Positions 1-64,000 of a stretch of DNA of 64,000 bases are shown here, one piece after another (positions within the stretch are counted from its first letter, which is position 1; each line of letters opens with the position of its first letter). A program made the translations under genes and the position numbers. Location: assembly GCF_003946045.1 (NCBI RefSeq), contig NZ_RHNW01000001.1, forward strand, positions 186,001 through 250,000. Reading direction: 5' to 3'. Source of the stretch: Levilactobacillus mulengensis. Lineage in GTDB: Bacteria > Bacillota > Bacilli > Lactobacillales > Lactobacillaceae. A model generated the notes under the pieces. That model was not told the origin of the DNA. It searched no databases and worked only from the letters and a program-made list of their open reading frames with translations.

Positions 1-331
1 GCTGGTATTCCAGCAATTGGTTGACCAACTCTTCACGAGGGTCGCCCCCGTCGTCTTCATCGAGGAGTTCAACCGTCTGGGGCTTGGGCAACAGCAGCTT
101 CGCCTTGATGGCCATCAGATTCGCCGCCATGACAAAGTATTCACCCGCAATATCTAACCGTAACGTCTGCATTTGGTGCAGGTAGGTCAAATATTGACTG
201 GTAATGGTACTGATGCGGATATCATAAATATCCATTTCATTGGTTTTAATTAGATGTAACAGTAGGTCTAATGGGCCCTCGAAGTCACTGACCTGAATCA
301 GTGGCTGGCCGTTCGTTGTGGCTTTGTCCAT
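1..331 (-). CDS. scpA: ScpA, segregation and condensation protein A (N-terminal part only)
   Basis: N-terminal 110 residues of the kleisin subunit of the bacterial SMC condensin; the gene runs off the left edge of the window. The translation contains the family hallmark FEGPLDLLLHLI near residue 18, followed by IYDIRISTITSQYL and a conserved helical segment with AANLMAIKAKLLLP. ScpA bridges the SMC head domains together with ScpB and helps chromosome compaction and segregation. The start is the ATG at 331, so the gene overlaps the end of the ribT-like gene by 47 bases, which indicates translational coupling. The order xerD-ribT-scpA is the usual one in lactobacilli; scpB should follow outside the window. 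Confidence 0.95.
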   Translation of the reverse strand, partial: MDKATTNGQPLIQVSDFEGPLDLLLHLIKTNEMDIYDIRISTITSQYLTYLHQMQTLRLDIAGEYFVMAANLMAIKAKLLLPKPQTVELLDEDDGGDPREELVNQLLEYQ

Positions 332-680
332 GGTGATACTCCCATTTTGCAATAATCTTAGCGGTGGTTAAGGTCCCCATCAAGCGTTTGGTTGGAACTG
401 CCGTCGCGAGTTGGTCTAACATTTGCCAGGTGTTGCGCGTCAGTTGCTTATCTGGCATCAGTGTGATCAACCGAACAACTAAGAAGTCGCCCTGACTCTC
501 GGTGCCTAACGCCCCGGCAAAGTCATCGTTTTCGTCCTTCCACAAGTACAGGCACCGGTCGTCGCCGCCCTGATACCAGGCTAGCTCGCGTTGCAGCCGG
601 TCCCAGTCCTTGAAGTTGGGTAATAGACTGAGCAGGCCCATCGCAATTTTTTGATAATCGCTACGATATTTAAGTAGCAT
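285..680 (-). CDS. ribT: RibT-like GNAT-family acetyltransferase
   Basis: Small (131 residue) cytoplasmic protein of the RibT type, a GNAT-like acetyltransferase of unknown substrate that in Firmicutes is named from the riboflavin operon but in lactobacilli lies between xerD and scpA, as here. An upstream in-frame ATG at 704 exists, but the ATG at 680 is preceded by a strong GGAGG ribosome binding site at proper spacing, so the shorter form beginning MLLKYRSDYQ is chosen. The 3' end overlaps scpA. Assignment rests on position and overall sequence character; I see no diagnostic catalytic motif, so the biochemical role is open. Confidence 0.75.
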   Translation of the reverse strand: MLLKYRSDYQKIAMGLLSLLPNFKDWDRLQRELAWYQGGDDRCLYLWKDENDDFAGALGTESQGDFLVVRLITLMPDKQLTRNTWQMLDQLATAVPTKRLMGTLTTAKIIAKWEYHHGQSHNERPATDSGQ

Positions 681-717
681 GGTCCCCCTCCGTTCAACGT
701 CCACCTACTCTACCACA

Positions 718-1614
718 CTATGCGCGCGGATGGTACTGGTCATAGACATTTAGTAGGCGTTTCTTTGAAATATGCGTATAAATTTGTGTCGTGGTGATAT
801 CCGCGTGGCCCAGGAGTTCCTGAACGACCCGCAGATCCGCCCCGTTTTCTAAAATGTGCGTGGCAAAGGAATGCCGCAACGTATGGGGCGTCACGTCCTT
901 TTGGATATCTGCCAAGCCCACGTAATGCTTGATTTTTTGCCAAATGGCTTGCCGCGATAGCCCGCCGCCGTGCCCATTCAAGAACAGGTAGGGACTGGTC
1001 CGCTGTTTCAGTAGGACCGGCCGGCTATCTTGTAAATACCGGTTGATCCAGTCCGCCGCCACGTCCCCAATGGGAATGATGCGTTCCTTGTCACCCTTCC
1101 CCAGGGTTTGGATCAGCCCCATCTCCAGGTGTAAGTCGACTAGCTTCAAATGGACCAGCTCGCTCACCCGCAAACCCGTGGCGTACATGACCTCTAAGAT
1201 GGCCCGGTCCCGCAACCCATACTTATTACTGGTATCGGGGGTCGCTAACAAACGATCGACCTCAGCCACCGTCAGTACGGCCGGCAAATGCTGGGCGTGC
1301 TTGGGAGCGGCCACGTTGGCCATCGGATTGTCTGTTAGCTGATGGGTCTGCACCAGGTAGCGGTAAAACTTCCGCAGGGCCGACACCGCGTGAATCACGG
1401 AGTTACGGGACTTGCCGGTAGCCGTTTGGGCACTGAGGTAAGCCATAATCTGTAGGCGGTCAACTTGTTTAAAGTCGGCAACGTTGTTTGTCGTTAAATA
1501 TTGACTAAAGTTCCGCAGTTCCTGGGTGTAGCTGGCCACGGAATTCGCCGCCAAGCCCTGTTCCACCGTCAGGTAATGGGCAAAGTCGGCCGTTTGGTTC
1601 TCTAACACCGTCAT
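718..1614 (-). CDS. xerD: Site-specific tyrosine recombinase XerD
   Basis: 298-residue tyrosine recombinase that with XerC resolves chromosome dimers at dif during division. An N-terminal SAM-like core-binding domain (about residues 5-90) is followed by the catalytic domain. All active-site residues are visible: R149 in GLRVSE, K173 in the beta-hairpin, H244 and R247 in HTLRHSFATH, H270 in LGHADI and the nucleophile Y279 in TQIYTH. The start has an AAGGAGG site seven bases upstream. It is the first gene of the xerD-ribT-scpA run. Proximity to scpA agrees with a chromosome-maintenance role rather than a phage integrase role. Confidence 0.97.
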   Translation of the reverse strand: MTVLENQTADFAHYLTVEQGLAANSVASYTQELRNFSQYLTTNNVADFKQVDRLQIMAYLSAQTATGKSRNSVIHAVSALRKFYRYLVQTHQLTDNPMANVAAPKHAQHLPAVLTVAEVDRLLATPDTSNKYGLRDRAILEVMYATGLRVSELVHLKLVDLHLEMGLIQTLGKGDKERIIPIGDVAADWINRYLQDSRPVLLKQRTSPYLFLNGHGGGLSRQAIWQKIKHYVGLADIQKDVTPHTLRHSFATHILENGADLRVVQELLGHADITTTQIYTHISKKRLLNVYDQYHPRA

Positions 1615-1643
1615 TCCCCCACCTCCTTAACTGGGTTCTTACC

Positions 1644-1821
1644 AGCCGCCTTACCGGGCAGAAAAAATGAACCGGAACGCTGTGGGCGGACGCCCGGAGC
1701 CAAAGAGCGGTCTCCGAGCTTACTTTGAGCCGCCAAGCGTCTCAAAGATACCAATTCTCTAAGCGGCAAAGCCACTAAGAGAATTCCCACGGCTGAACCC
1801 ATTTTCACCCGCCCTGCGGCT
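1644..1821 (+). repeat. Hairpin-rich dispersed intergenic element, copy G (divergent)
   Basis: Fills the gap between xerD and cvfB. Long imperfect inverted repeat whose outer arms (AGCCGC...GGGC and GCCC..GCGGCT) enclose the family core: GCTGTGGG, then GCC-AAGAGCGGTCT, a hairpin TTTGAG...CTCAAA, a second hairpin AATTCTCT...AGAGAATT, and closing CCCACGG. The same order of elements occurs in the copies at 15357, 45470 and 57165, but primary sequence of the stems differs. Strand given is that on which the core reads GCTGTGGG. Confidence 0.7.
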
Positions 1822-1909
1822 CATGTTCAGTTAATGCACACTTACTCCTGCCAATAGATTCTGACAGTACTAAGTTTGAATGCAACTAAACAATTCGAAA
1901 ACCAACCGA

Positions 1910-2809
1910 CTAGTCCGCTGGTTCGTCCGTCTTTTCCGTGGTGGCTGCGCTTTGGTTTAACCAGAGGGCGCCGTCGTGCTGGGTGATTTGCCGGTCCTTT
2001 AACAAGTGACCGATGGCCCGCTTGAACTGACCCTTGCTGATACCGAAGTAGGCCTTGATGGCAGCGGGATCTGACTTGTCGCTGAAGTCCAGCTTGCCGT
2101 CGTCCGAGTGTTGGAGTGCGGCTAATAGCATGGCTGAATCGTCGTCGATGGCCTCGTAGGTCCGGGGACGCAGGGACAGGTTCAGGGTGCCATCGTCGTG
2201 CACACCGATGACCCGAGCGTGTAACTCCTCACCCAGGCGGGGTTCCGTTTCCCGTTCTGACGGGTGAATGAAGCCCAGTTCAAAATTATCCGTGATGACC
2301 CGGGTCCCGACCAATTTCAGTTGGTAAGAACGGGCGGTCACGTTGCTATTTTGCATCTTTTTCTTAGCGGGTTGGGCAATGGCCTGGTAAATATCCCCAT
2401 CAGCCAGCACACCCCAGAGCCGTTGCTTGGCGTCTTCGCGCAAGGCAATCAGCAGCTTGTCTCCTTGCTGGGGCCACAATTCCATGATGTCTGGTAGATC
2501 ATCCAGGGAAACCACGATATCCTTGTTGGGCAGCCCAATGTTCACGAACACCCCTAACGTCCGTTGGCTCCGAACGACCGTGCCCAGACCATAGTGGTCA
2601 ACTTGGGCATCCGGGGCGTCCCGGGTAATCTGCATGTCGTGGTCTTCATTTTCATAGGCGAATCCTTTAAAAATTGAGCCCAACTTCAAGGGCTTTTTAA
2701 TTTCTGCTTTGTCTAGCCGAAAAGTCGTCCCGGAAACTTGCACGTAGTAATCCTTTTCGTTTTCATCAGTAACTTTTCCCGCGATGATGCGGCCTAATAG
2801 TTCTTCCAT
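1910..2809 (-). CDS. cvfB: CvfB-type S1 domain RNA-binding protein
   Basis: 299-residue protein with tandem S1/OB-fold RNA-binding domains (clear S1-like repeats near residues 65-140 and 145-215) and a C-terminal winged-helix-like segment (about 225-285). Matches the CvfB/YitL family, regulators of virulence or stress gene expression that bind RNA. The family is found next to xerD and pyk in lactobacilli. The ATG has a GAGGAG site upstream. Acidic tail at the C terminus. Precise RNA targets are unknown. Confidence 0.88.
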   Translation of the reverse strand: MEELLGRIIAGKVTDENEKDYYVQVSGTTFRLDKAEIKKPLKLGSIFKGFAYENEDHDMQITRDAPDAQVDHYGLGTVVRSQRTLGVFVNIGLPNKDIVVSLDDLPDIMELWPQQGDKLLIALREDAKQRLWGVLADGDIYQAIAQPAKKKMQNSNVTARSYQLKLVGTRVITDNFELGFIHPSERETEPRLGEELHARVIGVHDDGTLNLSLRPRTYEAIDDDSAMLLAALQHSDDGKLDFSDKSDPAAIKAYFGISKGQFKRAIGHLLKDRQITQHDGALWLNQSAATTEKTDEPAD

Positions 2810-2985
2810 AATCTCCTCAATTCTACTGGTTTCCCAGTCTACCGGTCAAAAGTGTCTAACCTTTATTTTACACGGAAACGCCCGAACTAGCGAGGATTAA
2901 TCTGACAAAATTATTTAAGTTGTGTGCGCGTCCTTGCGACTGCCAGAACTTTCTTCAACCCGACGCGACCAAACTTTTTGGACAG

Positions 2986-3014
2986 CAAAAAAGGACCCCC
3001 GACAGAGGGTCCTT
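2986..3014 (-). terminator. Rho-independent terminator of pyk
   Basis: Stem of AGGACCC pairing with GGGTCCT around a short loop, followed on the minus strand by a run of T residues. It lies 24 bases beyond the pyk stop codon. Confidence 0.9.
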
Positions 3015-3037
3015 TTTCATAACAGGTTTATCTCAAA

Positions 3038-4795
3038 TTAAAGCGCGTTGGAAGCACCGTGGTAAACGATACCGCGACGTGAGTCAACGGTGATCAATTC
3101 GCCATCGGAGATCTTGTCGCTGGCACCAGTAGCGCCAACGATAACAGGAATCCCCATAGAAATCCCAACAACAGCAGCATGAGAAGTCAACCCACCGTTT
3201 TCAACGATAACGGCGCTAGACTTTTCGATAGCCGGCAAGTAGTCTTTGTCGGTGTTCTTAGCAATTAAGATACCACCTTCAACGACTTTGGCGTTGGCTT
3301 CAGCAGCGGTGTTGGCAATGATTGCCTTGCCGATAACTGTGTCGTCACCGACACCTTGGCCTTGCACTAACTTTGAGCCGATCAATTGGATCTTCATCAA
3401 GTTAGTCGTCCCGCGTTCGCCGACTGGCACACCAGCGGTGATCAGGATTAAGTCGCCTTCCTTAGCTAAGCCCGTTTCAACGGCCTTGGCTGCAGCCAGG
3501 TCAAACATTTCATCAGTGTTTGAAGGCTTTTCGGTAACGATTGGGTAAACACCCCAGTTGACCATCAAACCACGACGGGTCCGGTCGTCAAAGGTAACGG
3601 CTAAGATATCAGCATCTGGCCGGTACTTAGAAATCATCTTAGCGGTGTAGCCACTTTCAGTTGCAGCAACGATGGTCTTAACACCAAGTTGGTTAGCAAC
3701 GCGAGCAACGGAAGCACCGATAGATTCAGTAACGTCGCCGTTATCGAAGTCTAAGTTGTCACGACCAAAGTCCTTCAAAGCATTTTCAGCCTTGATGTCG
3801 ATCCGGTTCATGGTAGCAACGGCTTGTACTGGGTATTCACCGTTAGCACTTTCACCAGAAAGCATGGTTGCGTCAGTACCGTCAAAGACAGCGTTGGCAA
3901 CGTCAGATGCTTCGGCACGAGTAGGACGTGGGTTTTCTTGCATGGAGTCCAACATTTGGGTAGCGGTGATAACTGGCTTGCCTAAGATGTTGCACTTCTT
4001 GATCAAAGCCTTTTGTACCAAAGGCACGTTTTCCGTTGGAATTTCGACACCCATGTCACCACGAGCAACCATTAAACCATCGGAAACCTTGATGATGTCA
4101 TCAAAGTTGTTGATACCTTCTTGGGATTCGATCTTAGGGAAGATTTGAACGTGTTCCATGTGCTTTTCTTCGAGGAGTTCACGGATGTCCATGACATCTT
4201 GTGGCTTCCGAACGAATGAAGCAGCGATGAAGTTGATTTCGTGGTCCAAACCAAAACGAATGTCATCGGAATCCTTTTCGGTGATCCCTGGTAAGTTGAT
4301 GGAAACGCCAGGAGCGTTAACACCCTTACGGGAACCCAGAACACCATCGTTTTGAACAGTGACAACTAATTCCTTAGTTGCTTCGTCCTTCTTATCAACG
4401 ACAGTGTCTAATAAACCATCATCGAATAAGACGTGGCCGCCTTCGTGAACGTCATCGTATAAGCCAGGGTAAGTAACCGCAATCTTTTCCTTGGTTCCTT
4501 CGAGTGAGTCGTCCATGGAAATCCGGAATACGTCACCAGTCTTGAAGTTGAGCTTACCGCCCTGTTCAACAGTGGTCCGGATTTCGGCACCCTTCGTATC
4601 CAACATGATACCAACCGTCTTACCAGTAATCTTTTCAGCCTTGTGAACGTTCTCCAAACGGCCGAGGTGTTCCTCGTGGTCACCGTGTGAGAAGTTGAAC
4701 CGGAAGATGTTGGCGCCGGATTCGATCAACTTAACAATCGTATCAACGTCAGTACTTGCAGGACCAAGGGTACTTACGATCTTGGTTTTCTTCAT
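3038..4795 (-). CDS. pyk: Pyruvate kinase
   Basis: Cytoplasmic glycolytic enzyme converting phosphoenolpyruvate and ADP to pyruvate and ATP. The ORF could begin 12 codons earlier, but MKKTKIVSTLGPAS is the canonical N terminus and is preceded by an AAAGGAGA site, so the start is 4795 (585 residues). The (beta/alpha)8 barrel carries the signature ending in FPKIESQEGI near residue 220 and the substrate-binding MVARGDMGVE and TQMLDSM motifs. After the allosteric C domain there is an extra PEP-utiliser-like domain with GGLTSHAAVVG and IPVIVGATG, normal for lactobacilli and bacilli. Unlike most homofermenters no pfkA lies directly upstream. A possible cre site precedes the promoter. Confidence 0.98.
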   Translation of the reverse strand: MKKTKIVSTLGPASTDVDTIVKLIESGANIFRFNFSHGDHEEHLGRLENVHKAEKITGKTVGIMLDTKGAEIRTTVEQGGKLNFKTGDVFRISMDDSLEGTKEKIAVTYPGLYDDVHEGGHVLFDDGLLDTVVDKKDEATKELVVTVQNDGVLGSRKGVNAPGVSINLPGITEKDSDDIRFGLDHEINFIAASFVRKPQDVMDIRELLEEKHMEHVQIFPKIESQEGINNFDDIIKVSDGLMVARGDMGVEIPTENVPLVQKALIKKCNILGKPVITATQMLDSMQENPRPTRAEASDVANAVFDGTDATMLSGESANGEYPVQAVATMNRIDIKAENALKDFGRDNLDFDNGDVTESIGASVARVANQLGVKTIVAATESGYTAKMISKYRPDADILAVTFDDRTRRGLMVNWGVYPIVTEKPSNTDEMFDLAAAKAVETGLAKEGDLILITAGVPVGERGTTNLMKIQLIGSKLVQGQGVGDDTVIGKAIIANTAAEANAKVVEGGILIAKNTDKDYLPAIEKSSAVIVENGGLTSHAAVVGISMGIPVIVGATGASDKISDGELITVDSRRGIVYHGASNAL

Positions 4796-4896
4796 TAGAA
4801 AAATCTCTCCTTTAGAATTGGCACGAAACAATTTTTAATAACTTTAGTCAAATTAAGACTCACAAAAAGTTTCGGCACAAATTTGATTCCAAAATT

Positions 4897-4925
4897 ATTC
4901 TATCACTTTTGAAAATTAATGTCGC
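4897..4925 (-). promoter_or_regulatory. Probable pyk promoter
   Basis: On the minus strand a TAGAAT -10 hexamer at 4897-4902 lies 17 bases after GCGACA (weak -35). It is about 100 bases upstream of the pyk start. Confidence 0.4.
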
Positions 4926-4968
4926 CTTTGTTTACCGATTTTTCGCCGATTGTTCATATTTTTTCAAA

Positions 4969-4982
4969 GTAAGCGCTTTCCC
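4969..4982 (-). promoter_or_regulatory. Candidate cre (CcpA) site upstream of pyk
   Basis: GGGGAAAGCGCTTACT on the minus strand contains the palindromic core GAAAGCGCTT seen in catabolite-responsive elements. It sits about 70 bases upstream of the -10 box, a position that in other lactic acid bacteria suits activation of glycolytic genes by CcpA. Sequence similarity only. Confidence 0.45.
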
Positions 4983-5010
4983 CGGGCCGACGGGCCTCAG
5001 GAAAGCTTAA

Positions 5011-5038
5011 AACCTGCTGATTTTATAATCAACAGGTT
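5011..5038 (-). terminator. Probable terminator after the transaldolase gene
   Basis: Long stem, AACCTGTTGATT pairing with AATCAGCAGGTT, followed on the minus strand by TTAAGCTTT. The U tract is imperfect. Nothing else is recognised in 5039-5196. Confidence 0.55.
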
Positions 5039-5196
5039 ATTGAATGGATAAATAGTGCTTTATTATCAGGTCACTCAAGCAACTAGACCAATCGGGTTGG
5101 CCACCGAACGGGGCATCCCCCACCGTCCCGACATCCCCCTAACCCAACAAAACGTAAGGATTTCTTAAGTTGCGTCCCGATTCCCGACGAGTCCAC

Positions 5197-5913
5197 CTAT
5201 TCCGTCACAGGAATGGTAAATCCGAGGCTGGCGATGTCCGCATCAAACGTCTTGACCGTGTCCACGGAGACCTGCACGGCCGGCGTCCCAAATTTAGCGA
5301 GCTTGGCCAAGATCTTCGGTGGTACGGTGATGATGTCACAGCCGGTCTGTTCGGCCTGCACAACGTTAAAGACTTCACGGGTGCTGGCCCATAACAGCTC
5401 GACGTGTTCCTTCGTGTGGCAGAGTCCAGCGGCTTGGCGCATCAACGGCAACGGATCGACGCCCGTGTCGGCCACGCGCCCGGCAAAGACGGAGACGATG
5501 CCCCCGACCTCAGCGTTCAAGGCGTCGACGGCTAACTTGACCTGGGTGAGCGTTGTGATGGCCGTCACGTTGACCTGGACCCCAGCGTTAGACAGTTCAC
5601 GAATGACCGCGGCATTGTCCTCACCGTTGGCCCGGATGATGGGTACCTTCACAGCGACGTGTTGGCCTAAGCCGGCTAAGACCTTGGCCTCGGCGAGCAT
5701 CCGGTCGGGGGTGTTGCCAAAGACCTCGAAGCTGATCGATTGGTCGGGGAACGTGGCCACGGCCTTCTGGGCAAAGGCCAAATAGTCGGTGATCCCGGCT
5801 GCCTTCATCAAGCTGGGGTTCGTGGTGAACCCCGTGACCAGTCCCTGGGCCGCCACGGCCTGCATATCGGCCAGTTTGGCCCCATCAGCGTAAATCTTCA
5901 CGTTTAAATCCAT
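5197..5913 (-). CDS. Transaldolase / fructose-6-phosphate aldolase family protein
   Basis: 238-residue class I aldolase of the small transaldolase (TalC/FSA) family, shown by GFTTNPSLM near residue 28, the Schiff-base lysine in VAVKVPI near residue 89, NVTAITTL and VSVFAGRVADTG. Such enzymes move or release dihydroxyacetone units of sugar phosphates. The ATG has a GGAGG site eight bases upstream and its own promoter. The gene lies between dnaE and pyk, the place of pfkA in homofermentative lactobacilli. Whether it acts as transaldolase or as fructose-6-phosphate aldolase cannot be told from sequence. Confidence 0.9.
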   Translation of the reverse strand: MDLNVKIYADGAKLADMQAVAAQGLVTGFTTNPSLMKAAGITDYLAFAQKAVATFPDQSISFEVFGNTPDRMLAEAKVLAGLGQHVAVKVPIIRANGEDNAAVIRELSNAGVQVNVTAITTLTQVKLAVDALNAEVGGIVSVFAGRVADTGVDPLPLMRQAAGLCHTKEHVELLWASTREVFNVVQAEQTGCDIITVPPKILAKLAKFGTPAVQVSVDTVKTFDADIASLGFTIPVTE

Positions 5914-5954
5914 TAAAAAAACCTCCAGTTCTCTATTTGTTAAGCATTGGTATA

Positions 5955-5983
5955 ATCATACTAAAGCCTACACAAATAGTCTA
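5955..5983 (-). promoter_or_regulatory. Promoter of the transaldolase gene
   Basis: TAGACT at 5978-5983, 17-base spacer, TATGAT at 5955-5960 on the minus strand, 42 bases ahead of the start codon. Confidence 0.65.
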
Positions 5984-6006
5984 GAGGTATTTTTATTAAA
6001 ATTGGT

Positions 6007-9000
6007 CTATCCGTTTTGTAAAACAACGTTGCCCGCACCCATCAGTTGTTCCAAGGCGGCTTTTAACTGGGCATCCTCCGGTAACCACTGGCTCTGGGGC
6101 AGGACGCGTTTGGTATCCGTCTGCGGTTGGTACACGATGACGGGCACCTGACCGGCGTGACTGGTCAAGAACTGGGCCAGCTGTCTAGCCACCGACCGGT
6201 CATCGTGATTCAGGTCCACGCGAATGAACCAGCGGGCCCCCGTCGGTAACGTTGGTTGCTTGGGTTGCGGCGACGAGCTAGCCTGTGGTGCCGACTGCTC
6301 ACGAACCGGCATCTCCTCGGCTAACGTCACCTGATCCGCTACGATCTGCAGGCCCCGTTGCTGTTCGACCTTTCCCCGCACGACAATCACCTGATCGGTC
6401 TTCAACCAGGTGCTGACCTGGCGGAACTGATTGGGAAAAATGGTGACGCTCACGTCGGCCGTCTCGTCGCTCCCGGTCACGAAGGCCATTGGCTCCCCTC
6501 GTTTGGTGCGAATCGTCCGGATCTTGGTCACATAGAGAATCGTGACGACGCGCGCATCCACGGTCAGGTCACTGATGGTCGTCGCGTGGAGTTGCTGGGC
6601 CAACGCCTGGTACTGAGCGACCGGGTGTCCCGAGAGATACGCCCCCAAGACGGCTTCCTCATTGGTGAGCTTGGTCATCAAGTCGAGGTCCGGCACCGTT
6701 TTGATCTTTGGCGCCAACGCGGCAAACAATTCGACGTTATCGCCAGAGAGTTCCACGGTGCTGATGAATTCTGGCAGGGCGGCGAGGAGCTCTGCGCGGT
6801 TATGGCCGAAATGGTCGAAGGCCCCGGCGTAGACCAAGGCGTTTAGCAGGTCCGTCTTGCGGTACTTGGCATCGATGCGTTGTAGGAATTGGTGGAGGTC
6901 CTTGAAGGGCCCGTTCTCGTGGCGGTCGGCCAAGACCTCCCGTAAGAAGTCGCGGCGGACCCCCTTGATGCTACTCAACCCGAAGATGACTGCATCCCCC
7001 TGTAAGTTGAAGTAAGCTGTCGAGTCGTTGATGTCCGGCGGGAGCACGGTCACCCCGTGGCGCTTGGCTTCGGTCAAATAAGCCTTGGTCTTGACCGGCA
7101 CGTTGATCACCGAGTTCATCAAGGCCGCGTAGAACGGTCCGGGATAGTGGGCCTTCAAGTAGGCCAGCTGAAAGGCTAATTTGCTATAGGCCACCGCATG
7201 GGAACGGTTGAACCCGTAGTTGGCGAAGCGGTCCATGTAGGCAAAGACCTGTTCGGCCACCGCTGGGGCATAGCCCAACTGTTGCGCGCCACTCACGAAT
7301 TTCTTCTGCATGGCGTCCATGGTCTGCTTTTTCTTCTTACTCATGGCTCGCCGCAGCAAATCGGCTTCCCCGAGCGTAAAGCCCCCCATGGCGGACGCGA
7401 CCTGCATGACCTGTTCCTGATAGACTAGCACGCCATAGGTCGGTCCCAGGATGGGCTTTAGGACTGGCGCCGCATAGGTCACCCGTTCCTTGCCATCCTT
7501 TCGGCGAATGAAGGTATCGATGTTTTCCATGGGACCCGGCCGGTACAGGGCGTTGACCGCGGCGACCAGTTCGAAACTATCGGGTTTGAGTTGGCGCAGG
7601 ACCCGTTTGATCCCGGATGATTCAAATTGAAAGACGCCGTTGGTCTCGCCCTGGGCAAACAACGCTAACGTTGCGGTATCGTTTAAATCGATTTGATTCA
7701 GGTCGAGCGCCTGCCCGGTTTGCTTCTTGATCAGGGCCAACGTATTGGCGAGAATGCTCAGGTTCCGCAGGCCTAGGAAGTCCATTTTTAACAGACCGAC
7801 CGCCTCGACCGTATCCTTGGGGTACTGGGTCATCAGCAGGTCTTCACTTCCCGGCTGTAGTGGCACCAAATCCGTCAACGGCCCCTGGCTCAACACGATT
7901 CCGGCCGCATGGGTCGAGTAGTGGCGGGGCAGGCCCTCGAGCTTTTGGGCCGTCTCGAATAACAGGCGGTTCTTCTCGCTGTCGGCCACCAGGTTGCGCA
8001 GCTTCTGCGACTGGTCATAGGCTTCCTTTAGCGTGATGTGTAGCTTCGGGGGAATGGCCGCACTCCAGTCACTCATGGCATACGGCGGCATCCCCAGCAC
8101 CCGGCCCACGTCTCGTAACGCGGCCTTGGTCGCTAGCGTCCCAAAGGTAATGATCTGGGCAACGCGGGTGTGGCCGTATTTATCATGGACGTACTGTAAG
8201 ACCTGTTCGCGGCGGTTATCCGGAATATCCAGGTCGATATCGGGCATCTGGGCCCGTTCCTCGTTTAAGAATCGTTCGAATAGCAGGTCATAGGCCAAGG
8301 GGTCGACCTCGGTGATGGCCAGGACGTAGGCCACGAGCGAGCCGGCCGCCGATCCCCGCCCCGGTCCGGTCTGAATGTGGGCCTGATGGGCGTAATTCAT
8401 CACGTCCCAGACAATCAGGAAGTAGTCGTCAAAGCCCATCCGGTGAATGACCCCTAATTCGCGTTCTAAGCGCTCCTGGTAAGGCTGGCTATCCGTGATG
8501 GCATTCTGAGCTAGACGGCGTTTAAGCCCCGTTTGGCAGATCTCACGCAGGTAATCCTGGGAGGCCTGTTGATCAGGCGTGGGAAATTGGGGCAATTGCG
8601 GCTGCTGGAACTTCAGGGTCACGGCCGTTTGGGCGGCGAGTTCCCCCGTCGCAGCCACCGCATCCCCTAGACCGGCGGCTGCAAAGCGCGCGGTCTCCTC
8701 GGCGGCTGGGCGTAACCAGTGAGTCCCTAGCGTCTCTTGCTCAGCGGTCGGGTCCGTTAACGTTGCCCCGGCCCCAATGGCCCGTAAGACGGTCACGGCA
8801 AAATGGTCGTCGCGGTCCAGGTACTCGACCGGCGCTAACGCCACCAGTGGCACCTGCGTCGCTTGGGCCAAGTTGCTCAGGGCCTCGCGGGTCGCCGTTG
8901 GAATCTCTGGGCTAATCCCTAGAGACAAGTGCGGATCTAAGCCCTGTAGCTGGTGCACGACGCGTTCGGCGGCCGTCACGTCACCCGCGGCGAGGAGCTG

Positions 9001-9390
9001 ATGGATCTCGCTATCTAGGGGCGCAATCAGGTCTAAATGACTCAGGTTAGTCGCCTGTTGGGTCAGGTCGACCGGGCCTTCTGCAACCTGGTAGGCCGTG
9101 GAGAGCTGCATCAACTGCTGATAACCGGTAAAGTCCTGGGCAATCAGGACCCAGTCGTGTGCCTGGGGGGCGTCACTGATACCCTGGGCGCTTAACGTGA
9201 GACCCAACAGCGGTTTGATTCCCGCTTGTTGGCAGGCGTTGTAAAAGGCCACGACCCCGTACATGACGTTATGGTCGGTGAGGGCTAAGGCCGAGTAACC
9301 CCGGTCCTTGGCCGTTTGAACCAGCGCGTCGATACGGTTCGTGCTCTGTAATAAACTGTAGGTGCTTAAGACTTGTAACGGTACAAACAT
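6007..9390 (-). CDS. dnaE: DNA polymerase III alpha subunit, DnaE type
   Basis: Error-prone-type replicative polymerase that extends RNA primers in Firmicutes. An upstream start is possible, but MFVPLQVLSTYSLLQST is the family N terminus and follows a GGGAG site, giving 1127 residues. The PHP domain begins with YSALALTDHNVMYG. The polymerase core holds the metal-binding MPDIDLDIPDNRR near residue 380, with GPGRGSAAGSLVAY just before it and later FNRSHAVAYSKLAFQ. A helix-hairpin-helix region and an OB fold with VVRGKVEQQRG close the protein. The last gene of its unit; a terminator separates it from clpB. Confidence 0.97.
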   Translation of the reverse strand: MFVPLQVLSTYSLLQSTNRIDALVQTAKDRGYSALALTDHNVMYGVVAFYNACQQAGIKPLLGLTLSAQGISDAPQAHDWVLIAQDFTGYQQLMQLSTAYQVAEGPVDLTQQATNLSHLDLIAPLDSEIHQLLAAGDVTAAERVVHQLQGLDPHLSLGISPEIPTATREALSNLAQATQVPLVALAPVEYLDRDDHFAVTVLRAIGAGATLTDPTAEQETLGTHWLRPAAEETARFAAAGLGDAVAATGELAAQTAVTLKFQQPQLPQFPTPDQQASQDYLREICQTGLKRRLAQNAITDSQPYQERLERELGVIHRMGFDDYFLIVWDVMNYAHQAHIQTGPGRGSAAGSLVAYVLAITEVDPLAYDLLFERFLNEERAQMPDIDLDIPDNRREQVLQYVHDKYGHTRVAQIITFGTLATKAALRDVGRVLGMPPYAMSDWSAAIPPKLHITLKEAYDQSQKLRNLVADSEKNRLLFETAQKLEGLPRHYSTHAAGIVLSQGPLTDLVPLQPGSEDLLMTQYPKDTVEAVGLLKMDFLGLRNLSILANTLALIKKQTGQALDLNQIDLNDTATLALFAQGETNGVFQFESSGIKRVLRQLKPDSFELVAAVNALYRPGPMENIDTFIRRKDGKERVTYAAPVLKPILGPTYGVLVYQEQVMQVASAMGGFTLGEADLLRRAMSKKKKQTMDAMQKKFVSGAQQLGYAPAVAEQVFAYMDRFANYGFNRSHAVAYSKLAFQLAYLKAHYPGPFYAALMNSVINVPVKTKAYLTEAKRHGVTVLPPDINDSTAYFNLQGDAVIFGLSSIKGVRRDFLREVLADRHENGPFKDLHQFLQRIDAKYRKTDLLNALVYAGAFDHFGHNRAELLAALPEFISTVELSGDNVELFAALAPKIKTVPDLDLMTKLTNEEAVLGAYLSGHPVAQYQALAQQLHATTISDLTVDARVVTILYVTKIRTIRTKRGEPMAFVTGSDETADVSVTIFPNQFRQVSTWLKTDQVIVVRGKVEQQRGLQIVADQVTLAEEMPVREQSAPQASSSPQPKQPTLPTGARWFIRVDLNHDDRSVARQLAQFLTSHAGQVPVIVYQPQTDTKRVLPQSQWLPEDAQLKAALEQLMGAGNVVLQNG

Positions 9391-9493
9391 CCCCGGGTCT
9401 CCCTTCTCTATCGTTTCGTTATCGCTATTATACCAGAAAAAATGCGGTAAATCGCGGGTAACGAACAAATGTTCGTGAATGGTGAAATCCAAC

Positions 9494-9530
9494 CAAAAAG
9501 GGACCCGGCCAATCGCGGTCGAGTCCCTTA
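9494..9530 (-). terminator. Terminator of clpB
   Basis: AAGGGAC...GTCCCTT stem followed by TTTGG on the minus strand, directly after the clpB stop. Confidence 0.8.
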
Positions 9531-9536
9531 AAACGC

Positions 9537-12149
9537 TTATTTACCAATGGTTTCCGTCTGAATCTCGTGGGTGAAGGTCAACTGGTCATCGGCCACGTCG
9601 ATGGTGATCAGGCTGTTCGTCGGAATCTCACCGGCAATCAGTTTTCGTGCCAATGGCGTTTCCACGTGCGTGGTGATGAACCGTTGCAGTGGCCGCGCCC
9701 CATAGGCTGGCAGGTACCCCTTCTGAGCAATCCAGGCCTGAGCCGCCGGTGTGATGGTCAGGTCCAACTGCTGTTCGTGCAGCCGAGTAGCCAGATGGGC
9801 GACCAATTTAACGACAATCTGTTGCACGTCGGCCAGTGACAGTGGCGTGAACATGATGGTCTCGTCGATGCGGTTCAAGAATTCCGGCCGGAAGTGGGCT
9901 TGTAGCAACTGGGCCACCTGCTTCTGGGCATCCCCACTGATGTGTCCCTGATCATCGGTCCCCTGTAACAGCAGGTCCGACCCCAGGTTAGAGGTCATGA
10001 TCAAAATGGTGTTCTTAAAGTCCACGGTCCGCCCCTGACTATCCGTCAAGCGCCCGTCGTCTAAGACCTGCAGCAACAGGTTAAAGACGTCCGGATGGGC
10101 CTTTTCCACTTCGTCAAACAACACGATGGTGTACGGGTTCCGCCGCACGGCCTCGGTCAGTTGGCCCCCTTCTTCGTAGCCGACATACCCGGGGGCCGCC
10201 CCGACTAACCGGGACACGGATTCCTTTTCCATGTACTCGGACATGTCGATGCGCACCATGTGGTCTTCACTATCAAAGAGGTTCTCGGCTAAGGCCTTGG
10301 CCAGTTCCGTCTTCCCGACCCCGGTTGGGCCCAAGAAGAGGAAGGAGCCCAGCGGCTTGGTTGGATCCTGTAGTCCGGCCCGGGAACGCAAGACGGCATC
10401 GGCGACGGCAGTAACGGCTTGGTCCTGACCCACGACCCGGTCGTGTAACCGGTCGGCCAGTTTCAACAGCTTCTCCCGTTCACCTTGGACCAGCTTGGTC
10501 ACGGGGATGCCGGTCATTCGACTCACGACCGCGGCAATCTCATTTTCCGTGACGGATTCGGAGACCAGCCAGTCTTGGCTCTGGTCCTGCTTTTCCAGGT
10601 CGGCCAGTTCCTTTTCCAAACGCGGAATCGTCCCGTGTTGGAGTTCGGCGGCCTTGTTCAGGTCGTAGGCGGACTCGGCGTTGGCTAAATCGCGTTTGGC
10701 CGTGTCGAGCGCAGTCTTCTTGTCACCCACGCTTTGGATGGCCGTCTTTTCCTGGTTCCAGCGGGCACTTAACTGGTCGACCTTTTCCTTCGTGTCGGCC
10801 AACTCTTTCGTCAGTTCCGCCAAACGCTGTTGCGAGGCCTCGTCGGTTTCCTGCTTCAACGCAGTCTGTTCGACCTGCATCCGCATCATTTGCCGGCGGG
10901 CCTGGTCTAATTCCGTTGGGGCCGAATTCATTTCCACCCGAATGGAAGCCGAGGCCTCGTCGACCAGGTCAATGGCCTTGTCGGGCAGGAACCGGTCAGT
11001 CAGGTAGCGGTCGGATAACTTGGCCGCCGCGATCAACGCGTTGTCGTGAATCTTGACGCCGTGGTGAATTTCAAAGCGTTCGCGGATGCCCCGCAGAATC
11101 GTGACGGTGTCCTCGACGCTGGGTTCGTTGACCAGCACGCGTTGGAACCGCCGGGCTAACGCCTTGTCCTGTTCCAAATACTGGCGGTATTCATCCAGCG
11201 TGGTGGCCCCAATCAGGTGGAGTTCACCGCGGGCCAGCATCGGCTTCAACAGGTTGCCGGCGTCCATGCTGCCCTCGGCCTTCCCCGCACCCACGATGTT
11301 GTGGATTTCATCGATGAACATGATGATCTGACCTTCGCTCTTGGTGACTTCCTTCAAGACGGCCTTCAGGCGTTCCTCAAATTCGCCCCGGTACTTGGCT
11401 CCGGCAATCAGGGCCCCCATGTCCAGGGAGAAAATCGTCTTGTCCTTTAAATTATCGGGGACATCCCCGCGGACAATTCGTTGGGCCAAGCCTTCCACGA
11501 TGGCCGTCTTCCCGACCCCGGCTTCCCCAATCAGAACGGGGTTGTTCTTGGTCTTACGCGACAGGATCCGAATCACCGATAGGATTTCTTCATCCCGGCC
11601 AATGATCGGGTCGATCTTGCCACTGCGCATGGCCTTGACGAGGTCGGTCCCGTACTTCTCTAAGGCCTTGTACTGGTCTTCTTGGTTCTTAGACGTCACA
11701 CGTTCGCCGCTACGCATCTTATCAACGGCATTCTTGACCATCTGTTGCGTGATGCCCTGGCTCTTCAGGTAGTCCGTCAGGCTTTCCCCACCGAGTTGCA
11801 TCAGCGCAATCACGACCACGTCCACGGCCATGAAGTCGTCGTGATAGCTATCCTTCACGGTATCCGCGCGTTGCAAAAGGTCGGTCAGGTTGCGAGAAAA
11901 TTCCTGGCCGTACTGCACGCCACTCCCGGAAACCGTACTGATACTGTCTAGTTCGCGGTCCAATTCTTGATCCAAGGCCGTGATATCGACCCCAGCCGAC
12001 GCTAAGATCTCACGTCCCAGCTCACCGGGTTGCGTTAAAAACTTAAAGAGATGGGCCACGGTAACCTGTTGGTGCTTGCGGGTCATGGCGATCCGTTGCG
12101 CCTCCGTTAAGGCATCGGTTAAGGCTTGCGTCATTTTTTCTGGATTCAT
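9537..12149 (-). CDS. clpB: ATP-dependent chaperone ClpB
   Basis: 870-residue Hsp100 disaggregase that with DnaK rescues aggregated proteins. Domains in order: N-terminal Clp repeat domain (1-150), AAA1 with [13 protein letters not shown] and FIDEIHN, the M-domain coiled coil (about 405-525, rich in K, E and Q heptads), AAA2 with [13 protein letters not shown] and LFDEVEKAH, and the small C-terminal domain with YGARPLQR. Full length for ClpB rather than ClpC or ClpE because of the long coiled coil. Start ATG with GAGGAGG upstream. A CtsR box and promoter lie at 12289-12343, so heat-shock control by CtsR is expected. Confidence 0.98.
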
Positions 12150-12250
12150 TGCATGTCCTCCTCATGGATTTAATCATTAATTAGATTTTATTGGTCGTTA
12201 TTAACTTAAACTTTCTATTTTCCCCGTGTCTAACTGCTTTTCACGGGTCG

Positions 12251-12279
12251 AAAAAAGAGGCAACCCTTAGGTCAACCTC
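12251..12279 (-). terminator. Hairpin with U6 tract between pepT and clpB
   Basis: GAGG-GACC stem-loop followed by six T residues on the minus strand. It looks like the pepT terminator, but it also lies at the very 5' end of the transcript predicted from the CtsR-controlled clpB promoter just upstream. Confidence 0.7.
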
Positions 12280-12288
12280 CATTTTTCA

Positions 12289-12316
12289 CTCATATTCTAA
12301 CTGATTTTAGCGTCAA
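12289..12316 (-). promoter_or_regulatory. Probable clpB promoter
   Basis: TTGACG at 12311-12316, 16-base spacer, TATGAG at 12289-12294 on the minus strand, just downstream of the CtsR box. Confidence 0.5.
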
Positions 12317-12326
12317 ATCAAAATAA

Positions 12327-12343
12327 TTTGACCTATTTTGACC
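12327..12343 (-). promoter_or_regulatory. CtsR operator
   Basis: GGTCAAA-ATA-GGTCAAA on the minus strand, an exact match to the tandem heptad recognised by the heat-shock repressor CtsR. It overlaps the upstream edge of the clpB promoter and starts eight bases past the pepT stop codon. Confidence 0.9.
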
Positions 12344-12350
12344 AATTAAT

Positions 12351-13592
12351 TTATGCCTGTGCTTCGGCGAGTTGGGCAATCTTGATGATCACGTCGGTTG
12401 CTTTTTCCATGGTCTGTTCGGAAACGTATTCGAACCGGCCGTGCATGTTTTCCCCACCGGCAAACAGGTTAGGCGTTGGCAGACCCATGAAGGAGATCTT
12501 GGACCCATCAGTCCCCCCACGAACAGGGAAGATCAGTGGCTTGATGTCCAATTCTTCTAAGGCTTGCTTAGCCAGGTCAACGACGGTCATGTCCTTCTCG
12601 ATGACTTCGCGCATGTTGTAGTATTGGTCCTTGATGGTCACAGCCACGCGGTCGGAACCGTAAGCCTTGTTCAATTGGTCAGCGACCCCTTGGAACAGCT
12701 TCTTGCGGTCTTCAAAGATCTGACGGTCGTGGTCCCGGATGATGTAGCTCAGGTGGGCAGAATCAACGGTCCCCTCCATGCTGTAGAGGTGGAAGAAGCC
12801 TTCGCGACCCTCCGTGTTTTCTGGCCGGTCGTGTTCTGGCAGCATTGCGTGAAAGTCCATGGCAACTTGTGAGGCGTTGACCATGACCCCTTTAGCTTCG
12901 GCCGGGTGCACGTTGGTCCCCGTGATTTCGACCTGGGCATCAGCGGCGTTAAAGGTTTCGTATTCCAATTGGCCTAAGGGACCCCCATCGACCGTGTAGG
13001 CGATGTCGGCACCGAAGTCCTTGACGTCAAAGTGGTCGGCCCCGGTCCCAATTTCTTCATCGGGTCCCAAGCCAATTTCAATTTCGCCGTGCTTGATTTC
13101 TGGGTGCGCCAACAGGTATTCGGCGGATGCCATGATTTCAGCAACCCCGGACTTGTCGTCGGCACCCAACAAGGTACTGCCGTCAGTCGTGATCAGCGTG
13201 TCGCCCTGGTAGTTTTTTAAATTAGGGAAGACGGCTGGGTCCAACGTGTACTTGCCCGCGTCGTCCAACTTGATGACGGAGTGGCCATCGTAGTTTTCAA
13301 CGAACTGGGGGTTGATGTCAACACTGTTGAAGTCCGCCGTGTCAAAGTGGGAAATGAACCCAAGTTTTTTCACCTGCTTGTCCGTGTTCGCGGGTAAGGT
13401 GGCGTAAACGTAACTGGATTGCGCGTTGATGTGCACATTGCTTAAGCCAATGGCCTTCAAGTCCGCAACCAAGCCTTCAGCGAATTTGGTCAACCGTTCG
13501 TTGGACGGAACGGTCGTCGCGTTGGGTGTGGAGCGGGTGTTGATCTTCACGTATTTCAGAAACCGGGGAATCAAATTTTCATACTTTGCCAA
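12351..13592 (-). CDS. pepT: Peptidase T (tripeptidase)
   Basis: 413-residue zinc aminotripeptidase of the M20 family that releases N-terminal residues from tripeptides in the cytoplasm. Metal-ligand motifs are visible: ISHFDTAD (about residue 80), [11 protein letters not shown] (about 143), [14 protein letters not shown] (about 177) and [19 protein letters not shown] near 380. The start is an unusual TTG, supported by AGGAG nine bases upstream and the normal N terminus [17 protein letters not shown]. Encoded alone between yqfO and clpB. Confidence 0.96.
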
Positions 13593-13648
13593 AATAAATC
13601 ACTCCTCAATTAAGTTAACTTACCATTTCAGTGTACGCGTTTTCTGGC

Positions 13649-14455
13649 CTAAAGAAAAGTAAACGGGTCAGTATTTAACATAGAGGCCTGGACCGTGATC
13701 GGCCAGTCATTCTCCTGCGCCCACTCTTGGAAAAGTTGGGTCAGGTGGGGCTTACAGATGCTTTCGATATGGTGCCCGGGGTCAATGACGTTCAGCCCCG
13801 CTGCCAGCATGTCATGGCCGGGATGGTACGAAATGTCGCCGGTCACGTAGGCATCGGCGCCCTTGGCCAACGCCGCCTGATAGAACGGCCCACCGGAACC
13901 GCCTAAAACGGCGACCCGTTTGACCGGGGCATCCGGTGTGCGGCTAATGACCCGCAGGCCACCGACGTGAAAGACTTCCTTGCAGTACTGGGTGAACTCG
14001 ACGACCGTCATGGTCTGAGCCAGGTCACCGATACGGCCCATCATGATGTCCGGCGTAGCGGTACTGCCATTGCTGGGCACCAGGCCGGTGGTGTCCTGTA
14101 GCTTCAGGGCCGCTGCCAACCAGTCATTCATGCCACCGGGGGCGCTGTCCAAATTGGTATGGGCACCGTACACCGTGATGTCGTGCTTTAGCAGCGTGGC
14201 GTACATCTGGTTTTGGGGCACGCTCAGGTCCAGGTTCTTGGCCGGATGAAACATCATGGGGTGATGGGCAAAGATAAAGTCTGCACCCTGGCGAATCGCC
14301 TCATCGACCACCTCGGGCCGCACATCCAGTGTGACCAATACCTTGTGGACCGGGGCATCCAGACTACCGAGTTGCAGACCGACCGGATCACCCGGTTCCG
14401 CCCATGTCTTGGGAGCAAATTGTTCAAATCGTTCGACTAACTCACGCACCAACAC
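13649..14455 (-). CDS. Nif3/YqfO-like dinuclear metal-binding protein
   Basis: Nif3-like protein (GTP cyclohydrolase I type 2 fold) of unknown function. Family motifs are present: ADFIFAHHPMMFHP with two metal-binding histidines near residue 65, YGAHTNLDSAPGGMND near 98, and C-terminal DISYHPGHDM and DPGHHIES. The ATG at 14479 would give an odd N terminus; a GTG at 14455 follows AAGGAGG by nine bases and yields MLVRELVERFEQ, so it is preferred. It overlaps trmK by 14 bases; the two are a conserved pair in Firmicutes. Confidence 0.9.
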   Translation of the reverse strand: MLVRELVERFEQFAPKTWAEPGDPVGLQLGSLDAPVHKVLVTLDVRPEVVDEAIRQGADFIFAHHPMMFHPAKNLDLSVPQNQMYATLLKHDITVYGAHTNLDSAPGGMNDWLAAALKLQDTTGLVPSNGSTATPDIMMGRIGDLAQTMTVVEFTQYCKEVFHVGGLRVISRTPDAPVKRVAVLGGSGGPFYQAALAKGADAYVTGDISYHPGHDMLAAGLNVIDPGHHIESICKPHLTQLFQEWAQENDWPITVQASMLNTDPFTFL

Positions 14456-15149
14456 GTTGCAAGACCTCCTTGATTTCACTGATTTTAGCTTTAAGTGCGG
14501 CCACCTTTTCCGCGGGCACCGCGTTAGCGGACTCGACCTGTTGCAAGACGGCTTCAGTCCGGGCGAGCTCGCGTTGCCATTTCGCCACGAAGACGGGACT
14601 GTGGTCGGCTAACAAATATGGCCCAAAGTGCAGGTCTTCTTCACCATACTGGGTCGGGTTTTCCTGCCGGTCGGCAACTAGAATCTCGTAGTCGTGGCCG
14701 TCCTCACTGACCAGGTTCTCGGTGACCAGTTGAAAGCCGTGGGTCATCAAGAATTGGCGGACGTTAGCCTCGCCCACGTTGGGCTGTAAGATCAGGCGCT
14801 GCACCCCGGCCAAACGGTCGAAGTCCTGTGTCAAGATTTGGGTGATCAGCGTGCCACCCATCCCGGCAATCGCCACCGTGTCGATGTGGTCGGTGGGCTC
14901 GATGGCCTGAAGCCCATTGGCCAGGCGGGCCGTAATTTGGTCGCTCAGGTTTTCCTTGTGAATTTCGTGTTCAGCGTTCTTAAACGGGCCAGGCACAACT
15001 TCACCAGCAACTCCGCTGGTAATGACGCCCCGTTTGGCCAGGTTGACTGGTAAATAGGCGTGGTCGGTGCCGATATCGGCGAGGCGCGCGCCCTGTGGGA
15101 CATAGCTGGCAACTGTGGCCAGGCGTTGTGAAAGATGGTCTGCATCCAT
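14442..15149 (-). CDS. trmK: tRNA (adenine(22)-N(1))-methyltransferase TrmK
   Basis: 235-residue SAM-dependent methyltransferase that makes m1A22 in tRNA. The N-terminal Rossmann fold has ADIGTDHAYLPVNL (SAM-binding) near residue 24, AGMGGTLI near 95 and LQPN near 121; the C-terminal part is the coiled coil typical of the family (residues 190-235). Start ATG with AAAGGAAG upstream. Usually directly follows rpoD; here a 5.7 kb stretch of accessory genes separates them. Confidence 0.94.
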   Translation of the reverse strand: MDADHLSQRLATVASYVPQGARLADIGTDHAYLPVNLAKRGVITSGVAGEVVPGPFKNAEHEIHKENLSDQITARLANGLQAIEPTDHIDTVAIAGMGGTLITQILTQDFDRLAGVQRLILQPNVGEANVRQFLMTHGFQLVTENLVSEDGHDYEILVADRQENPTQYGEEDLHFGPYLLADHSPVFVAKWQRELARTEAVLQQVESANAVPAEKVAALKAKISEIKEVLQRVGA

Positions 15150-15281
15150 GGGGTAATCTTCCTTTCTGTGACGGGGCCGCCGTGGGACTGGGTGGCGGCA
15201 CCCGTGAATTCCTTCTTAAGTATAAGCTACCAGCCGGCAATTGAATAGCCGGAATTGCTGGGTTGGCGTTTCAATTGTCAC

Positions 15282-15329
15282 CTGCGGCTGCCAGGGGCTA
15301 CGCCTGCTATGGGGCCGGTTCCAGCCTGT
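15282..15329 (+). repeat. Dispersed hairpin element, partial copy
   Basis: GCCTGCTATGGGGCCGGTTC followed by CAGCCTG matches the 5' third of the complete copy that begins 28 bases after it. Probably a truncated older copy. Confidence 0.6.
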
Positions 15330-15356
15330 TGCCAGTTAAAAATCAACGTGACTTAC

Positions 15357-15540
15357 CGTTCCCGGCGGTGGGTTCAAGCCGCCCTGCTGTGGGGCCGGTT
15401 CCAGCCTAAGAGGCGGGCTTCCACCTCGCCTTTGAGCCAAAGGGCGGTCTCAAAGGTCGTCCCATGCTCTAGACTGAGAAGACCGCTCAGTCAAGACCAT
15501 CGACACAGCTGGTCGGCTTGACCCACCTCTGGTCACTCAC
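15357..15540 (+). repeat. Dispersed hairpin element, copy A (full length)
   Basis: About 184 bases that can fold into one closed multi-branch structure. The outer stem pairs GGTGGGTTCAAGCCG with CGGCTTGACCCACC; inside are GCTGTGGGG, the conserved CGGTTCCAGCC and CCACCTCGCC, a hairpin CTTTGAG...CTCAAAG and a hairpin GACTGAG...CTCAGTC. Copy B at 45470 has the same layout with different but still pairing stem bases. It lies on the strand opposite to its neighbours. Confidence 0.8.
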
Positions 15541-15695
15541 ATGGTATTTTTAACTAACAGTTAGCTTAGTGCCCAGCAATTTTCAGTGGTTCATCCCCAT
15601 CAACCTGCCTATTTGTATGCTACTTTTCTAGCTAACAATGATCACCTCAAGCGCTAAATAGCAGTGGCGTGGCACAGACATGGAAAGGTATCGCT

Positions 15696-15731
15696 CAAAA
15701 AAATCGCCTAATCTCAAAGATCAGACAATTT
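15696..15731 (-). terminator. Terminator of the secreted small protein gene
   Basis: Eleven-pair stem (AATTGTCTGATC with GATTAGGCGATT) followed by seven T residues on the minus strand. Nothing else is recognised in 15541-15695. Confidence 0.8.
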
Positions 15732-15776
15732 TACAAAAGGAGCTACCAATTACTGACAGGGGACCATGATTTATCG

Positions 15777-16241
15777 CTACTTAATTTTTGTCATTCTTTC
15801 CAATTTAGAAAAGGATGGATTGGTATGACCCTTGTACATTGAACCAGCACTAACGTAGAGCACTCTTTTACTGTTCTTTTTAATTTTAATTGCGGGATAT
15901 GATTTTGCTGACTTGCTGAATTTTCCTCTAACAAGGTAATGGTTTCCCTTCTTAGTGTATCGACACTTTGAAAGATTCAGGTTGTATTGTGCGCCTTCGA
16001 AGTGAATCGTTGACTTGTATGTCCTAATCCCCTCATATCGACGAAGATTGGAATTCTTGACCTTTTTCCCGCCATAATTAAAGTATTTTGGTCCAAGTTT
16101 GGTTCTATAAAAGCTATGCTTCAGAAAAGACGGAACGCCCTCGTGCCAAGTGGCAGCTTGTGCGTTCGTGTTCATAGAAAAAAGTGAACATGATAGTCCA
16201 ACGATAGCAAAAGAACCAAGTGCGATTTTTTTGATATTCAT
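15777..16241 (-). CDS. Small secreted protein of unknown function
   Basis: 154 residues. MNIKKIALGSFAIVGLSCSL is a typical signal peptide ending at a probable AQA-A signal peptidase I site near residue 29. The mature protein is strongly basic, rich in K, R, Y and S, with alternating polar and aromatic residues that suggest a small beta-rich extracellular domain; I do not recognise the family. The start is the second ATG because GAGGAGG lies in front of it. The DNA is AT-richer than its neighbours, and a terminator follows, so it is an independent, probably acquired gene. It could be a surface or cell-envelope protein. Confidence 0.75.
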   Translation of the reverse strand: MNIKKIALGSFAIVGLSCSLFSMNTNAQAATWHEGVPSFLKHSFYRTKLGPKYFNYGGKKVKNSNLRRYEGIRTYKSTIHFEGAQYNLNLSKCRYTKKGNHYLVRGKFSKSAKSYPAIKIKKNSKRVLYVSAGSMYKGHTNPSFSKLERMTKIK

Positions 16242-16342
16242 GATGACCCTCCTCAACAATATTGAGACACAACCATTTTATCATTAACGCCAAGCAATCG
16301 CGATAGCCTCAGTAAAAGGCTCATCCCCCCATCCATACTACC

Positions 16343-16386
16343 AAAAAGGCGTCCGCCATCCCCATTTCAGGGACGACGAACGCCTT
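16343..16386 (-). terminator. Terminator of the MMPL gene
   Basis: AAGGCGT...ACGCCTT stem with a U tract on the minus strand, 27 bases beyond the stop codon of the MMPL gene. Confidence 0.85.
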
Positions 16387-16412
16387 CAAATTTATTTCGT
16401 TAAAGCTTAAAT

Positions 16413-19400
16413 TTACTTCTGATGCCGACGCGTTGGTTGCGTGTGGTCTTCGTCATTGACCGGTGCCTCACTCATTTTCGAGTAAGGGTACGGGTAGGTG
16501 ATCTTCATCACGGCTGGCATCACGATTGGTAACAGGATGACCAACAGGATGATCCCGATAATCACGGCCAAGGCGATTTGAATCAGCGTCATGACCCCGG
16601 AAGGAATCAAGGCGGCAAACGTCCCACTCAGGATGACCCCGGCGGAGATGACGACCGTCCCGATCACCGTGGCGGCACGCAGCATCTTGTCGCTGGTTGC
16701 GCCCGGTTCGTGCAGGTATTCCCGGTACTTACGCATCAGGAAGATCGAGTAGTCGACCCCTAAGGAAATCAGCATGACAAACGTGAAGAATGGCGTGTTC
16801 CACGTCAACATGTTGGTCCCCAGCACGGGATCCACTAACCAGTGAACAATGGTTAAGGACCCAGAGTAGGCAAGCAGTAAGATTCCTTCGATCACGATTG
16901 GTTGAACCAGTGAACGGGTAACCACCATCAGCGCAACAAAGATGCCGGCTAACATGATGATGACCGTCCGCGTAAAGTCACTGGAAGCCATTTCGTTAAT
17001 ATCGTTGGTCTGGGAGGTGTTCCCGCCAAAGGCAACCTTGGCGCCACTCAGGCTCGTCCCCTTCAGTGAACCGGTCACGACCTTTTCCAATTGTGGTAAG
17101 CGGGCCATGGCAGCGGCGGAACTTGGGTCGTCATCCAACACGACCGTCAGCTTGGTGATCTTCTTGTTCGGCGCCATGTAGGTGTCCAGCGACTCCTTAA
17201 ACGTACTCCCGTGCAATTGCTTGGTGGGGATGTAGAACGTTTCGGCCGCGGCGGACTTTTGCAGGCCCTTCAGGTAAACGTTGGCCGTACCGACCCCACT
17301 GGAGACTTGCGTCAACCCGGCGCTGGCGGAGGTCAGGCCCTTACGTAAGGCGGTCAGTTGCTTACTCATCACGGCTAACTTCTCCGCCATGGTTTGGTTA
17401 CCAGCAGCCACTTGACTGGCCCCGGAAACCAAGCTTGGCATCTTGCCATTGATGGTAAACATCGCACTGGACAATTGACTCGTGGCGCTAGCTAACTGGG
17501 TGCTCTGCGCACTGGCCGACTGTAAGGCGGTCGCGGCACCCGGTAAGACCACGTTCGACTTTTGCGCCAAGGTCGCCACAGCACTTTGCAGCGTGGCCGT
17601 GGACCCCTGCAGCGATTGTAATTGACCGGCGACACTCTGGTCGGCCGAGCCAATGGCTGAGGCGTCACTGCCGATTTGGGTCAGTGAGCTACTCAGGGCA
17701 GACTTCAATTGCGTTTGTGCAGCGGTTTGTTTCTGTAAGACGCCGGCTAAGACCTGCTTCTGAGCGGCAGATAACGGCACGCCCTGCGCACTGAAGGCTG
17801 CGGCGACGGAACTGGCGCTGACACTTGGCAAATTACCAACGGAGCTCTTGATGTTCTGGAGTTGCGTGGCAATGTCTTGCGTCTTCGTGCCGATGGTGGA
17901 CAAGGAACTCGTCACGCCACTGGTACTGGTGGAACTAGCTGACACTTGGGTGTTCAGTTGTTGAATGGCCGCGTTCAACTGTGGCAAGGCGGCCTCCAAT
18001 TGGGCTAACTGGGCGGCCTGTTGACCACCGGATGCGGAGGAGACCTGACTGTTCAGCGAGTTGACGCCGGTCGAGACCTGTGAAATCGCTGACTGCAGTT
18101 GGGAGGTCCCGGTGCTAACTTCTTGGGCACCGGACGCCAGCTTGTTGGCATCCTTCACGGCCCCGGAAACATTTTGCTTGCTGAGTTGGCTGTTGGCCGA
18201 CTTCAAGCCCTTGTTAACCTTGTTGACACCCTTTTGGGCCTTGACCAAGCCGCTCGTGACCGAACTCATTTGGTTCCGGACGTACAGGGCTTTGATGGCC
18301 TTCCCACCGGGTTGGGTGACGGAAGCCACGGTTTTGACGCCAGTCGAGGCCTGAAGCTGCTTCGTCAGGCGGTCAACCAGTAACAGGGATTTTTCATTAT
18401 CTAACTCGTGGTCACTTTGAATGTAAATCGTAGTGGGTTCGGCCGTCCCCTTGGAGAAGTGATTCTGAACGACCTTGAACCCTTGCTTGGCGGGAACGTT
18501 ATCCCCGATTTCAACCAAGTTATCGTAGTCCAGTGTCCCGTGAGACGAGAGGGCTAACGGAATGAAGACGATTCCGGTCACAATCAAGGTGATGACGGGC
18601 CGAATCATGGCGTGCTTGGCCATCCCGTGCCAGAGGCGGCTATCGCCCTCACCCTGGAACTTCTTGATGGGCCAGAAGAGGTGCTTGCCACACACGGCCA
18701 TGAAAAATGGGTTCAGCGTCAGGAGCACGGCCAGTAAGACCACGACCCCGACGGCAATCCCGACGGCGGACTTGTACAGCGAGAAGTTGGCAAAGCCCAG
18801 CACACTCATCCCGATTAAAACAGACAAGCCGGAATAGAGCACCGTACGACCACCAACCTTAATGGCTTCCTTGGTCGCGGTGAATTTATCCTTCCCACTC
18901 GCGAGTCGCTCTCGAAACTCGTTATATAGCAGGATGTTGTAGTCGGTCCCAATCCCAAATAACACGATAACGATGAAGACTTCCGTGAAGTTCGAGAACG
19001 GGAAGTTGAAGCGGTCAACCAGGTTGGCGACCACTGAGATCGACGTGATTACAGAAACGCCGACCGTCAAGAGGGAGAAGAGTGGCGTCACGGGTGACCG
19101 GAAGACCAACCAGAGCACCAGGAAGATAAAGATGGCAGCAATGATTTCGGTCTTCTGAACCCCGGCCTGCGTGGCATCGGAGAAGTCTTGGTTCAAGACA
19201 TCCGCCCCGGTCACGTAGGTCTTCACGCCACTGGTCTTGGCCAGCTTGGTGATCTGTGAGCGAATCGACGTAACGGAATGCCGAGAACTCTTGTGTACGT
19301 TCAGCTGCAAGAGTTGCGTACTCTTATCCTTGGAAATCAGTTGAGACGCCGCCGTCGAGCTATCGCTAGCCGCGGTCATCGAGCGAATTTGATACTGATC

Positions 19401-19691
19401 TTCGTGGTTCTTGATTCGTTGAATGGTCTGATCAATCTGGGTGTTCTGCGAACTGGTTAAGGCAGAATCGCCATTGCTAAAGACCACCACGACGGCAGTG
19501 GTACCACGTTGCGAACGCCCCCACTGTTTTTGCATGTTGGTGGCACGCGTACTTTGGTAGCTGCTGGGCACGGTAATTTGCCCCTTGTCAGCCACCAATT
19601 TGCTCATGTTTGGAATCGTGACGACGGCTAAGATCACGATGACCAGCCAGCCGATAACGTTCCAGATGTAGTGCTTATTCATCCAGCGCAC
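16413..19691 (-). CDS. MMPL-family membrane exporter with long extracellular coiled-coil region
   Basis: 1092-residue RND-superfamily protein of the MMPL type. One TM helix near the N terminus (about 10-28) is followed by an extracytoplasmic domain, five clustered TM segments (about 185-350) with GIGTDYNILLYNEFRERL, a very long Ser/Ala/Gln-rich extracytoplasmic region (about 450-870) of repeated helical turns like those in YhgE/Pip proteins, then a second TM block with SLGVDYSIFLMRKYRE. Asp residues in the two TM motifs suit proton coupling. Substrate unknown; relatives move lipids or antimicrobials. GTG start with AGGAGG seven bases upstream. The Rrf2 gene upstream may regulate it. Confidence 0.85.
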   Translation of the reverse strand: MRWMNKHYIWNVIGWLVIVILAVVTIPNMSKLVADKGQITVPSSYQSTRATNMQKQWGRSQRGTTAVVVVFSNGDSALTSSQNTQIDQTIQRIKNHEDQYQIRSMTAASDSSTAASQLISKDKSTQLLQLNVHKSSRHSVTSIRSQITKLAKTSGVKTYVTGADVLNQDFSDATQAGVQKTEIIAAIFIFLVLWLVFRSPVTPLFSLLTVGVSVITSISVVANLVDRFNFPFSNFTEVFIVIVLFGIGTDYNILLYNEFRERLASGKDKFTATKEAIKVGGRTVLYSGLSVLIGMSVLGFANFSLYKSAVGIAVGVVVLLAVLLTLNPFFMAVCGKHLFWPIKKFQGEGDSRLWHGMAKHAMIRPVITLIVTGIVFIPLALSSHGTLDYDNLVEIGDNVPAKQGFKVVQNHFSKGTAEPTTIYIQSDHELDNEKSLLLVDRLTKQLQASTGVKTVASVTQPGGKAIKALYVRNQMSSVTSGLVKAQKGVNKVNKGLKSANSQLSKQNVSGAVKDANKLASGAQEVSTGTSQLQSAISQVSTGVNSLNSQVSSASGGQQAAQLAQLEAALPQLNAAIQQLNTQVSASSTSTSGVTSSLSTIGTKTQDIATQLQNIKSSVGNLPSVSASSVAAAFSAQGVPLSAAQKQVLAGVLQKQTAAQTQLKSALSSSLTQIGSDASAIGSADQSVAGQLQSLQGSTATLQSAVATLAQKSNVVLPGAATALQSASAQSTQLASATSQLSSAMFTINGKMPSLVSGASQVAAGNQTMAEKLAVMSKQLTALRKGLTSASAGLTQVSSGVGTANVYLKGLQKSAAAETFYIPTKQLHGSTFKESLDTYMAPNKKITKLTVVLDDDPSSAAAMARLPQLEKVVTGSLKGTSLSGAKVAFGGNTSQTNDINEMASSDFTRTVIIMLAGIFVALMVVTRSLVQPIVIEGILLLAYSGSLTIVHWLVDPVLGTNMLTWNTPFFTFVMLISLGVDYSIFLMRKYREYLHEPGATSDKMLRAATVIGTVVISAGVILSGTFAALIPSGVMTLIQIALAVIIGIILLVILLPIVMPAVMKITYPYPYSKMSEAPVNDEDHTQPTRRHQK

Positions 19692-19744
19692 GGGAAAACC
19701 TCCTAAAAAATAAAAATAATTATTTAAACTAACTTGTTAATTGT

Positions 19745-19782
19745 CGTTCCCACTGACCAGCTTGATTCGCCTCTGGTCACTA
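19745..19782 (+). repeat. Dispersed hairpin element, minimal remnant (copy E)
   Basis: CGTTCCC, the first bases of the element, is joined directly to the 3' end (AGCTTGATTCGCCTCTGGTC), so the whole interior is missing. What is left still forms a GACCAG...CTGGTC hairpin. Confidence 0.6.
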
Positions 19783-19933
19783 ATACTGATGACTAATTTT
19801 TTGTCGGTCGAACCGACCTCTCACAACTATAATTGGTCGGAACAGGTTCACACGGTAATTAGCCTGCTGCTTGATACGATTCAATCGACACTCATTGTGC
19901 CCATTCATTTAACCTTGCTATTACATCTAGCCG

Positions 19934-20455
19934 TTAATCGGTCGGACGCTGATTAACGATCCAGGTCGTCCAGTCCAATTTCAGCGGTTGATTCTCTGAA
20001 GTTGGCAGGACATCCCCGATACTTAACGTGGCCAGTTGCTGGCGGAAACGCTGCTCGGCATTGCCGAAGACGGCCAGGACATTGGCCACCGGCTGCGAAT
20101 CCTTGAGGTCCTTTAACCCATAGGTCTGCATGAAGGCGTCCTTCTGATCGAAGTCAAACACCTTCTTGACCAGGCCACTGTTCTTCACGAAGGATGACGC
20201 CCCCTCAATCGCATTGAACACGTCTAACAACGTAATCGCATGCGGGTCGCGGGTCAACACGATGCCGCCATCACGCCCAGCCGTCGTCTTCACGATGTCG
20301 GCGCTGGCGAGCTTTTGCACGATTTTTTTCAAATAACTGGTCGAAATGCCCAGTCGTTCCGCTACCAATCGACTATGCAGGGGAATCTTGCGGTCCTGCA
20401 CGCCCAATAACGCGACAATACAGAGGGCCTGTTCCAAACTTGGTTTGGCTTTCAC
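19934..20455 (-). CDS. Rrf2-family transcriptional regulator
   Basis: 173 residues with an N-terminal winged helix of the Rrf2 type: the recognition segment is LGISTSYLKKIVQKLASADIVKTTAGRDGG, followed by the family wing and ITLLDVFNAIEG. The three-cysteine cluster of Fe-S Rrf2 sensors is absent, so it belongs with the cofactor-free YwnA/SaiR-like members. The GTG at 20455 is chosen because AAGGAGG lies six bases before it; an ATG seven codons upstream has no such site. It is upstream of and on the same strand as the MMPL exporter, a plausible target. Confidence 0.85.
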   Translation of the reverse strand: MKAKPSLEQALCIVALLGVQDRKIPLHSRLVAERLGISTSYLKKIVQKLASADIVKTTAGRDGGIVLTRDPHAITLLDVFNAIEGASSFVKNSGLVKKVFDFDQKDAFMQTYGLKDLKDSQPVANVLAVFGNAEQRFRQQLATLSIGDVLPTSENQPLKLDWTTWIVNQRPTD

Positions 20456-20511
20456 AACGCACCTCCTTTCTAGCAAAAAGTTTGTGAATTTAGAAATCTT
20501 AAACGAGATAC

Positions 20512-20539
20512 ATTATATCCCCTTTAATCAGATTTTCAA
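20512..20539 (-). promoter_or_regulatory. Promoter of the Rrf2 gene
   Basis: TTGAAA at 20534-20539, 16-base spacer, consensus TATAAT at 20512-20517 on the minus strand. I see nothing further in 20540-20806. Confidence 0.75.
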
Positions 20540-20806
20540 GACTTTTGACCCAATAAATGACATCTGTGACGATTATTCCTTTGTGTAAACGATTTCACAA
20601 TAACTACGGTTGCTAAACGTTGGACCACCGGCTTTTCTTACCGTCTATCTCGTCCTTTGCCGCTCTAATTCAAGGCGTCAATCTCGTCTATTTTAAGAAA
20701 ACAGGGCTGTCTCAACGGTCACCGCCATTCCTCGTGCCACAATCCGCAACACCCCCGATTATGCCAGAAGTTAATGAGCAAAGTCGGTCAGCCTGCCCTA
20801 CCAAAG

Positions 20807-20848
20807 CAAAAAAATCCCCACAACAACGGTCTCGTTGTCGTGAGGATT
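20807..20848 (-). terminator. Terminator of the dnaG-rpoD operon
   Basis: Stem AATCCTCACGACAACG pairing with CGTTGTTGTGGGGATT and a run of seven T on the minus strand, ten bases past the rpoD stop codon. Confidence 0.92.
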
Positions 20849-20857
20849 TGCCTATCT

Positions 20858-21982
20858 TTATTCCAAAAAGTCTTTTAATTGCTTGCTCCGTGATGGGTGG
20901 CGTAACTTGCGCAGCGCCTTGGCTTCGATTTGACGAATCCGTTCACGGGTAACCCCGAAGACCTTGCCGACTTCTTCCAAAGTCCGCGTCCGACCATCGT
21001 CCAAACCAAACCGTAACCGCAAGACGTTCTCTTCCCGGTCAGTCAGGGTGTCCAAGACACTTTCCAACTGTTCCTTTAAGAGTTCGTAGGCGGCGTGGTC
21101 GGCAGGACTCGTGGCATCTTGGTCTTCAATGAAGTCACCCAGGTGAGAGTCGTCCTCTTCACCAATTGGGGTTTCCAAGGAAACGGGTTCTTGCGCGATC
21201 TTCAAGATCTCACGAACCTTTTCCGTTGGCATGTCCATTTCGGCCCCAATTTCTTCAGGCGTGGGTTCCCGCCCTAAGTCTTGGAGGAGTTGCCGTTGAA
21301 TCCGGATTAACTTGTTAATGGTTTCAACCATGTGAACGGGGATCCGAATGGTCCGCGCTTGGTCAGCAATGGCCCGTGTAATGGCTTGCCGAATCCACCA
21401 AGTGGCGTAGGTTGAGAACTTGAACCCTTTCCGGTAGTCGAACTTCTCGACGGCCTTCATCAGACCCATGTTTCCTTCTTGAATCAGGTCCAGGAATTGC
21501 ATCCCCCGACCCACGTACCGCTTCGCAATGGACACTACCAGCCGTAAGTTGGCTTCGGCTAATTCTTGCTTGGCTTCTTCTTCACCGTTTTCAATCCGCA
21601 AGGCTAAGGCGACTTCTTCGTCGGCCGTTAACAGGTTGACCCGGCCGATTTCTTTCAAATACATCCGGACAGGGTCGTTGATCTTGACCCCAGTGGTCGT
21701 GGAGGCTTCCTTTAATTCTTTCTTGGAAACGGCCTTTTGGGCTTTAACGGCCCGTGCATCTGGCTCACCCTTAGCATCAACCACGCTGATTCCGGCATCG
21801 GAAATGGTTTCAAGTAACTTATCCATCTGCTTAGCATCCAGCGTGTACGGTGTGGCCACCTTATCCGTCAGGTCATCGTACGTGATGTGCCCGAGCTTTT
21901 TGTTATCCTTGATTAAGGCGCGCACCGTCTTGTTGTATGCTTTCTGGTCAAACATTGGTTGATCCGTGGTCTTTTTTGCCAT
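20858..21982 (-). CDS. rpoD: RNA polymerase primary sigma factor SigA/RpoD
   Basis: 374-residue housekeeping sigma factor. Region 1.1 is short; region 1.2 is [16 protein letters not shown]; region 2 has the [21 protein letters not shown] signature in its core; regions 3 and 4 follow, with the [24 protein letters not shown] near the end. The first in-frame ATG would add 22 residues inside dnaG; the ATG at 21982 with GGGGGT upstream gives the canonical MAKKTT start. It follows dnaG by 16 bases in the standard macromolecular synthesis operon. Confidence 0.98.
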
Positions 21983-21998
21983 TAAAATACCCCCTAGA

Positions 21999-23846
21999 CT
22001 AAAGTTGCTTGTTCGCTTGGCGCTGTTGCTCCAGTTGAACAATCTCAATGACTAATTGCCGTTGTTGTTCGGCATCTCCGAGTCGCGAGGCCTGCGCTAG
22101 TTGATTCTTCTTCTGGCGAAGTTGTTCCTCGACCGGAGCCTCATCCATAATGATTGCTAAATAGTCATCAATCTCACGCGGGGTGACCGCCGCGTAAGTT
22201 GCCGTTTCTAAATCGATGACAATCTGCTGCAGCCGGTCTTCCTTTAAGAAGTCCGTGAACTGGGCAGTACGGTAGGTTTGATGCGTTTGGAAATAACCTT
22301 GGGCCAAGGTGTAGATCACTTGATAATCATCGTGCACAAAGCTGAAGCCGTCAATGTTGCTAACCTTTGCCCAGACATTGCGGTCATGGAGCAAGCGGAC
22401 CAGTAACAGGCGTTCGGCCCGTTCGAGCCGCGTCAGTGGCCGTTGCTGTTGATGCACGGTCACTGGCGACTCGGGCGGCGCGACTTGCGCTTGGGTCGCC
22501 TGCCGCGGACGCTCGCGTTCTTGCTTGGCCGCGGAATCCCGCTGCGTTTGCTTGAGCTGCGCCTGCAAGGCGGCCTTGTCGATGTGAAACTCGTTGGCGA
22601 CTTGGTTTAAATACATATCCAACTCAACGGGTTCTTGGACCTGGGCCAACAGCGGCATGATCTGATTCACATAGTCCAACTGTTCGCTGTCGGTATCCAG
22701 TGCCCGGTTACGCCGTAGGAACCGCAGATTGAACTGCAGGGGCGGCTCCTTGGCCGTCGTCAGCATTTGCCGAAAGGCCTCGTCACCGTGCGCCCGGCGG
22801 TACTCGTCGGGGTCTTGCCCCTCCGGTAACTGAATGACGCTTAAATTCAGGTGACTGTGCTGTCCCAGTAGTGTCAACGCCCGGGAGATGGCCCGTTGAC
22901 CGGGTTCATCCCCATCGTAACACACGTTGAGCTTATCCGTGGTCCGTTCGATCGCGTAAATCTGCTCGGTGGTCAGGCTAGTCCCCATGGAGGCGATGCC
23001 GTTGTTCACCCCCGCTTGGGTAGCGGAAATGACATCCATGTAACCTTCAAACAGGGTGACTTCCCCCGCTTGCCGAATGGCTGGGCGTGCCAAATCAAAG
23101 TTGAATAGTAGTCGACTCTTGTTAAACAGCGGCGTTTCCGGGCTGTTTAAGTATTTCGGCTGGTCATCGGCCTTCTTGATCAGACGGCCCGAGAAAGCCA
23201 CCACGTGCCCACTGGCATTCCGCAGGGGAAACATCGCCCGCTCCGTAAAGCGGTCCCGTAACTCCCCTTCGGCATCTTCAATGAAGAGACCCGATTGGCG
23301 CAGCAGTTGGTAGTCGCTCTCGTGCTGGTCAAAGAAGGGCTTTAAGAGGCGTTGGCTGGGGGCAAACCCCAGTTGATAGGTCTCAATGGTCTCATCCGTC
23401 AAGCCCCGGTCATGCAGGTAATTCAGCGCTGGTTCCCCCGCCTCGGTGTTCACCAAGATGTGGTGGTAAAGTTTGGCCGCTTGTTCCTGTAGATCGATGA
23501 GTTGACTGGTCTTGGAGTCCATCTTGGGCCCCGCCGCGTCCTGGCGGTACTCGCTGTCGAGGTCGACGTGACTAAAGTCAGCGACCTTGACGACGGCCTC
23601 GGGAAAGCTGACATGTTCTAGTTCCATCAGAAACTTGAATACGTTGCCCCCGCGACCACAACTAAAACAGTGAAAGATCTGTTTGTCTTCCGACACGGAA
23701 AACGAGGGCGTCCGTTCCTCATGAAAGGGACAGAGACCAAACAGATTCTTCCCGGACTTCTTGAGCTGGACGTACTGGCCGACCACATCAGCAATGTTGG
23801 TCGCCGTTCGCACCGTTTCAATCACGTCTTCGGGTATCTTCGCCAC
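21999..23846 (-). CDS. dnaG: DNA primase DnaG
   Basis: 615-residue primase that makes RNA primers for replication. The N-terminal CHC2 zinc finger is seen as [13 protein letters not shown] and [10 protein letters not shown] (residues 40-65), the TOPRIM domain holds [15 protein letters not shown] and [12 protein letters not shown] near residue 310, and the C-terminal helicase-binding region is Gln-rich with low complexity near 440-470. GTG start with GGGAG upstream. First gene of dnaG-rpoD; its leader contains a terminator-like hairpin. Confidence 0.97.
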
Positions 23847-23891
23847 ACCATCACTCCCTTACCGTGAATCCCGTTGCGCCCGTAGCCTTGA

Positions 23892-23926
23892 AAAGTCGCA
23901 CCCCGGCAATCCGACAAGTGCGACTC
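23892..23926 (-). other. Terminator-like hairpin in the dnaG leader
   Basis: AGTCGCAC pairs with GTGCGACT and is followed by TTTTC on the minus strand, between the putative promoter at 23963 and the dnaG start. It could be an attenuator that tunes entry into the operon. Confidence 0.5.
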
Positions 23927-23962
23927 TTTAATTGGCCCTACGTGCGTAAAAATACACTATAC

Positions 23963-23990
23963 ATACTACTCCTATTACAGCTGGTGTCAA
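23963..23990 (-). promoter_or_regulatory. Probable promoter of dnaG-rpoD
   Basis: Consensus TTGACA at 23985-23990, 16-base spacer and TAGTAT at 23963-23968 on the minus strand. Confidence 0.55.
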
Positions 23991-24058
23991 CACTTGTGAC
24001 TCACGTTTGACGGGAAAACCCTGGCCGCTTGTGAAAAAGCCGCCGGTGGCCGACTCCC

Positions 24059-24652
24059 CTATTTACCACGCTGGAACAACCGGTTGGCATAGGTCCAGGT
24101 GCCGATAACCAGGCCAATCACGCCCAGCAGTAAAGCCGCAGTGCCAACGTCCGCACCGAATAGGCCAGCAGCTAGGAAAAAGATCACCCCACACACGAAG
24201 CCCAGACGCGCGCCCAGCAAGTTGGTCTTGCGCCAGACGACCGGTGAGGCATACGTTTGGGGAAACCGAATCCCCACGTAATGGTTCCGTGGCACGTAGG
24301 CTAGGACCAGTGCCCCAACGGAAAATAAAAAGCCCAGCAACGCCAGACTCTCCGCCGGATTCCGGGGACTGAATGCCCGGGGCGTCAGAAGATACAGCAG
24401 ACCGTACGCGCTGAAGGTCACGTTCAGGTCCAGGCGAATGTGATCGACGGTCCTGGCATTGCTGGCCTGCTTCACGACCAAGGGGCCGTAGTCCATTAAC
24501 ACGGCAATGATACTAATGATAAACAATGTCCGCAACGAGAGCGCCACCCAGTGGATCTTGGCCATTTGCAACACCCACAAGATGGCTAAAGCCCCTAAGT
24601 TGGCCCACACAAACCGGGTTAACTCCCCGTGCGTAAATCTTGGTAATAGCAT
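24059..24652 (-). CDS. SdpI-family membrane protein
   Basis: 197 residues with about six predicted TM helices. The second half carries the SdpI signature: PRNHYVGIRFPQTYASPVVWRKTN followed by two hydrophobic helices (the run is given only by its key residues: N, G, R, P, T, S, W, N). SdpI is the immunity protein against the killing factor SdpC in Bacillus; most lactobacillar members have unknown roles. The start at 24652 has only a weak GGGATGGGA site. It lies between glyS and dnaG and may be preceded by a 41-codon ORF at 24739. Confidence 0.72.
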   Translation of the reverse strand: MLLPRFTHGELTRFVWANLGALAILWVLQMAKIHWVALSLRTLFIISIIAVLMDYGPLVVKQASNARTVDHIRLDLNVTFSAYGLLYLLTPRAFSPRNPAESLALLGFLFSVGALVLAYVPRNHYVGIRFPQTYASPVVWRKTNLLGARLGFVCGVIFFLAAGLFGADVGTAALLLGVIGLVIGTWTYANRLFQRGK

Positions 24653-24738
24653 GTTCCCATCCCATTTCCGTGCTCGCTGAAAGTTGCAGGAGCACTAGTT
24701 TAAAACTGACAACGCCGTGATGCAAGCAAACTGACTCC

Positions 24739-24864
24739 CTACGCGCCGGGCCCAGCAAGCCAACGTCCGGGCCATTGCTCGTGCGCCCGGTACACGCCGT
24801 ACAGGCCCGCGTTAACCACCCGCCAGCCCCACCGGTAGCGACGATTAACTCCTGGTAGAAGCAC
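24739..24864 (-). CDS. Possible small basic peptide upstream of the SdpI-family gene
   Basis: A 41-codon frame starting at GTG 24864 with a very strong AGGAGGTG ribosome binding site eight bases before it, ending in TAG. The product is basic and aromatic, with several Arg, Trp and Tyr residues and one short hydrophobic stretch (VVNAGLYGVY). It resembles nothing I can name. It is 86 bases ahead of the SdpI-family gene on the same strand. No convincing promoter was found, so it may be spurious. Confidence 0.35.
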   Translation of the reverse strand: MLLPGVNRRYRWGWRVVNAGLYGVYRAHEQWPGRWLAGPGA

Positions 24865-24987
24865 CGGCCTCACCTCCTAGCCGTTAAATTGCTTACAGTG
24901 TAGGGCCACTGCGTCGATATGGCCGGCCAAATTCACCAGTAACAACTGGAACCGAACAAACGGTGGCAAGCCCAGTTAAGGGTAAAC

Positions 24988-25030
24988 AAAAAACGCCCGC
25001 CACATCCCATTTGTTGGGAATGACGAACGT
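24988..25030 (-). terminator. Terminator of glyQS
   Basis: AACG..CATTCCC loop GGGATG..CGTT stem and a run of T residues on the minus strand, 22 bases past the glyS stop. Confidence 0.88.
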
Positions 25031-25051
25031 TTCGCAAACGCACTTCGTTAT

Positions 25052-27127
25052 TTATTTAACGACCAATTGGTCCAAGTCACCCAAGGTCAACGCTAAGGTT
25101 GCCAAGTGGCTCAGTTCAGTTAACCGGTTGTTCCGAACGGCATCGTTCTTGTCCATGACCATCGTGGCTTCAAAGTAAGCGGCAATGGTTGGTTGGATGC
25201 CGGCCAGGCTAGCGTACAGAGCATCTAAGCCCTTGCCAGCGGCGGCAGCAACTTCGGCAACACCCTGGTCCAGCGCACCTTCACTGTCATTTTCAAACAG
25301 CTTGGCGTCGACCGTGGCGTCGGCCAATTCGGCTGGGGCCTTTTGGGCCAAACGAATCACCCGCGTCAGAGATTCGATGACGGCCTTGAAGTTGTCGTCA
25401 GCGGCGTGGCTGGCCAAAATGTCAGCGGCCGTGAAGATCTGCAAGACGTCACTGCTGGAGCCGGCGGTCACGGCATCGATGATGTCATGACGCTGCTTAG
25501 CAGAACGCAAGATCTTACGGATCCGGTCCTTAATGAAGGTCACCATGGCGTCGATTTGACTAGCTTGGTCCAGCTTAGGAGCCACGTTAGCCGTGTCTTC
25601 GGCGGTGATAAAGTCACTGGCTAATTCAGCGACTGGCAAGGACCACTTCTGGTCACGCGCGATCCGCACGATCCCGGTTGCCTGACGCCGCAAAGCGTAA
25701 GGGTCGTTGGAACCGCTAGGAATCATGCCAGCAGCGAAGAAGGTCAAGATGCTATCGAACTTGTCGGCCAAGGCCAAGACCGCACCCGGAACGGATTCTG
25801 GTAAGGCCCCATCGGCTGAGATAGGTTCGTAGTGTTCGCGAACGGCTTGGGCAACGGCTGGGTCTTCACCTTGCAGTAAGGCATACTTTTCACCCATGAC
25901 CCCTTGGAGTTCGGCGAATTCACCGACCATCCCGGTCACCAGGTCAAACTTGTAGATTTCGCTGGCGCGTAAGGCGGCCTTGGCTTGGGCATCGTTTAAG
26001 TCGAAATGCTTCGCCAAGACGCTCACGATTGCCTTAACGCGGTCCATCTTTTCGGCCATCGTACTAATCTTATCGTGGAAGCTAACGGACTTGAGCCGTT
26101 CCACGTAATCGGCAATGGTCTTCTTTTGATCTTCCGTGTAGAAGAACATGGCGTCTTCCAAACGGGCCGTCAGAACCTTTTCGTTCCCGGCAACCACGTT
26201 TTGGAGGTCGTGGTCGTTCCCGTTACGAACGGAGATGAAGTTAGGCAAGAGCTTGCCGCTGGCATCGCGCGCGTAGAAGAAGCGTTGATGGTCACGCATG
26301 GAGGTGATCAGAACTTCTTCGGGGATGGTCAGGTATTTCTCGTCGAAGCTCCCTTCAAAGGCAGTTGGCCATTCAACCAGGTTGTTGACCTCTTCCAACA
26401 GGCCAGCGTCAATGTTGACCGTCCAGCTGTGGTCGGCCGCAATCTTTTCAATCTGTTGCTTGATCAAGGCCTTGCGCTTGTCGGCATCGGCAATGACGAA
26501 CTGGGCGGTTAAGTCGGCTTCGTAGTCGGCAGCCGTGGCAACGTCCACGTCGGTCCCTAAGAAACGGTGACCGCGGGTGTTGCGACCGGTCGTGACGTCC
26601 AGGATGCTAAACGGAATCACGTCGGCATCTAACAGCGCCACGATCCAACGAATTGGCCGAACGTATTCGAAGTGATGGGTGCTCCACTTCATCATGGTTG
26701 GGAAGGTCATGGCCGTGATGACGTCCTTCAAGCCAGCCAAGACGGCGGCAACGGGTTCACCGGCAATAAACTTGTCGACGTAAACGTATTCGGTCCCCTT
26801 GATTTCCTTGAAGGTGATGTCGTCCGGGGTCAGACCTTGGCCACGGGTAAACCCGATAGCGGCCTTCGTCCAGTTACCATCGGCATCCTGAGCGATCTTC
26901 TTAGCGGGTCCCTTGACGGATTCGCTGATATCTTCTTGCTTGTCGGCTAAGCCACTGATTTGGATGGCTAAGCGCCGGGGCGTGGAGAACGGCTTGATGT
27001 CCGTGTAGTCCACTCGTTGTTCCTTTAAATAGTCAGCCGTGCGCTTGACCAGTTGCTTGATAGCTGGCGTCACCACGTGGGCTGGCATTTCTTCTAGTCC
27101 AATTTCAAGTAAAAATGTGTGTGCCAT
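25052..27127 (-). CDS. glyS: Glycyl-tRNA synthetase beta subunit
   Basis: 691-residue beta subunit of the heterotetrameric glycyl-tRNA synthetase. Begins with the family N terminus [14 protein letters not shown]; central HD-like domain has [10 protein letters not shown] and [11 protein letters not shown]; the C-terminal DALR anticodon-binding domain ends the protein. Its ATG overlaps the glyQ stop by one base, so the two are translationally coupled. Controlled by the glycine T-box upstream of glyQ. Confidence 0.98.
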
Positions 27128-28056
27128 TATTTTTTGGCCTCCTCATCGTCTGCTAATAGTTTTGCACGTAAGGCTTCATCCTTGACCAATGGGAACCCAC
27201 GCTTCTTCCGTTCAGCAACGAAGGCACGCGCCACGGCCCGGGCCATGTTCCGGATGCGAGACAGGTAGCCGGCCCGTTCAGTAACGGAAACGGCGCCCCG
27301 GGCATCGAGCAGGTTAAAGGTATGGCTGCACTTCAGGATGTAATCGTAAGCTGGGTGCACCAGACCATTGGCAATTTGCTTCTTGGCTTCGTCTTCGTAT
27401 TCGTCGAAGTGGCGGAGCAACATGTCTTGGTTGCTTTCTTCAAAACTGTACTTGGAGTGTTCGTATTCGGGCTCCTTGAAGATGTCCCCGTACTTCACGC
27501 CATCGGCCCATTCCAGGTCGAAGACGGAGTTGACGTCTTGCACGTAGGAAGCTAACCGTTCCAACCCATAGGTCACTTCGGAAGTGACGGGATCAACTTC
27601 CATCCCCCCAACAACTTGGAAGTAGGTGAACTGGGTGATTTCCATCCCGTCCAACCAAACTTCCCAACCAACACCGGCACAACCCATGGATGGGTTTTCC
27701 CAGTTATCTTCAACGAACCGGATATCATGTTCGAGCGGGTTGATGCCGAGTTCCTTCAAACTGTTCAGGTAAAGTTCCTGAATGTTATCAGGTGAAGGCT
27801 TCATGATCACTTGGAACTGGTGATGTTGATATAACCGGTTGGGGTTTTCCCCGTAACGACCATCGGCTGGTCGGCGAGAAGGTTCAACGTAAGCGGCGTT
27901 CCAAGGTTCTGGTCCGATCGCCCGTAAGAAGGTGTAAGGACTCATGGTCCCGGCCCCTTTTTCAGTATCGTAAGCTTGCATCAGCATGCAGCCCTGTGCG
28001 GACCAGTACTGTTGTAACTTTAAAATGATTGCTTGCATGGACAGTTTTTCTGTCAT
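27127..28056 (-). CDS. glyQ: Glycyl-tRNA synthetase alpha subunit
   Basis: 309 residues (start at ATG 28056 after AAGGAGG; an earlier in-frame ATG at 28119 would lie in the leader). Class II synthetase core of the bacterial alpha subunit, with [38 protein letters not shown] and the motif 3 region containing [11 protein letters not shown]. Forms the alpha2-beta2 enzyme with GlyS. Confidence 0.98.
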
Positions 28057-28089
28057 GGGTGCTGTTTCCTCCTTAAATTTCAAACAAAT

Positions 28090-28314
28090 AAGCGCAAAAA
28101 AATCCCCACGAGAATTCACCGAGGCAAATTCACGTAGGGACGAAAAAATTTTCGCGGTTCCACCCTACTTCTAGTCACAGACTGACTAGCAGCTTACTTG
28201 GAAACGACTCCGAATGTGCCAACCCACAGCACCCGTTATCCGGCTAACACTACCCCGGACTCGCTGAGAACAACCACTGCGTTTTTCATTCATCATAATC
28301 GACTTATTTAACTG
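28090..28314 (-). ncRNA. T-box riboswitch, glycine
   Basis: Leader of glyQS. The T-box sequence AGGGTGGAACCGCG is at 28153-28166, the terminator stem (TCCC..GAATT with AATTC..GGGGA plus seven T) at 28099-28142. The probable specifier codon is GGC at 28218-28220, followed by ACA as is usual. Uncharged glycyl-tRNA would pair with specifier and T-box to stabilise the antiterminator and switch the operon on. Confidence 0.93.
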
Positions 28315-28320
28315 AGTTTT

Positions 28321-28349
28321 ATGATAGTCGTCTGGGGTGGGGTTGTCAA
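28321..28349 (-). promoter_or_regulatory. Promoter of the glyQS T-box leader
   Basis: Consensus TTGACA at 28344-28349, 17-base spacer, TATCAT at 28321-28326 on the minus strand. It begins only 21 bases beyond the stop codon of the accessory gene at 28370. Confidence 0.85.
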
Positions 28350-28369
28350 TGGATTTAGGGGAAACGGTA

Positions 28370-30481
28370 TTAATCCGTGTTGGCAGCGGAGGCCCCCTTT
28401 ATTTGGTTTGTCCGATGCCGCCGAAGATCAGTGTATTCTCGTAAATATTTAAAGGGAAACGGAATGACGGTGTATTGATTCAATCGGACAAAGCCGACCT
28501 GCATGAGTGATTCTAGCTCATGGAAAATTTCACACACGTCTGCCTTCGGTTGCAAACTTCCAATCGCCACAATTTTTTTCAAGGGAATCGCCCGCTTCTG
28601 CTGGGCTTCTAGCGGATTATTGCGCCCGATAAAGTAATAGGTATCGCCATTTAATTCAAGCAAGCCCATCCCACAAGTTCCTGTCCAGTATGCTTCGAAC
28701 GCCTTTTGCCGAATCGGCAACTTTAACCATTGACCCTGAGCCTGATGAAACGCGGCGTTGAACGCTTTCATGGCGTTCAGCTTCCAGCTCAATTTAAGGG
28801 TCATTCGCAACTCTCGAATCGTCAACTCGGTCTTCCGTAGCTGTGTGAGTTCGGCAATCAGCTGTTGCTGCTGCGACACGTGCTTCTGGTCGATAACCAA
28901 CCCCTGGGCAACCGTCAACAGATTCTGTCGACTAACTAAATTTTCTTCGCTGGCCGAATGCAACTGAGAAGTAATTTTTTCTGCATCTGGGACCGTGATC
29001 AAATCCGTCCCATAGATGGCAAAGAGACCAGATTGGCTTTGAATAGCCCCCTGTAACAAATAGGGATTTTCCCCAGTTGCAGCCAAAATTCTTTTAACTG
29101 TTTGCTGGAGCTCAGTTGCGGTAGAATCGTTGATTTCGCCTTGAATATGTGTCTCTTCAAAAATCACTCGTTGATCAGGTGTAATGGTTAAGCGCGTCAC
29201 AACAAGGTTTAGCGGTTCCGCCCGTTTGCTCAGTCTATTGAAAAACAAATACTTAAAGTGACCAGCGGTGTCTGCCTTCACAGCTGTAGGCAACCGTAGC
29301 TTTCCGGCCGAAATATCCCGTTTAACTAGCAGCTGGACTACCGTCATCAAGAATTGATTATTCGCCATCAGGTCAGCTTGCTGGTCACCCTGCCACTGAT
29401 ACTGCTGTTTGTCCGCATCAAAGTCCCCAAACTTCTCAAAGGTTAAATGTTGAATTACTTGATCATTACGACCAACTTGATAACGTGGGTCCTGCTCGTC
29501 CAGCACGACTTGCAGATTTAATCCTGCCACAGCTCGCTCACCGACCGAGACTGTCACTCCCGCCTGTACAAGTTGGGGGCTGGTCTGGACTCTGTCCGCC
29601 AAATGCGCGACTAACGCCCAAACGTGGGGTTCGCCAGCATCACCGACAAAATGCAGACTCTGACCTTTTAGTAACGCCATCACCTGCTTGATTGCTGGCA
29701 CCCTTGTTTTTGGCGAATAAGCCATCACCTCACTGGCGTGAAAATGCGGCAACTGGCAGAAACAATCCCCGTACGCCTGCTTGAGATCTTTCAGAAGGGC
29801 ATTCTGAAGGCCCACCTTGGTTTGTGCGAAATCAGCCAGTGTCCGCAGCGTAAAGAAATCAATCGTGTTTTTCCGGCCATGAACATGATGCTGGTCCCAC
29901 AGTTGTCCGGGTGCCATAGCTGACCACCTCAGGCACCCGTCACTGGCTAAAAAACCCATTTTTTGTGGTGCCACCACTGGTTTAAAGGTCCGCGTGCGCA
30001 ATTGTAAAATATGATCTTTTAAGTCGACCTCGACCGCAACCAACGTTTTTTCTGTTTGTCTATGCACTAATAACAAACGGTCAGTGGCTCGCTGATTTCT
30101 GAGTACGAGTTGATCATCAAACTGACATTGCTTGACTGCTTTGAGCATGAGCATAACAATTGTGTCCGGGGTAATTTTCTGCTGGATAGCCTGCTGCAGT
30201 GTCACAATTTTTGGGTGAACGCCGGTGATCTCTTGCGGAATTGGCTGGCTTTTGGCCATCAATGCTAAATACCGACTGGGACCAATTGCCTTACCTGCCT
30301 GAGCATCGTATTGCTTCGCCAACTTATGAATCGCTAAAACTGGGCAAGCATCGAACCAACTTGGTAGTTTACCGGGATGGTCCGTTTCAACTAAAATTAA
30401 CCGCAATCGCTGATTAAAGCCGACTTCATTGAATTCATAGTCCACTAAATTTGTCAAAGCTACCGGTACGTTATCTACCAT
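28370..30481 (-). CDS. Unrecognised 703-residue protein, partner of the helicase-nuclease
   Basis: Second gene of a two-gene operon; its ATG overlaps the end of the helicase gene by 11 bases. No signal peptide or TM segment. I cannot name the family. Visible parts: an N-terminal alpha/beta region; beta-strand-rich segment at about 134-167; a region near 320-398 with an Asp-rich loop, VIQHLTFE and a hydrophobic helix ending in KRDI; a predicted helical stretch with Gln runs at 535-585; and a C-terminal beta-rich domain (about 596-690) with GLLELNGDTYYFIG and PFPFKYLREY. The arrangement of helicase, nuclease and a large third component recalls pPIWI-RE modules, but I see no clear DEDX Argonaute residues. 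AT-richer than the flanking core genes. Probably acts with the helicase on nucleic acid; defence is an inference. Confidence 0.7.
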   Translation of the reverse strand: MVDNVPVALTNLVDYEFNEVGFNQRLRLILVETDHPGKLPSWFDACPVLAIHKLAKQYDAQAGKAIGPSRYLALMAKSQPIPQEITGVHPKIVTLQQAIQQKITPDTIVMLMLKAVKQCQFDDQLVLRNQRATDRLLLVHRQTEKTLVAVEVDLKDHILQLRTRTFKPVVAPQKMGFLASDGCLRWSAMAPGQLWDQHHVHGRKNTIDFFTLRTLADFAQTKVGLQNALLKDLKQAYGDCFCQLPHFHASEVMAYSPKTRVPAIKQVMALLKGQSLHFVGDAGEPHVWALVAHLADRVQTSPQLVQAGVTVSVGERAVAGLNLQVVLDEQDPRYQVGRNDQVIQHLTFEKFGDFDADKQQYQWQGDQQADLMANNQFLMTVVQLLVKRDISAGKLRLPTAVKADTAGHFKYLFFNRLSKRAEPLNLVVTRLTITPDQRVIFEETHIQGEINDSTATELQQTVKRILAATGENPYLLQGAIQSQSGLFAIYGTDLITVPDAEKITSQLHSASEENLVSRQNLLTVAQGLVIDQKHVSQQQQLIAELTQLRKTELTIRELRMTLKLSWKLNAMKAFNAAFHQAQGQWLKLPIRQKAFEAYWTGTCGMGLLELNGDTYYFIGRNNPLEAQQKRAIPLKKIVAIGSLQPKADVCEIFHELESLMQVGFVRLNQYTVIPFPFKYLREYTDLRRHRTNQIKGASAANTD

Positions 30482-33400
30482 TTAAAAAGTCCCCCATCAT
30501 TTTTTCCTGTTCAGGCGTCAAAGCAAATTTCCCCTGTGCATCTAACAACTGCGGTACCTCCATAATTTGTCCATTACGCGTTATTTTCGGCACAAATTTT
30601 TGTGTCCCAGTCGTTTCAATCAAATTTACGATGAGGACCCGCCTACTGTGTAGCTCTTGCGCATCAGTCAGACGATTCAGTTTATCTTGCACATGCCTGC
30701 GTTCTGCTATGGCCGATTGATTGTGAGGATGCCGCCAATTCTTAAAATCAAGATAAACGTGGTCCGCCGTTTGAAAATCAAAGAGCTCATGATTATCTGC
30801 AGAGAGCGTCCTGAGTTTAACCGACCAGCGGTCCTCAAGAATAAATTTGCCGGCAACCTCGCCAAGTATCCCCAAGTAATTATCAAACTGAACCGGATTG
30901 ACAATAAACCCAGTCTTCTCCCAAGTGGTTGCCCACCCCTGAGAATCGAAATATGCCTGCATCCCCGGATATTTCAGCAGGGTAGGCAGTCCCGCCGTCT
31001 CAGCAGAAACTTCTTCCGTCCCACGACTATCCGTTCCAAACGTAAAGTTCTCACCGGATCGGGCAACCTGATATTGACTTACCTCGCTGTCTAAATAGGC
31101 ACCCTCTGGTTTCTTCTCCCACTGATGGTACTGATCAAAAGTGGGTGTGGGCTGGCATAATAAGTGCTCCCTAAAATCTTGATACCGGTTAGCAGTCTTG
31201 GTATCCTTCTGAAGTTGGCCCGCCATTTCATTAACCGCATGCTGCGTTTCCAGAGTTCGGTTAGACCAGCGTTCAAACTGAATTTTCTCGCTCGTCTGAA
31301 CCGAATCGGCCGCTTCTCGTTGCAGGTTGCGAATGGCCTGGGCTTCAGGTCCCAACTGATAGTCAGCCAGCATGGATACGTTAAAGTAATTCCGGACATC
31401 CGCTCCTAAAATTACGAGTGTTTCTGGCAGCTTATTAAATGACCGGTCCATTCGACCGAGTGCTTGCAAAATAACCTGCGTATGGGCGCCAACATAACTA
31501 ATTGTGTTTCGAAATTGTTTGGCCGGAATTCCTAAGCTTTGCTTCTTAGCATATTTACTAATATCCAGGAGCGAGACCTCACTATTGTCTGCCAAACTCA
31601 GCAATTCATAGCAGGCACGAATCCACTGCGCCTTACTTTTTTCGGTTGCCACTTGCGGAACCAGGGTGAAAATATTCGTGACCCGTCCCAAATAGATTCC
31701 GGCTAAATCCACCATCTGTCGTCGTGGATCATTCGAATTGGCATCAGCCGGAGATATGTCAACTGTCTTACCTGCCTCAAGTGTTCCGATGTTGTGTTGA
31801 AGGTTTTGACCAACCCCCAAGGTGGCGTACGAGCTCAGTAAGTACACCCGTGTTTCTTCTTTGGATGGCAGCTTAAGTGCGGCCGTAATTTGGTCGTCAA
31901 CCAATTGCTCATCTGTCGTGAACTTTTTGGCAATTGGTCGTAATTGTGGTTGATGCGGCTCATCTGTACACAGTAACTGTGACAGTAATTTAAAGACCTG
32001 CGTCACAAAATTCAGTGACATCTGAATTTCATTTTCCTCCCCTTTTACCTTGGGCAATACGCTTTGTAATCCCAGGAAGGTCGTCTTATCTGAAAATCCC
32101 AGAAAGCAGATAAAACTCATGAACAAATCCAAATAGCGTTGCTGAACAAACGAAACCAGTTGCCGTTCACCCTTACTCGGATAAGTGCTATAAATTTCTC
32201 GCATCTTTTGTTTGACCAGCATCTCAAGTGTCCTTAACTGTCCCAGCTGCTCGGGACCCAAGGCAACCTCAGGGCACAGTTCATGAATTAATTGGCGCAT
32301 GCACTCGCCGCTCTCAGCAGAGACCTGTACCTTAGCCGTTTCCTTGACAATCACTTTAGCCCCATTTGCCCGACAGCGCTGACTAGTGTCAAATTGCTTC
32401 TGAACACTTATAGGTAAATCCGCCAACCCATCTATGAGTCGGTCGCCTAACTGCTCACGAATAAAGTTGAAATCGAAGTTGTTAATCACCGTATCAACCT
32501 TAACCGTCGCGGACATGCCGACCACTACCCCACGTTTAGCCAGATGAATGAGAAACTTCTCTGGGGTTTCTTGGACTAACGCCGCACTAATCTTTGTTCG
32601 ATTCAAATGGGCATCACTATCCGTTAAGGCAATCAGTTGCAGGCCGTTTCGTTGCAGGTAGCGGCCACACTGACCATCAGTTGTGGGCTTCACCGTTTTA
32701 CGGTATTTCAAAGGCGCCTGATGATACATGCCGAGGACTAATTTCTTGGAGTCAACGGATAACCACAGGCAATCACAAATTGTGGCAATTGCATCTTCTA
32801 GTTCCAATTGATTTTCAATCACCAATCGTTGCGCGTTAACTTGCTGACAATACTTCCCAGCCCATTCGACCAACAGGTGAATAAAGCTACTGAAAAACTG
32901 ACTCATCCTTTGAATCATTTGATAAAATTTTAAATCATTCGTCACAACACGTTGTCCGGATAAAACAACCCGCCTGCCTGGAAGGTCACGGTGACTCCAC
33001 CACCCGTGACTACTACTAATCGTGAGACTGTCCAGATTAAAGATAAAATTAGTCGTCGTCATCGCATCAATTGTTTTATAGTCTTCCGTTAGTTCATACT
33101 GTGCGGCTAGGTGATTGACTCGTTTCTTTAGTTGACCAAATTTTCCCCGCTGCCGCAGCACAGACATTACGTCTTCTGGTCGTTTCTTTTGTAGATTATT
33201 GACGCCGCTTCGGATTTCCCGAAACAATGACAGAAAATCCAGTGGGACCTTCGTTGCGTCATCAATAATTTTATCGACCAGTTGAGATTTCATCTCATCA
33301 ACTTCATCTAAAATAACCGTGGCGTTGCCGAGGCAACTAGTGGCAGTGACTGGGATGGACCTCTGACTATAAAAAGACGGAAAGGTCCGCACAAACTTTG

Positions 33401-34082
33401 CCCATGTGAGCAGCACCAACTGGTATTTTTTAAGATTGATTTCGGGAAAGTACTGATTCAAATAGTGTGCTAAGTCCGTCTCATCCGCATTGACATATTC
33501 TTCAAGCGTCACCTTATCCGCCTTCGTCAGTGGGTCGCTGAGCATTAACGTTCGTCGCAATATTTTGATAACTTCTCGTTTAAATGTTGTGTACGCCAAT
33601 TTTAAATTTTGAAAATCATTACGGCCGGCCAGGGACTGTTTCTCTGGCTGCTGATTATAGCGTTCATGATAGGTTTGCAAGTTACCCAAGGCTTGTTTAA
33701 CTTTTTCACTTGCTGATAGTTCTGCTGGGAATTGACTGGTAATGACCTCACCCGTTATTTCCTCTAAGGCGTGTAATACAGCGATTGTCCGGTTGAGATA
33801 GGCTTCACGAGCTGCTGAAGTCTTAAACGGACCATTTTTCTGCTCAAATTCATGCGCAACGGCTGCCCGAAAATCTGCGATATGCAAATTGTTCTTTTTA
33901 ACAGTGACGAAAAAGAAACGCCTGTCAGTTGTGTTGACAACCGTTTGACTAATATAGTGAATAATTCCGTATGTCTTCCCACTACCAGTTGGTGCTGGCA
34001 CGGTCACCAAACAACCAGGGTCGTCCGCCGTGGTCAGCCGCTGAGCTTTACCAAAGATCGCGGAAAAATCTAATCCAGTCAT
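30471..34082 (-). CDS. SF2 helicase fused to a PD-(D/E)XK-like nuclease domain
   Basis: 1203 residues, cytoplasmic. Helicase motifs: Walker A PTGSGKT at 31-37, Walker B LDEVDE at 258-263, motif III MSAT at 523-526, a motif V-like SSYATLGVGQNL near 750-761 and motif VI QALGRMDR at 873-880. The 220-residue stretch between motifs I and II and the region 527-745 hold large helical insertions. No four-cysteine Fe-S cluster is present, so it is not a classical DinG/XPD enzyme. The C-terminal 150 residues look like a restriction-type nuclease: E1075 in GILGEVAGK, D1102 in FDF and D1112-F-K1114. Start ATG has AAGGAG upstream and its own promoter. AT-rich compared with neighbours. Likely an antiviral or anti-plasmid enzyme (inference). 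Confidence 0.85.
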   Translation of the reverse strand: MTGLDFSAIFGKAQRLTTADDPGCLVTVPAPTGSGKTYGIIHYISQTVVNTTDRRFFFVTVKKNNLHIADFRAAVAHEFEQKNGPFKTSAAREAYLNRTIAVLHALEEITGEVITSQFPAELSASEKVKQALGNLQTYHERYNQQPEKQSLAGRNDFQNLKLAYTTFKREVIKILRRTLMLSDPLTKADKVTLEEYVNADETDLAHYLNQYFPEINLKKYQLVLLTWAKFVRTFPSFYSQRSIPVTATSCLGNATVILDEVDEMKSQLVDKIIDDATKVPLDFLSLFREIRSGVNNLQKKRPEDVMSVLRQRGKFGQLKKRVNHLAAQYELTEDYKTIDAMTTTNFIFNLDSLTISSSHGWWSHRDLPGRRVVLSGQRVVTNDLKFYQMIQRMSQFFSSFIHLLVEWAGKYCQQVNAQRLVIENQLELEDAIATICDCLWLSVDSKKLVLGMYHQAPLKYRKTVKPTTDGQCGRYLQRNGLQLIALTDSDAHLNRTKISAALVQETPEKFLIHLAKRGVVVGMSATVKVDTVINNFDFNFIREQLGDRLIDGLADLPISVQKQFDTSQRCRANGAKVIVKETAKVQVSAESGECMRQLIHELCPEVALGPEQLGQLRTLEMLVKQKMREIYSTYPSKGERQLVSFVQQRYLDLFMSFICFLGFSDKTTFLGLQSVLPKVKGEENEIQMSLNFVTQVFKLLSQLLCTDEPHQPQLRPIAKKFTTDEQLVDDQITAALKLPSKEETRVYLLSSYATLGVGQNLQHNIGTLEAGKTVDISPADANSNDPRRQMVDLAGIYLGRVTNIFTLVPQVATEKSKAQWIRACYELLSLADNSEVSLLDISKYAKKQSLGIPAKQFRNTISYVGAHTQVILQALGRMDRSFNKLPETLVILGADVRNYFNVSMLADYQLGPEAQAIRNLQREAADSVQTSEKIQFERWSNRTLETQHAVNEMAGQLQKDTKTANRYQDFREHLLCQPTPTFDQYHQWEKKPEGAYLDSEVSQYQVARSGENFTFGTDSRGTEEVSAETAGLPTLLKYPGMQAYFDSQGWATTWEKTGFIVNPVQFDNYLGILGEVAGKFILEDRWSVKLRTLSADNHELFDFQTADHVYLDFKNWRHPHNQSAIAERRHVQDKLNRLTDAQELHSRRVLIVNLIETTGTQKFVPKITRNGQIMEVPQLLDAQGKFALTPEQEKMMGDFLNGR

Positions 34083-34111
34083 TTACTCACTCCTTCACTT
34101 ATGTATTTTCC

Positions 34112-34140
34112 AAGTTAGCAGTGTGTAAAATGCCTGTCAA
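34112..34140 (-). promoter_or_regulatory. Promoter of the helicase operon
   Basis: Consensus TTGACA at 34135-34140, 17-base spacer, TAACTT at 34112-34117 on the minus strand, 30 bases ahead of the start codon. Confidence 0.65.
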
Positions 34141-34205
34141 TGTGCTTTACAACCTTGATACAAAAGCTTTTCGAAGTCTTTACAGACATACGCTTTAGCA
34201 ATTAA

Positions 34206-34247
34206 AAAAGCACATCCACCAGCTCAAGTCGAGCGGTCGAATGTGCT
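34206..34247 (-). terminator. Terminator of the aldo/keto reductase gene
   Basis: AAGCACAT...ATGTGCTT stem with six T on the minus strand, ten bases past the stop codon. Confidence 0.88.
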
Positions 34248-34257
34248 TCATGATTCA

Positions 34258-35223
34258 TTAAATTTCGCGGAAAAACTTCTTAAAGCCAAATAGTTTATCA
34301 ATACGAGCTTCATACTCGGTTGGAATCTCCAGGTCAACGGCCTTTAAATTATTCTGTAGCTGTTCGGGTTTGCTGGCCCCGATGATCAGGCTGGAGATAC
34401 GGGCATCCCGCTTGTCCCAGGCCAACGCAAAGGTTGCCAGATCCGTGTCCAATTCTGCGGCCATCTTAGCGAGTTCTGCCACTTTTGCCAAATTTTCTGG
34501 CACCAGTTGCGCCTGCAGGTCTGGTTGGAACGTGCCCCGGGATCCGGCCGGTGCGGGCTGACCCTGCCGGTATTTCCCAGTCAATAGTCCCTGTGCTAAA
34601 GGTGAAAATGGTACGACGCCCAGTCCAAGCTCGCCACACAGGTCCAACAGCTCATGTTCAATGTAGCGATCAAACATGTTGTACTCGGGTTGCACCACGG
34701 TAATTGGGTGTAGCCCACGTTCTTGAATGATCAGCTCCGCCTTTAAAATTTGCACCGGCGTCCATTCGCTGACCCCATAGTAGAGGATTTTGCCTTGATC
34801 GACCAAGCCACTCAAGGTCGTCAGGGTTTCTGCTAGCGGCGTCTGTGGATCGAAGCGGTGGCAGAAGTACAGATCCAAGTAATCCGTTTGGAGATTGGTC
34901 AGCGACTGGTCGATGGATTCGGTGATATGTTTCCGTGACAGGCCACGGTCATTGACGCCTTTGCCAGATGGAAAGTAAACCTTACTGGAAACCACCAATT
35001 CCTTGCGGGGGAACTGTTGGAGGGCCTTGCCCAAGAAACGTTCGGCGGCCCCGCGACTATACACGTCCGCACAGTCGAAATAGTTAATGCCACTTTCATA
35101 GGCCAGTTTGATGCTCTGCGCGGCCAGGTCCTGTTTGGCGGCATCACTAACATCCGTGAGCCAGCTGCCCAATGCTAATTCACTGACGCGTAAGCCTGAT
35201 TTGCCTAATTGCCGATACTTCAT
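34258..35223 (-). CDS. Aldo/keto reductase family oxidoreductase
   Basis: 321-residue NADPH-dependent (beta/alpha)8 oxidoreductase. The catalytic tetrad can be placed: D50 in INYFDCADVY, Y55, K81 in VVSSKVYFP and a histidine in LYFCHRFDP near residue 121. NADP-binding VVPFSPLAQGLLTGKY and the late IIGASKPEQL also fit. Resembles the voltage-gated potassium channel beta-subunit-like (YhdN/Kvbeta) group. Substrate unknown. AAAGGGAG precedes the ATG. Has its own terminator; lies downstream of the MarR-MFS pair on the same strand. Confidence 0.93.
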   Translation of the reverse strand: MKYRQLGKSGLRVSELALGSWLTDVSDAAKQDLAAQSIKLAYESGINYFDCADVYSRGAAERFLGKALQQFPRKELVVSSKVYFPSGKGVNDRGLSRKHITESIDQSLTNLQTDYLDLYFCHRFDPQTPLAETLTTLSGLVDQGKILYYGVSEWTPVQILKAELIIQERGLHPITVVQPEYNMFDRYIEHELLDLCGELGLGVVPFSPLAQGLLTGKYRQGQPAPAGSRGTFQPDLQAQLVPENLAKVAELAKMAAELDTDLATFALAWDKRDARISSLIIGASKPEQLQNNLKAVDLEIPTEYEARIDKLFGFKKFFREI

Positions 35224-35327
35224 ATGTAAGAACTCCCTTTATGTCAAAATAGTAAGAATTCAATTAAAATTCAATATGAAGTTAGTTTACCACGACAACG
35301 ACAACTGGCCCATTGATTTGTTAGCCA

Positions 35328-36485
35328 TTAAGCCAGGCCACGTCGATTTTCCCAATAGACCCCGACGATGGCGGGCAACGTGATGGCCATGACCGGATAG
35401 AGCCAGATCCATGGCAGGAAGGTCGTAATGACCCCCGCCAGCATCGGCCCCAGCGTCATCCCCAGGTCGATTCCGATGTAGAACGTGCTGTTGGCAAGTC
35501 CCCGGTCGGCCTTGGGAACCAGCGTCAGTGATTTGGCCTGGCAAATGGAGAACATCAGTCCATAGCCGGCAGCTAAACCCACCGCACCCACAATCAGCAT
35601 GGCCCAGTTGTCCATATCGGTCAGTCCCACGATACCAATCAGGTTGCACCCCAGGCAAATCCAGAAGAATTTTCTAAACGGCACTCGGTCAAAGGCATCC
35701 CGAAGAATTAACCGCATCGCCAACAGAACTAACGCGTAGACGGGGAAAAAGGCCCCCGCCGGAATGGCAAAGCCCCGGTGAAAGACGTAGCTCACGATGT
35801 ACGTCTGCGTGGCAAAGTATGGTAGTGAGAACAACAGGAGAATGGCCGCCACCGGCACGACTTTGGGTTGAACCAGCCGTAATTTTTCGTGCTGGCCCTT
35901 ACTTTTACGGTAATCGGGATGGGGCACACTCTTATCCCCAACAAACTGAATCGTCAGGAGCAACAGGATAATGAAGCCAGTTGCCACCCAGAAAACACTG
36001 CGGTACCCAAAGTGATGGTACAGGAACACACTAACGGCGGGTCCAATTGCCATGCCCAAGGCATTTGCAATCCCGTAGATGCCCATCCCCGCGCCGATAC
36101 GGTCGGCCGGTAACAGACTTGCCATCCAGGTCGCCATGCAAACGGAACATAGCGTGTAGCCAATCCCGTTGACGACCCGCCACAGCATGATCAGGGGCAC
36201 CGCCGTGGAGACCCCATACCCAATGCAGGCAATCAAAATAAAGCCGGCGCCGATTGAACTTAAGCGATACTTAGAAAAACGGTCGGTCAGATTCCCTGCT
36301 AACGGCCGAAGAAGCAGTGATGTCAGGTTCATCATCCCGGCAACGATTCCGGCAAGCACACTGTTAGCCCCTACATTACTTGAAAAGCCCGCAATAATGG
36401 GATTGACCAGCATCGGACTCATCAAAAAGAAGAAGCTAGCGGCTAAAACTAATTTAACATCTTTCGTGTATAAGCGTGTTTTCAC
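35328..36485 (-). CDS. MFS transporter, probable drug or metabolite exporter
   Basis: 385 residues with about 12 TM helices. The MFS motif A appears as GNLTDRFSKYR between helices 2 and 3 (residues about 64-74) and a motif C-like ANALGMAIGPAVSVFLYHH follows in helix 5, which points to an exporter. GTG start; the preceding MarR gene ends seven bases upstream, so the two form an operon. The substrate is likely a compound that also releases the MarR repressor (inference). Confidence 0.88.
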   Translation of the reverse strand: MKTRLYTKDVKLVLAASFFFLMSPMLVNPIIAGFSSNVGANSVLAGIVAGMMNLTSLLLRPLAGNLTDRFSKYRLSSIGAGFILIACIGYGVSTAVPLIMLWRVVNGIGYTLCSVCMATWMASLLPADRIGAGMGIYGIANALGMAIGPAVSVFLYHHFGYRSVFWVATGFIILLLLTIQFVGDKSVPHPDYRKSKGQHEKLRLVQPKVVPVAAILLLFSLPYFATQTYIVSYVFHRGFAIPAGAFFPVYALVLLAMRLILRDAFDRVPFRKFFWICLGCNLIGIVGLTDMDNWAMLIVGAVGLAAGYGLMFSICQAKSLTLVPKADRGLANSTFYIGIDLGMTLGPMLAGVITTFLPWIWLYPVMAITLPAIVGVYWENRRGLA

Positions 36486-36491
36486 ACGACC

Positions 36492-36917
36492 TCAGTTCCT
36501 TTCCAAATTTTGACCGATTCGGCCGAGCATCGCCAATAATTGCTGCTGATCGGCGGGCGTGAACCCGGTAAATAGTGCCTGGCTGGTCGTCTTGATGTGC
36601 GCATTTAACTGTTGAAGCTTGTCCCGCCCCGCTGGTGTTAACGCGACCAACTTAGCCCGGCCATCAGCGGGGTTCGGTTGTAAGACTAACAACTGCCGGT
36701 CGACTAGGCGCTTGACCATGAGTCGAGCCGTCTGGTGGGTCACCTGTTGCTGTTCTTTGAAGTCCGTAATCGTTCCCGTGGGATGGTCCGTGAAGAATCG
36801 CAGGGCATCCGCCTGCGCACTCGTTAACGATAGGTTCCGGACAAAGAGATTTCGTTGGTGGCGAATCTGTCGTCCCAGTAAGACTAATTTCCAAGAAACC
36901 AATTGGTCACTATTCAT
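36492..36917 (-). CDS. MarR-family transcriptional regulator
   Basis: 141 residues, winged helix of the MarR type: LTSAQADALRFFTDHP, recognition region ITDFKEQQQVTHQTARLMVKRLVDRQL (key residues given by part), wing with PADGRAKLVALTPAG. First gene of the MarR-MFS operon. A perfect 16-base palindrome overlaps its promoter, which strongly suggests autorepression. Confidence 0.94.
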   Translation of the reverse strand: MNSDQLVSWKLVLLGRQIRHQRNLFVRNLSLTSAQADALRFFTDHPTGTITDFKEQQQVTHQTARLMVKRLVDRQLLVLQPNPADGRAKLVALTPAGRDKLQQLNAHIKTTSQALFTGFTPADQQQLLAMLGRIGQNLERN

Positions 36918-36938
36918 GTCATCACCTCATTGATAATT

Positions 36939-36954
36939 ATACAGCTAGCTGTAT
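36939..36954 (-). promoter_or_regulatory. Palindromic operator within the marR promoter
   Basis: ATACAGCTAGCTGTAT, a perfect palindrome. On the minus strand its right half runs into a consensus TATAAT (-10), and a TTTCAA lies about 17 bases upstream, so a bound dimer would cover the spacer and block RNA polymerase. Nothing further is recognised in 36955-37113. Confidence 0.82.
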
Positions 36955-37113
36955 TGTTTTGAAAGTGAGTAGTTGTTTTCGATTACTATTTTAACCGTGA
37001 AAGCGGCTGAGAATAAATCTAATCCCTTGTGGTTCTGGTAAAGCGGATGCTCACTACTTGCGGAGTCATTCCAATTTTCTCTGTTGCCTTGACTAAGAGT
37101 TGAAAGTTAACGG

Positions 37114-37149
37114 CCAACAGCCGCCACACTCAAACCATGACCGACTATG
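37114..37149 (+). pseudogene. Remnant of a second cytidine deaminase gene
   Basis: 36 bases match the 3' part of the cdd gene at 40431-40466 at 31 of 36 positions and read NSRHTQTMTDYV in frame against NNRHTQIMADYA. No reading frame extends on either side; a stop codon lies just upstream. Confidence 0.6.
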
Positions 37150-37188
37150 TGGCAGGGTCTAATAACTGACCGTATTGAAATACAGGTC

Positions 37189-37229
37189 AAAAAAAGATGG
37201 CGTCCCCAATTTCTGAGGGCACCATCTTC
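37189..37229 (-). terminator. Terminator of the ABC transporter operon
   Basis: AAGATGG...CCATCTT stem with seven T on the minus strand, 34 bases past the last gene of the operon. Confidence 0.85.
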
Positions 37230-37262
37230 TCTCCATCCAACGATAGTCAAATCTTCCATTCG

Positions 37263-37814
37263 CTAGGCTAAAACCGATCCATCATGACCCAGATTCAATA
37301 ACACAGAGTACTTCACAAACTGGTCTGAACGTTCTGGGACCAGGAAGCTAAATCGCGCAGATTGTTGGCGTTGCCGATAGCTGTTAGGAATCACCAGGAA
37401 GCGCAAAGTCACATCTTTTATCGTCGGCTGTTGCCATTCCCTTTCTGTGTAATACCGTCCATCGGGATGTTGCATGCCGCGCGATTGATTACTGATACTA
37501 TACGGAATGTTTAGCCACATATTTTCAATCATATTTAAATTATTGGCGTGAAAACCGTAGTTAGCTGGCTTTATCGATTGCATGAATAAATGCAGCGTGA
37601 CTTCCTTGCCGTCGGTGACTGTTCGCTGCGTGGCTGCCAGCATTTTGAACTGAGCTTTCCGGCTTCCGCTCCATTGATGTGGCTGCACAATTTGCTCGAC
37701 AACTGGCTTGGTCGTCACACCACGATTCAACCGTTGAAACTGCCAAGCACCCCCTAAAACGAAGGCGATAACTACCAGCAGTCCCCCAATAAAGTGCTGT
37801 CGTTTTCTCATCAT
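37263..37814 (-). CDS. Membrane-anchored extracytoplasmic protein of an ABC transporter operon
   Basis: 183 residues. An N-terminal TM helix (about 7-26, FIGGLLVVIAFVLGGAW) anchors a beta-rich domain outside the membrane. The family is not recognised. It overlaps the end of the ATPase gene by four bases and is last in the operon, so it may be an accessory or immunity-like partner of the transporter. Because the ATPase is frameshifted the module may be inactive. Confidence 0.75.
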   Translation of the reverse strand: MMRKRQHFIGGLLVVIAFVLGGAWQFQRLNRGVTTKPVVEQIVQPHQWSGSRKAQFKMLAATQRTVTDGKEVTLHLFMQSIKPANYGFHANNLNMIENMWLNIPYSISNQSRGMQHPDGRYYTEREWQQPTIKDVTLRFLVIPNSYRQRQQSARFSFLVPERSDQFVKYSVLLNLGHDGSVLA

Positions 37815-38436
37815 CTAACGGTCCCCGCTTCAACGCGTAGCTGTCGATCCGCTACGGCGGCAACGAAGGCCTGGTCATGCGAGGCAATCACCAACGTGCT
37901 CCCACCAGCTTGTAATTGTTTTATGTAGGCAACTAATTTCTTGATGCTGGCCGCATCCAACGCATTCGTGGGTTCATCTAAAACAATCAGTTCACTTTTC
38001 CCTAATACTGCCTGGGCAATTCCCAATTTCTGCTTCATCCCTAGCGAAAAGTGACGTACCTTAGCAGAACGTGAAGTCGGCAAATCAAATTCCGTTAATA
38101 GGTCTAACAGCGCATCGTCTGTCACGCCCGGCATCAGATCAGCAATCAGCTGCAGATTAACTAACGCCGAAAACTCCGGGAGTACACTGGGGCCTCAATC
38201 ATAATTCCTGCCGTGATTGGATAGGCTTGACCGACCTTGATGGGGGTTTGTTTGACCCTGATTATCCCTTGCGTTTTCATCAACCCCAGCATGGCTTTTA
38301 AGATAAGCGTCTTGCCAGAACCGTTAATGCCCGTCAATACCGTGACGGTGCCCGCTTCAATCTCCAATGAAACATCTCGTAAGACTGATTGGTGCTTGAA
38401 ACGTTTGCTTACATTTTCCATTTGAATGAGTGCCAT
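37811..38436 (-). pseudogene. ABC transporter ATPase, disrupted by a frameshift
   Basis: The N-terminal part (from ATG 38436, with GGGGGGAG upstream) contains Walker A GINGSGKT and ends early after GIMIEAPVYSRSFRR. The other frame, from about 38175, continues the same protein as EFSALVNLQLIADLMPGV, then SLGMKQKLGIAQ (signature), LIVLDEPTNALD (Walker B) and SHDQ (H loop). Eleven bases separate the two conserved segments where nine or twelve are expected, so one base has been lost near 38176-38187. Without it a normal ATPase of about 208 residues would result. It is either a true pseudogene or a sequencing error. Confidence 0.88.
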
Positions 38437-38446
38437 GGTCTCCCCC

Positions 38447-39109
38447 CTAGCTATCGCGCCAATCAATCAGCCAACGTAACCCGATCAGCGCCACTCCCCA
38501 GCCCAAGCACACAACTAAGGCAGCTACCCAATGACTGCCAAACGGGGCCAGGTGTATGTATTTAAAAAATGGCGAGGCGGGTTGCCGTAATAAATCTAAG
38601 CCGACCACTTCCAACAGCCAGGTACCCAGTACGGCCACGACTTTTTTGCGTAGTGACCAGTACAAAATCAGACTGAGGGTAACAAAGAATCCTTGATGCA
38701 TACCCATTTGCAAGCATCCCCACAGTATAATTTTTACGGCTACCCAATGACCTAAAAAATAGCCTCGCCACAACAGGCCGCCCGTCCATAGTCCCCATAA
38801 CATCCCCTGCAGGATGAGATTTTGGCTCAACAATTGCCAAAACCAAACCCGCTTGCGACCCACTCGACCATAATCCAATAACCGGTAGTCGAAAAGGCTG
38901 AGCCCCGCCATCAAACAGAGGGGCAAATAGATTGTGCTGAACAGCTGACTGCTGAACAGATACGCATAAATAGTGGGCGCAGTTACCCCTGGTTGAAACG
39001 TTTCTCGTGACAGGTCAGCTAAAAAGAGGCTCATGAATACAATGAGCAGACACCCACTGCGCCAACGCAACCGTAACTGATGAAATTGCTGTCGCCAGAG
39101 TCTACGCAT
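38447..39109 (-). CDS. ABC transporter permease-like membrane protein
   Basis: About 220 residues with six predicted TM helices and a basic N terminus (MRRLWRQQFHQLRLRWR). Family not recognised, but position between another multi-TM protein and an ABC ATPase makes it the probable permease. The ATG at 39109 is chosen; a TTG seven codons upstream is possible. It overlaps the end of the upstream permease gene. Confidence 0.75.
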   Translation of the reverse strand: MRRLWRQQFHQLRLRWRSGCLLIVFMSLFLADLSRETFQPGVTAPTIYAYLFSSQLFSTIYLPLCLMAGLSLFDYRLLDYGRVGRKRVWFWQLLSQNLILQGMLWGLWTGGLLWRGYFLGHWVAVKIILWGCLQMGMHQGFFVTLSLILYWSLRKKVVAVLGTWLLEVVGLDLLRQPASPFFKYIHLAPFGSHWVAALVVCLGWGVALIGLRWLIDWRDS

Positions 39110-39887
39110 AAAGGTATCGCCGCCAGCCAACTGTCATCAGCCCAAAAGTGACAACGCCTAAACCTAACGTCAGGACCACTAACGCTGATCCCGTCACGCT
39201 GGCACTAGCCGATTCCTTCAAAAGATTAGCGGGTGCCAAACTGTGGGGCAACCAGTTGAGATTATCCACCATCAGCAGACCAATCTGTCCAAACACCATA
39301 CTACTGAACGCCACAAACGGCTTAGTCGTAAAAAAGCTTAAGCCCGTGACCAGACACGATAGCAAGGCGCCCCAGACAAAGACCATGCCAATCGACAACA
39401 TCGCGTGCCAGAATGGATGCGCATAGAACAATCCCACATTGATCGTATTATCCTGAATCACCAAGACATTGCTATGTAGGAGATTATCCGGCTGTAAATT
39501 GGGTAGAACTAGTAAATAGGCCAGCAAGTTCATGACTAGCGGTCCACTCACGACTAGACCCCCTAAAATAAACGACCAACCGAAATACCCCCGAAAAATC
39601 GTTTTTACCGACCGTTTCATCCGCAACTGATAGTGAAACCCATTGCGCAGGTCCTGTTGCAACAGACTCCCCACCGGCAACACTGCAAGCAGCGGTAGTA
39701 ACAAATAATACGCCATCGCAAGTGCACTAAAATTATCAATGCCAAGCCACTCCGTATAGGGTGACAAGAAGAACGGATTGTGTCCAACTAATCGGGGCAA
39801 CTTCTGTAAGAATTGTCCCATTGCCACACTAACTGCCAGTCCAAACGCTACCATGAGCCAGCGGCGGTTCAAGCGGTGCCAAATCAT
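39102..39887 (-). CDS. ABC transporter permease-like membrane protein
   Basis: 261 residues, about six TM helices with a short extracytoplasmic loop after helix 1 (LVGHNPFFLSPYTEWLG). First gene of the four-gene operon 39887-37263 (two membrane proteins, ATPase, anchored protein), a layout typical of exporters involved in peptide self-protection or export. A TTG two codons earlier is an alternative start. Substrate unknown. Confidence 0.75.
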   Translation of the reverse strand: MIWHRLNRRWLMVAFGLAVSVAMGQFLQKLPRLVGHNPFFLSPYTEWLGIDNFSALAMAYYLLLPLLAVLPVGSLLQQDLRNGFHYQLRMKRSVKTIFRGYFGWSFILGGLVVSGPLVMNLLAYLLVLPNLQPDNLLHSNVLVIQDNTINVGLFYAHPFWHAMLSIGMVFVWGALLSCLVTGLSFFTTKPFVAFSSMVFGQIGLLMVDNLNWLPHSLAPANLLKESASASVTGSALVVLTLGLGVVTFGLMTVGWRRYLYA

Positions 39888-40117
39888 CCCCAAATTATTC
39901 TCCCCCAGTGATCACAAAATCTTGCCAGTCATTTTCTGAAAATCGTATCTCCAGAATAGCATGTCGAACGACAATCGCCTACCTTAATCATATCTATCCA
40001 CTAAGGGACTACTTATCATATTGATTTTACGAATGGAATATCCACCCGCCAACTGTTCTGCACTACCGATTGGTTTGTGCTAAAATTAACCTTAATTTTA
40101 TTGGGAGGTGATTGCTT

Positions 40118-40534
40118 TTGGACATTTGGGAACAGCTTTACCAGGCGGCAAAACCGCTCTACCACCCGGAAGCCGTCAATGAGTTTATCTACGCACACAA
40201 CGTGGTCTGTGCGTTGCAAAGTAAGTCTGGCCAAATTTTCACAGGATTTTGCATCGAGGGCTTGTCCGGCACCCTTAACCTCTGCGCTGAACGAGTCGCA
40301 TTGCTCAACATGTACACGACTAGTAGTGAAACAGAAGTCCAACGCTTAATCGCCTTTCGCGACGCCCCACCAACCGGCATCAGCGGCATGCCCTGTGGTG
40401 TTTGTCGCGAAACTCTCTTGCAGTTTTCACCCAACAACCGCCACACCCAGATCATGGCCGACTATGCGACCAGACGGACCGTCACCCTAGATGACCTCCT
40501 CCCAGGTTGGTGGGGCGACATCAAGACAAGCTAA
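40118..40534 (+). CDS. cdd: Cytidine deaminase
   Basis: 138-residue homotetrameric-type cytidine deaminase that converts (deoxy)cytidine to (deoxy)uridine for pyrimidine salvage. Zinc-site motifs are intact: NLCAERVAL (Cys ligand and catalytic Glu) and MPCGVCRETL (two Cys ligands). The start is probably TTG at 40118, nine bases after GGGAGGTGA; another TTG at 40112 is too close to it. Encoded alone. A fragment of a related gene lies at 37114. Confidence 0.92.
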   Translation: MDIWEQLYQAAKPLYHPEAVNEFIYAHNVVCALQSKSGQIFTGFCIEGLSGTLNLCAERVALLNMYTTSSETEVQRLIAFRDAPPTGISGMPCGVCRETLLQFSPNNRHTQIMADYATRRTVTLDDLLPGWWGDIKTS

Positions 40535-40665
40535 TGTATACAAAAAAAACTGATTGGTATTTTCTGTTGAAGTTTTCGGTCTTCTAACCCATTAATTCAC
40601 TGGCAGCAACCTGCTACAATCACGATGCACAAGCACAGGTGACTTCCCAGTGTAAGGGATAATTG

Positions 40666-40694
40666 TTGATTGAGCACCCTCAGCATGATATTAT
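40666..40694 (+). promoter_or_regulatory. Promoter of the antitoxin RNA
   Basis: TTGATT at 40666-40671, 17-base spacer, TATTAT at 40689-40694 on the plus strand. There is no reading frame with a ribosome binding site behind it. Nothing is recognised in 40535-40665. Confidence 0.7.
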
Positions 40695-40700
40695 GCATGA

Positions 40701-40832
40701 GTAAACGAAAAGACCTGGTGGTTGCACACCAGGCCCTCTCACAGCAAGCCGCTTTAAAGGCGGTAGCTAGAGACAAAACGACAACTAAGACGTCCCGTAA
40801 CCGGCCAAAGTTACATCGGGGCGGCTTTTTAT
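40701..40832 (+). ncRNA. Predicted antisense RNA antitoxin of a type I TA locus
   Basis: Would start at about 40701 from the promoter at 40666. It opens with a strong hairpin (CCTGGTGG...CACCAGG, 40714-40733), has a second hairpin (GCCGC..GCGGT) and ends in a terminator made of CCCGTAAC and GTTA..CGGG followed by five T near 40826-40830. It converges on the toxin gene and would be complementary to the 3' part of the toxin mRNA, as RatA is to TxpA. Confidence 0.6.
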
Positions 40833-40915
40833 TTGTGCTTGTCAATGCACGTCAGCAACGCTATTAAAAACGTGCCAAACAGTAACATCAACGAAAGTGC
40901 CTGAAACACACTCAC
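40829..40915 (-). CDS. Holin-like toxin of a type I toxin-antitoxin system (TxpA-like)
   Basis: A 28-codon frame from GTG 40915 to TAA 40829, too short for routine gene finding. The peptide MSVFQALSLMLLFGTFLIAL has the arrangement of the putative holin-like toxin family of lactic acid bacteria and TxpA of Bacillus subtilis: short polar N terminus, xALxxMLxFG, a single TM helix and a basic, hydrophilic tail (DKHK). AAAGG lies upstream at a long spacing, common in these translationally restrained messages. The 3' end of its mRNA is overlapped by a convergent antisense RNA. Shorter at the C terminus than most relatives. Confidence 0.7.
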   Translation of the reverse strand: MSVFQALSLMLLFGTFLIALLTCIDKHK

Positions 40916-40955
40916 TGACTGCGAAACCTTTCAAAGATTGTCCCATGTCCCCAAC

Positions 40956-41004
40956 AAAATACCGTTCAGAATTTCCAAAATGGAAAAACTGAACGGTATT
41001 TTTG
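40956..41004. terminator. Bidirectional terminator after recO
   Basis: Perfect 14-base stem (AAAATACCGTTCAG with CTGAACGGTATTTT) with T runs on both strands. It lies between recO and the toxin gene. Confidence 0.9.
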
Positions 41005-41049
41005 TGTTTCCTTTTATATTTAACGTTTTCACCAGCCGGAGGAGTTGTT

Positions 41050-41838
41050 TTAGCTTTCCGTCTTCGGTGGTGTCATCAGGCGCGCCGACCACGACTGCAT
41101 CTGATCCAAGAACCGCTTGCTCTTAGGATGCACCCCAATCTGACTATCATAGATCTCATCCATCAGCTGGCGCAGCGCATGCTCCGTCTGCGGTTTCACG
41201 TTGATCGAATGGACCCGGTCCAAGTCAATCACGGAGAACTGGCGCAAATAGTAAATCGTGCGCTGAGCCAGGTGCAGGCGCCGCGGGTCCATTTGCCAAT
41301 GCTGCTGACACAACAGGCCCCCGTAGCTTTCCGAGTAGTCAAATGGCAGGTCCGTGCGCCCACAAATGGCACACCCCTGCAACTGCGGCGCGACCCCAAA
41401 GGCCGGCATCAATTGAATTTCCATGATGTTGGTGACGATTGACGGGTTCACCCCATCGTCGATCAGGGTCAGTGCGCGCTGAACGCGGTGGTACCAGTCC
41501 GGTAGCGGTTGGCTGTCCGGAAAGGCCTGATCGACCAGACTCATGATATAGGTGGCGTAGGCATTTTTGAAAATGTCCCCACTAATATTTTGATACTGGT
41601 TGGTCTCCCTGGCCGTGCGAATGTACGACAGCCCGTCGTCGGCGATATCACCGACATAGCTACCGACCGTGAACGGCAGGATGTCCGCCACCATCTTGAA
41701 GCCCTTCTTCTTGGCGCCACGCACCAGAAACATTTTCTTGCCAAACTCCGCCGTTAAAAACTTAATCAGGAAATCCCGTTCGGCATAGTCCCGGCGAAAA
41801 AGGAGGATGCCGTGAAAATCAGTCACGTTTCGTGCCAC
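41050..41838 (-). CDS. recO: DNA repair protein RecO
   Basis: 262-residue recombination mediator that with RecR loads RecA on SSB-coated DNA. N-terminal OB fold begins MARNVTDFHGILLFRRDYAE with GAKKKGFKMVADILPF next; the C-terminal part has the four-cysteine zinc site (CAICGR and a later C in LLCQQHW). GTG at 41838 matches the family N terminus better than the ATG at 41850. Last gene of the phoH-ybeY-dgkA-era-recO cluster. In lactobacilli glyQ normally follows; here about 13 kb intervene. Confidence 0.96.
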   Translation of the reverse strand: MARNVTDFHGILLFRRDYAERDFLIKFLTAEFGKKMFLVRGAKKKGFKMVADILPFTVGSYVGDIADDGLSYIRTARETNQYQNISGDIFKNAYATYIMSLVDQAFPDSQPLPDWYHRVQRALTLIDDGVNPSIVTNIMEIQLMPAFGVAPQLQGCAICGRTDLPFDYSESYGGLLCQQHWQMDPRRLHLAQRTIYYLRQFSVIDLDRVHSINVKPQTEHALRQLMDEIYDSQIGVHPKSKRFLDQMQSWSARLMTPPKTES

Positions 41839-41858
41839 AGCCATCCCCACTTTCTAGT

Positions 41859-42764
41859 TTATAAATCGTCCTTGCGGTACCCGTAGCTCTTCAACAGGGT
41901 CGCCTTGTCACGCCAGTTAGGTTGCACCTTGACCCACAACTGGAGGTAAACCTTGCTCCCCAGCAGGTGTTCGATGTCTTGGCGCGCCATGGTCCCAATC
42001 TTCTTGAGCATGCTACCGCCCTTACCGATCATGATTCCCTTTTGGGTTGGCCGTTCCACGATAATCGTGGCTTCGATGTGCACGTGGTCCTCGTCTTTTT
42101 GCTTCATGCTTTCGATTTCCACGGCAACTGAGTGCGGCACTTCTTCACGCGTCAACATGAAAATCTTTTCCCGAATCAATTCGCTAACGACGAACCGTTC
42201 TGGGTGATCGGTCACTTGGTCAGCCGGGTAGTATTGCGGCCCATTTGGCATGTGGTCGACTAATCCCGTCAACAGTTCATCAACGTTGTTTCCTTCGAGA
42301 GCTGAGATGGGGTAAACGGCCTTCCAATCCAGCGCCGTTTGGTACTGTTCCATCACGGGCAACAGGTCGTCCGGCTTAACTTGGTCGATCTTGTTGATCA
42401 ACAGGTAAACGGGCGCCTTGACGTTCTTTAAGCGATCGATGATAAAGTTGTCGCCGGCCCCCCGCTTTTCAGCGGCGTTGACCATGAACAAAACGGCATC
42501 GACTTCGTTTAACGCGGACATGGCCGACTGCACCATGTAGTCGCCCAGCTTACTCTTAGGCTTGTGAACCCCGGGCGTATCGATGAAGACGATTTGCGCC
42601 TCATCCGTCGTGTAAATACCTTGAATCTTGTTCCGCGTCGTTTGGGCCGTGTTTGACATGATGGCAATTTTCTGGCCGATCACGCGGTTCAAAAACGTTG
42701 ACTTACCCACGTTTGGCCGCCCAACAATGGCGACGAAACCTGATTTGTAATCTGGATTATCCAT
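41859..42764 (-). CDS. era: GTPase Era
   Basis: 301-residue GTPase acting in 16S rRNA maturation and 30S assembly. G1 [10 protein letters not shown]2 region with [12 protein letters not shown]3 DTPGVHKP, G4 NKIDQV are all present; the C-terminal KH domain has [14 protein letters not shown], which binds the 3' end of 16S rRNA. Ten bases downstream of dgkA. Confidence 0.98.
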
Positions 42765-42773
42765 AATTTCCTC

Positions 42774-43178
42774 CTAGAACCAACGCAATAACGCTGGCAA
42801 CATCACTAACGCGCCGACGATGACGGCAAAGATGGCGGCCATCAAGACCCCACCCGCTGCCACGTCCTTCGCCCGTTTCGCCAAGTCATGGTAGGTTTCC
42901 CCCACAACCAGGTCAACGACGGCCTCCACGATGGTATTGAGCGTTTCCGCAATCAATACCAAGAAGATGGCCAAGACGAGCCACAACCACTCGTTTAGAC
43001 TCAGCCGCAAAATCAGCCCGGCAATTACCGCCAGGCTCCCCACGACCAAGTGCTTGCGAAAGTTACGCTCATAGTGAAAGAGCGCTCGCAGGCCATCCCA
43101 CGCGTGGCCTAACGACTGGCTAAAGGCGCGATTCTTCCCCGTTTGCCGGGTAGGCTTACCGCTTGAGGCCATAGGCAT
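42774..43178 (-). CDS. dgkA: Diacylglycerol/undecaprenol kinase
   Basis: 134-residue integral membrane kinase with three TM helices. Family signature ETLNTIVEAVVDL near residue 82 with the catalytic Glu; FHYERNFRKHL at the cytoplasmic N-terminal helix. Gram-positive members phosphorylate undecaprenol and feed the lipid carrier for wall synthesis. Overlaps ybeY by 23 bases; an ATG three codons later is also possible. Confidence 0.93.
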   Translation of the reverse strand: MPMASSGKPTRQTGKNRAFSQSLGHAWDGLRALFHYERNFRKHLVVGSLAVIAGLILRLSLNEWLWLVLAIFLVLIAETLNTIVEAVVDLVVGETYHDLAKRAKDVAAGGVLMAAIFAVIVGALVMLPALLRWF

Positions 43179-43644
43179 CTAAAATGTCGGCCTGGAGCTT
43201 GAACATGACTTTCTCATCTTCGGGCTCCATGTGGTCGTAGCCGTTCAAATGCAGGAAGCCGTGGACCACGAGAAAACCAAGTTCCCGTTCGTAGGAATGG
43301 CCCAGGTACTCCGCTTGTTCTTCAACCTTATCCATGGACACAAAGATATCCCCAATGTTTTCGGGAATCTCGGCGGCCATTTCGTCATCCATGACCAAGG
43401 GAAAATCATCGTCCGCGTCCTCGCCGTCTTCAATCGCAAAACTGATGACGTCGGTGGCCCGGTCAACCCCACGGTACTGCTTGTTAATGCGGTGAATATC
43501 TTCGTTGTTCATTAAAGTGACGGACATTTCCGTATTTTCTGCCAGTTTCAGGTACTTCCCGGCATATTCCAGAACGTCTTTGATCATGTCGACGTGCTTT
43601 GCGGGCACGCCATCTTGGGTTTTATCGTAAATCTCTAGATCCAT
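43156..43644 (-). CDS. ybeY: Endoribonuclease YbeY
   Basis: 162-residue metal-dependent RNase for 16S rRNA 3' processing and ribosome quality control. The zinc motif HGFLHLNGYDH lies near residue 128-138. The central acidic stretch (EDGEDADDDFP) is usual in lactobacilli. Its ATG overlaps the phoH stop by one base. Confidence 0.97.
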   Translation of the reverse strand: MDLEIYDKTQDGVPAKHVDMIKDVLEYAGKYLKLAENTEMSVTLMNNEDIHRINKQYRGVDRATDVISFAIEDGEDADDDFPLVMDDEMAAEIPENIGDIFVSMDKVEEQAEYLGHSYERELGFLVVHGFLHLNGYDHMEPEDEKVMFKLQADILDAYGLKR

Positions 43645-44630
43645 TATTTTTTAGCTCCATTTGGTTTAGTATCGTTGGCTTCGTAAGCGTTAATGATGCG
43701 CGCAACCACGGGGTGACGGACAACGTCATCCGAATTAAAGGTCACAAAATTGATATGGGACACGTTTTGCAAGATGTGTTGGGCCTGAACTAATCCGGAC
43801 TTGGCATTATTGGGCAGGTCAATCTGGGAGATATCCCCGTTGACGATCATCTTTGATCCGAAGCCCAGCCGCGTCAGGAACATCTTCATCTGCATGTTGG
43901 TCGTGTTTTGGGCTTCATCCAAAATGACGAAGGCTGACTCCAACGTCCGCCCACGCATGTAGGCCAGTGGCGCAATTTCAATGACGCCTCGGTCCATCAA
44001 GCGTGTCGTGTGTTCGGCACCCAGAATGGCGTACAAGGCATCGTAGATTGGCCGCAGGTAGGGATCAACCTTTTCCTTCAAATCCCCGGGCAGGAACCCC
44101 AGGCTTTCACCGGCTTCAACGGCCGGCCGAGTGATGATCAGTTTTTCCACATCCCCATGCTTTAACGCCGCCACAGCCATGACCACGGCCAGGTAAGTCT
44201 TCCCGGTTCCGGCAGGCCCAATGCCGAAGGTAATATCATTATGCTTGATGGAGTCGATGTACTGGCGTTGGCCAAAGTTCTTGACCCGCACCGCGCGACC
44301 CTTGGCATCGTTAATTAATTTTTCAGTGTAAAAATCCTTGAAATAAGTCAAGGTCCCCTTATTTGCCATCTTCATGGCACTGATGACGTCGGCACTATTT
44401 AACTTAATGCCCTTAGCCAACAGGTCACTCATGTTGCGCAGAATAGCCAGCGTTTGGTTGACGGCCTCAGCCGCACCAGAGACTTTGATTGAATTGCCGA
44501 AGGGCTTGATGACGACATTTTGCCCCTCTTCCAGGATGGTGACAAACTGATCTTGGGTCCCCAACAGGCCGACTTCGTCCTCAGGGCGTTCCAAGATATA
44601 CTCTTTTTCAATCGTTGCGTTCTCAGTCAA
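43644..44630 (-). CDS. PhoH-like ATPase (YbeZ type)
   Basis: 328-residue P-loop NTPase linked to YbeY and ribosome or RNA metabolism. Walker A GPAGTGKTYLAV and Walker B VILDEAQNT are clear, with SQIDLP later. The long ORF begins at 44699, but a TTG at 44630 stands eight bases after AAAGGAG and gives the normal length, so it is preferred. Confidence 0.93.
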   Translation of the reverse strand: MTENATIEKEYILERPEDEVGLLGTQDQFVTILEEGQNVVIKPFGNSIKVSGAAEAVNQTLAILRNMSDLLAKGIKLNSADVISAMKMANKGTLTYFKDFYTEKLINDAKGRAVRVKNFGQRQYIDSIKHNDITFGIGPAGTGKTYLAVVMAVAALKHGDVEKLIITRPAVEAGESLGFLPGDLKEKVDPYLRPIYDALYAILGAEHTTRLMDRGVIEIAPLAYMRGRTLESAFVILDEAQNTTNMQMKMFLTRLGFGSKMIVNGDISQIDLPNNAKSGLVQAQHILQNVSHINFVTFNSDDVVRHPVVARIINAYEANDTKPNGAKK

Positions 44631-44799
44631 TACGGTGGCTCCTTTGTCTTTAGATTTTAAGTCTTTCGCGTTGTGCCTGGTCTCCACATTAGCGGTCAAT
44701 GGCGCACCGGTCCCCCAACATAGCGCGGACTTCTAATACTCAAATTTTAGCATACCACCGGGGATTGTAAAAGGATTCGGCGCGAAAAGTCGTGACGGG

Positions 44800-45279
44800 T
44801 CATTCATGCGGCAGTTTGGGGAGGTGGATGGGCCGTTCCAGAACCAACCGATCACGTAAAATTAACCCGTTCTCCACAATGGTTTGCGGATAGTTTTGCG
44901 TAAAGTAATCGGGTTCCACGGCAATCACGCGAAAGCCCTGCTGCTGATACAAATACAGCTGTGTGAGGCTGGTCGTCCCGGTCGCGATGCGTAACGTTCG
45001 GTAGCCGTGTTCAATCGCCCACTGATAGGCAAACGTCAGGAGCGCCCGTCCGTAGCCATGGCGTTGCTTAGCGGGGGTCACCGCAATCGCCATGACCTCG
45101 ACCACGCGAGGTGCAAACCGTTTCACCACCAGTATCCCCGCCAACCCAGTCACATCATTGGCCGCATAAACGGCACTTTGCGGCAGATACGTCTCAACTA
45201 ACGTTTGGTTGGGGTCCGCCAGCAACACTAACTTTAGTTGTTCAGGCGTCGGCTCGGTCACGCGTTCATAAGTTAACAC
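44800..45279 (-). CDS. GNAT-family N-acetyltransferase
   Basis: 159 residues. Acetyl-CoA binding motif A appears as VTPAKQRHGYGRALLTFAYQW (Q/R-x-x-G-x-G/A) near residue 75, followed by the beta5-alpha4 part LYLYQQQGFRVIAVE. Substrate unknown. GTG at 45279 is chosen because AAGGAGG precedes it by nine bases. Immediately before this site the leader holds a terminator-like hairpin with six T. Confidence 0.85.
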   Translation of the reverse strand: MLTYERVTEPTPEQLKLVLLADPNQTLVETYLPQSAVYAANDVTGLAGILVVKRFAPRVVEVMAIAVTPAKQRHGYGRALLTFAYQWAIEHGYRTLRIATGTTSLTQLYLYQQQGFRVIAVEPDYFTQNYPQTIVENGLILRDRLVLERPIHLPKLPHE

Positions 45280-45297
45280 GCTCGTCATCCTCCTTAG

Positions 45298-45364
45298 AAA
45301 AAAGGCCCCCACGAAAAATTCGCAGCGGCCCCGTTGATGGCATTCCTTAACGAACGCCACCAAC
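45298..45364 (-). promoter_or_regulatory. Possible attenuator in the GNAT gene leader
   Basis: On the minus strand a hairpin GTTG..GGC.TTC pairing with GAA.GCC..CAAC (45333-45364) is followed at once by a second stem GGCC..TGCGAA with TTCGTG..GGCC (45304-45330) and TTTTTT, then the ribosome binding site only a few bases on. The order resembles an antitermination leader, but it matches no class I know. Confidence 0.4.
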
Positions 45365-45469
45365 AACAATTTAATTTATTTGTAGATTACGTCATTCGCT
45401 AACCGACAAATTAATCCTTGCCAGCATAAACCAAGACCGATCCGCCAGTTGAACTGTCAGCGCCAGTCT

Positions 45470-45660
45470 CAGTGACCAGAGGCGAATCAAGCTTCCCAGC
45501 TGTGTCGATGTTCTAAGTTGCGTGATTTTCGCAACTTAGAACATGGGCCGACCTTGGAAACTCGCGATTCTCAGCGAGGTTTCAAGGCGAGGTGCAGGAC
45601 CGCTCCTCAGGCCGGAACCGTGCCCCACAGCAGGGTAGCTTGAATTCGCCGCCGGGAACG
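45470..45660 (-). repeat. Dispersed hairpin element, copy B (full length)
   Basis: Begins five bases after the yqeY stop codon, same strand. Outer stem GGCGAATTCAAGCT with AGCTTGATTCGCC, then CCCTGCTGTGGGG with CACAGCTGGG; inner hairpins CCTTGAAACCTCGC with GCGAGTTTCCAAGG and TTCTAAGTTGCG with CGCAACTTAGAA. Conserved single-stranded blocks as in copy A (CGGTTC, GAGCGGTCCT, CACCTCGCC, GGCCCATG). Confidence 0.8.
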
Positions 45661-45665
45661 AGCGC

Positions 45666-46112
45666 CTACTTGTTCAACTGTGCCTTAACCGTCTGGTTGA
45701 CGATGGCACCGTCGGCTTTGCCCTTAACTTGAGGCATCACCACGCCCATGACCTTACCGAAATCGCCCATGCCGCTGGCAGAGACCTTGGCAATGCTGTC
45801 GGCAACGATCTTCGCAATGTCGTCTTCGCTCAATTGCTTAGGTGCGTACTTTTCAACGATGGCGATTTCAGCCTTCACGCCTTCAACCAAGTCATCGCGG
45901 TTACCCTTGGCAAATTCTGCCATGGATTCCTTGCGTTGCTTCAATTCGCGAGAAACGATCGTTAATTCTTCGTCTTCGCTTAAGTCGTGGCCTTGCTTGA
46001 CCTTTTCGTTGGTCAAAGCGGCCTTCATCATTCGGATAACGTTCAAGGAAAGCTTATCGTGGGCCTTCATGGCCGTCTTTAAATCAGTGTTGAGTTGGGT
46101 TTCTAAACTCAT
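45666..46112 (-). CDS. GatB/YqeY domain-containing protein
   Basis: 148-residue YqeY family protein, related to the tail domain of amidotransferase GatB, tRNA-binding by homology, role unknown. Recognised from MSLETQLNTDLKTAMKAHDK, VIRMMKAALTNEKVKQG, APKQLSEDDI and GDFGKVMGVVMPQVKGKADG. Start ATG with TAGGAGG upstream. Normally next to rpsU; here an oxidoreductase gene lies between them. Confidence 0.95.
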   Translation of the reverse strand: MSLETQLNTDLKTAMKAHDKLSLNVIRMMKAALTNEKVKQGHDLSEDEELTIVSRELKQRKESMAEFAKGNRDDLVEGVKAEIAIVEKYAPKQLSEDDIAKIVADSIAKVSASGMGDFGKVMGVVMPQVKGKADGAIVNQTVKAQLNK

Positions 46113-46235
46113 TGTGTTTCCTCCTAAAAGTCGTAATTACTATTAAGTCTACACCTATTTTCAACGAACGTCAGGTATTCGCTGCTAATTTTTGCTTGTG
46201 TGCCGGCGCGCACCTGATGGTCCGGGATAACATGA

Positions 46236-46263
46236 TTGTCTTTCACTGCCGAAATGGTATTCT
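46236..46263 (+). promoter_or_regulatory. Promoter of the quinone oxidoreductase-like gene
   Basis: TTGTCT at 46236-46241, 16-base spacer, TATTCT at 46258-46263 on the plus strand. Confidence 0.55.
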
Positions 46264-46293
46264 GGCCTTAACAACAGAAAGGAAGATTCTAAT

Positions 46294-47334
46294 ATGACAG
46301 ATATGCGGGCAATTGGTTTTACTCAGAAATTACCCATCGCAGACGACACCAGCTTGGTCGAGTTCTTCGCGCCCAAGCCCACCCCGACCGGCCACGATTT
46401 ACTCGTCAAGGTCGTGGCCACCTCGGTCAACCCGGTCGACACCGCCGTGCGCCGCGGGACGACCGGTGTGTTGCCAGCACCCAAGGTCCTCGGCTTTGAT
46501 GCTTACGGCATTGTGGACGCCGTGGGTGACGCTGTCAGCCTGTTTCAGCCCGGTGACCGCGTCTGGTACGCTGGGTCGGTCAAACGGCCAGGGACGGACA
46601 GTGAGTACCATTTAGTGGACGAACGCATCGTGGGTCCCGCACCGAAAAAATTAACGCCCGCCGAAATGGCCGCGATGCCCCTGACATCCCTAACCGCGTG
46701 GGAAGCCTCGTTTGAACAAATGCCCATCGACGTCGACGCACCGCAGGCCAACGCTGGCAAAACCATTCTGATCATCAACGGTGCGGGAGGCGTCGGGTCA
46801 ATGGCCACTCAGTTCGCCCACCTGGCCGGACTGACCGTCATTGCCACGGCCTCGCGACCCGAGACGATTGCCTGGACCCAGAACCACGGTGCGGATCACG
46901 TGGTCAACCACCGCGAAGACTTGGTGCCCCAGGTTCAGGCCCTCGGGTACCCGACCGTCGATTACATCTTGGAGCTAAGCAACCTGAATCAGCACTGGCC
47001 GGAAATCGTGTCGTTGATTGCGCCCAGCGGATCCATCGTGTCCATCACGGGCAGTGACACACCAATTGACCTGCGTGCGTTGAAACAAAAGCGCGCGACC
47101 TTCGCCTGGGAGTGGATGTTCACCAAGTCCTACTTCGGCACGCCGGACATGCTGAGCCAACACGATATTCTGACGCGGGTGGCCCAGCTGGTCGACGACG
47201 GTCAAATCGTGACGACACTGACGCAGACCTTTGCCCCCATCACCGCGGCTAACTTGCGGACCGCGCACGAGCTGGTCGAATCCAATCGCATGATTGGGAA
47301 GGTCGTCTTGACCAACGAAAGCGAGCCTGACTAA
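46294..47334 (+). CDS. Zinc-type alcohol dehydrogenase / quinone oxidoreductase family protein
   Basis: 346-residue MDR-superfamily reductase. GroES-like N-terminal domain with VKVVATSVNPVDTAVRRG and VLGFDAYGIVDAVG; Rossmann NADPH-binding motif INGAGGVGSMATQFA near residue 163. The catalytic-zinc cysteine and histidine are missing, so it is of the zinc-free ZADH1/quinone oxidoreductase type. Substrate unknown, perhaps reactive enones or quinones. GC-richer than most of the window. Sits on the plus strand between yqeY and rpsU. Confidence 0.92.
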   Translation: MTDMRAIGFTQKLPIADDTSLVEFFAPKPTPTGHDLLVKVVATSVNPVDTAVRRGTTGVLPAPKVLGFDAYGIVDAVGDAVSLFQPGDRVWYAGSVKRPGTDSEYHLVDERIVGPAPKKLTPAEMAAMPLTSLTAWEASFEQMPIDVDAPQANAGKTILIINGAGGVGSMATQFAHLAGLTVIATASRPETIAWTQNHGADHVVNHREDLVPQVQALGYPTVDYILELSNLNQHWPEIVSLIAPSGSIVSITGSDTPIDLRALKQKRATFAWEWMFTKSYFGTPDMLSQHDILTRVAQLVDDGQIVTTLTQTFAPITAANLRTAHELVESNRMIGKVVLTNESEPD

Positions 47335-47383
47335 CTATTTTCGTGTATTCATCCATTTGCTGAATAACTATTCAAAAACAGCA

Positions 47384-47420
47384 CAAAAAAATCGCTGAAC
47401 CTTAAGTTCAACGATTTTTT
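47384..47420. terminator. Bidirectional terminator between the oxidoreductase gene and rpsU
   Basis: AAAAATCG.TGAAC pairs with GTTCAACGATTTTT; T runs occur on both strands. Confidence 0.9.
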
Positions 47421-47440
47421 GTTAACTTTGCAAAAAGAGC

Positions 47441-47629
47441 TTAGAAACGCTTCTTCTTGGCTTTACGCTTACGCGCAGCTTCTGATTTTAACTTTTTCTT
47501 CACACTTGGTTTTTCGTAAAATTCACGTTTACGGTATTCTTGTAAAGTACCGCTACGGGAAACCGTACGTTTGAAGCGCCGAAGAGCGTCGTCAAAAGAC
47601 TCGTTTTTGCGAACGACTGTCTTTGCCAT
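47441..47629 (-). CDS. rpsU: 30S ribosomal protein S21
   Basis: 62 residues, canonical length, starting [20 protein letters not shown] and ending in a highly basic [10 protein letters not shown] tail. The start at 47629 follows a double GGAGGGAGGG site; an in-frame ATG eight codons earlier is not used. Confidence 0.98.
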
Positions 47630-47704
47630 ATAAAATTCCCTCCCTCCGAGCACAAGTAATAACGTCGGTTAGAATTTCTTCCACCGGCGTAACGGTTCTT
47701 AACT

Positions 47705-47733
47705 ATTATACATAAACACCCAAACCGCGTCAA
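47705..47733 (-). promoter_or_regulatory. Promoter of rpsU
   Basis: TTGACG at 47728-47733, 17-base spacer, consensus TATAAT at 47705-47710 on the minus strand. Confidence 0.88.
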
Positions 47734-47810
47734 TAACACAAGCAAATAAATTTGAACCGTTTTATCTCCCGGGGTACACTAGAAGAAAACGTCAGAGGAG
47801 TTGCTCGCCC

Positions 47811-48638
47811 ATGCAACAGATTACAATTTTCGTTATCTCAGACTCATCCGGTGAAACCGCCCTCACCGTTGCGCAGACGGCTGTTTCCCAGTACCCCGCG
47901 GTTCAGGCCAGCTATCAACGCTTCCCGTTCATCCAAACGGACTCAATTTTGGATGGTATTTTGAACCTTGCCAAGAAGCAACGCGCGATGATTTTTCACA
48001 CGTTAGTCAGTCCCAAATTAAGCCAGCGGGTCCGCGAATTTGCTGCAAAAAATTTATTACAACAGTTCGATTGCATCCAACCGGCCATGGCTGTCATGCA
48101 TCAAGCCACCGGTTTGGAGCCAGAGGGTGTGCCTGGCCTGGTCCACAACTTGAATGATACCTACTTTGATCGCATCGCGGCCATGGAATTTGCCGTGACC
48201 TACGACGACGGGAAGGATCCGACCGGCCTACTGAAGGCGGACATCGTGATTCTCGGCGTTTCCCGGACGTCTAAGACCCCGCTGTCCCTCTTCCTGGCCA
48301 ACCGGAACCTCCGTGTCGCCAACCTGCCCCTATCGCCTAAGACGCAGTTACCCGACGAGCTCTGGCAGGTCGACCCCAAGCGGATCTTCGGGCTGACCAA
48401 CAAGCCCAACATTCTGCGAAAAATTCGTCAGGAACGGATGATTTCTTACGGCTTGCCCGCCGACAGCGCCTATTCCGATGCGGATAAGATTACTGAAGAA
48501 TTGGATTACGCCCAAAAGCTCTATAAAAAGATTGGCTGCCTCGTGATTGACGTCTCCAACAAGTCAATCGAAGAAACGGCCACGTTGATCATGGAAAGTG
48601 TGGATTACGATTTGATTCCCCACCCACTGGCCGATTAA
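47811..48638 (+). CDS. Pyruvate, phosphate dikinase regulatory protein family (YqfL)
   Basis: 275-residue DUF299 protein. Family members are bifunctional kinase/pyrophosphorylases that switch PPDK or PEP synthase by threonine phosphorylation. The P-loop-like GVSRTSKTPLSLFLANR lies near residue 146, the N terminus is IFVISDSSGETALTV. Neither target enzyme is encoded in this window, so the local role is unknown. AGAGGAG upstream of the ATG. Divergent from rpsU. Confidence 0.93.
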   Translation: MQQITIFVISDSSGETALTVAQTAVSQYPAVQASYQRFPFIQTDSILDGILNLAKKQRAMIFHTLVSPKLSQRVREFAAKNLLQQFDCIQPAMAVMHQATGLEPEGVPGLVHNLNDTYFDRIAAMEFAVTYDDGKDPTGLLKADIVILGVSRTSKTPLSLFLANRNLRVANLPLSPKTQLPDELWQVDPKRIFGLTNKPNILRKIRQERMISYGLPADSAYSDADKITEELDYAQKLYKKIGCLVIDVSNKSIEETATLIMESVDYDLIPHPLAD

Positions 48639-48647
48639 CGTCATTAT

Positions 48648-48699
48648 AAAAGCTGCGATTTCATTCCCACTCAGTGTGGCAGTGAAATCGCAGCTTTTT
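48648..48699. terminator. Bidirectional terminator between yqfL and nfo
   Basis: Near-perfect stem AAAAGCTGCGATTTCA with TGAAATCGCAGCTTTT; it serves both convergent genes. Confidence 0.93.
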
Positions 48700-48701
48700 G
48701 A

Positions 48702-49631
48702 TTACCGTTTTAGAAATTCATCGACCGGTTTGGCCGCCAACGCATCGGCTTCCAGGTCCGGATTGAACCGTTGGGCCTTGAGCATGGCCACCTCATAACC
48801 GTGAGGATTGACGCCGTGCTTGCGGTCCGGGCCAATGACTGGCGTCTCCATGATTTTGGGGACCGTCGTCAGTTGGGGATGGTGGGCCACGCCGTTCAAG
48901 ACGTCAAAGCCCAACGTCCCATAACCGATGTTGGTGTGGCGGTCCTTGTGACTACCCTGAGGATTCTTGGAGTCGTTCAAATGGATCACCTTGAGTTTGT
49001 CCAGCCCGATGACGTGGTCAAATTCCTTGAGCACGCCGTCGAAGTCCCCGTCAATGTCGTAACCGGCATCGCTGGTATGACAGGTGTCAAAGCACACCGA
49101 CAAGCGGTCGTTATGGCTCGTAGCATCCATGATGGCCGCCAATTGCTCAAAGGTTCGACCGACCTCGGTGCCCTTGCCCGCCATGGTTTCCAGCGCAATC
49201 TGCACGGGTTCCGTGGCCGCGGCCAGGATTTCATCGAGTCCCTGGGCAATCTGGGCAATGGCCGCGTCGGGACCGGCGCCCACGTGCGCACCCGGATGCA
49301 AGACGATTTGGGTGGCCCCCAGGGCGGCGGCGCGGTGAACCTCCGCCGTCAGGAATTCCACGGCAAAGCCATAGTTCTGCGGCTTGGTTGTGTTGCCCAA
49401 GTTCACCACGTAGGGTGCGTGCACAACGACGGCCCGTTGCTGGTGGTCCGCCATGTAGGCCTTCCCCGCGTCAATGTTCAGCTCGTCAATTGGTTTGCGC
49501 CGCGTGTTCTGAGGTGCGCCCGTGTAGATCATGAACACATTTTCACCAAAGCTGGCGGCCTCCTGGGCGGACCCCAACAACATGTCCTTGCCCTTCATGC
49601 TCACGTGTGAACCGATTAAAAATTCTGCCAT
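48702..49631 (-). CDS. nfo: Endonuclease IV (AP endonuclease)
   Basis: 309-residue TIM-barrel trinuclear zinc enzyme that cuts 5' of abasic sites. Metal-ligand motifs: VLHPGAH near residue 110, [24 protein letters not shown] near 180, [20 protein letters not shown] near 220. AAGGG precedes the ATG. The right end of the TnpB element lies about 25 bases ahead of the start codon, so any native promoter has been moved away or replaced. Confidence 0.97.
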
Positions 49632-49636
49632 TAGTT

Positions 49637-49830
49637 ACCCTTCCCTTCGTCAAATGCCCCTGAATAAATTCAGAGGCTTGTCGCTCACGTGTCTGACGAC
49701 ACAGTAGTCCAGCATGCCAGCTAGGCACTCCTACTCGTAGTGGCAACATCATCGGGTAATTGACAGTTACCCGTTTAACTATCGGGATTTACCCAATAGC
49801 TGTTAGTTTTTTGATTTTTGGTCGTTTGAT
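49637..49830 (-). ncRNA. Predicted omega RNA (reRNA) of TnpB
   Basis: Covers the 3' end of tnpB and the right end of the element. On the minus strand the region folds as CGGGTAA..TTACCCG, GTGTC-GTCA-GACAC and the terminal CCTCTGAAT..ATTCAGGGG hairpin. The bases just beyond it (49637-49656, host DNA before nfo) would be the guide. Prediction by analogy with known TnpB elements. Confidence 0.5.
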
Positions 49831-51137
49831 ACCACTCAGCCACTCTTGACCAAGCATTTCAATATTCATTGCCCCTAATCGGTCATCATTACTCCGATAC
49901 TGGCATTGAGCACACCAATACTCATGCGTTTCATGGTGACGATTAGTTTTCTCAACCAGCCCACACTTGGGGCATCTCTGTGAGGTAAATGCGGGGTTCA
50001 CTTTCACGACGGTACTTTGAATAGCCTGAGCCTTGTATGTTAAAAAAGACTCTAGCTGGAAAAAGGACCAAGAACGATGGCTATTACGCAAAGACTTAGG
50101 TAAATCATCGGTATTGAATGTTACGTTGGTTAAGTCTTCCAAAACAAAAAGTGTATGCGAACCATATAGGGCAACGAGTGTCTTGGCTATCCGGTGATTC
50201 ACATCGGACATCCAGCGGTTCTCTCGTTGAGCTAGTTGCTTAAGTTTTTTCTTGGTAGACTTGGTACCCTTACTTTGTAGTTGTCGCCGGATTTCTAGGA
50301 ACTTCTTTCGCTTGCGTAAAACTTTCTGGCCGTCAAAGAACAATGTCTTGCCCAAGTGATCATAGATTGTTGCCAGAAAGCGTAAACCACGGTCGATGCC
50401 GACAATCTTCGGACAGCCCTGTTTGTCAAAGTCATCAACTTCTTTGGTGATGCCAATATGGAGAAACCACTTACCACGATTGTGGACCAATTTGGCAGTA
50501 CCAAATTTCCAATCTCCGTGAAAATAGTCTTCGAAGCCTTTGTCGGTAAAGCACAGTTTCGTCCGCTTACCCAGGGTGGTGATTGAGATTCGGTTCATCT
50601 CATCCACAAAGGAATAATTTTTTTGCCGAACTAGATCTGCCTGTGGTCGACGAAAATGGATGGGCTTCACCAACCAAGTCAAGTCCCTGGGAACCTGAAT
50701 CCACTTGTTGTCTTCATTCTTATAACGGCGTGGATGTTGCTCCATTTGTTTCTGAACAGTTTTGTAACGCGCTGTGACCGTTCGAAAGACAGACTGAATC
50801 ATCTGACTGTTCAACGGCGATTCTTGTCTGAAAACTTGGTATAGCTGGTGATTGATTTTTAACCAACTTAACGGAAACTCGTGGTCAAAGATCCATTGAC
50901 TGACAATGTTAGCTAATCGTTGATACTCCCGGCTCATTGCTAAAAATTCCGTCGACTGTTTAGTGTCTGGATAGAGTCGTAATTTAATCGTTCGACCTAG
51001 CTTAACCAATGACTACCTCCCCTGAAGATTGGTCTTAGTATACCATGTTTGACCGTTCAATAGGGGAACATATGTTTTAGAAAACGTTAAGTTCTAGCCT
51101 TCATCCCGCGATTGAAATCGCAGGTTTCCTGCTAAGT
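49657..51137 (-). mobile_element. TnpB-only IS200/IS605-type insertion element
   Basis: Carries a complete tnpB but no tnpA. The right end is the hairpin CCTCTGAAT..ATTCAGGGG (49657-49676); the left end has two adjoining hairpins, GCGATT..AATCGC (51108-51121) and GCAGG..CCTGC (51120-51132). Such subterminal hairpins and the absence of inverted or direct repeats suit the single-strand transposition of this group; movement would need a TnpA from elsewhere. Ends are estimated to within about five bases. It separates nfo from the teichoic acid genes. Confidence 0.8.
49789..51009 (-). CDS. tnpB: TnpB-family RNA-guided endonuclease (IS605 OrfB)
   Basis: 406 residues. The RuvC-like active site is intact: D206 in VGIDRGL, E291 in FVLEDLTN and D376 in SNDDRLGAMNI. 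The zinc ribbon has C346/C349 and C366/C369. An N-terminal helix-turn-helix (about 1-60) and basic regions for RNA binding precede it. Family members use the element's own right-end RNA to cut DNA next to a target motif and so keep the element in the population. Full length, with no frameshift or stop, so likely active. Confidence 0.93.
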   Translation of the reverse strand: MVKLGRTIKLRLYPDTKQSTEFLAMSREYQRLANIVSQWIFDHEFPLSWLKINHQLYQVFRQESPLNSQMIQSVFRTVTARYKTVQKQMEQHPRRYKNEDNKWIQVPRDLTWLVKPIHFRRPQADLVRQKNYSFVDEMNRISITTLGKRTKLCFTDKGFEDYFHGDWKFGTAKLVHNRGKWFLHIGITKEVDDFDKQGCPKIVGIDRGLRFLATIYDHLGKTLFFDGQKVLRKRKKFLEIRRQLQSKGTKSTKKKLKQLAQRENRWMSDVNHRIAKTLVALYGSHTLFVLEDLTNVTFNTDDLPKSLRNSHRSWSFFQLESFLTYKAQAIQSTVVKVNPAFTSQRCPKCGLVEKTNRHHETHEYWCAQCQYRSNDDRLGAMNIEMLGQEWLSGIKRPKIKKLTAIG

Positions 51138-51139
51138 TT

Positions 51140-52345
51140 TTAATGACTGATGACGTCAACGACCCGCCGACTGGCCGTGCCATCTTCCCACTCACAAAAC
51201 TTGTGATAAAAGGCGGCCTGGCGTTCTTCATAGCCGGCAAAAGCGCCGGTCTCCCGCCAGCCATCGAGTTGCTGGTAAAAAGCCGCAGCCGTGGTCACCA
51301 GCGGTCCCGGAATTTCCCGTTCATAGTCAAAGTAAAAGCCGCGGAGCTGGTCGCGATAATGCGCCAGGTCATAGGCAAAGAACAGTTCTGGTCGTTTCAG
51401 GTTAGCGAAGTCAAACATGACCGAGGAGTAGTCCGTAATCAAGAGGTCGGAGATCAGGTAAAGCTGGGCAATATCGGTCTCGGCCAACACGGTCACCCGG
51501 TCTTCATAGCCGTGGATATCGATGGCGTCCTTGACCAGATAATGGGGCCGAATGATTAGATGCGTCCCCGCCGGCACGTGGTTAAAGAACTCGCCCAGAT
51601 CAAATGGCAGGTCAAAGCGATACACGCCCGGCCGTACCGCCATATCATCGCGCCAGGTCGGCGCATAGGTCACGACGGGTCCGCTCACGGCACCTAACAG
51701 GCGTTGCTTCAGGGCTAATACCTCGTCTTGACTCGTCGTGTAGAGCACGTCGTTTCGGGGATACCCAATCGACAGAAACTGGTTTTTAAACCCGAAGGCC
51801 GATTTGAAAATATCCTGCGAATACTGGTTCGGTGCAATCAAATAGTCCCAGCGATGGGCCGCCGTGATAAATTCGTGGTGGTAATCCGCCGTGCTGGTCC
51901 CGGGAATCGCCACGTGGGCAATGTCCGCACCCAACTTTTTCAGTGGCGTGCCGTGCCAGGTCTGAATGACGGTCGTCCGGCGGTTCTGATGCCACCAGTT
52001 CGGTAGCCGAGAATTCAACACCCAAAACTCCGCCCGGGCCATCAGCGCGACCCACCGCGGTGTGAAACGCTTGACCAGATTGATCTCCGGGTATTTCGCG
52101 TGCAGGCTGGCAAATTCTCTCGGCTTGACGCTAAAGTAAGTCGTGCGCGCATAGTCCGGATGTTCCTTGACCAATTCGCGGTAGATTGCCGCCGGATTAT
52201 CGTTGATATCCTTGCCGTTAAAACTTTCAAAAATCACTTGTCGTCGCTTGATGGGTAAACAAATAAGCCCACCGTTCAAGACGATGAGCCCATAGCGAGC
52301 AACAAGCTTCAATGACTGGACGAATCCGTGTGAACCTTTAGCCAT
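51140..52345 (-). CDS. CDP-glycerol glycerophosphotransferase family protein (teichoic acid synthesis)
   Basis: 401-residue membrane-associated transferase of the TagB/TagF/TarF family that adds glycerol phosphate to wall teichoic acid. Motifs in order: TWHGTPLKKLG near residue 130, GYPRNDVLY near 198, YAPTWRDD near 228, IIRPHYL, and the nucleotide-binding DLLITDYSSVMFDFA near 305 with the key His and Asp-Ser residues. AAAGGAG before the ATG. Last gene of a run of three; its native terminator is probably displaced, because the TnpB element begins right after the stop codon. Confidence 0.9.
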   Translation of the reverse strand: MAKGSHGFVQSLKLVARYGLIVLNGGLICLPIKRRQVIFESFNGKDINDNPAAIYRELVKEHPDYARTTYFSVKPREFASLHAKYPEINLVKRFTPRWVALMARAEFWVLNSRLPNWWHQNRRTTVIQTWHGTPLKKLGADIAHVAIPGTSTADYHHEFITAAHRWDYLIAPNQYSQDIFKSAFGFKNQFLSIGYPRNDVLYTTSQDEVLALKQRLLGAVSGPVVTYAPTWRDDMAVRPGVYRFDLPFDLGEFFNHVPAGTHLIIRPHYLVKDAIDIHGYEDRVTVLAETDIAQLYLISDLLITDYSSVMFDFANLKRPELFFAYDLAHYRDQLRGFYFDYEREIPGPLVTTAAAFYQQLDGWRETGAFAGYEERQAAFYHKFCEWEDGTASRRVVDVISH

Positions 52346-52365
52346 TTGCGGTTGCTCCTTTCAGA

Positions 52366-53175
52366 TTAAATTAAGTCGACGAACCGTGACCGGAACTTGT
52401 AGTGCAAGTGAGAGCCAATCAGCAGAACGAAGATGACGAATAACCAGAATTCCAAGGTCAACATCGGGTGTTGCCAGAACCAACCGGTCCCAATAAAGGA
52501 TTCCCGGAACCCATTAACGATGTAATAGTACGGGTTCAGTTCCAATAAGTGGACGAATGGTGCTGGGAATGACGTGGTAACGAAGTTGAACAGTACGCCA
52601 GACACGTAGAATAACATCCGCATCACGGATTGTAACAGGATGTGGTAGTCCCGGACCAGCAAGCTAATGCAGGAGTTCAGGACCCCTAAGGCAACCAGCA
52701 GGCAAATCATGGCGAAGAAGTAGTAGATCCATTGGAACCACGAAACACTTGGGTAGACCCCATTTAGCAGACCAATAAAGATGGAGAAGACCATCATGGT
52801 CCAGAAGGAACTCAGGTTGCTGACGACCTTGATCGTTGGCAGTGCGGACACGGGGAACTTCATCTTAGCCACCATGTTGACCCGTTGGTAAATACTCTTA
52901 GACGCATCCAACGTGGCCCGGTTCATGAAGAACCATGGCGTGATCCCGATAACCATCCAAGGGAGGTAACCGACCCCATTTAGCGGTTGGCCATGCTTCA
53001 ACCCAACACCGAAGACTAACCAGTAAATGGCGATCTGAATCAACGGGTATAGGTATTCCCAGGCTAAACCTAGGTAGTGACTCTGATAACTTGCTTGATC
53101 CTCGTAGCGCGAAATTCGGAAAATGATTCCGATACTCGAGAATTGTTCTTTAAATAAGGTCATGACCTCTTTCAA
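52366..53175 (-). CDS. tagG: Teichoic acid ABC transporter permease TagG
   Basis: 269-residue ABC-2 type permease with six TM helices. N terminus MTLFKEQF, then YLGLAWEYLYPLIQIAIYWLVFG and the typical WMVIGITPWFFM and NPYYYIVNGFRES segments. It exports teichoic acid polymers to the outside. The partner ATPase TagH is not next to it. Start is TTG at 53175 with AAAGGAG nine bases before, or the ATG four codons later. Confidence 0.92.
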   Translation of the reverse strand: MKEVMTLFKEQFSSIGIIFRISRYEDQASYQSHYLGLAWEYLYPLIQIAIYWLVFGVGLKHGQPLNGVGYLPWMVIGITPWFFMNRATLDASKSIYQRVNMVAKMKFPVSALPTIKVVSNLSSFWTMMVFSIFIGLLNGVYPSVSWFQWIYYFFAMICLLVALGVLNSCISLLVRDYHILLQSVMRMLFYVSGVLFNFVTTSFPAPFVHLLELNPYYYIVNGFRESFIGTGWFWQHPMLTLEFWLFVIFVLLIGSHLHYKFRSRFVDLI

Positions 53176-53195
53176 GGCACTGCACTCCTTTAACT

Positions 53196-54344
53196 TTAAT
53201 CGGATAATAGCGCGACGTAACGGGCAACCACACGTTCAGTCGCGTGGCCGTCGTTGGCACTATTCCAATGTTGATTGAATTGGGTAAGCTCGGTAGCGGC
53301 ATCCGCCTGGATGGCCGCTGCCAGTTGGGCATTGGTCGCTAAGGCCGGGCCCGGTAGCCAGTCCATCAGGTCCGGTTGCACACCCGGGTCCTGCTGGTAG
53401 GCTGGTAAATCAAATAGGTAAAACAGTAAGCTGTGGGCATTGGCTAACAAACTGTAGTCAAACGCCACCGATGAATAATCCGTGACCAACGTTTCGGTCA
53501 CCGTTAACAGTGCCGCCGTGGACACGCCTGCCGCGTCGACCCCCTGCGCACCCAATTGCCGCTGGAAATCCTCTGCTTTGGTTGCCAACGCCGGATGTAA
53601 CCTGAGCACGACCCGGGCATCCGGATCACGCCGGAGCGCTTGAGCCAAGCCCGCGGGCGGCGTAAAGGTCACGCCCTCCCGATAAGTTGGTGCATACAAG
53701 ATCACGCGGTGCCCCTTTAAGGCTGGCAGTTCTTGCCAAACCCGCTGCTGGGTCTGTGCCACCCAGTTGGCGTCTTGTAAACGATCAGACCGGGGATACC
53801 CCAGGACCTGCATCCGGTCCAGCGGTGCCCGATAGCTGCTCGCAAACACCTGTCCCATGGCCGGTGCGCCGACCACGTACTCGTCAAAGTGGTCGTAAAC
53901 CGCTTGAAAGCGGCGTTGATCACTGGCCGAACGGTCCGCCGTGGTGGGATCATCCCACCCAAAGCGCTTCACAGCCCCCGCGGCGTGCCACATCTGAACG
54001 ATGCGCATCCGTCGGGGATGCCGTAAACCGCCTAGGAAGGCATAATAGTTGTCACAAAACAACACCCGGGCCCGCATCACTTGGCTAATGCCAGTAAACA
54101 CAAAGCCCAGGCCGTCCGTAAACGGTCGAACCGTGATACCCGTCGCTGCCAGCTCGTCTGCGGCCGTCTGACAGCTGGGTCGATAAAAGACCAACAGTTG
54201 TCGGTCAGCCGGCATACCCGCTGCTAACGCCTTGATAAACGGGACGTTGTCACCGAAACTCATCAGGTAGACCACGTCACGTTGCCGTCGCCCCGACCAG
54301 AGTAGCGACATCAGTCGTACTAACCATAAATAAATCTCTTTCAC
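53196..54344 (-). CDS. CDP-glycerol glycerophosphotransferase family protein
   Basis: About 382 residues, second member of the TagB/TagF-like family here, with an N-terminal hydrophobic amphipathic helix (VKEIYLWLVRLMSLLW). Motifs: MWHAAGAVKRFGW, GYPRSDRL, YAPTYREG, LRLHPAL and VTDYSSVAFDYSLL. The longer ORF begins at 54401, but the -10 box at 54390 lies inside it, so translation must begin later; GTG at 54344 fits best. First gene of the teichoic acid run. Which step each of the two transferases performs (primer or polymer) cannot be told. Confidence 0.85.
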   Translation of the reverse strand: MKEIYLWLVRLMSLLWSGRRQRDVVYLMSFGDNVPFIKALAAGMPADRQLLVFYRPSCQTAADELAATGITVRPFTDGLGFVFTGISQVMRARVLFCDNYYAFLGGLRHPRRMRIVQMWHAAGAVKRFGWDDPTTADRSASDQRRFQAVYDHFDEYVVGAPAMGQVFASSYRAPLDRMQVLGYPRSDRLQDANWVAQTQQRVWQELPALKGHRVILYAPTYREGVTFTPPAGLAQALRRDPDARVVLRLHPALATKAEDFQRQLGAQGVDAAGVSTAALLTVTETLVTDYSSVAFDYSLLANAHSLLFYLFDLPAYQQDPGVQPDLMDWLPGPALATNAQLAAAIQADAATELTQFNQHWNSANDGHATERVVARYVALLSD

Positions 54345-54389
54345 GTTAATCACCAATATCACTAGATTTCGCTGTCCATAACACCGAGA

Positions 54390-54398
54390 ATTATACCA
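54390..54398 (-). promoter_or_regulatory. Extended -10 promoter of the teichoic acid genes
   Basis: TGGTATAAT on the minus strand, with consensus TATAAT at 54390-54395. No good -35 box. Confidence 0.65.
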
Positions 54399-54479
54399 CA
54401 TCTACCGGGATAACCTAGAGAATTTTACGAACCTTTAACACTTTACCCCTTCAGCCGTTGAAAATAGTTACTGGCCACT

Positions 54480-54534
54480 CGTTCCCGGCGGTGGGCTCAA
54501 GGGGGCCTGCTGTGGGGAACGGTTCCGCGCTGAC
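54480..54534 (+). repeat. Dispersed hairpin element, 5' fragment (copy D)
   Basis: CGTTCCCGGCGGTGGGCTCA followed by AGG, CCTGCTGTGGGG and CGGTTCC matches the first third of copy A; the rest is missing. Confidence 0.65.
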
Positions 54535-54538
54535 GAAT

Positions 54539-54567
54539 TAAAAAAGCCCGGACCCTCGTCCAGACTT
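54539..54567 (-). terminator. Terminator of the YitT-family gene
   Basis: AGTCTGGAC loop GTCCGGGCT stem followed by six T on the minus strand. Confidence 0.85.
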
Positions 54568-54577
54568 TCCGTAAACT

Positions 54578-55453
54578 CTACCACTTAGGCTCGTAGAAGT
54601 GTCCCAACACCTTGACCGTATCCGAGATACTGACGAAGGCCTTTGGATCGGCCTCTTCCATCGCCGTTTCCAGTGCATCCATTTCGTAACGGGTAATGAC
54701 CGTGAACAAGATGGTCTTCTCGTCGTGACGGTAGGCCCCTTCAGCACCGTGGACGATGGTAATCCCTCGGCGCATGTGATTTTGAATACTGTCGATCACC
54801 GTCTTCGGCCGGTCGGTAATGACCATGACCTGCATCCGCTGTTGGCGGGTAAACGTCATGTCGATGACCTTGGCGTTCACGAACAGGCCCAGCGCAGAAT
54901 ACAGCGCGTATGGCCAGCCGTAAACGAATCCGGCACTGATGACGATCAAACTGTTAAAGGCAATGTTGATGGTCCCCATGCTGCGGCCCGTCTTGCGCCG
55001 GAGCACGATGCCAATGATATCCAGCCCACCGGTTGAGATGCCATTTTTTAGGGCAAATCCAGTCCCAAATCCGTTGACGGCCCCACCAAAGATGGCACAG
55101 ATGATGGGATCACTGGTCAAATGGACCGGTTGGATCACCCGGATCATCACGGACGCAAACAAAACACAAATAAAGGTAAAGACCGTAAAAGACTTACCAA
55201 TCTGTTTCCAAGCTAGGAAAAACATGGGAATGTTGATCAGAAACAGCCCGAGGGCCGTCGTGATGTGAAACGCCCCCAACCCCGCCGTTAAACTGTTGAC
55301 TAACTGCGCTAACCCGGTAACTCCGGAAGAATAAATATGTCCCGGCGTCCAGAAAAAGTTCACCGCAATCGACACCAGAACCCCGTAGAAGAACGCGACG
55401 GAGAACTTGGCCGTATAGGTATGCCGTTTAAACAACTGCTGCACATCATCCAT
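54578..55453 (-). CDS. YitT-family membrane protein (DUF161/DUF2179)
   Basis: 291 residues: five to six TM helices (about 20-200) with the internal repeat GVTGLAQLVNSL and GISTGGLDIIGIVL, then a cytoplasmic C-terminal DUF2179 domain (about 205-285) with VMVITDRPKTVIDSI and GAEGAYRHDEKTILFTVITRYE. Role unknown; probable transporter. Own terminator. Confidence 0.93.
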   Translation of the reverse strand: MDDVQQLFKRHTYTAKFSVAFFYGVLVSIAVNFFWTPGHIYSSGVTGLAQLVNSLTAGLGAFHITTALGLFLINIPMFFLAWKQIGKSFTVFTFICVLFASVMIRVIQPVHLTSDPIICAIFGGAVNGFGTGFALKNGISTGGLDIIGIVLRRKTGRSMGTINIAFNSLIVISAGFVYGWPYALYSALGLFVNAKVIDMTFTRQQRMQVMVITDRPKTVIDSIQNHMRRGITIVHGAEGAYRHDEKTILFTVITRYEMDALETAMEEADPKAFVSISDTVKVLGHFYEPKW

Positions 55454-55563
55454 GATTAAATACTCGACCTCGCTTATTTTTTGTCATACTTCATACTATG
55501 CTCGGCTTAGTATAGCATTTAATTAGCGTTCCGGCCACGGCAAAAGCCAGCTTTTAGCGACTT

Positions 55564-56091
55564 CTAATCTTCTTGCCAGTGTTGCTTGATAAATGCTTCA
55601 CGACCGCCGGCTTCTTCTTGAGCCATGCGTTCCGGGTTTTTCTTATAGAATTGTTGGTGTCGTTCTTCCGCCGGATAGAAGGGCTGAACGACCTTAATCT
55701 GCGTCACAATAGGCTTGTCGAACTGTTCACGTTGTTGTAAAGCGTCGCGGGAATCGCGGGCGATTTGGGCCTGCTCGGCGCTATTGACGAAAATCACGGG
55801 CCGGTAATTGCTACCGCGGTCCTGAAACTGCCCGGCATCATCGGTCGGATCAGTTTGTTGCCAATACAACTCAACCAATTGCCGATAGCTCACCACGCTG
55901 GGGTCAAACCAGATTTTCACGGCCTCGGTGTGCCCGGTCGTTTGGCTCTTCACCTGTTCATAGGTTGGATTGGCGACGGTCCCACCGGTGTAGCCGGACA
56001 GAACTTTTTGAATCCCTGGGAAGGTATCAAATGGCCGGACCATGCACCAAAAACAGCCGCCAGCAAATGTTGCCGTTTCAATTTTACTCAT
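55564..56091 (-). CDS. msrA: Peptide methionine sulfoxide reductase MsrA
   Basis: 175 residues. Repairs S-methionine sulfoxide in proteins. The active-site motif GGCFWCM is near residue 10, with [14 protein letters not shown] and [12 protein letters not shown] following; [18 protein letters not shown] is the substrate-binding region. Start is taken at the second of two adjacent ATG codons after GGAG; ATG at 56121 has no ribosome binding site. Confidence 0.97.
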
Positions 56092-56183
56092 CATAATCAC
56101 TCCATTTTCTAATGTTATCAATTACACCGCTTTTTCATCAGTGGGTCAACCCCTTGGCCTGAAAATTACTTAGCGAAGCTTCA

Positions 56184-56288
56184 CGTTCCCGGCGGCGGAT
56201 TCAAGGTGCCCTGCTGTGGGGCCCGGTTCCAGCCTGAGAAGCGGTCCTCCACCTCGACTGGTCACCTTGATTCGCCTCCGATCACTGA
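56184..56288 (+). repeat. Dispersed hairpin element, internally deleted (copy C)
   Basis: Has the complete 5' part (CGTTCCCGGCGGCGGATTCA, CTGCTGTGGGG, CGGTTCCAGCC, GCGGTCCTCC, ACCTCG) joined directly to the 3' arm (ACCTTGATTCGCC). The two central hairpins are lost but the outer stem still pairs perfectly. Confidence 0.75.
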
Positions 56289-56428
56289 CATGAATTATTT
56301 ATGGACAAAACTACATCTTTTAATTTTGTGCTTAAAAGGCTGTTACAGTAGGAATCCTTAAGTTGCCGGACATTCATTGGATGCTGTATAATTACCTCTA
56401 TGAATAAAATGTTATGGAGGTATCCCAA

Positions 56429-56983
56429 ATGGAAGAACTAATTATTCGAGCAGATGTCACGTGGTCAGAGATTGACGAGCGCGTAAACAAGATTTCAGAA
56501 CTAGCTCACACAATTAATGATATGCCTGATCGAAAAGAGGCCTTGGCACATTTCAGAGTATTACGAGATAGCGTTAAAGATGATATGCATCGTCTAGGAC
56601 TCGCAAGGAACGCCGATATTCTAAGAAATTGTGACCCTCTCAGATACTATCACAGCTACGGTGATCATATTCATTATACAAAATTCAATGTTGAAAATCT
56701 CAACTGGAATCTAGATGAATTTGATGAAGCTAAAATGTGGTATGAAGGTGCAGATCCACGAGCATACATCTTAATTGAAGGAGTTGTCGATAAGAAAACA
56801 ACTGTCTTCAAGCCGGCTAAACCAATGAATCCATATAGCGTTGTTCCCTCTAACGCGGTTATACAGGCATTAGCAGCAGGCAAACGAATCCAATTACAGG
56901 CACCAAATTTAAAAACCACTAATGTTACTCTCAGTCCAGCCAATACTGGAGGCTCCAGATTATTTGTAGTCGAATTCAACTAA
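56429..56983 (+). CDS. Protein of unknown function
   Basis: 184 residues, cytoplasmic, acidic, no recognised domain. N-terminal half is helical (about 1-75); the second half looks beta-rich (ILIEGVVDKKTTVFKP, RIQLQAPNLKTTNVTL). The ATG at 56429 has GGAGG eight bases upstream, so the ATG at 56414, inside that site, is not used. The DNA is clearly AT-richer than msrA and aspS around it, which suggests recent acquisition. A terminator follows directly. Confidence 0.8.
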   Translation: MEELIIRADVTWSEIDERVNKISELAHTINDMPDRKEALAHFRVLRDSVKDDMHRLGLARNADILRNCDPLRYYHSYGDHIHYTKFNVENLNWNLDEFDEAKMWYEGADPRAYILIEGVVDKKTTVFKPAKPMNPYSVVPSNAVIQALAAGKRIQLQAPNLKTTNVTLSPANTGGSRLFVVEFN

Positions 56984-57005
56984 CGTCCTTTGGGGCGTTT
57001 TTTAT
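56982..57005 (+). terminator. Terminator of the unknown gene
   Basis: AACG.CC loop GG.CGTT stem with six T on the plus strand right after the stop codon. Confidence 0.85.
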
Positions 57006-57057
57006 TTTGTAAAAATAAGATTTTGTGTTACCTCTCCATCAGTATATTCAATCAGTA

Positions 57058-57108
57058 ATAAAAAACGGGACCCACCACCTACCTTAAAGGTAAGGATGAG
57101 TCCCGTGA
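57058..57108 (-). terminator. Terminator of the hisS-aspS operon
   Basis: GGGAC and CCTTACC..GGTAGG..GTCCC stem with six T on the minus strand, about 240 bases beyond aspS, after the hairpin element. Confidence 0.8.
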
Positions 57109-57164
57109 TTAAGTTGCTTAAAATTTGAAGAAACCGGTAGAAAATCAATTTCAGCTTAGCCGGA

Positions 57165-57327
57165 GGTCGACGGAAGACGCAGACCTGTGTCGGTGGCGTT
57201 AGTCGGCGTTTCTTGCCGGCTTACCCCACGGGACGTCTGGGAGACTCGCTCTTGGAGGCTTCCGGGCGAGGTTGAAGACCGCTCTTCGGCTTCGACCGGT
57301 CCCCACAGGCGGAGTCTTCCGTCGACC
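57165..57327 (-). repeat. Dispersed hairpin element, divergent copy F
   Basis: Lies in the 3' untranslated region of aspS, same strand. Closed by a perfect 14-base inverted repeat GGTCGACGGAAGAC. Inside are the family blocks CTGTGGGG-CCGGT, AGCC-AAGAGCGGTCTTC, ACCTCGCC, GTCCC and a closing CACAG. The outer arms are unrelated in sequence to those of copies A-C. Confidence 0.7.
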
Positions 57328-57349
57328 GTAGGCGAAAAAGCTTAATTGC

Positions 57350-59149
57350 TTATTCTTCCGTTTCGTCTTTTTTGGCGACGAGTAAGTCCAGGTCCAGCAA
57401 TTGCTTGTCAGCAACCGTGGATGGCGCTTCAGTCATTGGTTCCGTGGCCTTCGAGTTCTTAGGGAAGGCAATCACGTCGCGGATGTTGTCGCGCTTAGCC
57501 AGCAAGCGGGCAAACCGATCCAACCCAATGGCCAGACCACCATGAGGCGGGAACCCGTAATCCAAGGCCTTTAGTAAGAAACCAAATTGCTTTTCAGCAC
57601 GTTCTGGCGTAAAGCCTAAGGCCTTCAACATCTTCATTTGGAGTTCACGGGTGTGGATCCGGATGGAGCCCCCACCTAATTCCAAACCGTTTAAGATGAT
57701 GTCGTAACTTTGGGCGTAGGCCTTGTGTGGGTCTTCGCCGTCGTTCAGGTAGTGCGCATCCCCTTCAGCAGGCATCGTGAATGGGTGATGGGCAGGAACC
57801 CACCGCTTCAAGTCGACATCGTAGTCGAACAATGGCCAGTTGACGATCCAGAGGAAGGCCCACTTGTTTTGGTCGATCATGTCTTGTTCCTTGGCGATAG
57901 CGACCCGCAGGTAACCCAACGTTTGGGCAACGACGCGCTTGGAGTCAGCAGCGAACAGCAACAGGTCGCCACTCTTGGCACCGGTCGCTTCGGTGATCTG
58001 CTTGAACCAGTCGCCTTCCTTGAAGAACTTCGCGATAGGACCGCTGAAGCCGTCGTCGGTGACCTTCATCCAAGCCAAGCCCTTAGCACCGAAGCGTTCG
58101 ATGTATTGGCCGTACTTGTCGATGTCCTTCCGGCTGTACTTGTCAGCACCACCAGGAACGGCGATCGCCTTAACTTGGCCGCCGTCAGCAACGGCACCAG
58201 AGAAGACTTTAAAGTCGGTGTTGGCCATGATAGCCGACAGGTCCTTTAATTCCATCCCGAAACGAACGTCGGGTTGGTCGGTCCCAAAGCGAGCCATGGA
58301 ATCGTCCCAGTCCATCCGTTCGAATGGCAGCTTGACGTCGACGTTTAACGTATCCTTCATGACCTTCGCAATCAGGCCTTCAGTCAGGTCTTGGATTTCC
58401 TCAGCCGTTAAGAAGGACGTTTCCAAGTCAATCTGGGTAAATTCAGGTTGACGGTCCCCCCGCAAGTCTTCGTCACGGAAGCAACGGGCGATTTGGTAGT
58501 AGCGGTCAAAGCCAGAACCCATCAGCAATTGCTTAAACAATTGTGGGGATTGTGGCAAGGCGTAGAAGTGACCTGGGTAGATCCGTGAAGGAACCAGGTA
58601 GTCCCGGGCCCCTTCTGGCGTGGACTTGGTCAAATCTGGCGTTTCAATGTCGATGAAGCCGTTTTGATCAAAGTAGCTGTGGACGGATTGAACGATCCGG
58701 TTCCGCAGTAACAGGCCCTTTTGCATTTCTGGCCGACGTAAGTCCAGGTAACGGTATTGCAGCCGCAAGTCATCAGAGGCGTTCACGCCGTCCTTGATTT
58801 CAAAGGGCAATTCCTTGGACTTGTTCAACAGGTTGATGCCGGTGACCCGGACTTCAACCTTCCCCGTCTTCATGTCGGGGTTAACTTCTTTAGGCGTCCG
58901 TGCAACGACTTGACCTTGCACTTCGATGACGTATTCGCTCCGTAAATGTTCAGCGACTTCCAGAGAGTCCTTGTCATATTCTTCACTGAAGACCAATTGG
59001 ACGATGCCTTCGCGGTCGCGCAGATCGATAAAGATCAGGCCACCCAGGTTCCGGCGCTTTTGCACCCAACCCTTTAAGACAACGGTTTGGTCGAGGTATT
59101 GTTCGTCGACTAAACCGGCATACGTGGTGCGTTTCAAATTCTTTTCCAT
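57350..59149 (-). CDS. aspS: Aspartyl-tRNA synthetase
   Basis: 599-residue class IIb synthetase. N-terminal OB-fold anticodon-binding domain ([24 protein letters not shown]), motif 2 with [18 protein letters not shown], the bacterial GAD insertion (about 290-420) and motif 3 [13 protein letters not shown]. Follows hisS by 13 bases; expressed from the hisS T-box promoter. Confidence 0.98.
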
Positions 59150-59162
59150 GTCTTTCCCTCTT

Positions 59163-60458
59163 TTATTTTGCCGTGAACTTGGTTGCCACGACGTTTTGAA
59201 AATCTTGATAAATGTCAGCTAATGGCACGCTGATTTCTTCACCCGTGGCCATGGACTTCAGGTTGGCCGTTTGATCGGCTAATTCCTGCTCCCCAATGGT
59301 CAAGGTGTAGGCGGCATCCAACCGGTTAGCCGTCTTGAACTGGGCCTTAGGCTTGCGGCTCAGGTAATCGCGGTCGGCGGTCAACCCAGCGGCGCGAATG
59401 GCCTGAACCAGCTTCAACGTCTCTAAGGACGTCTGGTCACCGATACCCACGACGTAAACGTCTAAGGGGTGATCATTTGGAATGGCAACCTTTTCAGCCT
59501 GCATCAGTAAGACCAGGCGTTCAACCCCTAGGCCAAAGCCGACACCGGACATGTCAGGGCCACCCAGCTCAGCGACCAGCCCGTTGTACCGGCCACCGGC
59601 CAAGACGGTCGTGTAGCCTTCGCCTAAGGCTGGTGAGTCGGCCATGATTTCAAAGATGGTGTGGTTGTAGTAATCCAACCCCCGCACCATGGTGGCGTCG
59701 ACGTCATAGTCGATGCCTAAAGCGTCCAGGCTCGCCTTGACTTGGTCAAAATGGGCCGTGGCTTCCGGCGTCAAGAAGTCCAGGATGGACGGTGCGTCGG
59801 CCACGATTTCTTGGTCGTGCTTGTCCTTACTGTCGAGGACCCGCAGTGGATTCTTGTGTAACCGAACCTTGGAGTCGTCGCTCAGTTCATCAAAGTGGGG
59901 TTCCAAGAAGTCGATCAAAGCCTGACGGTAAGCGTCTCGGCTAGGCTTGTCACCCAACGTGTTCAACGCTAACCGTAAGTGGCTCAGACCTAGCTTGCTC
60001 AACAAGTTCATCCCTAAAGCAATGACTTCGACGTCCAGTTCGGGCGCATCACTACCGAAGGCTTCCACCCCGATTTGGTGGAATTGCCGTTGCCGACCTG
60101 ATTGGGGCCGTTCGTAACGGAACATCGGGCCCATGTAGTAGACCTTGTAAGGCTTCTGCGTTTCGGGGCCGTAAAGTTTATTTTCAACAAATGCCCGAAC
60201 CACACCGGCCGTTCCTTCTGGCCGCAAGGATAAGTGCCGATCCCCCTTATCCTTAAAGTCATACATTTCCTTGGTCACGATGTCCGAGGTATCCCCGGAA
60301 GTTCGTGAAAAGACTTCAAAGTTTTCAAACATAGGCGTCCGAATTTCCTTGAAGCGGTAATTAGCAAACAACTGGCGCGCGGTGGCCTCGACGAACTGCC
60401 AGGTCTCTGAATCTCCTGGTAAGATGTCCGCCGTTCCCTTTGGTCGTTGATAACGCAT
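59163..60458 (-). CDS. hisS: Histidyl-tRNA synthetase
   Basis: 431-residue class IIa synthetase. Start at ATG 60458 with GGGAG seven bases upstream gives the canonical [17 protein letters not shown]. Motif 2 region [20 protein letters not shown], histidine-binding motifs [22 protein letters not shown] and [12 protein letters not shown] are present; C-terminal anticodon-binding domain ends the protein. First gene of hisS-aspS. Confidence 0.98.
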
Positions 60459-60479
60459 GAGCATTCTCCCTTCCTGCAC

Positions 60480-60703
60480 CCACAGAAAATAAAAAACGCC
60501 CCTGTCAATAGACAAGGGCGCAGGTATGCACGGTACCACCTTTTAAATTTCTCTGCAGGATAACGTTGCAAACGAATGACGACGAGCGTCATTAGCCTCA
60601 AAAGTGTCTTCAAAGTTACACCGTTAGTCGCTCCCAGCAACGCGACCTCTCTGATAACGGGCATTCTCTTACTAATCTTTCTCATGGGCAATCTATTTTA
60701 TTC
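60480..60703 (-). ncRNA. T-box riboswitch of hisS-aspS
   Basis: T-box GGTGGTACCGTG at 60529-60540 and a terminator (CGCCCTTGTC with GACAGGGGCG plus six T) at 60492-60520. In the specifier loop region the minus strand reads AAGACACTT at 60603-60611; GACAC at 60605-60609 contains both GAC (Asp) and CAC (His), matching the two enzymes of the operon. Stem I with an AGAGAGGTCG..CGAC part lies upstream. Confidence 0.92.
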
Positions 60704-60709
60704 TTCCTA

Positions 60710-60738
60710 AGAATACTGAAAATTAGGGGAAAAGTCAA
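60710..60738 (-). promoter_or_regulatory. Promoter of hisS-aspS
   Basis: TTGACT at 60733-60738, 17-base spacer, TATTCT at 60710-60715 on the minus strand; transcription would start near 60703, at the head of the T-box leader. Confidence 0.8.
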
Positions 60739-60822
60739 GGTGGTTGCCAAACTTTTACCTGATTGATGAAAGCGGTCGTGGCCATATCTTAACGGGATTC
60801 TAACAAGCATTTTCACTCGCCG

Positions 60823-60831
60823 TGGTATAAT
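60823..60831 (+). promoter_or_regulatory. Extended -10 promoter of the amidase gene
   Basis: TGGTATAAT on the plus strand (TATAAT at 60826-60831), 30 bases ahead of the start codon; no clear -35. Confidence 0.65.
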
Positions 60832-60861
60832 AAAAACTAATTTACTAAAGGAGACCGTCAC

Positions 60862-61713
60862 ATGCATTTTAAACCTCGCAACTGGCCCGGGTTGGTCACC
60901 GGACTGATCATTCTCTTAGTCGCTGGAGGCTTGATTTTTGCCTTTATCCAGCACAATTCCGTCATCGCGACCGTCAGCAATATTAACCTGCGGAACGGCC
61001 CCGGCCTGACCTATTCTGTCACCCACAAGGTTAAAAAAGACAGTCGCTTGACCATTTTAGGCGAAAAGGATAACTGGTACCACGTGCGCGACAGTCAGAA
61101 CCACTTTGGCTGGGTCGCTAGCTGGCTGGTCCAACACCCGGGTAACCTGAAGCGCGCCACCGCCCTGTCGGAAGCCACTATCGTCTTAGATCCCGGTCAC
61201 GGGGGCAGCGATTCCGGCGCCCTCTCCATCGATCAGAACCACGACGAGAAAACGTACACGTTAGCCATGGCCCAACAGGTTGCCAAGCAGCTCCGTGCCC
61301 GAGGTGCCCACGTCATCATGACCCGTGACAGCGACAAGACCGTCAGCCTAGCCGACCGGCCCGCCCTTGCCAACACGGATCAGGCCAGCGCCTTCATCAG
61401 TTTTCACTTCGACTCGGCCCCGGCGGACAACCTCGGTTCCGGGACGACGACCTACTATTATCACCACGATACCTCGTATGAACTCGCCACGGACGTCAAC
61501 AGTCAAATGGACGACCTGGGTCTCACCAACCGGGGCGTCAAGTACGGCAACTTTGAAGTCATTCGGGATAACAACCGGCCATCGCTGCTCTTGGAAATGG
61601 GTTACATCAACACCAAGAAGGATTTCAGCTACATCCGTAGCACCAGCTACCAAAAGGCCGTGGCCACCCGCGTGGTTGCCGGCCTCAGCAAGTATTTTCA
61701 AGCAGCCTCTTAA
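60862..61713 (+). CDS. N-acetylmuramoyl-L-alanine amidase with SH3b domain
   Basis: 283 residues. TM anchor or signal at 10-30 (LVTGLIILLVAGGLIFAF), one bacterial SH3 domain (about 35-92, NLRNGPGLTYSVTHKVKK), then an Amidase_3 catalytic domain with the zinc ligands in VLDPGHGGSDSGA (His), the early Glu, SFHFDSA (His) and the catalytic Glu in LLLEMGYINTKKD. Cuts the amide between MurNAc and the stem peptide; role in wall turnover or cell separation. AAAGGAG upstream of the ATG. Confidence 0.95.
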   Translation: MHFKPRNWPGLVTGLIILLVAGGLIFAFIQHNSVIATVSNINLRNGPGLTYSVTHKVKKDSRLTILGEKDNWYHVRDSQNHFGWVASWLVQHPGNLKRATALSEATIVLDPGHGGSDSGALSIDQNHDEKTYTLAMAQQVAKQLRARGAHVIMTRDSDKTVSLADRPALANTDQASAFISFHFDSAPADNLGSGTTTYYYHHDTSYELATDVNSQMDDLGLTNRGVKYGNFEVIRDNNRPSLLLEMGYINTKKDFSYIRSTSYQKAVATRVVAGLSKYFQAAS

Positions 61714-61737
61714 TTTTTAGAAAGAAGATCTTCATCT

Positions 61738-62580
61738 ATGACACTCACACCAGCTTGGTTGGCCCAACTACCACTGCCAAACGTTAGCGCAGCAACGCCG
61801 GTTTCCGGTGGCGACATCAACTTGGCCTACCGCCTAACCACGGCAGAGGGTCCCGCCTTCTTGTTAGTTCAACCGCAAACGCCGGCCAGCTTTTACAGCC
61901 ACGAGGTTGCCGGACTCAAGGCACTCGGTCAAGCCGTGAACGTGCCCGACGTGTTAGCCACCGGCAACATCGACGGCGACGCCTACCTGGTTTTAGAATT
62001 TCTGGAAACCGGGCACGGGAGCCAGTACGAACTGGGTCAAGCCGTCGCCCGCGTTCACCGGGTCACGGCCCCGAAGTTTGGCTTTGACCAGGACAACCTC
62101 GTCGGCAAGCTCCCCAAGCACAATGATTGGCAAACGGATTGGACGACCTTTTATCTCCAACAACGCCTCGATCCGTTGGTGAAACGGGCACAGACCCATC
62201 ACCTGTGGAACGACCAGCGCCAGGTCGCTTACGACCGGGTCCGTCAACACATCATCACCGAGAATCAGGACCGGCAAATCACGCCATCCCTGTTACACGG
62301 CGACTTGTGGTCGGGCAACTACCTGTTTACCGCCGATGGCACCCCCACGCTGATCGACCCCGACGTTTTATACGGTGACCGCGAGTTTGATATCGCCATG
62401 ACCACCATCTTTGGTGGCTTCTCCGCCGACTTCTACCGCGGCTACACGGATGCCTACCCGTTTACGCCGGGGTATACGGACCGGTTGGCACACTACCAGC
62501 TGTATTACTTGTTGGCACATTTGAATTTGTTTGGAGAAACGTACGGTGGCGCGGTCGATGAAGTTCTTTCACGGGGATAA
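61738..62580 (+). CDS. Fructosamine kinase family protein
   Basis: 280-residue aminoglycoside-phosphotransferase-like kinase of the fructosamine-3-kinase family (protein deglycation or ribulosamine repair). The kinase motifs are seen: catalytic LLHGDLWSGNYLF near residue 186, metal-binding LIDPDVLYGDREFDIA near 205, N-terminal PVSGGDINLAYRL nucleotide loop. 24 bases after the amidase gene, so co-transcription is likely though functions differ. Confidence 0.93.
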   Translation: MTLTPAWLAQLPLPNVSAATPVSGGDINLAYRLTTAEGPAFLLVQPQTPASFYSHEVAGLKALGQAVNVPDVLATGNIDGDAYLVLEFLETGHGSQYELGQAVARVHRVTAPKFGFDQDNLVGKLPKHNDWQTDWTTFYLQQRLDPLVKRAQTHHLWNDQRQVAYDRVRQHIITENQDRQITPSLLHGDLWSGNYLFTADGTPTLIDPDVLYGDREFDIAMTTIFGGFSADFYRGYTDAYPFTPGYTDRLAHYQLYYLLAHLNLFGETYGGAVDEVLSRG

Positions 62581-62610
62581 AGAGGCCGGGACATCACTCG
62601 GTTTCTATCG

Positions 62611-62657
62611 AAAACAGGAAGAAAATTCTCGACTTGAGAATTTTCTTCCTGTTTTTT
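62611..62657. terminator. Terminator after the fructosamine kinase gene
   Basis: Long perfect stem AACAGGAAGAAAATTCTC with GAGAATTTTCTTCCTGTT and six T on the plus strand. Confidence 0.93.
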
Positions 62658-62731
62658 GTCCATAACTTGCTGAATTCAAAATGTAAAAACAACTAGCGCC
62701 ACGCGTAACTGACGATGATTCATTGTCGATG

Positions 62732-63088
62732 TCATTCTTTTAGCTTGAAATTGAGGGTCCACACAATTAATGCCAAAAATAATATCAGTAGAATAAAAAT
62801 TCCTAGTCCCTGTGCCATCAAAAGAATCAGAATAGACACGACCAATGCCATTAGCACACACCAATTAGTTATTTTCTCAGATATTTGAAAACCCAGCCAC
62901 AAGTTAATTAATATAAGGACCATCAGCACGACTTCTAACCACAGAAGTAAATCCGCCCAAATAAATGATGGCTCAACTGTTTCAACCGTATTAACTTCTG
63001 CATCGGCGTTTACCAGGTACCATAATCCCAAATAAATGGTTATCAGTGAAGCTAATATTCTTAATCCAATCGTTACTGCTTTTTTCAT
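62732..63088 (-). CDS. Small membrane protein of unknown function
   Basis: 118 residues with four predicted TM helices (about 6-25, 42-66, 73-92, 94-112). No recognised family. AT-rich and lacking partners, so probably acquired. No clear ribosome binding site for the ATG at 63088. Confidence 0.65.
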   Translation of the reverse strand: MKKAVTIGLRILASLITIYLGLWYLVNADAEVNTVETVEPSFIWADLLLWLEVVLMVLILINLWLGFQISEKITNWCVLMALVVSILILLMAQGLGIFILLILFLALIVWTLNFKLKE

Positions 63089-63226
63089 CGGACGCTCTTC
63101 CCCCTACGAACAACTTTTTTACCTGATAGCTGTAGGATAACGTAAACGATTCCTGAAATTTCCAACTAGCCCATGCGAGAATACACTATGAGCGTTTGAC
63201 TTAACCTATTTTAAGGTTGTTTGTCG

Positions 63227-63871
63227 CTATTCTTCCGTTAACCAATCCTGCAGCTCAGCGTAACGAATCACGCGAATCTCTGGTTGGCTCTCATCAACAA
63301 TCAAGTGCTCGGGGTCAAATAAGGCGCCCGCCATCCCCGCGCGGTGGCCCGCTTGGACATCCAGGTTACGGTCGCCAATCATCAGCGCATCCTCACGCTG
63401 AACGTCGTACTGCTTGGACAGGGCAATCAGACTGGTTGGGTCTGGCTTCCTAGGATAATCATCGTCGGCCGTGACGGCACCGGTAAAGTATTGCGCCAAA
63501 TTCAACTGTGACAGCCGGTCCATCGCGTGATGATCCCGGTGCGTCAGCAAGAAGTTCCGGCCGCCCGCAGCAACGTTGGCCGCTAAGACCTCGGCGACAC
63601 CAGCAAACGCTGGCGCATCCTTCAGTCGTGGCGCCGCTTCTTGCTGGTAAACCTTTGCCAAGCGCTCACGATTCAACCGAAATTCGGCGGTAAACCGTTG
63701 GAGGGCATTGCCCAGGCTGTGTTGGCGCATCGCCTTGTAAATCTCATCCTCGTCCAATTCAAAGTTATTGACGCCACAAGCCTCCAACGCGTCACAAAAC
63801 GCCGCGACCATTCCCGGATAGGTATCCACGAGGGTGCCATCGAAGTCCCAAAATAATTGTTGATAGCGCAT
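63227..63871 (-). CDS. HAD-family hydrolase, phosphoglycolate phosphatase-like
   Basis: 214 residues. Motif I FWDFDGTLVDT (nucleophile Asp10), motif II LLTHRDH (Thr near 110), motif III lysine in YPRKPDP and motif IV MIGDRNLDV are intact; the small helical cap after motif I is of the C1 type. Substrate likely a small phosphorylated sugar or acid, not identifiable. CTAAAGGAGG precedes the ATG, and a terminator-like hairpin lies immediately before that site. Confidence 0.9.
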   Translation of the reverse strand: MRYQQLFWDFDGTLVDTYPGMVAAFCDALEACGVNNFELDEDEIYKAMRQHSLGNALQRFTAEFRLNRERLAKVYQQEAAPRLKDAPAFAGVAEVLAANVAAGGRNFLLTHRDHHAMDRLSQLNLAQYFTGAVTADDDYPRKPDPTSLIALSKQYDVQREDALMIGDRNLDVQAGHRAGMAGALFDPEHLIVDESQPEIRVIRYAELQDWLTEE

Positions 63872-63888
63872 GCCGGTTCCTCCTTTAG

Positions 63889-63925
63889 AAAACGGCTAGT
63901 TTCTGTTGAGAAGCTAGCCGTTTTT
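63889..63925. terminator. Terminator-like hairpin upstream of the HAD gene
   Basis: AAAACGGCTAG pairs with CTAGCCGTTTT; T runs on both strands. On the minus strand it ends only a few bases before the HAD ribosome binding site. Nothing else is recognised up to 64000. Confidence 0.75.
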
Positions 63926-64000
63926 GTGTTTTATTGATTTTGTTTTGTCGATTTGAAAATATTTCTGTGATATGCGAGGCAGTTAAATTTAACTGAACCC

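Follow-up and report, generated by a model that had tools for sequence, protein, structure and literature searches.

A ddmD-ddmE gene pair of the DdmDE plasmid-defence family at a variable site in Levilactobacillus mulengensis

The gene pair and its surroundings

The inspection of the window, a 64,000-nt stretch of the Levilactobacillus mulengensis genome, showed two minus-strand open reading frames encoding proteins of 1203 and 703 residues, named here ddmD and ddmE for reasons given below. The coordinates set out for them in a preliminary description, including the 11-bp overlap between the end of the first and the start of the second, were confirmed (Table 1). Overlapping ends of the two genes were also present in relatives, and the overlap may be taken as a sign of translational coupling. 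Downstream of ddmE lie two open reading frames that we take, from their sequence, to be glyQ and glyS, for the subunits of glycyl-tRNA synthetase. The pair is AT-richer than its surroundings, as had been noted earlier: its GC content is 0.465 versus 0.519 for the window, and only four of 234 sliding windows of the size of the pair (those overlapping it being counted) had a GC content equal to or below this value.

Table 1. Positions of the features in and around the gene pair
Feature	Position	Strand	Description and basis
ddmD	30471..34082	(-)	SF2 helicase, 1203 aa, PD-(D/E)XK-type nuclease motif at its C-terminus; open reading frame, homology, motifs
ddmE	28370..30481	(-)	703-aa Argonaute-like partner of ddmD
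Overlap of ddmD end and ddmE start	30471..30481	(-)	11 bp
Probable promoter of ddmD	34112..34140	(-)	TTGACA, 17 bp, TAACTT; TGn ahead of the second hexamer; by eye, aligned with relatives
Ribosome-binding site, AAGGAG	34090..34095	(-)	7 bases ahead of the ddmD ATG; by eye
Possible terminator of the upstream aldo/keto reductase gene	34206..34247	(-)	AGCACAT ... ATGTGCT TTTTT, hairpin plus T run; by eye
Aldo/keto reductase gene	34258-35223		Upstream of ddmD; Pfam
Near-consensus promoter match	28349-28321		Past ddmE, towards glyQ; promoter scanner

The pair had been credited with its own consensus promoter, a description that fits only one half of the candidate. The TTGACA at positions 34140-34135 is a perfect -35 box, but the second hexamer, TAACTT, is weak (3/6 matches), and the combination was not among the promoters listed by the scanner. 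In an alignment of the ddmD upstream regions of seven of the 10 Levilactobacillus carriers, TTGACA was kept in four (the window genome included), a fifth had TTGACC, and the box was absent from the other two. The hairpin and T run between the reductase gene and ddmD, not listed by the scanner, which has a loop limit of 8, may end the reductase transcript and so set the ddmDE operon apart.

Identity of the two proteins

Neither protein reached the cut-off of any family in Pfam or NCBIfam, and both are therefore nameless in general annotation. PADLOC, however, identified the 1203-aa protein as DdmD (1.1e-28) and the 703-aa protein as DdmE (2.1e-9), followed only by weak rows for Cas3 and mad8 (MADS), with E-values of 0.0026 to 0.0089. 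Searches against PDB sequences gave the same names. DdmD matched Lactobacillus casei DdmD (9ix4 and 9ixm, the latter titled 'Cryo-EM structure of Lactobacillus casei DdmDE bound with DNA') over residues 5-1202 with E 1.5e-148, and Vibrio cholerae DdmD with E 1.7e-30 as a single sequence; with the family profile, these values became zero and 2.7e-112, respectively. The single-sequence E-values for DdmE were 1e-38 against L. casei DdmE (9iw3) and about 1e-5 (1.1e-5) against V. cholerae DdmE, and the family profile yielded 2.2e-211 and about 3e-15. The nearest named relatives were Levilactobacillus wangkuiensis, Levilactobacillus lanxiensis and Levilactobacillus andaensis, with 94%, 94% and 88%, respectively, in DdmD. 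Two protein-database searches with DdmE found the same set of at least six proteins, four of those listed being named as Levilactobacillus and two carrying no name, and wider relatives were taken from genome loci; the resulting alignment (A2) holds 19 sequences, other near-identical, split or partial ones having been left out. The PADLOC DdmE model is narrow and matches just five of these 19.

The gene pair is thus almost certainly a DdmDE plasmid-defence operon. The partner protein, earlier regarded as unassignable, is DdmE according to both PADLOC and the PDB sequences. The pair had also been proposed as a candidate new defence system; it is an accessory defence module with a paired partner, as supposed, but it is not new. 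A helicase-nuclease system unrelated to known ones, for which the lack of any Pfam or NCBIfam family above cut-off would speak, has virtually no chance of being the right reading and was rejected, since the PADLOC and PDB matches name both proteins. DdmDE having already been described, the window pair adds a copy from a lactic acid bacterium, not a new class of defence.

The earlier exclusion of Hachiman, Zorya, DISARM and BREX was borne out, the PADLOC models for these four systems matching neither window protein at E-values up to 1. Kinship with Cas3 was also rejected: TIGR01587 scored 13.3 bits against a cut-off of 102.45 and covered the Walker region only (residues 26-59). Separately, a single member of the 19-sequence DdmE alignment, other than the window protein, matched BrxA at 2e-4 in PADLOC.

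A script check found in DdmD the helicase residues G33, G35 and K36; D259, E260 and D262; S524, A525 and T526; and Q873, G876, R877 and R880, together with the nuclease-motif residues E1075, D1102, D1112 and K1114. The preliminary list of these residues was therefore right. All of them were invariant in the 30 sequences of alignment A3, composed of the window DdmD and 29 of 56 other matches with 18-88% identity to it, and invariance down to 18% identity argues against chance. Judged by these residues, DdmD carries the SF2 helicase motifs Walker A, DExD, SAT and QxxGRxxR, and the same conservation shows the PD-(D/E)XK-type nuclease motif at its C-terminus to be genuine. This assignment is by motif and homology, the region having been aligned with those of L. 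casei and V. cholerae DdmD; K36 and K1114 correspond to positions 55 and 1102 of the V. cholerae protein, its Walker and nuclease lysines (mutants K55 and K1102).

Structure prediction, a check suggested earlier, agreed with DdmE for the partner protein but produced a poor model. The AlphaFold model of DdmE, built from a six-sequence alignment, had a mean pLDDT of 51.4, and only its agreement with DdmE chains was therefore used: it aligned best to DdmE structures (rmsd 19 to 30), with a Foldseek global TM of 0.23. In the VIA list, the Argonaute rows were no higher than those for methyl-coenzyme M reductase (at 7.5), ribosome entries (at 6.9) and D-Ala-D-Ala ligase (at 6.5), which stood level with them; since unrelated chains reach an equal Z, structural likeness to Argonaute is weak evidence when taken alone. 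The only DdmE positions acidic in at least 18 of the 19 sequences were E457 and E682, but the model has low confidence in its PIWI part. A C-terminal QYTVxPxPxKYLREY block is common to the window and L. casei DdmE. The position four residues past Y334 is K in L. casei and R in the window protein, and varies among relatives; the alignment was read with a MID-motif spacing of Y, K, Q, K and with human AGO2 numbering. The poor model, the narrowness of the PADLOC DdmE model and this variable position count against the reading as DdmDE.

Distribution, chromosomal site and resident plasmids

DdmD was found in 23 of the 397 genomes sampled from the family, spread over eight of 40 genera, and in 10 of the 35 Levilactobacillus genomes; DdmE occurred in the same 10. 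Combining the family and genus samples, 25 genomes have a DdmD-family gene. The survey of homologue neighbourhoods proposed earlier showed that these are in general not single genes: in 23 of the 25, ddmE is the next gene after ddmD on the same contig. The other two are G053, in which ddmD and ddmE lie at the ends of different contigs, and G384, with a decayed, weak DdmD match (E 3.5e-10, three stops) and no ddmE found. The ddmD-ddmE pair is a two-gene operon.

The pair adjoins glyQ in eight of the 10 Levilactobacillus carriers (in G053, its ddmE does), which agrees with the accessory location previously attributed to it. In the remaining two, G397 and G401, ddmDE is located away from glyQ, and these are among the nine of 35 Levilactobacillus genomes in which glyQ comes after recO with no intervening open reading frame of at least 70 aa. 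Other contents of the recO-glyQ interval included leucine-rich-repeat proteins (Pfam, one member), a reductase, helix-turn-helix and other small open reading frames, and a transposase. Some open reading frames at this site were provisionally labelled mfs and marR. In G234 the reductase adjoins glyQ, with ddmDE missing between them, and in G305 the contig ends too close to glyQ for the site to be read. These differing contents among the 35 genomes indicate that the recO-glyQ site is a variable locus and that ddmDE is one of its cargoes. When nine neighbour or site-cargo proteins were compared with PADLOC, seven had no match. In the other two the matches were confined to partial domains: LmuA (1.9e-5) and PDC-M48B for a lactamase-fold protein, and RmrA, among others, for one with a helix-turn-helix. 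Further defence systems among these nine were rejected, the partial matches being read as shared common domains.

Leaving out G384, ddmD was interrupted in five of 24 carriers, all belonging to other genera: by stops in G128, G308 and G010, by a split in G324, and by a split around a transposase-like gene in G049. The ddmE gene was split in G237 and G308. Part of these interruptions may be sequencing error, but the proportion for ddmD suggests that some copies elsewhere are dead. The window operon might likewise be silent or inactive, a mere passenger of the variable locus; the weak -10 box and the probable 6.2-kb plasmid described below would fit this, as would the interrupted copies. Both open reading frames of the window strain are nevertheless intact, with invariant motifs, and close relatives retain the promoter region; we consider inactivity unlikely.

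If DdmDE cleared small plasmids strongly, its carriers might lack them. No depletion of the replication-protein family Rep_3 (PF01051) was detected in carriers, which had it in seven of 22 cases versus 121 of 375 for the other genomes (Fisher p = 1), although a census of one replicon family in draft genomes, ignoring kinship, is a weak test of plasmid content. G384, which has a Rep_3 match, was dropped from the carriers and tallied among the other genomes in this count. The window genome itself has Rep_3 genes on two contigs, 6266 and 4512 bases long; a Rep_1 search of this genome gave no match, but its controls were silent as well, so that it carries no weight. The 6266-base contig has a 62-bp terminal overlap, which suggests that it is probably a closed small plasmid of about 6.2 kb; over 64% of its length it matches a Lactiplantibacillus plantarum plasmid of 6391 bp at 89.9% identity. 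The 4512-base contig showed no terminal overlap, and in its best row 79% of it was covered, at 91.1%, by a 9351-bp plasmid of Levilactobacillus brevis.

The absence of Rep_3 depletion and the coexistence of small replicons with DdmDE in the window genome could mean that the same machinery preys, in lactobacilli, on phage or conjugative and integrative DNA instead of small plasmids. According to PMC12409362, however, the studied members of the family act on plasmids, and with drafts and a single replicon family the comparison above says little about plasmid content; a prey other than plasmids is therefore judged very unlikely. It is also decidedly improbable, if a little less so, that the Lactobacillaceae branch of DdmDE tolerates resident small Rep_3 replicons, either because the plasmids have means of escape or because the branch has shifted to other targets. 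Should this hold, the tolerant branch would be a natural system in which to learn what DdmE regards as foreign. Plasmid defence by DdmDE remains our reading of the operon. The window provides an intact Levilactobacillus DdmDE that general annotation leaves without a name, and close relatives with or without it at one chromosomal site form a natural set for studying its effects on plasmid content in lactic acid bacteria.

Likely mode of action and comparison with known systems

The homology of the window pair to studied DdmDE systems makes the mechanism described for V. cholerae and L. casei its best reading. The review PMC12409362 describes, for these two species, a DdmE that is guided by DNA and calls in DdmD, the autoinhibited dimer of which dissociates; DdmD then travels 5' to 3' on single-stranded DNA and cuts it, plasmids being the published target. 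In one sentence of PMC12904381, the names DdmD and DdmE are swapped. By analogy with these systems, DdmE of the window strain would be a DNA-guided, apparently catalytically dead long Argonaute whose short guide, a single strand of DNA, base-pairs with its complement on a plasmid. After this pairing, DdmE would recruit DdmD out of the autoinhibited dimer; DdmD would load onto the displaced strand and translocate by means of its SF2 helicase, and its PD-(D/E)XK nuclease would cut, so that plasmids would be lost.

Compared with L. casei DdmDE (PDB 9ix4, 9iw3 and 9ixm), the window pair consists of the same two proteins, with a full-length DdmD match and the same helicase and nuclease motifs; its DdmE, in contrast, is only 20% identical in structural alignments and has Y-x3-R where the L. 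casei protein has Y-x3-K. The L. casei system is reportedly the subject of Huang et al. 2024 in Cell Res. The V. cholerae DdmDE (PDB 8u0j, 8u0u, 8u3k, 9bgk and 9ezy) has the same architecture but is distant in sequence, and it sits on a pathogenicity island, as stated in PMC12409362, whereas the window pair occupies the variable recO-glyQ spot. With respect to long prokaryotic Argonautes such as those of Thermus thermophilus and Archaeoglobus fulgidus, the DdmE alignment showed no acidic triad conserved in the manner of slicing PIWI domains and, unlike those proteins, DdmE would be expected to need a helicase-nuclease partner for its function.

Gene content between recO and glyQ

Across the 35 Levilactobacillus genomes compared, the content of the stretch between recO and glyQ (28120-41049 in the window) was strongly variable: it consisted of ddmDE, leucine-rich-repeat proteins, transporter-like or regulator-like ORFs, a reductase or a transposase, or the stretch was empty. 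An ABC-transporter-type ATPase lying within it (37811-38466) appears split into two ORFs; three relatives (G327, G337 and G399) had a single 208-aa ORF at this site. The split may reflect either gene decay or a sequencing error. The promoter predicted between ddmE and glyQ probably serves glyQS.

Features of the recO-glyQ stretch
Feature	Position	Strand	Size	Description
ABC-transporter-type ATPase, first ORF	37811-38134		107 aa	Pfam ABC_tran half
ABC-transporter-type ATPase, second ORF	38161-38466		101 aa	Pfam ABC_tran half
Promoter between ddmE and glyQ	28321-28349	minus		near-consensus (11/12), TTGACA-17-TATCAT

A probable small plasmid alongside the DdmDE operon

Contig C20 of the same genome (G000; locus L128; 6266 bases) encodes a Rep_3 protein, and its ends share a 62-bp overlap, which suggests that it is probably a closed small plasmid; the DdmDE operon lies in this genome too. 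In similar plasmids, a PemK/MazF-type toxin gene is annotated beneath the match.

Interrupted ddmD genes

In five carrier genomes, all from other genera, ddmD was broken by stops, splits or another gene (L121, L122, L123, L124 and L126); at L123, the interrupting gene is transposase-like and carries HTH_38 and rve domains. Such repeated loss of ddmD would suggest that the DdmDE system is costly.
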